8,771 nucleotides of DNA, taken from NCBI GenBank assembly GCA_021161465.1, contig JAGHAM010000022.1, positions 1-8,771 of the forward strand. The letters are read 5' to 3'. Source of the DNA: Candidatus Iainarchaeum sp. (GTDB lineage: Archaea > B1Sed10-29 > WALL01 > JAGHAM01). The translations under genes and the position numbers were made by a program. Positions 1 through 8,771 of the stretch are shown one piece after another. How positions within the stretch are numbered: position 1 is the first letter of the stretch; every line of letters starts with the position of its first letter. The notes beneath the pieces were generated by a model that had not been told where the DNA came from, ran no database searches, and saw only the letters and a list, made by a program, of their open reading frames with translations.

Positions 1-823
1 CATCCGCATCCATTTTTGTGAGTATAACGCCATCAAGGCCAACAGCTTCCTTGAAAGCAAGGGCACGCTCAGGAAGAACATTCCCGGCTAAAGCCTCATC
101 CACGTATATGTGAAGGTCAGGCTCAACTACCCTGTTTATCTTCTTCAATTCTTCTATAAGGTTCTTGTTGGTTTCCTGCCTGCCAGCCGTGTCTATCAGA
201 ACACAATTGATACCTTTCGCCTGCGCACTTTTCACTGCATCGAAGGCAACTGCTGCAGGGTCAGCTCCATATGTGTGTTTAACAACACGCATATCCAGCC
301 GGCACGCGTGCTCCTCAAGCTGTTCTATGGACGCTGCCCTAAATGTGTCAGATGCAGCAAAAACGGAGCTTAGGCCATTTTGCTTCAGGAGAAAAGCAAT
401 TTTGGCCAGGGTCAGCGTTTTGCCGGCCCCATTCGGTCCCAGAAACATTATCTTGAAGGGCTTATCAGAATTCTTGACCATCTCAACTAGATTGAAACTG
501 GGCGCTGCCAATATGGATTCCAGAGACTTTTGGAGGGCTTTCTTCAGGTCGGGCTCCTTCGATTCGCGCAGGTCTTCACAGATTTTCTCAGCAACTGGCT
601 TGGCAACATCGGCCTCAAGGAGTGCTAGCTCCAGTTCCCACAGCAAATCATCCTTATCCGCGCCAAAAATCTTTAGTTTTGATTTCGGTTTGGTTTTCTT
701 CACCGTTGGTTTCTCCGGTAGTGGTTTTAACTTCTCCGGAACTGGTTTCTTTTTAGGTAGTTTCTTTACGGGTTTTTCTCTGTTGAGAATTTTAGATACC
801 TTATCCCTTAGGAAGTCGAACAT
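1..823 (-). CDS. ftsY: Signal recognition particle receptor FtsY (3' end missing)
   Basis: FtsY is the SRP-type GTPase that docks ribosome-SRP complexes at the cytoplasmic membrane. My translation gives 274 residues before the window ends; perhaps 30 to 40 C-terminal residues are lost. Seen directly: a start ATG at 823, a basic Lys/Pro-rich linker (about residues 15-50), an N-domain helical bundle (about 50-120), then the GTPase motifs GPNGAGKT (129-136), DTFRAASIEQL (159-169), DTAGRQ (211-216) and TKMD (269-272). The DTFRAA and DTAGRQ motifs mark the SRP GTPase family. The short N-domain and single G-domain without an M-domain favour FtsY over SRP54. It is the last visible gene of the ribosomal/prefoldin operon, 9 nt after pfdA, with only a weak ribosome binding site. 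An in-frame TTG at 829 is a less likely start. The linker is basic, unlike the acidic A-region of many FtsY proteins. Confidence 0.95.
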   Translation of the reverse strand, partial: MFDFLRDKVSKILNREKPVKKLPKKKPVPEKLKPLPEKPTVKKTKPKSKLKIFGADKDDLLWELELALLEADVAKPVAEKICEDLRESKEPDLKKALQKSLESILAAPSFNLVEMVKNSDKPFKIMFLGPNGAGKTLTLAKIAFLLKQNGLSSVFAASDTFRAASIEQLEEHACRLDMRVVKHTYGADPAAVAFDAVKSAQAKGINCVLIDTAGRQETNKNLIEELKKINRVVEPDLHIYVDEALAGNVLPERALAFKEAVGLDGVILTKMDAD

Positions 824-832
824 CCACAACGC

Positions 833-1261
833 CTACCCTACAAGGGGAACGTCTGATTCTCCTTGCTGGCTCTTCAAGTAGCTTTGCAATTTCACAGACA
901 AATCCTGAACTGTGTTGGAGAGTCTGGTTATCTCATCGTCTATCTGTGAAATTGAATCCTTTACCAACTCTTCCCTTTTATCCAGAAGTGCCTTGGCGTC
1001 ATCAACGTTTTTCTCCACGACAACACCGGCACCAACATCAGCGTTGACTTTATCCTTCTCTATTTTAACTGGCATAAGCAAGCCGGCACCTATTGGAGTA
1101 AGCCCACTACCGCCTTTGGAAACAGCCTCAAGGTTACTTCTTGCCATAGCTATCTCCTGTAGGGCAAACATCAGTGACTGCCTCTGTGACTCGTAAGCCT
1201 TAAGTTTTTCCTCATCGGCCCTCAAAAGTGCGATTGCTTCCTGGAATGATAACTCAACCAT
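833..1261 (-). CDS. pfdA: Prefoldin subunit alpha
   Basis: This is the alpha subunit of the archaeal prefoldin/GimC hexamer, a chaperone that holds unfolded proteins between long coiled-coil tentacles. With a start at ATG 1261 it has 142 residues, normal for the family. An N-terminal coiled coil (about residues 1-45) and a C-terminal one (about 88-135) flank a central beta-hairpin segment rich in Gly, Val and Pro (about 50-85, including LTPIGAGLLMPV), the layout of alpha-class prefoldins. A TTG six codons upstream (1279) would overlap the preceding gene's end. ATG 1261 is preferred because AAGGTG lies 6 nt upstream. It sits between rpl18a and ftsY, a gene order repeated in many archaea. The beta subunit is not in this window. 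Confidence 0.93.
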   Translation of the reverse strand: MVELSFQEAIALLRADEEKLKAYESQRQSLMFALQEIAMARSNLEAVSKGGSGLTPIGAGLLMPVKIEKDKVNADVGAGVVVEKNVDDAKALLDKREELVKDSISQIDDEITRLSNTVQDLSVKLQSYLKSQQGESDVPLVG

Positions 1262-1262
1262 A

Positions 1263-1496
1263 TTAAACACCTTCTCCAAGCTGTTGGATAAGCGGATCCT
1301 TGCTATCCTCAGGCTTTATCTCCTCAACCTTCCCTATCTTTATCATGTTTGTCTTAAGCTTGTGCCTGGAACCTAGATTCTCAAGAACTTTGTAAACTGC
1401 AGCATCCATGCGTGTTGCCCTTATGTCCTGCACAAACTTCATTTTTTTCCGTTTCTTCACAAAAAACCCTGAAATTCTAAATGTTTTAATGCTCAT
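1263..1496 (-). CDS. rpl18a: Large ribosomal subunit protein eL20 (L18a/LX)
   Basis: This is archaeal ribosomal protein LX, the short homologue of eukaryotic L18a/L20. The 77 residues open with MSIKTFRISGFFVKK, the typical strand-rich N-terminus, and continue with a basic region and the helix RATRMDAAVYKVLENLGSRH. The length matches the usual 75-80 residues. The open frame extends upstream to 1526, but ATG 1496 is chosen because GGGAGG lies 7 nt before it. The upstream ATG at 1502 abuts that same site too closely. With this start the gene overlaps the last 11 nt of eif6, so the two are probably translationally coupled. pfdA begins 1 nt after the stop. Confidence 0.92.
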   Translation of the reverse strand: MSIKTFRISGFFVKKRKKMKFVQDIRATRMDAAVYKVLENLGSRHKLKTNMIKIGKVEEIKPEDSKDPLIQQLGEGV

Positions 1497-2166
1497 TTTC
1501 ATCCCTCCCGAAGAAAAGCGCCTCATCTATCCTGCCAATCTCGTAAGCTGTTGTCAGCATACCCGTTACCGCGCCTTTATCGTTTGCCAATAAACCACCC
1601 CTAACAAAGGGGCTCCCATAGTTAATAGAACCTACTGTTCCTTCAACTTTGAAAACCTTATTTAGTAACTTCAAATCATCATCAGTTATGTTTGGATTCG
1701 TTAAAAAGCCTTTGTTGTTCGCCACAACAGATGAGCCAACAACATCCAAACCGGCAACTTTCGCCTGGGTAACACCAACGCCAAGCGTGTCTTTGATTGT
1801 CTTAACATCATTTTTGGAAAAGACGGGGCTGGCTATGCACCCTTTGTCATTACAAGCAATTAAATTGGTTATGGCTGTGAACTCATGTATCACACCAACT
1901 TTCCCGAAAAGACTTCTAAGCTGCTCAATCTCGGTTTCGTAAACTGTCTCTGGAACCAGGATGCCATTGCTGTTCAAAACCGAAAAAATACCAATGAGAG
2001 AGGAATTGTAAAGTGTAGCCCGGACTGGCTCTGTACCTAATACCTGCTCAACAATGTTCACAAAGGACTCTGGTGCTGATGGTGGAACAAGAGTAATCTT
2101 ATTGCTAGTTGAACAAAAAATCCCTATGAAGGGGTTCCCAGACAGGTTTTTCTTCTCTATTCTCAT
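1486..2166 (-). CDS. eif6: Translation initiation factor aIF6 (ribosome anti-association factor)
   Basis: aIF6 binds the large ribosomal subunit and prevents premature joining to the small subunit. The 226 residues show the pentein-type repeats of the family, each with a short hydrophobic strand followed by a small-residue turn. Examples are NPFIGIFCSTSNKITLVPP at the N-terminus, NSNGILVP near residue 70, CNDKGCIASP near 110, ANNKGFLTNP near 155 and ANDKGAVTG near 200. The length is standard. It begins 4 nt after the rpl31e stop, with the GTGATT at that stop serving as a plausible ribosome binding site. Its 3' end overlaps the start of rpl18a. Clustering with L31e, L39e and LX is the usual archaeal context and fits its role in 50S biogenesis. 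Confidence 0.96.
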   Translation of the reverse strand: MRIEKKNLSGNPFIGIFCSTSNKITLVPPSAPESFVNIVEQVLGTEPVRATLYNSSLIGIFSVLNSNGILVPETVYETEIEQLRSLFGKVGVIHEFTAITNLIACNDKGCIASPVFSKNDVKTIKDTLGVGVTQAKVAGLDVVGSSVVANNKGFLTNPNITDDDLKLLNKVFKVEGTVGSINYGSPFVRGGLLANDKGAVTGMLTTAYEIGRIDEALFFGRDENEH

Positions 2167-2170
2167 CTAA

Positions 2171-2569
2171 TCACGGTAATTCAGCTACGGCGAATTCGCC
2201 TTCTTCCACTATCCGAACCTTTATTCTCCTTGGTGGCTTTGACTTTTCCCAGACTAGAGAGTTAACCTCTTCAGAAACTTTTGGTTCCTTCCTAGTATGC
2301 TTTCGTATGTACCTCTTTATTTCTGTTATAGCTGCCTTTCTCATCTTGCCAGATGGCTTCTCAAAAGCACGCCTAAGTGGAATTGTGTGGAGTGATTGTT
2401 TTTTCGGTTTTTCTTTTGGTTGCTCCTTGGCTTTCTTTGGTTGTTCTGGCTCAGCGACTTTCTGCTCGGGTTCTTTTGCTTTTTCCTCCTTCGGCTTCTC
2501 TTTCTGCTCAGCTATAACCTGAGGTTTTTCTATTGGCGTAGACGCACCGCTCTCTTCCTTATCTGTCAT
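2171..2569 (-). CDS. rpl31e: Large ribosomal subunit protein eL31 with long charged N-terminal extension
   Basis: eL31 is a protein of the large subunit near the polypeptide exit tunnel. The conserved core begins near residue 58 (LHTIPLRRAFEKPSGKMRKA) and runs to residue 132, with the helix AAITEIKRYIRKHTRK and the strand PPRRIKVRIVEEGEF typical of the family. The first 57 or so residues are an extension made almost entirely of Lys, Glu, Pro, Gln and Ala, probably disordered. Most archaeal L31e proteins are about 80-100 residues. The start ATG overlaps the rpl39e stop codon (TAATG), so translation is probably coupled. A later start inside the extension is unlikely, because the frame has no further Met before the core. 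Confidence 0.93.
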   Translation of the reverse strand: MTDKEESGASTPIEKPQVIAEQKEKPKEEKAKEPEQKVAEPEQPKKAKEQPKEKPKKQSLHTIPLRRAFEKPSGKMRKAAITEIKRYIRKHTRKEPKVSEEVNSLVWEKSKPPRRIKVRIVEEGEFAVAELP

Positions 2570-2763
2570 TAAATCTCACCTTTGCTGAGTTTTTGTTTCT
2601 TCCGTATTTTCTTACCCTTATCTGAAATTCTCCAATTCTTTTGCTTAGGGTTTGTGGTCACTTTCCTGTTAGTTTTAACCATGACCCATAGGGGGACCCT
2701 TTTGTTGCTCTTTGTATAACTTGAAAGTTGCTCCTTTGTTTGCTCATCCTTTCTGCTTCCCAT
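2569..2763 (-). CDS. rpl39e: Large ribosomal subunit protein eL39
   Basis: eL39 is a very small basic protein that lines part of the ribosomal exit tunnel. The diagnostic core [20 protein letters not shown] followed by NWR is clear in the middle of the 64-residue product. Family members are usually about 50 residues and end close to the NWR-type motif. Here about 18 extra, mostly basic residues follow it (from [11 protein letters not shown] onward). The N-terminus is also slightly long and polar. ATG 2763 is preferred over the TTG at 2766 because GGAAGTGA lies 4 nt before the ATG but only 1 nt before the TTG. The gene overlaps the next one by one base at TAATG. Confidence 0.92.
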
Positions 2764-2767
2764 CAAC

Positions 2768-3091
2768 TCACTTCCTTACTATCTTTATATCCTTCCTCTT
2801 CTCTTTGATTTTTAATAAAATACTCTTAAGCTCCGCATCAGATAGCCTTGTTATCTTGCCCATCCTGTAAAGCTGTATTACGAGAAGTTCCACCTGCATT
2901 GCGAACTCTGGATTTGCCAACCTTATGGTAGAAAGCCGTGATTTCGCATCTGGTGTCAATATTTTCTTAAGTAAAAGCTCTTTCTGTGCCTCTAACTGCC
3001 TGGCTTCTTCTGATGCTTCCTGTTGTTTCGCTATTTCATCCTGTAGCTGGAGAAGCTTTTTCTTGCGTATCTCCTCCAAATCTCCATTCAT
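2768..3091 (-). CDS. PDCD5-family DNA-binding protein
   Basis: This is the archaeal homologue of human PDCD5 (family also called DNA-binding protein / TFAR19). The 107 residues form an N-terminal charged helix (about 1-40, rich in Lys, Glu and Gln), then the conserved core [19 protein letters not shown] and a three-helix region ending in the basic tail [12 protein letters not shown]. Length and motif fit the family closely. Some archaeal members bind double-stranded DNA; the cellular role is not settled. It lies in the ribosomal operon between S19e and L39e, a conserved position that suggests a link to translation. It overlaps rps19e by 4 nt (ATGA). Confidence 0.93.
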
Positions 3092-3516
3092 TTCTTTCCT
3101 CCCTTAACAGCTTCTGTGGCTGTTTTCTCAAGGAAAGACTGCCCTTTTGGCGTTACAATCCGCCCTTTTCCCTTAACTTGTTTTATGAACCCTGCCGCTT
3201 CCAACTGTTGCAAGCAGGTCCTTATTATTTTTCCGCCTGCCCTTGCATGCTTTTCTGGTTTGACGCCTCTTTGCTTCTTCCCGCCAAACCAGTTCCTCAG
3301 CTTATTTGTGCCTATCGGCCCTAGCAAGTATATCTTTCTCAGAACAGCGGCAGTCCTTACATACCACCAATCGGGATTCTGTGGTGGCCTCTCAACATGA
3401 GAACCTGTTTTCACTAGCTTTGCCCACTCTGGGGCGGATATCTCTTTCATGCTCTTAAGCTTCTGCGAGAGCTCTCCTATGAGTTTTTGCGTGTCTACAC
3501 TCTTAACTGAGACCAT
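3088..3516 (-). CDS. rps19e: Small ribosomal subunit protein eS19
   Basis: eS19 is a small-subunit protein of the head region. The 142 residues show the family hallmarks: an N-terminal helix, the motif PPQNPDWWYVRTAAVLRKIYL (about 44-64), then GPIGTNKLRNWFGGKKQRGVKPEKHARAGG and the winged-helix-like segment IIRTCLQQLEAAGFIKQ. The start ATG has a good ribosome binding site, CAGGTGA, 6 nt upstream. It is the first gene of the tightly packed operon that runs to ftsY. A possible promoter and a hairpin/T-tract lie between it and rnp4. Confidence 0.96.
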   Translation of the reverse strand: MVSVKSVDTQKLIGELSQKLKSMKEISAPEWAKLVKTGSHVERPPQNPDWWYVRTAAVLRKIYLLGPIGTNKLRNWFGGKKQRGVKPEKHARAGGKIIRTCLQQLEAAGFIKQVKGKGRIVTPKGQSFLEKTATEAVKGGKK

Positions 3517-3527
3517 TGTTTCACCTG

Positions 3528-3550
3528 TAAAAATAAAAGCGCGAGCGCTT
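3528..3550 (-). terminator. Hairpin followed by T-rich tract between rnp4 and rps19e
   Basis: On the minus strand AAGCGCTCGCGCTT (3550-3537) is a perfect inverted repeat: five pairs with a CTCG loop, or six pairs if the loop closes to two bases. It is followed directly by TTATTTTTA. Archaeal termination depends mainly on T-tracts, and this pair of elements 10 nt after the rnp4 stop would suit the end of the tRNA-Val/rnp4 transcript. It could equally be a leader structure of the rps19e operon. Confidence 0.4.
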
Positions 3551-3556
3551 GAATCC

Positions 3557-3565
3557 TAATTTAAG
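3557..3565 (-). promoter_or_regulatory. Possible TATA box for the rps19e operon
   Basis: CTTAAATTA on the minus strand overlaps the rnp4 stop codon. A transcript would start about 25 nt downstream, near 3540-3535, leaving a leader of about 20-25 nt before the rps19e ATG with its GGTGA site. The match to the archaeal TATA consensus is moderate and there is no experimental support. Confidence 0.3.
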
Positions 3566-3911
3566 TGTTTTTGCCTTTATTAATTTTTTGCCTGTTTTCG
3601 CGTGCGTAGCTATATTTCTGTGTTTTTCCACAGTTCTTGCAGGTATACAGTATAATCCTGCTTTTAGGTCTGGCTCTAACGGTAAGCGTTCTACCAGGTA
3701 TAAGGTATGTACCACACCTCTTGCAGATTTTTGTTTTAACATCTCTTGGAAGTTCAACTTTGTACTTCAAAGCGGTTTTCCTTGCCAGGTCGATATACCT
3801 TTGCCTTCTGCTTTCATTCTTTTCCGTTTTGGCAAGCTCAACCAAGCTTTCCACTCTCCCGGATGCCATCTTCCTGACCCAGCGAGGCTTCAATCTAGAC
3901 TTTTTAGACAT
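3561..3911 (-). CDS. rnp4: Ribonuclease P protein component 4 (Rpp21 homologue)
   Basis: Rnp4 is one of the archaeal protein subunits that activate RNase P RNA for removal of tRNA 5' leaders. The 116 residues have the two N-terminal basic helices of the family (about 15-50, with RRQRYIDLARKTALKY) and a C-terminal zinc ribbon with CKRC at 63-66 and CKNC at 91-94. Between them lies LIPGRTLTVRARPKSRIILY. Length and order match Rpp21/Rnp4. GGGGTG upstream is a distant ribosome binding site. The gene follows tRNA-Val(UAC) on the same strand by 33 nt and precedes rps19e, so an RNase P subunit may share a transcript with an RNase P substrate. A competing frame at 3521-3757 is rejected. Confidence 0.95.
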   Translation of the reverse strand: MSKKSRLKPRWVRKMASGRVESLVELAKTEKNESRRQRYIDLARKTALKYKVELPRDVKTKICKRCGTYLIPGRTLTVRARPKSRIILYTCKNCGKTQKYSYARENRQKINKGKNT

Positions 3912-3958
3912 GTGTTAATATTGCACCCCAAGAATAAAAAAGAGTGGGCCTGAAGAGA

Positions 3959-3974
3959 CTATCTGCAACATGCA
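3959..3974 (-). other. tRNA intron 2, 16 nt, T-loop position 59/60
   Basis: The 16-nt insert lies between A59 (3975) and T60 (3958). Without it the T arm closes perfectly as AAGAG-TTCGAAT-CTCTT; with it no T stem can pair in register. The insert forms a small hairpin, GCA (3973-3971) with TGC (3967-3965) around loop TGT, and the outer T3974-A3964 pair is also possible. The flanks have the bulge-helix-bulge geometry (4+3 nt on each side), but only two of the four central pairs are Watson-Crick (T3979-A3962 and C3978-G3963), so the motif is relaxed. A one-base shift to 60/61 is possible because T occurs at both ends. Confidence 0.85.
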
Positions 3975-3996
3975 TTCGAACTCTTGATCTCCACCT

Positions 3997-4015
3997 GTCT
4001 AAGAGCTTAAGCCCT
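3997..4015 (-). other. tRNA intron 1, 19 nt, canonical position 37/38
   Basis: The insert AGGGCTTAAGCTCTTAGAC lies one base 3' of the anticodon, the canonical archaeal intron site. It forms a bulge-helix-bulge. The inner helix GGGC (4014-4011) pairs with GCTC (4006-4003) around loop TTAA. The central helix CTTA (4021-4018) pairs with TTAG (4002-3999) with one T-T mismatch. Three-base bulges CAA and ACA carry the two cut sites, and the anticodon stem forms the outer helix. Removal restores a seven-base anticodon loop. Confidence 0.93.
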
Positions 4016-4076
4016 TGTAAGGGTGGCGTCCTAACCACTAGACCACAGGCCCCTGGTTTTATTTAGTCAAAGCACC

Positions 4077-4084
4077 ATTTTAAA
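4077..4084 (-). promoter_or_regulatory. TATA box for tRNA-Val, possibly bidirectional
   Basis: TTTAAAAT on the minus strand, preceded by CC, lies 25-32 nt upstream of the tRNA 5' end, the expected distance for archaeal TBP binding. Read on the plus strand the same element is ATTTTAAA and would start transcription near 4106, before the plus-strand gene at 4130. No better TATA candidate is seen for that gene, so the element may serve both directions. Confidence 0.6.
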
Positions 4085-4129
4085 GGTTAGAGTTAAAAAC
4101 CAGAAGGGAGTATATCCTTTGGTGGTACT

Positions 4130-4456
4130 GTGCATAGGGTAGTTATAGCAACTGTTGGTAAAAAACACATACACTTATTGAAGGTTGTTGGAGCGTTCTT
4201 AATTTTTGGGGGAGCCTTTGGCATTCTAGACTCCATAGCATGGATGTTTAGGATAATAAAACAAATCGAAGCTGTAAATGTTAACCCCGAACTTGCACTC
4301 GCTATATTTAAACTGCCAGTAAAGGCGCTAACAGGAGATACGCTCCTTGGACTATTCATGCTGCCAGTTGCAGTGCTCATGCTATGGTTTGTTGTATTCT
4401 GCATAGGCACAATGGTTTACCGGACGGGGGAAGTAATAATACCCAAAAAAGGTTAA
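4130..4456 (+). CDS. Small two-helix membrane protein, unknown function
   Basis: I do not recognise this 108-residue protein. Two strongly hydrophobic segments are visible: about residues 16-40 (VVGAFLIFGGAFGILDSIAWMF) and 72-97 (LLGLFMLPVAVLMLWFVVFCIGTMVY). They are joined by a mostly polar loop containing VNVNPELALAIFKLP, and a short basic tail, PKKG, ends the chain. It is therefore probably an inner-membrane protein with two spans. The start is GTG 4130, the only usual start codon after the in-frame stop at 4094, with GGTGGT just upstream. It is the only plus-strand gene here. Its stop shares a TTAA with the stop of convergent dnaG, a 4-bp overlap. The coherent hydrophobic pattern makes a real gene likely. 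Confidence 0.7.
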   Translation: MHRVVIATVGKKHIHLLKVVGAFLIFGGAFGILDSIAWMFRIIKQIEAVNVNPELALAIFKLPVKALTGDTLLGLFMLPVAVLMLWFVVFCIGTMVYRTGEVIIPKKG

Positions 4457-5628
4457 CCCATAACAACCAAGTTTACCTTCTTCCTCCCTGCTATCTTTGC
4501 CTTTTTTAGTCCTACCAGTGTTTTGATTCCTTTCTCGTCAGCTAAATCAACCAGCCTTTGGGTTATTATCCCATCAAAGACCACAGCATCAAGCTTCTTT
4601 TGCTTGTTTATTTTGTTCACCATCTCTGCCACACCAACCTCTATTGTCTTGTCCCCATCGACCAGAACGGCTTTTAATGTGCCCTTAATCTTTTCGTATA
4701 TTTTTGTCAAGTCTGGTGTATCTCGTGGTGGCGCAGTAGTAGTTTCCTTTCTGGCGACAAAATGTGCCTGCTTGCTGCGACCTCTCCTCGATGCAGAATT
4801 AAGTCGTGAGAGGAATTCGCCAATTGGTACTTTGTTCTTCAATTGTTTCAGAATCTCCTTCTGAGTCAGCTCCTCAACTTCCTTGCCGTCTGGTGCTTTA
4901 GCAACGTAATCTATTTTCCCAAGCTCGGATAGCTGTTTGACTATGATGTCGCCACCTCTATCACCATCTACAAACGCTGTCGTTATTTTCCTTTTAGTTA
5001 GCTCAGCAACTGTTTTGGGTATGGTTGAACCTTTCAAGGCTACGACATTCGTGATTCCGCTCCTGAGCATATTCAGCACATCGGCCCTACCTTCTACAAC
5101 GATTATCTCTTTCTGTTTCTCTATATCGGGTCCACAAGGCAGTTTCTCCGGCCCAAAGAACCTGAGCTTTTCCTTGCTGACCGCTGACCTTAGCTTGTTT
5201 GATATCTCTCTGGAATCCGGGATTTCTTCAGTTGACAGAAGATTCAAAAGTTCCTTTGCCCTACCGACCACATAATCCCTTTTGTCCGCACGGGTATCTT
5301 CTATCTTGTTTATCCTCACTCTGGCCTCACAAGGACCAACCCTGTCCACGGTTTCAAGTGCTGCCGCAAGCGTAGCAGTCTGGAACTTATCCAAACTGGA
5401 AGCTAATGTTAAAGGCCCAAAGCTCTTTCCCATCTTGGTCTTTATATCAACCTCAATCCTTCCAATCCTGCCGGATTTTTGTAACTCACGTAAATCAAGC
5501 TCACTACCAAGAAGACCCTCTGTCTGGCCAAAAATTGCACCAACAACATCGGATTTCTCAACTATCCCATCGACCTCTACCGTGCCTTCTATCAAATATT
5601 TAACAACATTTATGTATGTTTTACCCAT
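4453..5628 (-). CDS. dnaG: Archaeal DnaG-type primase / exosome-associated TOPRIM protein
   Basis: Archaeal DnaG has a TOPRIM catalytic domain. In different archaea it has been linked to RNA primer synthesis and to the RNA-degrading exosome, where it joins the cap and favours poly(A) binding. The 391 residues start with the archaeal N-domain (KYLIEGTVEVDG and VVGAIFGQTEGLLGSELDLR within residues 11-47). The TOPRIM core follows, with the acidic Glu179 in VVEGRAD and Asp221/Asp223 in FVDGDRGG. A C-terminal domain (about 305-391, with YEKIKGTLKAVLVDG) is also typical of archaeal DnaG. A Ser/Arg/Thr-rich linker covers about 278-305. GGAGGAG lies 6 nt before the ATG, and the gene starts 12 nt after the small TOPRIM gene, so the two form an operon. 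Confidence 0.95.
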   Translation of the reverse strand: MGKTYINVVKYLIEGTVEVDGIVEKSDVVGAIFGQTEGLLGSELDLRELQKSGRIGRIEVDIKTKMGKSFGPLTLASSLDKFQTATLAAALETVDRVGPCEARVRINKIEDTRADKRDYVVGRAKELLNLLSTEEIPDSREISNKLRSAVSKEKLRFFGPEKLPCGPDIEKQKEIIVVEGRADVLNMLRSGITNVVALKGSTIPKTVAELTKRKITTAFVDGDRGGDIIVKQLSELGKIDYVAKAPDGKEVEELTQKEILKQLKNKVPIGEFLSRLNSASRRGRSKQAHFVARKETTTAPPRDTPDLTKIYEKIKGTLKAVLVDGDKTIEVGVAEMVNKINKQKKLDAVVFDGIITQRLVDLADEKGIKTLVGLKKAKIAGRKKVNLVVMG

Positions 5629-5640
5629 ATAATCTCCTCC

Positions 5641-6009
5641 TTACTTGTTTTTTTCCTGTGATAGGAGAGAGGGTAAATCCTCAAAATGGACAAGACCAAG
5701 AATCTTCCTGAACCTTTTTCGGTACGAAAGATTGGGTCTAACTGCCTCATTAAAGAAAAGGTCTTTCAGCTTCTTAGCAGCTTTTTCCCCAAAAGAGTCA
5801 AAGTCTGTTAGTATGATTGCTTCCCTGCAGCTGCAGGCGATTTTCTCTACTAGTTCATTCATCGAAGTTGAAGACAAGGTTAAAACCAACCCGTCAAGAC
5901 CGCTTTGGCGAAGCGCGCTGCGGTCATTTTTGCCCTCAACCACGACTGGAATGCCTTCATCCATATCAAGTTGAAGGTCCGATAGTAATTTGGTTACCTT
6001 CTCGTTCAT
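5641..6009 (-). CDS. Small TOPRIM-domain protein (UPF0292 type)
   Basis: This is a 122-residue stand-alone TOPRIM protein. The family signature is clear: Glu25 in PVVVEGKNDRSAL, then the acidic pair Asp69/Asp71 in AIILTDFDSFG, the metal-binding residues of the fold. The C-terminus (about 88-122) is basic and resembles small archaeal TOPRIM proteins related to ribonuclease M5 and primase TOPRIM domains. Their activity is not established, although a nuclease or nucleic-acid role is a fair guess. An in-frame stop lies two codons before the ATG, fixing the start. A GTGAT about 13 nt upstream is the only ribosome-binding candidate. It precedes dnaG by 12 nt, so two TOPRIM proteins are made together. 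Confidence 0.85.
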   Translation of the reverse strand: MNEKVTKLLSDLQLDMDEGIPVVVEGKNDRSALRQSGLDGLVLTLSSTSMNELVEKIACSCREAIILTDFDSFGEKAAKKLKDLFFNEAVRPNLSYRKRFRKILGLVHFEDLPSLLSQEKNK

Positions 6010-6056
6010 GTGAATCTAAACATCACGACCTTTCCTAAGAGGTTTCCCCCTTTTCC

Positions 6057-6065
6057 TATAATTTT
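6057..6065 (-). promoter_or_regulatory. Possible TATA box for the TOPRIM-dnaG operon
   Basis: AAAATTATA-like sequence (minus strand, within TTTACAAAATTATAGG) lies about 50 nt before the small TOPRIM ATG. It would place a start near 6037 and a leader of about 28 nt. It sits just after the 3' end of the predicted H/ACA RNA, so it would give the operon its own start. Confidence 0.3.
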
Positions 6066-6076
6066 GTAAATGTGAT

Positions 6077-6200
6077 TGTTGCCCCGCTGTAACCCTTTAT
6101 GTCATAGCTCCTCGGAAGCTCACAAAGGTGACTCGCGGGGCTGTACTGTGCCTTGTTGACAAAGGCTTCATCGTTGCCTCTGCTTGTCACCCAGACACAG
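6077..6200 (-). ncRNA. Predicted two-hairpin box H/ACA guide RNA
   Basis: Two consecutive minus-strand hairpins share one architecture: a 7-bp lower stem, a 6+6-nt pocket, an upper stem, one spacer base after the lower stem, then ACA. Hairpin II: GCCCCGC (6141-6135) pairs with GCGGGGC (6087-6081). The pocket arms are GAGTCA (6134-6129) and GTTACA (6093-6088). Upper stem CCTTTGTG (6128-6121) pairs with CATAAAGG (6101-6094), and ACA is at 6079-6077. The distance from upper stem to ACA is 14 nt, the known rule for H/ACA guides. Hairpin I: CTGTGTC (6200-6194) pairs with GGCACAG (6152-6146), pocket TGGGTG and CAACAA, ACA at 6144-6142, again 14 nt. Its upper stem, ACAA/TTGT with a bulge then AGGC/GCCT, is weaker. 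Pocket II is complementary to helix 69 of 23S rRNA. The GA/TGA bases near 6120 and 6103 suggest an L7Ae kink-turn but do not fit the consensus exactly. Confidence 0.8.
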
Positions 6201-6224
6201 ATAACTCTATTATAGAAGCCATAG

Positions 6225-6232
6225 TTTATAAA
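6225..6232 (-). promoter_or_regulatory. TATA box for the H/ACA RNA
   Basis: TTTATAAA on the minus strand, preceded by an A-rich AAAAC, is the best TATA match in the 250-nt gap. A start about 25 nt downstream falls near 6203, only a few bases before the first stem of hairpin I (6200). This placement independently supports an RNA gene beginning there rather than a translated message. Confidence 0.65.
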
Positions 6233-6258
6233 GTTTTAGCATATATGCCGCACACAAA

Positions 6259-7056
6259 TTAAGAACGAGCCAGATACTTTGCAATATCTGTCTTTGTAAA
6301 CATGCCCTTAATCTCTGACCCATCAGATACAACAAGGCTACCTATGTGTTTCTCCAGCATGATTCTCCCCGCCTTCGCTGCATCCGTCTCTGGTGTTGTG
6401 GTGTACACCTGATCCCTCATTACTTCACCAACTGTGATGGGCTGTATTTGTATATCTTCCCTAAGAGCTAGAGGTGCAGGGTCCTGCCTACCTGCCACTT
6501 TCACTTTAGGTGAAGCAAAAGACACATCCTTCATGCTCAGTACACCAATTATATCAGAATCAAGCACCACCAGCCTGTTTACGCCTTCCTCTTTCATCTT
6601 CCTTATGGCATGAAAGATAGAGTGCTGCGCTCTCACCGTTCTGATGTTCCTGTCCATTATGTCTCCAACCTTAACTTTACCCGAATAATTCGAAACAAAA
6701 TAATCAAGCAGGTTTGTCTTGGTCACTATCCCCAATGGCTCATTCTCAAGAACCAGTGCAGACTTTGTATGCTTCTCTAAGAGTTCCCTGGCAATGTCTT
6801 CTGGAATTGCATCAGGACTCACAGAAGTTACATTTCGGTTCATAACCTTACTAACTGGAAATTCATCTATGGGTTCTCTTGCTTGGTAGAAAGCATCAGC
6901 AATCTCTGGCTCTCCAACCATACCAATGGGTTTCATTTCACTCAGGACAGGTACCGAGCTTATATCGTGTTTTAAAAATAAGTTCCTTACCCTTGCTATG
7001 CTATCATTCGGGGTTACATAGTAAACCGGGCTTGTCATAATGTCATAAGCTCTCAT
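6259..7056 (-). CDS. Protein with four CBS domains
   Basis: This 265-residue protein is built almost wholly of CBS domains, which usually bind adenosyl nucleotides or S-adenosyl compounds and act as energy or ligand sensors. Four repeats are visible, each opening with an [M]-T/S-x-x-V/T pattern: MRAYDIMTSPVYYV (1-55), VSKVMNRNVTSV (66-120), VGDIMDRNIRTV (about 124-178) and VGEVMRDQVYTT (about 207-263). No catalytic domain accompanies them, so a regulatory or partner-binding role is inferred. The open frame extends to 7104, but ATG 7056 is chosen because GGGAGGGATG ends a few bases upstream. It then starts 4 nt after the neighbouring CBS gene's stop. Confidence 0.88.
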   Translation of the reverse strand: MRAYDIMTSPVYYVTPNDSIARVRNLFLKHDISSVPVLSEMKPIGMVGEPEIADAFYQAREPIDEFPVSKVMNRNVTSVSPDAIPEDIARELLEKHTKSALVLENEPLGIVTKTNLLDYFVSNYSGKVKVGDIMDRNIRTVRAQHSIFHAIRKMKEEGVNRLVVLDSDIIGVLSMKDVSFASPKVKVAGRQDPAPLALREDIQIQPITVGEVMRDQVYTTTPETDAAKAGRIMLEKHIGSLVVSDGSEIKGMFTKTDIAKYLARS

Positions 7057-7060
7057 AGAC

Positions 7061-7600
7061 TCATCCCTCCCGGCACGTTGAGCAAAGCAAAAGACCATTG
7101 ACAAGTTTCAGGTCCTCTGAATAATTACCACAACTGTCACATATTCCAGCTACTCTCGTCTCAGCTGTTTCAGGTACGTTAGACCGAATCTCAATGTTCT
7201 CAGCTATTATATCATAAACCGCAGGTGAAATTCTGATGAGCTCAGTCTCGGTGAGAAGGCCAACAAGCCTGTCGCCATCAACGACTGGTAATCTCTTTAA
7301 TTTTAGGTCACGCATGAGTTTCGCTGCGTCCTCCAAATCCATGTTTGGAGGGGCTGACCTTAATGGGTGGCTCATGACCTCCTTGGCCTTTATCTTTTTG
7401 GGGTCACTCCCCTGGTAAAAAACCCTTTTCAAAAGGTTGCTGTCCGTTATGATTCCAAGGGGCTTTTCCCTATCCGAAACCACAACACATCCTATGTCCA
7501 GTTCAACCATTGCCTTCAGTGCCTTATCCACACTATCTTCAGGACTAACAGTAACAACGCTCTTTCTCATAGCATCTGACACTGAAATACCAACTGCCAT
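7061..7600 (-). CDS. CBS-domain pair with C-terminal zinc ribbon
   Basis: The 179-residue protein has two CBS domains (about 7-62, MRKSVVTVSPEDSVDKAL..., and 73-128, VMSHPLRSAPPNMDLEDAA...), then a linker and a short zinc-ribbon-like tail with CDSC at 154-157 and CSTC at 173-176. Two CBS domains normally form one ligand-binding module for a nucleotide. The tail could bind a partner or nucleic acid; this is inference. The start has GGGAGGATTTGG directly upstream at good spacing, and the gene begins 15 nt after hjc. It is followed within 4 nt by the four-CBS gene, so the two sensors are probably made together. Confidence 0.88.
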   Translation of the reverse strand: MAVGISVSDAMRKSVVTVSPEDSVDKALKAMVELDIGCVVVSDREKPLGIITDSNLLKRVFYQGSDPKKIKAKEVMSHPLRSAPPNMDLEDAAKLMRDLKLKRLPVVDGDRLVGLLTETELIRISPAVYDIIAENIEIRSNVPETAETRVAGICDSCGNYSEDLKLVNGLLLCSTCREG

Positions 7601-7615
7601 CCAAATCCTCCCATT

Positions 7616-8002
7616 CTATTTTCTCCTTCCCTGTTTAAATGCCTTTAGGAAATCTGATAATTCCCTGTTGTCGCCTTTCTCAAGTTTGAACATTTTGCCT
7701 GTTTTTTGAATTTTGTGGGGGTCTGCAATGAACACAGGGGTCCTATAAAACCCATAAAGAAGCAAGGGTATGGCGTTTTGCCTCTTTGACTCGCGCAGTA
7801 GCTTTTCTATGTCGGGCTCACTAACATAGATATAATCTTTCTTTCCTGTTTTCTTGCATTCCGCCAAGAATAGGGTTTTTCCATCCTCCTGAACAAGCAA
7901 GTCATACGGCGATGATGCTGCCTTACGGTCGCATTGGTATCCGTGTTCCCTGAATACATCCCTGGCGCGATACTCAAAACTACGACCTGTACGGTAACTC
8001 AT
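7616..8002 (-). CDS. hjc: Holliday junction resolvase Hjc
   Basis: Hjc is the archaeal endonuclease that cuts four-way DNA junctions during recombination. The 128-residue product aligns well by eye with known Hjc proteins. The start YRTGRSFEYRARDVFREHGY matches the G...E.E helix, and the nuclease-fold catalytic residues are present as Glu10, Asp34 (SPYDLLV), Glu48 and Lys50 (LAECKKTGKK), with Arg26 also conserved. The helix DIEKLLRESKRQNAIPLLL follows. The position after the initial Glu is Tyr rather than the more common Arg. No ribosome binding site precedes the ATG, and a TATA box is centred 27 nt upstream, so a leaderless message is likely. It heads an operon with two CBS genes. Confidence 0.92.
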   Translation of the reverse strand: MSYRTGRSFEYRARDVFREHGYQCDRKAASSPYDLLVQEDGKTLFLAECKKTGKKDYIYVSEPDIEKLLRESKRQNAIPLLLYGFYRTPVFIADPHKIQKTGKMFKLEKGDNRELSDFLKAFKQGRRK

Positions 8003-8025
8003 AGGGGGAATAAAGGGCTTGCGTG

Positions 8026-8032
8026 TTTAAAA
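8026..8032 (-). promoter_or_regulatory. TATA box placed for leaderless hjc transcription
   Basis: TTTTAAA on the minus strand is centred about 27 nt before the first base of the hjc ATG, the distance from TATA to transcription start in archaea. The bases just before the ATG are C- and T-rich, with no GGAGG-like site. Together these suggest transcription begins at or within a base or two of the start codon. Confidence 0.6.
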
Positions 8033-8045
8033 TAATGACGGTAGC

Positions 8046-8168
8046 CTATTTTTCCTGCTCGCCTTCCTTTGCCTTCTCCTCAAGCTCCTTCCTGCACTTG
8101 CGGCAAAGACCGTTCTCATCTAGTTTTGTGTATTTTCCACATCGCTTGCAATTGTCCATTATTTTCAT
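8046..8168 (-). CDS. 40-residue zinc-knuckle protein
   Basis: A short frame, easily missed, encodes 40 residues with two CxxC pairs: CKRC at 7-10 and CRKC at 22-25. A hydrophilic Lys/Glu tail follows (KELEEKAKEGEQ). This is the size and spacing of small archaeal zinc-ribbon or zinc-knuckle proteins, but I cannot name the family. GAGAGGT lies 7 nt before the ATG, a good ribosome binding site. It is 27 nt downstream of the endonuclease IV-like gene and probably shares its transcript. The hjc promoter lies just beyond its stop. Confidence 0.75.
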   Translation of the reverse strand: MKIMDNCKRCGKYTKLDENGLCRKCRKELEEKAKEGEQEK

Positions 8169-8195
8169 TTTAGTACCTCTCTTTCTAAAACGTGC

Positions 8196-8771
8196 TTAAA
8201 CAAAAACACCTTCCTTGAACGCTTTGTACTCCTCAAAGTTCATACGGGGGTTGTATGGCGTTTCAAGCACTACACTTGCTGGCTCATCGGTTAAGACCAC
8301 ATTCCTGAAGAACTCCAAGTCAAAATCTCCTTCATTCAGAGGCATATGTAGGTCAGCTTCACTCCTTGCCAGTCCGTTGGAAACATGGAAGTAGTTAGGT
8401 TTCAGTTTCATAAACTCCCATGTGACTTCCTCGTAGTCTAAATCGCTGTGCGCGGCTGTTGCCGCTAAATGCCCAAAGTCGAGACAAACACCATAACCCA
8501 TCTCGATGAACTGCAGGAAATCTGATGGGACTGCACAGAGGCGCCTGTCTGAAGGAAACAAAGGTAAATTCTCTAGGAGGAGTTTCACATCAGTGTACTC
8601 CTTGCTGAACTCGGACAACAGCTTGTACGCCTGCTCGACTGAGCCCTCTCGCAAATCCCCAGAAGGGTGTATGACCACTGTTTGAGAGCCTAAGCCCCTG
8701 GCAGCTTCAACTGCCTCTCCTATGGCTTTTCTGTTAAGTTTCTCTGCTTTTGGATTGGCCAGGTTCACGCC
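8196..8771 (-). CDS. Endonuclease IV-like TIM-barrel protein (5' end missing)
   Basis: The visible 191 residues (GVNLANP...) continue beyond the right edge, so roughly the first quarter is absent. They show the sugar-phosphate isomerase / AP endonuclease 2 TIM-barrel superfamily pattern. Potential metal ligands fall in the endonuclease IV order, numbered from the GTG at 8768: His34 (VIHPSG), Glu66 (LLEN), Asp97 and His100 (CLDFGH), His128 (FHVSN), Asp139 and His141 (ADLH) and Glu169 (LETP). In endonuclease IV these bind zinc and the enzyme cuts DNA at abasic sites. Related isomerases keep fewer of them, so a repair enzyme is favoured but not certain. The GTG at 8768 is probably internal rather than the start. 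Confidence 0.8.
   Translation of the reverse strand, partial: GVNLANPKAEKLNRKAIGEAVEAARGLGSQTVVIHPSGDLREGSVEQAYKLLSEFSKEYTDVKLLLENLPLFPSDRRLCAVPSDFLQFIEMGYGVCLDFGHLAATAAHSDLDYEEVTWEFMKLKPNYFHVSNGLARSEADLHMPLNEGDFDLEFFRNVVLTDEPASVVLETPYNPRMNFEEYKAFKEGVFV

Follow-up and report, generated by a model that had tools for sequence, protein, structure and literature searches.

Archaeal box H/ACA guide RNAs place their ACA box 14–16 nt from the pair that closes the pseudouridylation pocket (PMC4652768). Among those already described, HgcG (Pab40) of the Thermococcales has three hairpins, of which the third, Pa40.3, targets L2016 and the other two target L2588 and L1932 (PMC4652768). The A. fulgidus RNA Af4 carries three motifs, with Af4.3 acting on the helix 69 (H69) site L1970 and Af4.2b on L2601 (PMC4652768); the remaining motif is for 16S rRNA (S1167). 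Nanoarchaeum equitans expresses a single H/ACA sRNA of 159 nt, with two hairpins that each contain a K-turn and with an ACA hinge (PMC3491384). In yeast, snR191 serves the H69 sites 25S 2258 and 2260, and snR10 serves 25S 2923, beside Um2921/Gm2922 (PMC8307265). Both the two-hairpin form and guidance to H69 have archaeal precedents, and the RNA described here is a new member of this known class. It resembles the N. equitans sRNA in its two-hairpin layout, a likeness of architecture, and differs from Af4 in having two hairpins rather than three motifs. We propose, with high confidence, that it is a two-hairpin H/ACA sRNA made from its own promoter that guides pseudouridylation of the 23S uridines equivalent to E. 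coli U1915 in H69 and U2554 in the A-loop, based on structure, conservation, covariation, target complementarity and guide–target co-change.

The gene lies in the window (the whole 8771 bp stretch of DNA analysed) between a CBS-domain gene ending at 6259 and a TOPRIM gene starting at 6009, both on the same strand as the RNA; the gap, given as 250 nt in the initial annotation, measures 249 nt (Table 1). That annotation had also described two adjacent hairpins with the same architecture and a TATA box, and every one of these features is present: in both hairpins a 7 bp lower stem leads into a 6+6 pocket, and one spacer base precedes the ACA (ANA) box. The distance from pocket to ACA is 14 nt in both hairpins, here and in all ten copies of the RNA.

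Table 1 Coordinates of the H/ACA guide RNA gene and its parts in the window
Feature	Position	Strand	Basis
Two-hairpin box H/ACA guide RNA	6077..6200	-	Fold z, descriptor scan, covariance-model matches, covariation
TATA box TTTATAAA, 32 nt ahead of first stem	6225..6232	-	Sequence; distance conserved in relatives
Hairpin 1, predicted A-loop guide	6146..6200	-	Fold and target scoring
Hairpin 1 lower stem, 7 bp	6200-6194 with 6152-6146	-	Sequence/fold
Hairpin 1 pocket, 5' guide UGGGUG (predicted partner CACCCA of 23S)	6188..6193	-	Target scoring
Hairpin 1 pocket, 3' guide CAACAA (CAAC with GUUG of 23S, predicted)	6153..6158	-	Target scoring
UGA of putative L7Ae K-loop, hairpin 1	6168..6170	-	UGA in 9 of 10 copies
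ACA box 1	6142..6144	-	Kept in 10 of 10 copies
Hairpin 2, predicted helix 69 guide, HgcG hairpin-3-like	6081..6141	-	Rfam match and target scoring
Hairpin 2 lower stem, 7 bp	6141-6135 with 6087-6081	-	Sequence/fold
Hairpin 2 pocket, 5' guide GAGUCA (predicted partner UGACUC of 23S)	6129..6134	-	Target scoring
Hairpin 2 pocket, 3' guide GUUACA (GUUAC with GUAAC of 23S, predicted)	6088..6093	-	Target scoring
UGA of putative hairpin 2 K-turn (5' GA at 6121-6120)	6102..6104	-	UGA in 10 of 10 copies
ACA box 2	6077..6079	-	ACA in 9 copies, AUA in G001

RNAfold, one of the checks suggested in the initial annotation, gave a minimum free energy of −55.5 kcal/mol (z −4.95), equalled by none of 200 shuffles. 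A strict descriptor (7 bp lower stem and a 5–7 plus 6 pocket, then an upper stem, a UGA, a single spacer base and ACA) matched both strands of the 8771 bp exactly twice, at the two adjacent hairpins, while 100 shuffled windows gave a mean of 0.08 matches and never a tandem pair. The UGA of hairpin 2 lies 10 nt from the pocket in nine copies and 11 nt in one; that of hairpin 1, present in all copies except G005, lies 10–11 nt away. Such spacing is consistent with the approximately ten layers between the pocket and a K-turn or K-loop bound by L7Ae. The unconstrained fold of hairpin 1 has an 8 bp lower stem and a 3+3 loop and closes part of the pocket, so the 6+6 form would represent a target-bound reading.

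A blastn search of 61 genomes returned six partial matches, all from the same order, and recovered only part of the relatives; a covariance model was required for the rest. Trained on six copies (that of the window and five of the blastn matches), the model found the RNA in ten of the order's 11 genomes, with E values of 1e-14 or lower throughout and four of the matches outside the training set. The sole genome of the order without a match is 61% complete, and no match was obtained in eight other genomes of the class. Conservation spans four families and extends to the surroundings of the gene: nine copies follow CBS-domain genes, the contig of the tenth is too short to show CBS and has TOPRIM and DnaG downstream, and TOPRIM follows the RNA wherever the contig extends far enough. 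All ten copies have a TATA-like box at nearly constant distance, about 28–33 nt ahead of the first stem.

In the ten-copy alignment fitted to the covariance model (A6), 97.7% of cells are paired, compared with 83.5% in column shuffles and 38–48% when the partner is slid, and 13 of the 22 stem pairs show double-sided changes. A MAFFT alignment (A5) agrees (98.5% paired; double changes in 11 of 22 pairs), and the independent RNAalifold prediction contains these two hairpins as well, with double changes in 20 of its 30 pairs. The stems compensate in relatives, which the initial annotation had suggested examining, and the loss of ACA boxes, stems and covariation that it had named as evidence against a guide RNA was looked for and not found. 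Chance or degenerate hairpins with no function have a negligible probability: the fold and descriptor shuffles speak against them, as does conservation across four families, and the covariation refutes them. It is also very unlikely that there is no separate sRNA and that the hairpins belong to a TOPRIM–DnaG operon, as its structured 5' leader or as a terminator. The RNA does lie on the same strand as TOPRIM, whose start follows 67 nt downstream, and no terminator was recognised after the RNA; however, in most relatives that start is about 300 nt further downstream, and a leader would have no need for two ACA boxes, for pockets with rRNA complementarity or for guide bases that change in step with the rRNA.

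For the H/ACA guide, targets were scored at 1133 uridines, on the genome's own 23S and 16S rRNAs retrieved via Rfam families. The partner of hairpin 2 is GUAAC-U-C-UGACUC, in helix 69 of 23S rRNA (5+6 bp), and that of hairpin 1 is GUUG-U-U-CACCCA, in the A-loop (4+6 bp). Both sites rank first among the 1133 uridines, with scores of 27 (hairpin 2) and 26 (hairpin 1) against 15.5 for the next site in each case, and both rank first in all six genomes scored (the host and five others with usable 23S), where the bipartite complementarity around an unpaired UN is likewise present for both hairpins. Of 400 shuffled guides, one reached the observed score of hairpin 2 and none that of hairpin 1. The weak points are the 3' duplex of hairpin 1, which is just 4 bp, and the narrowing of its pocket in the free fold; in G001 hairpin 2 ends in AUA in place of ACA and its 3' duplex is 4 bp.

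Judged from these pairings, the target of hairpin 2 would be the equivalent of E. coli U1915 and that of hairpin 1, by the 14 nt rule, the equivalent of U2554; neighbouring archaeal modifications are recorded at 1915/1917 and 2552/2553 (PMC2584109). Hairpin 1 of the same RNA could conceivably act on the adjacent uridine, E. coli U2555, through a 5+5 pocket, since conserved GAC/GUC pairs could close the pocket one base earlier, placing ACAA opposite UUGU and UGGGU opposite ACCCA (pairings read from the sequence and left unscored by the script). This register is improbable: the first base of the 3' guide would go unpaired, and CAAC, which stands exactly 14 nt before the ACA in all ten copies, would lose that spacing, whereas the U2554 register yields ten pairs at the top-ranked site. 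The A-loop pseudouridine of yeast, 25S 2923 made with snR10, also lies at the 2554 equivalent (PMC8307265).

With U2554 retained as the predicted target of hairpin 1, the strongest evidence that the two pockets would act on the H69 and A-loop sites is the joint change of guide and target. The H69 target reads UGACUC in G000 (the host genome), G001, G004 and G009, where the opposite guide base is A, and UGACCC in G002 and G006, where it is G, so that the guide base tracks its target in six of six genomes. At the A-loop, most genomes have CACCC and the guide GGGUG, while G004 has CACCU and AGGUG. In G005 the guide GGAUG implied CAUCC; the 23S fragment, read afterwards, has CAUCC, making the blind prediction correct. 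Over both sites, three positions show such a joint change, one of them predicted beforehand.

HgcG (RF00064) is the sole meaningful match in Rfam at E values up to 10; Histone3, mir-143 and other matches were dismissed as chance. The RNA is not a formal member of RF00064, because it scores 25.1 bits here and at most 42.1 bits in relatives against a gathering cut-off of 77. The HgcG model nevertheless matches the same loci in relatives, down to E 1e-10, and in the reverse direction the new covariance model recovers genuine HgcG genes, those of G045 and G025. Hairpin 2 is related to hairpin 3 of HgcG/Pab40: both have the 3' guide GUUAC, 14 nt from ACA, and the best 23S match of the HgcG third hairpin in G045 and G023 is the same H69 uridine, in agreement with the assignment of L2016 to Pa40.3 (PMC4652768). 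The remainder of the RNA differs, with two hairpins in place of three and the H69 hairpin preceded by a predicted A-loop guide. Hairpin 1 has no HgcG counterpart by guide sequence; hairpin 1 of HgcG was considered as an A-loop guide and rejected, its hand-read pocket failing to select the A-loop. Hairpins like hairpin 2 also occur alone in other archaea (G030, G052).

The eukaryotic RNAs snR191/U19 and snR10 cover the same two rRNA places, with separate RNAs for H69 and the A-loop where a single RNA would serve both regions here. A weak match (E 3e-4) was obtained between the Rfam model SNORA74 (U19) and hairpin 2 of L033. L2601 and L1970, the Af4 sites, are 631 nt apart, and the distance from H69 to the A-loop is 627–636 nt in five genomes examined here; this spacing suggests that L2601 is an A-loop site, so Af4.2b may guide the same region and joint coverage of H69 and the A-loop may not be new. 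It is conceivable, though somewhat short of probable, that this RNA, which would join H69 (1915) and the A-loop (2554) in one two-hairpin molecule, is specific to the lineage, and that no earlier archaeal guide has been described for the A-loop pseudouridine which eukaryotes make with snR10.

The genome itself encodes Cbf5 (E 1e-95) and Nop10 (E 1e-17), as do most relatives. The identification of an archaeal H/ACA layout in the initial annotation is borne out by structure, covariation, synteny, promoter conservation, rRNA targets, co-change, the HgcG match and the presence of Cbf5 and Nop10. In the proposed mechanism, the TATA promoter would drive a dedicated gene for an sRNA of approximately 125 nt, each hairpin of which would assemble with Cbf5, Nop10, Gar1 and L7Ae into an RNP; hairpin 2 would then direct pseudouridylation of the U1915 equivalent in helix 69, and hairpin 1 that of the U2554 equivalent in the A-loop (helix 92). 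With this RNA, a little-known archaeal order gains a well supported guide that had gone unannotated, and two pseudouridines are predicted to the exact base, at sites of the large subunit that contact tRNA and are also modified by H/ACA RNAs in eukaryotes. Rfam at its cut-offs misses the RNA, so the annotation of genomes like these probably overlooks further guide RNAs, and the combination of model and target logic used here would find them.

Several other features of these loci were seen. The approximately 300 nt between the RNA and the TOPRIM start in L033, L034, L035, L037, L038, L040 and L042 has room for a short ORF, DUF167/YggU-like by eye, that is absent in the window and in G001. The 23S fragment of G005 (L066) starts right at UGACCCUCUUAAGG in helix 69, beside the hairpin 2 target, possibly at an intron or a contig break, and the 23S of G002 (L050) runs into unrelated sequence soon after the hairpin 1 target, which suggests that an intron or a break in the assembly lies next to the A-loop. 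The genome's own 16S gene (L032 1501-3636, G000:C33) is 2136 nt long against a model of 1478 positions. Its insert, which falls between the regions of E. coli positions 1100 and 1492, contains a 139-residue ORF (GGLFDAEGW...) that looks like a LAGLIDADG homing endonuclease, and the insert is therefore probably an archaeal rRNA intron. Close to the 23S gene, the rRNA contig also carries a gene for an archaeal RNase P RNA (L031 476-758; 97.2 bits).
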